Assembly (NCBI GenBank): GCA_009760885.1
Contig: CM019715.1
Location: 24,889,642 to 24,953,641, forward strand
Length of the DNA: 64,000 nucleotides
Direction of reading: 5' to 3'
Source: Achatina immaculata
Lineage: Eukaryota; Mollusca; Gastropoda; Stylommatophora; Achatinidae
A model generated the notes under the pieces. The model saw nothing but the letters and a program-made list of their open reading frames with translations, did not search any database and was not told where the DNA came from. Within the stretch, counting starts at the first letter, position 1. Each line of letters opens with the position of its first letter. The position numbers and the translations under genes are program-made. Shown in pieces: positions 1 to 64,000 of the stretch.

Positions 1-945
1 TGAGATACCCATGTATCACCGCCGGGTGAGAAGTGGTTGCCCATCCAGTCCAGGGGTTGGACTTTCTCACCGGAAAACCTCAGCGTGATTAGGATACGCA
101 AACATCCCCGCCGGGTGAGAGGTGGTTGCCTATCTAGACTTCCCTGGTCCAGTGTCTCCGACTTCAGCATTTTGCGGTCGTGGCCGCTATCCTTCCTAGT
201 TGTGACCAGGATGGAGCTTTTGTCCAGGAGGACGAATCCTCGCCACTAGTGACTTCTACCCCTGGGTTGAGCCGGTTTAGGCATTATCCCAGTATGGGCG
301 TGTTTGGGACGGGACCGACCTCTAGAGCAGAGGTACTGTGACATGCATAGCCTTCAAGATTCACCCCTGGTATGAGCCGGTTTAGGCAAAATTCACCAGT
401 ATGGGTGTTTATCAGGCGTTACCGACCTCTAGAGCGGAGGTGGCATGACATGTCTAGCCATCAAGTTCCACCCCTGGTGTGTGCCTGTTTAGGCATATTT
501 CACCAGTGTAGGTGTATTTCGGACGTGGGCGGCCTCTAGAGCAGAGGTGCCGTGGTATAGCTCTCGTAGCGATACTACTGGACATACCGGTTAAACTTCA
601 CTTTCCACCACCTTTTCCCATCGGCTCCGCACAGCAACCTTTATTTCTTTTCCGCAATTACTTCCTTAACCGGGAGGAGCTTCACTCCACGCACGGCATT
701 TGAACAGTCTCGCCAGCAGTGAGACAAGCCGGTTCATGCATTTCACCCGACATGACTGCACTCAGGACGTGGCCGACCTCCAGACCAGAGGTGCCGTGAT
801 TTGACTGTTTGCTTCGCTTTATCCTTTCTACTACCTTTTCCGCAGTGATGCTGCACGGCAACCTCATTTGCAAATTTCTTCATTGGCCGGGAGGAGCACC
901 CTCCACGCGCGGCAGCTGAAGATCTCGCCAACAGCGGATCGACAT
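1..945. repeat. GC-rich tandem repeats beside the 18S fragment
   Basis: Three sets of degenerate direct repeats are visible. A unit starting CCGCCGGGTGAGA occurs near 20 and 110 (period about 90). A unit with ACCCCTGG, GAGCCGG, GTTTAGGCA and ACCTCTAGAGC occurs three times, at about 257, 362 and 469 (period about 106). A longer unit of about 223 bp runs from about 510 to 720 and again to 930, sharing CACCTTTTCC-like and CGGGAGGAGC blocks. Composition is much more GC-rich than the surrounding introns. The array abuts the truncated 18S sequence, so it could be rDNA intergenic-spacer repeats or an unrelated satellite. No convincing protein-coding signal was seen. Confidence 0.6.
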
Positions 946-1283
946 TTGATAGGGCAGACATTTGAAAGATGCGTCACCGGCACAGAAGGCCATGCGATCA
1001 GCACAAAGTTATCCAGAGTCACCAGTTGGGACGCCGCGCCTCACGAAGGGCAATGACGATTGGTTTTGAACTAATAAAAGCGCTCTTTCCACGAGGGTCG
1101 GAGCTTGGTAAGCATGTATTAGCTCTAGAATTGCCACAGTTATCCAAGTAGGATCGTGTCATCTAAGGAACCTCGACTGATTTAATGAGCCATTCGCGGT
1201 TTCACCGTGAGACAGTGTGAACTTAGACATGCATGGCTTAATCTTTGAGACAAGCATATGACTACTGGCAGGATCAACCAGAT
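946..1283 (-). rRNA. 18S rRNA, 5'-terminal fragment (about 338 nt)
   Basis: On the minus strand the sequence starts with the universal 18S 5' end (CTGGTTGATCCTGCCAGTAG). It continues through CATATGCTTGTCTCAAAG, the AAACCGCGAATGGCTCATTA block, AGCTAATACATGC, and on to CATCTTTCAAATGTCTGCCC. After CCCTATCAA it leaves the 18S sequence and enters the tandem repeats. Only about the first 330 of some 1,800 nt are present, so this is a fragment and not a working rRNA gene. It lies in the intron before the first visible COPA exon, antisense to COPA. The block CTTAGATGACACGATCC supports a molluscan, possibly caenogastropod, origin; that comes from memory of 18S sequences, not a search. Confidence 0.92.
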
Positions 1284-1769
1284 AGCTTTCTTCACCGAAC
1301 CTTTGTCGGATATCTGCCGACAGACCGACGCGGGGCAAGGGAGACAGCGCTCTGCTCAGAGCGGATCCCTTTCGACCCCGGCGGCGTTTCAATTCCTTTA
1401 ACCGGCGGGGGCGGCTCTCTCTGCTCTAACGAGCGGATAAGAAAGCCTGGCCACCCACAAACAACACACGTTACATACTGCAGACCCGATACTCTTTGCG
1501 AGAGATGGGCCAATTTCGAGACCATCATTCGACAAAACCGTACTACATCGTTAGCACGAACCTGGCTCGCTAGCCGTTTACATGGTTCGCTCGACGGACA
1601 AACCACTTGCTTCTGCATCGAAACACCTTAACTCTCGCCGTCCGGGAAGGGAGCGAAAGCCTGTCTCCCCACGCACGGAACTCGAGAGCGCTTTTTCGCC
1701 AAAAGAACGGTCGGCCTGCGCAACAGCAACCGCCCGCGCTGTGCAGGTCGGCGCAGCTATGCGCGGCTG
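1284..1769 (-). other. Probable 5' external transcribed spacer of rDNA
   Basis: GC-rich sequence directly upstream, on the rRNA strand, of the 18S 5' end. It differs sharply from the AT-rich intron that begins near 1770. Open frames here in several registers reflect low stop-codon density in GC-rich DNA, not genes. Its position makes 5' ETS the simplest reading, and the upstream spacer promoter may be truncated. The ETS identity is inferred from adjacency only. Confidence 0.6.
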
Positions 1770-1833
1770 ACATTATAGGCAATAACTTTATTGATTTCAT
1801 ATCAAAGTGAATTCTTTTAAATTTCTGTTCCAG

Positions 1834-56616
<54,783 letters not shown>

Positions 56617-57401
56617 GTAATTCTTGGTTTTTTCTTTTCACACATCTCAGAAAATTTGCATCTCCTAGTTGATGTGTGTTTAAATAGACATTACTAGTTG
56701 TGTGATATTCAGGATCTTGAATTGATTGTCATCAGTGACAAGAACCAACTGGAAACATTTTTCGTTTTTTTTGACAGATGACTTTTCATATGGAAGTTAA
56801 CTTATTCCCCTCAGGGAAAAAAAACACAGGCGTTACGTTCGTACAGGCAAACATTACATTATCGAGCAGGTGTTGTGATATTTTTTGGGTCCCTCTCTAA
56901 AATTAATTTTAACAAACTAAATCTGCGTTCAAAATAAGTGTATCACATATCAAAATAGGTGGAATTGAATGAGGATTTCGTAAATGTAGTTATTTGTCAA
57001 AGAAAGAGAACTGGTGAGAAAAAATTGAAAAGTTGAGCACAAAAAAAGAATTTTTATTTTGGACTGAGAAAAAAAAATTATGTTCTACTTACCCTCAGTC
57101 TGAATATATTCCAAGTGAATATAAATCTAACTTCGGCACATTTTGTTGTGAAATCCATATGAATTACATCTAATATACATTATATCTCTTTTCAGCAAAA
57201 AAAAAAAAAATTATGACACACAAATAAAATTGTTTTCTACTTACTATCAGAGCTGTAAATATCAACTAGAAAAATGCAATATGAAGATAAAAGGAATTCC
57301 TCACATGAAATGTAAAAACTGGAGAAATTTTCAGAACTACAAACACAAACACAACAGAAAACATTCAGAACTCGATTTGCAGATCAACCAAATGCAACTG
57401 C

Positions 57402-57630
57402 CATTTTGGAAAATTTGAGTGGCCCTGAAAAGGGCTGTTACAGGGCCGAAGGCTCCTCTTTCCTGAGCAATTGCCATTTTGAAAATTTGGGTGGCCCTCA
57501 AAAGGGCCATTACAGGGCTGCTGTTGGCTGGAATGAAGGCTCCTCTTTCCTAAGCAGTTGCTAATCTTGACAATGTGGGTGGCCCTCAAAAGGGCCATTA
57601 CAGGGCTGCTGTTGGCTGGGGTGAAGGCTA
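57402..57630 (-). promoter_or_regulatory. Three tandem histone-type 3' stem-loops
   Basis: On minus: GGCCCTTTTGAGGGCC at 57596-57581 and again at 57508-57493, each followed by ACCCA; a third, AGCCCTTTTCAGGGCC, at 57436-57421 is followed by ACTCA. Each is a 6-bp (third: 5-bp) stem with a 4-nt U-rich loop, the size and sequence of the metazoan histone mRNA stem-loop. Downstream of the first two is AGGAAAGAGGAGCC, containing AAAGAG like the U7-binding element, about 30 nt beyond the stem. Repeat spacing is 88 and 72 bp. They lie about 400 nt past the piggyBac stop codon, on the same strand. No histone gene is adjacent. Function is inferred. Confidence 0.7.
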
Positions 57631-57689
57631 AAAAATTATATACATGAAAAATGAAAAAAAATATTATACACAGAATATATGTACAACAC

Positions 57690-57900
57690 ATGAACACTGT
57701 ACATCACACTGTCATCTACTGTCTCCAGTCCAAGTAATAGTATAAAACTGTCAGTATGTGGTCTGTACACAATATGTCATATTTACATGATAAAAAAAGT
57801 ATACAAAAAAATTAGCTGTCAATATATACAATACAGGTACAACAACACTAGTCTTCTGCTGTCTCCAGTCAAGGAATCAGTCACCTACAGAATAAAAATG
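57690..57900. repeat. Two diverged copies of a unit of about 130 bp
   Basis: CTACTGTCTCCAGTCCAAGT (near 57717) and CTGCTGTCTCCAGTCAAGGA (near 57857), with similar flanks, lie between the transposase stop and the stem-loop repeats. Confidence 0.55.
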
Positions 57901-59744
57901 GTCAGGTTAGACAGAGATGTCAAGGGTGGCTCAGACAGTAAAATGTAGAAAGCACAGGCAAATGAAGTATTTGTGCTAGAATGCAGTGGTATCATGCTCA
58001 GTATGACTCATGATACTCCTTGAAACATTTCTTTGGACACAGATGAGGTCTGTCTGAGCACTTAGTGCTGTAGTAATAGGTGCGGACTATTTTGTCTGCC
58101 TCTATCAGTATAAACACTGTTTACGAGAATCTTTCATGTCAGTCAATGAGCACCTTGGTGGTATTCTGAGACAGGAGGATGTGCTACTGCTCCCGTTTGC
58201 CTGGGAGCAGTATACTAACTTCTGGAATGAAGCTGCTTTCTGCCAAGGATACCAAACCTTCAGTAAGCTGGTTCTTGAAGAAAGCAAATATAAAGTGTGA
58301 GCATTCACCTGTGTTATTTCAAAAATCCAGTTGAATATTTTCTTCCACCACTTTACTTTCTAGAATTCATACCATAGTATGAAACTTTTTGGTCAGCTCT
58401 GTCACATCCATTCATACACATATTATATGTGTGAATGATCTCTGGTTTCTGGACTTCTTGCTGTCCTTCGATAAGAGGAACAGTGACAGCTTTTCCATGT
58501 GTTATAACCACATGAACAGGCTTCTTTGACTTTTTGTTTGTCCAGGAAACCATCATCTTTGACATGGTAACAGGCTTTTTTTCCTAAAGTCTTCAGCTGC
58601 AGAGAAAAGCCCTTGCGATTGATATTTAAGGTCCCAGTGTAATTGTGGCCTTTCGACAGAGATAATCAACCAGAGGAAGACTGGTATAATACCTGTCTGC
58701 AGATATATGATGAGAAGCACTGGCTGCAAAAGTGTCTGAAAAACATTCACAGTTGACTTGGACTGTCATTAGTGGCAGGGTCACAGGAGGTTTTCTTCCC
58801 AAAAAATATCAGCAGGTTAAACACGTAACCTATCTTGGAGTCACAAAGGCCGTAGGTCTTGATGTGGCTTCTTGCTAGCATTATATTGTTTGTGACTCCA
58901 GCGTCCCTTGTAGCCAGTTACCATTTCATCAATACTTATGTCTTTGAAAGGGTAAAAGGCTGCCTGAAAAGATGCCAGCAGCTGATTGACAAAAGGTAAT
59001 TTGGCTTTACCTTCACTATCAGCTTCACCAACATGCAGCATAGTGCTGTATATCATCAGAAACTGATCCCTAGTAAACATTGCCTAAAAAATGGTGTATG
59101 CAGATGGCCTATGGTGATCCAGTAGTCACTGATTTTCGGTTTAGGTTGCATGCTCATTGGAAGTGATTGTGGCCATGAACGTAACACATTTCATGGCAGC
59201 CAATAGGTGTCCATGCAGAATCATTACTACCATCACCTGCTTGGCTAAGTTTCATATGAGCATAAACATTTATGCTGGCTATGAGGCTGTCCAAAATATC
59301 TATTGTGAACAGTGCAAGGAAAAACCCCAGTGGTGTCCGGTCATTGTCAGCATCTAACAGAATACTACTGCCAGCATTATTGCTGCTAGGAGTTCCTAGC
59401 TCTTCATTCATCTGTGCTTCTTTCCAGTTCGAAACTGGATTTTTATTTGCTCTCTGAGCTGCAGAAACACTAGTTCTAGGTCGTTTCACAGGTGGAGGAC
59501 TTATCCTGCTATTCGGTTCAGCAAGAACTAGAACTAGTTGAAGTCCAGCTGTCAGAGTCACTTTCACTATCACTATCCCCGTCACTTTCACCATCATTAT
59601 CAGCAGAACTACAGATTCACTAGAAGTAACTACTTGTTCATCCTCGTCAGAACTTGATTATGTCCTTTCTGTCACCTATAATCTTAAATAAATTCAAAGC
59701 TGCCTTTGCACTATCTCTAACAGGCCTACCACTACCTGAATATG

Positions 59745-60125
59745 TAGCATTTACATTCAAAGATATTTATGTGTTACTCAGCTGTTTTGTTAAGTGTCCA
59801 GGTCTCACAGGCATATATTGCAATGGGAAAGATGTATGCTGTTAAAAATCTTATTTTTGTAGTTCTGTCTGTTCCTCTCCACACATTCTTTAGTTGTTTT
59901 ACTTTCTGAAGAGCGATAGGTGTCCTTCTTTTAATTTCCCTCATTGTATTTCCATTATTAATATTGATCCAAGATATTCAGAACTCTCAAGTTCTTCCAA
60001 TTTTTCCTCATTGATACATATTTCAGCTGCCTTATTTGTTTTGTTGGTTGTCATCACTTTAGTTTTCTTTGCACCCAGAAAGTTCATAGAGGTTTTGCTC
60101 TGCACTTTTCTTACAGACTGACATA
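59745..60125 (-). mobile_element. LINE-A fragment
   Basis: Minus strand from the AEKHI region back to the SVRK codons; contains KVMTTNKTNKAAEICINEEK and EELESSEYLGS (59941-60132). Truncated on both sides. Confidence 0.85.
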
Positions 60126-60336
60126 AGTACATGTCATAAAATGCTACATATACTCAGTATTCTTTTATACTATAGAAGCCTGGACCTTGAATAAAACAGC
60201 AGAAAAGAGAATTGAGGCAGTTGTAACCGCAACTAATCGGAAACTGGCAACGTCACACTCAAGGCATTGCCATATGTGCTCCACCTTTCATTAGAAAAGG
60301 GATGGCGACTGCAGTAAAACTGGTTTAAATAAAAAA

Positions 60337-62289
60337 GGTAGATAGAGGTGTATGGTGCAGTTTTACAAAGTGAGGGAGGGAGTGAGTAAAGTGAGAAAAA
60401 ATGAATAGAAAGTATGAGAATGTATAAATGAAAAACATACAACATCCTATATTTCGGCGTGAGCCTTTTACAAGGATTACGTACACAATGAGACAACAAC
60501 AAAAAAAAACCAAAAAACCGAAAACTTATCTTAATGTGGCCTGCTCCAGAAGTAAAAAGCAGAGAAGTGTGTGTCTTAGAAGGACCACGTGGACCACACA
60601 TCCGATAGAGCCAGTCGTAAATAAGAGGTGGAGAGAGAGGAGGAAAACAAGTGGTAGAAAGGGGTGGGGGGGAGGCAATAGAGACATAATAGCCGCTAGA
60701 GAAGAAGGTATCAGGGGGAGTGGGGGAAGGTGAAGCGGAGAGATAATGAATGAAGAACATAAATACCTGCAGGGAGAAAATGTGAAACTGGTGAATAGGA
60801 CAAGACCCTATAAGCATCAATATGTTGCCAGAGAAGAAAGGAGGGTGGCGGTAGGGAGGGGTAGCTAGGAGGAAGAAAGTAGAGTAAAAAAAAAAAATAA
60901 AGAGAAGTGGAAAATTAAATAAGTTACAGAAAGCTGAAGACATTGTTAATTCCAACTGGGTGGAGACAGCCAGTCTGGAAAATAAGGTGCTGTTCTAGGA
61001 CCCTCCGAGATCATACATCAACAGAACAAGAGCGGATCGCACTAACAGGAATGTCCTGTTTTCCCCTATGGTTGCTAAGGCAAAAATGTTTAGTCACAGG
61101 TGTCCAGGCCCTCTTAGAAATATCATTGAGATGCTGGCGAAATCGATCTCCTAAGCGTAAGCCAGTCTCATCTATGTACTTCAAACTGCAACGTTTGCAC
61201 ATAATAGCATAAATAACATTGCGTGAAGTACATGTGAAACCCTACTGAACTGATAACATGGACATAGGGAAGGAGATCTGGCTAGCCTCAGTAACAAACG
61301 GACAACTGTTGCATCTGTGGCATCCGCAAAGTCTGGTACCATAAAAAGTGTCATCTGTCTTAAGATGACTACGAATTAAAAGGTCCCTGAGGTTCTTGTC
61401 CCGTCTGTAGGCTACCAGTGGGGGTTCCCCAAAAAGTTCACGTGTATCAGACCCGGTCTGGAGATGATGGAGATGGTGAAACAGTATGTTTTTAACTGCC
61501 AAGCTATGAGGGTGGTACATGAGTACCAGTTTAACTCTGTCCGAGCTACAGTGCGGTTTAGGAGTGAGGGCTTGTTGCCGCGATATATGGCTGATGCGGT
61601 TCCAAGATGACAAGAGAACATGTTCTGGATAGCCGCGTTGATGGAAGAAGTCTAGTATTTTATGGCCTTGATCCTGGAAATCCAAATCCTCATTACACAA
61701 ACGTCGCAACCTAAGAAGCTGGGAAAAAGGAATAGAGTCCTTACACGATCTGGGATGGGAGGAAGAGTACAGGAGGTAGCTGTGAGAGTCTGTAGGTTTA
61801 TAGTGGATAGAAGTAGTAAGCCCGGAAGGGCCGATGGTAACAGCAATGTCAAGAAAGTTAGCGGAAGTAGCAGAGACATGGAAGGTGAAAGAAATGACAG
61901 GATTGTACTCCTTAACAAAACTTCTCTAGCGGCTGTCATGTTTCTATTGCCTTTCCCCCACCCCACCCCTTTCTACCACTTGTTTTCCTCCTCTCTCTCC
62001 ACCTCTTTACGATTGGCTCTATCGGGTGTGTGGTCCACGTGGTCCTTCTAAGACATACACTTCTCCGCTTTTTACTTCTGAAGCAGGCCACATTAAGATA
62101 AGTTCTTCATTTTTTGGGGGGGTTTTTTTTTGTTGTTGTGTATGTAATCCTCGAAAAAGGCTCACGTCGAAGTATCGGATGTTGTATGTTTTTCATTTAT
62201 ACATTTTCATACTTTCTATTCGTATTTTCTCACTTTACGCACTCCCTACCTCACTTTGTAAAACTACACCATACACCTCTATCCACCTT
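60337..62289 (-). mobile_element. Penelope-like element with 370-bp terminal inverted repeats
   Basis: Terminal repeats at 60337-60704 and 61921-62289 are inverted copies (shared ends GGTGTATGGTG and GCCGCTAGAGAAG, with degenerate purine runs between). The unique core codes on minus. 61709-61242 gives SWNRISHISRQQALTPKPHC, AYRRDKNLRDLLIRSHLKTD and the cysteine linker TRLCGCHRCNSCPF. Then NVIYAIMCKRCSLKYIDETG and RFRQHLNDI..TPVTKHFCLSNHRGKQDI, the GIY-YIG nuclease, where the usual YIG reads YID. Only the end of the reverse transcriptase and the nuclease remain. Terminal repeats, direct or inverted, are known from Penelope elements. Confidence 0.88.
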
Positions 62290-62311
62290 TCTTTATAACA
62301 CTCATTGAAGA

Positions 62312-62895
62312 GTCCGCCTGCTGATGGAGCCAGTCACACACTAGTTGTGGATTACATACGCTAAACCACTTCTTTTGGGAAAATGTCCACTTCCCCTCTC
62401 TCCCCCAATTCAGTCATCCTCCTGATGTGATTGCTGTCATTCAATTCGATGTCATCCTCAGCGTACAGCCTATCCAAATGGTTCTTTCAGTCTCCTCCTT
62501 GTCCATTCGTTGGGTGTTGATGCCATGCCTGCCTTTCTCATTACCTTTGACTCCCACATGACCCAGCCAGTATATCCATGTCAAACTGGATCATGAGAGT
62601 GTAGGTGTAGGCAGCATCAAAAGCAATTTCCTGACTGGTGGAGCAGGACGACTTGCATGGGGGCAGTTGTAACACACTCTCAGACCATGTTACAGAAAAT
62701 CACATTTCTTCCACGAGGAGTTGGGATTGCATAGGCTCTTTATTTACTGGCAGCCAGCTTGGTGTTGCAGTAGACAACATAGTTCCATCCACTTTTTAGG
62801 CTTCGTGCCGTTAATCCGTCCAAGACATGTGGCTTGGAGTGATGCTGAATCTGTTCCTGCACCTGGGCTTGTGTTTTACCCTTAACTCAGTCTCG
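62312..62895 (-). mobile_element. LINE-F fragment (RNase H region), second copy
   Basis: Reverse-strand match to 16590-17190: the GGGTAAAACACAAGCCC end near 62880, the GTGTAGGCAGCAT stretch near 62605, and the CAGTGTGTGACTGGCTCC-type end at 62320. Frames are broken. Confidence 0.75.
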
Positions 62896-62916
62896 GCATC
62901 ATGGCCAAACTAAATC

Positions 62917-63690
62917 AGTCATCATCAGGTGCCGTGCCAACTAGCATTGGCTGTTATGCTTCTCTAGAGTACATGATCGATCATGCAGGCCATCAACTCA
63001 GTTGGTGATCTCCTCTCACACCATCCCACCAGACCGCCAAGTATCATTTCTCTTGGTCTTCCTCCTGATCTTGTTCATTCTATTTTTCCTGTTGTTATAA
63101 TATTTTCATTGCCCCCTCTTCTCATTGCATGTCCTGTGAAACTACATTGTCTCTCTATTTTGGACAAGATTTTTTGTAGGATACAATATTAACAACCTTC
63201 GGTATGCTGACGACACAACACTGATAGCTGAGAACCAACAAGACCTGCAAAATCTCTTGGATAAAGTCGCCAAAGAAAGTGAACAGAAAGGTCTTACTTT
63301 GAACATCAAAAAGACAGAGACTATGGTTATATCTAAGAAAAATTCTGAGTCCACCAACATGCAGTATAAAATTAAACTGAGCTATTTTAAAGCAGGTACA
63401 GAAATTCAAATACCTTGGAGCAGTAATAACTTCAGATAGGAAATGCAGAAAAGAAATTAAGAACAGAATAGGCCAAGCAAAGACTGCATGTCAAAGAATG
63501 AGAAACATCAAAATATCCTTATCAATGAATGTTATAAAACGAGTCCTAAAATGCTATATTGAACCTATCTTGTTATATGGAAGTGAATCATGGACAATAG
63601 GCAAGTCTGCACAAAAATCATTGGAAGCAGCAGAAGTGTGGTTTATTAGAAGAATGTTGCAAATTCCATAGGCAGCAAAAATAACTAACT
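62917..63690. mobile_element. LINE-C copy with inverted 5' part
   Basis: 62917-63172 is the LINE-C 3' end on minus (ATCATCAGGTGCCG, RGRPREM codons in reverse). 63177-63690 is the preceding part of the same element on plus: YNINNLRYADDTTLIAENQQ (intact YADD), LDKVAKESEQKGLTLNIKKT, then YIEPILLYGSESWTIGKSAQ. The two parts meet in head-to-head orientation and together are nearly collinear with LINE-C, lacking about 35 bp. Confidence 0.88.
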
Positions 63691-64000
63691 GGATCAGTAG
63701 ATTCTGTATATTTGATATTTTAGTCCATTCCAGGTGGATCTCCTTTGGGTCACAGACTGCTGACTGTGTTTCTTATGCCAGTTTGATACCTGGATCATGC
63801 AGTGAGTAACCTCAGTGTTTCTGAAGAGAACTCTCGCTCTGTGATATGAATCATGGACCTCAGAGTCGAGGATCATTGTGCCAAAACTACCTCAAAACTC
63901 TCCACTGTCACCAGTACTTTTCAACACATAAATCCCAGGATTTCACAACTGCACCAGAATAGCCCTGGCTGAATACTCACATATGTAGATGGCTTCCTGA
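63691..64000. other. Intron, nothing recognised
   Basis: Unassigned sequence up to the window end; no COPA exon and no known repeat was recognised. Confidence 0.5.

Follow-up and report, generated by a model that had tools for sequence, protein, structure and literature searches.

Three hairpins on the minus strand of a 64-kb stretch of Achatina immaculata DNA (hereafter the window) resemble the 3' ends of replication-dependent histone mRNAs, and they lie behind the remains of a piggyBac transposase gene. The locus raises the question of where such hairpins came from and whether a transposon could be using them to end its own message. To our knowledge, 3' ends of the histone type occur almost exclusively on histone genes.

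Stem-loops in a dead piggyBac element

The features of the window that bear on this question are given in Table 1. The three minus-strand hairpins (spacing 88 and 72) and the two purine elements described in the initial annotation were present where it had placed them, and each hairpin departed from consensus in the single place that it had reported, namely a G in the loop of two hairpins and the closing pair of the other. The annotation had overlooked a third downstream element (CTGCAAATCGAGTTCTG...) past the last hairpin, in which GAGTTC lies 47 nt past the stem. The Rfam histone stem-loop model (RF00032) matched all three hairpins with E-values of 3.7e-5 (31.6 bits), 2.3e-4 (29.5 bits) and 0.11 (22.4 bits) when the 64-kb window was searched against all 4227 Rfam families. 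All three matches were under the gathering score of the model, which is 34. The two better matches are far from chance, and the 22.4-bit match is weak when taken by itself. A fourth match in the window (positions 30586-30628, 18.4 bits, E-value 3.3) looks like chance.

The hairpins lie 3' of the transposase in a dead, minus-strand piggyBac element that occupies the window from about 56797 to 59741. Its left end is cut off by an interspersed repeat that we read as a LINE, going by its translation; a Pfam search with one frame of this repeat gave no match. The right terminal repeat is degenerate, and homology to other copies stops at 56796-56798 in several of them. Two of the four transposase frames in the window matched the Pfam family DDE_Tnp_1_7, at 20.9 and 22.1 bits against a cut-off of 22.4, and the transposase can be called piggyBac because the copies found elsewhere in the genome secure the relation.

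Two other features of the window were noted. On the plus strand beyond the right end of the element, at a distance of about 180 bp, a stretch at about 56427-56612 matched a COPA/B TPR domain at 29.7 bits (cut-off 33), and the element therefore probably lies within an intron of a gene with that domain. At the other end of the window, positions 258-551 and 804-1281 comprise the start of an 18S rRNA gene (rRNA on the minus strand; 154.7 bits, model positions 4-605) together with an adjacent 107-bp tandem repeat (2.8 copies). Ordinary repeat-rich DNA comes next, and the fragment is a stray piece of ribosomal DNA.

Table 1. Features of the piggyBac element and its hairpin block, in window positions.
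Feature	Position	Strand	Basis
Stem-loop 1 (GGCCCTTTTGAGGGCC)	57581..57596	-	Rfam, 29.5 bits
Stem-loop 2 (GGCCCTTTTGAGGGCC)	57493..57508	-	Rfam, 31.6 bits
Stem-loop 3 (AGCCCTTTTCAGGGCC), last of the array; canonical loop, mismatched closing pair	57421..57436	-	Rfam, 22.4 bits
Captured H4 3' UTR preceding stem-loop 1	57598..57628	-	Homology of block to H4
Captured H4 3' UTR preceding stem-loop 2	57510..57540	-	Sequence
Captured H4 3' UTR, shortened piece, preceding stem-loop 3	57438..57453	-	Sequence
Purine element, unit 1 (GGAAAGAGGAG)	57540..57550	-	Family position of AAAGAG
Purine element, unit 2 (GGAAAGAGGAG)	57453..57463	-	Sequence
Downstream element after last stem-loop (CTGCAAATCGAGTTCTGAATGTTTTC)	57357..57382	-	Place as in host core histone genes
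Remains of piggyBac transposase gene, broken frame; approximate limits	58000..59741	-	Sequence, homology to copies
Right end of element: TTAA and degenerate terminal repeat	56797..56813	-	Homology with other copies
Interspersed repeat truncating the 5' side of the element	59741..60129		Recurs elsewhere in window

A family of elements with hairpin arrays

Searching the whole genome (1.65 Gb) with RF00032 gave 75 scored matches among 269,756 candidates, and the sequence was examined at all 45 loci that contain them. At 44 of the 45 loci (74 of the 75 matches) the hairpin lay in the 3' part of an element of this piggyBac family or a relative of it, sense-oriented and at a constant place 3' of the transposase, which was itself recognisable within the examined stretch at 41 loci. 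The sole match outside the family (L070, 20.9 bits) is unrelated. Thirty of the 75 matches reached the gathering score, as did none in 14 prokaryote control genomes, every one of which contained weak matches under the cut-off. The concern that the covariance score might be at background holds for the window copy only in that it falls below the Rfam cut-off; its score is above background, and the cut-off is reached by those 30 matches elsewhere.

Full-length copies reveal the plan of the element. L041 (3.1 kb) consists of TTAA, CTCTTTCCACCCG, the transposase gene, about 280 nt, the hairpins, about 640 nt, the right repeat and TTAA, and the termini of such full copies read TTAA-CTCTTTCCACCCG ... 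CGGGTGGAAAGAG-TTAA. Copies with an open transposase frame do carry the hairpins, as the initial annotation's reading implied; the frame was open in four examined copies (L039, L040, L045 and L048), with a length of 617 aa in L045. When the L045 frame was used as query, 108 proteins were found, listed with PF13843; the nearest named ones are PGBD4-like proteins of the gastropods Elysia, Candidula, Biomphalaria, Aplysia and Plakobranchus, and bryozoan and crab proteins are also among the relatives listed. Judged by these transposase relatives, the host is a heterobranch gastropod. The element shares with the piggyBac superfamily the DDE_Tnp_1_7 transposase, TTAA targets, 13-bp terminal repeats and a left-end palindrome at bp 17-32, but differs from it in that its 3' part is replaced by a predicted histone terminator.

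In its predominant form the block is an 88-bp tandem cassette that comprises a stem-loop and a downstream purine element. Elements at the 39 family loci contained 1 to 11 hairpins, usually spaced 88 bp apart; the spacing was 23-24 bp in the divergent copies L062, L066, L067 and L068. Loci L001-L070 and L083-L087 were selected by Rfam score, so these counts are biased to good stem-loops, and the fuzzy matches in L037 (at 464) and L038 (at 4183) were left out of them together with L070. One locus, L039 (G000:C2:69372500-69380500), contains a tandem pair of main-clade elements, of which the second is missing its left part; each carries four perfect hairpins.

The family form of the hairpin is AAC GGCCCT UUUC AGGGCC A[C/U]CCA, with the 6-bp stem, UUUC-type loop and ACC-type flank of a histone 3' end, and the perfect 16-mer was present in 91 of 126 hairpins at the 39 loci. 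All 23 hairpins of the four open-frame copies were perfect, compared with 68 of 103 in the other copies. A GAGTT-type motif follows the last hairpin at 38 of the 39 element loci (at 43 nt in 28), and GAGTTC begins 44-48 nt past the stem in the four core histone genes of the host. The initial annotation had considered the purine element to be farther from the stem than usual; this distance is normal for the core histone genes of the host. A report on clam histone genes likewise describes purine elements farther from the hairpin (PMC6210712). Within the arrays, 69 of the 75 internal units had AAAGAG 32 nt past the stem, so that every unit is a full cassette with both a stem-loop and a downstream element. 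A search of the host genome for U7 RNA gave a best candidate of 28.7 bits (cut-off 34), which is doubtful, the same search being weakly positive in 12 of 14 prokaryote controls. If histone-type processing does occur, the 5' end of host U7 is predicted to be complementary to GCAAAAGAGTTC.

Descent from histone H4 and distribution over clades

The histone genes of the host form tandem repeats, one of which (L080, 7.3 kb) contains H4, H3, H2A and H2B; a typed fragment used as query did not find H1 in L080. From the stop codon onward, the 3' flank of host H4 reads TAAGAACCTTCACCCCAGTCAACAGCAGCTCTTTAACGGCCCTTTTCAGGGCC, followed by the downstream element and CTGAATGTTTTCT. This flank aligned to the transposon block in 10 of 10 copies tested with scores of 81-155 compared with shuffle maxima of 24-33 (50 shuffles each). 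The homology extends over roughly 60-150 nt; the best alignment (L065) runs from the stop codon to well past the downstream element, and that of L062 covers 58 nt only. In 9 of 9 copies tested, H4 scored 95-147 and the other core histones 21-72, which rules out H3, H2A or H2B as the source. The highest scores other than those of H4 (67-72) were obtained for H2B with L048 and L041, whose downstream element is alike. L068 also retains, in a somewhat damaged state, the last 17 codons of H4 and its stop codon, which scored 68 compared with at most 25 in 500 shuffles, and six other copies tested showed no H4 coding relic (scores 18-28). The H4 coding DNA in L068, together with a downstream motif common to H4, H2B, H3 and H2A, shows that the sequence moved from histone gene to transposon, and the reverse direction, in which H4 would have acquired its end from the transposon, is ruled out. 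A blastn comparison of six elements with L080 gave no sign that a promoter or anything else in the histone repeat had been captured as well.

These alignments and the relic in L068 bear out the initial annotation's idea of a captured histone signal, and comparison with the histone genes of the host placed its homology at the 3' end of H4. The block almost certainly descends from that 3' end, from the stop codon through the stem-loop and downstream element. A chance resemblance or an unrelated satellite would be in keeping with window scores under the gathering score and with the weak matches, none over the cut-off, in all 14 controls, but it is refuted by the length of the H4 homology and by the coding relic, and the family-wide place behind the transposase speaks against it as well; its probability is negligible. 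The stem-loops of host H4 genes are themselves no better matches to RF00032 than those of the elements, as H4 flanks scored 23-32 bits in six of nine cases and gave no match in the other three.

Two further observations concern the H4 sequences and the borders of the block. Runs of C occur in or behind the 3' arm of several host H4 stem-loops (L074-L079) and represent either real variation or sequencing error. In L065-L067, a GAGGAATTCCATTTACCATCA-like motif is present both before and behind the captured block and is perhaps a trace of the capture event.

A search with the transposase C-terminus gave 150 scored matches among 775 candidates, and the 3' flanks of 14 of the 150 (L088-L101), none among the RF00032 matches, served as a sample chosen by transposase. 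The clade 2 and 3 members of this sample were picked mainly for long open frames, and a clade here is a range of amino-acid identity to a single 136-residue query, not a branch of a tree. All five sampled main-clade copies had hairpin arrays (650 bp each), which, together with the 74 of 75 scored matches, ties the unit to the transposase and sets aside the free satellite that the initial annotation had entertained. In 900-bp flanks, none of four clade 2 copies (70-73% amino-acid identity) had the block, an AATAAA or an ATTAAA, and none of three clade 3a copies (61-62%) had the block; the first AATAAA of the latter three is 280, 435 and 289 nt into the flank. Both clade 3b copies (56 and 58%) had H4-like hairpins, with alignment scores of 65 and 84 compared with shuffle maxima of 34 and 29. 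RF00032 matched only the five main-clade flanks among the 14 and neither of those from clade 3b.

Clade 2 matches the main-clade 3' UTR (84-85%) up to the start of the array, and similarity resumes 380-440 nt later. Past the downstream element, the main clade and L065-L068 agree at 86-89% over 111-133 aligned nt compared with 74-77% for the transposase, percentages that come from local alignments of short pieces. The block of the main clade has its closest counterpart in the most divergent group, and nearer relatives are without it (0 of 7), which suggests exchange, losses or repeated capture. We read the patchy distribution as exchange of 3' ends between lineages, with losses or repeated capture as alternatives. 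Some clade 2 and 3a relatives have long open frames and no cassette, so the cassette is not needed by every relative, and clade 2, with neither the block nor AATAAA or ATTAAA, manages without either visible signal.

A predicted histone-type terminator

The initial annotation's identification of the hairpins is upheld: they are stem-loops of the histone type, accompanied by a U7-type downstream element, in the 3' part of the main-clade transposase gene. A piggyBac lineage has almost certainly taken the 3' end of a replication-dependent H4 gene of its host (the end of the coding region, the 3' UTR, the stem-loop, the U7-type downstream element and a further few tens of nucleotides), which came to lie past the transposase gene. 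The stem-loop and downstream element then became, in the main clade, the 88-bp cassette, which was tandemly repeated and spread with the element. As the most likely function, we propose that the block is the terminator of the transposase gene. SLBP would bind the stem-loop, U7 snRNP would pair with the downstream element and the pre-mRNA would be cut between the two, leaving a transposase mRNA that ends without poly(A) and favoring S-phase expression. We consider it fairly probable that the captured block is used as a histone-type terminator because of its orientation and place, its host-like spacing, the perfect hairpins of the open-frame copies, its amplification as whole cassettes and the AATAAA of clade 3a.

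A rather unlikely alternative is that capture of the H4 3' end was accidental, for instance as gap-repair filler, and that the block is merely carried and amplified by an element whose mRNA is polyadenylated elsewhere. In favor of such a passenger, the captured UTR that precedes the stem-loop is preserved to about the same degree as the stem-loop itself, whose conservation between clades (21-23 of 26 positions) does not exceed that of its captured UTR surroundings (mostly 25-26 of 29). Among 73 units from 30 loci, variation per column was 1.8% in the 16-nt hairpin, 13.4% in the 33 nt before it and 2.8% in the 29 nt after it, and because of this last value the hairpin is not singled out for conservation. 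Tandem repeats can grow without selection, and there are relatives that lack the block (present in 0 of 7). AATAAA and ATTAAA were absent from all 11 main-clade 3' regions, but about 1 was expected and the chance of none is about 0.35; we discarded this absence as proof of poly(A)-less ends because it is not significant, and the AATAAA of clade 3a is therefore weak evidence too. A mere passenger fits poorly, however, with whole cassettes at near-constant spacing, with the perfection of all 23 units in the four open-frame copies and with the presence of the block in two distant clades.

Covariation was also discarded as proof of RNA function. The compensatory changes that the initial annotation had looked to were found in one element copy (L053), which has a compensated pair, but the remaining covariation was contributed by host genes. 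The alignment comprised 27 of 42 true distinct hairpin forms, the window form and four host forms; its value of 92.2% paired is flattering, given that among the omitted forms are three with a broken stem (GGCCCTTTTCAGCTCC and similar ones). The lack of excess stem-loop conservation, covariation in L053 only and a clade 2 without both signals are against terminator use or neutral.

The hairpins might instead act as DNA, providing extra binding sites for the cysteine-rich domain of the transposase, which we regard as improbable. In all 12 left ends examined, bp 17-32 form a palindrome that reads GGACCC-TACA-GGGGCC or nearly so, and the DNA of the stem-loop has the same 6-4-6 palindromic form and shares 10 of 16 letters with it. 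The left-end palindrome coincides with the site at bp 17-33 that a CRD dimer binds in T. ni piggyBac, according to a report on that element (PMC7351741). The array, however, is separated from the right terminal repeat by about 640 nt, no such palindrome was found nearer to that repeat in L041, and the non-palindromic downstream element, the spacing and the H4 descent would be left unexplained. The left-end palindrome of L041, a main-clade copy, is at oriented positions 1487-1502 and resembles histone stem-loop DNA.

Use as a terminator remains the reading that we prefer, and it can be set beside known systems. The block resembles a metazoan replication-dependent histone 3' end in its 6-bp stem, 4-nt UUU-N loop, ACC or similar flank, downstream purine element and H4 descent; unlike one, it stands behind a transposase, mostly as a tandem array of complete cassettes, and is a putative signal. 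Pack-MULEs and Helitrons are DNA transposons that capture pieces of host genes, and here too a host gene piece is carried and multiplied by a transposon. Unlike in those elements, the piece is an RNA 3'-end signal at the terminator place of an otherwise complete autonomous element, amplified as a cassette. We know of no other piggyBac element with a histone terminator, and no description of a transposon with a histone stem-loop was among the papers listed by a literature search. It is about as likely as not that this is the first known case of a mobile element whose mRNA is ended by captured histone 3'-end machinery, with poly(A)-less, S-phase-limited messages and a cassette passed between lineages in replacement of poly(A) signals.

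If a transposon has indeed taken over a histone end, the signal would prove to be a module open to capture and reuse. Expression of the transposase would be tied to DNA replication, and its mRNA would be hidden from poly(A)-selected RNA sequencing. Natural variation within the family, in repeat number, in clades with and without the cassette and in a clade with AATAAA, makes the terminator idea directly testable.
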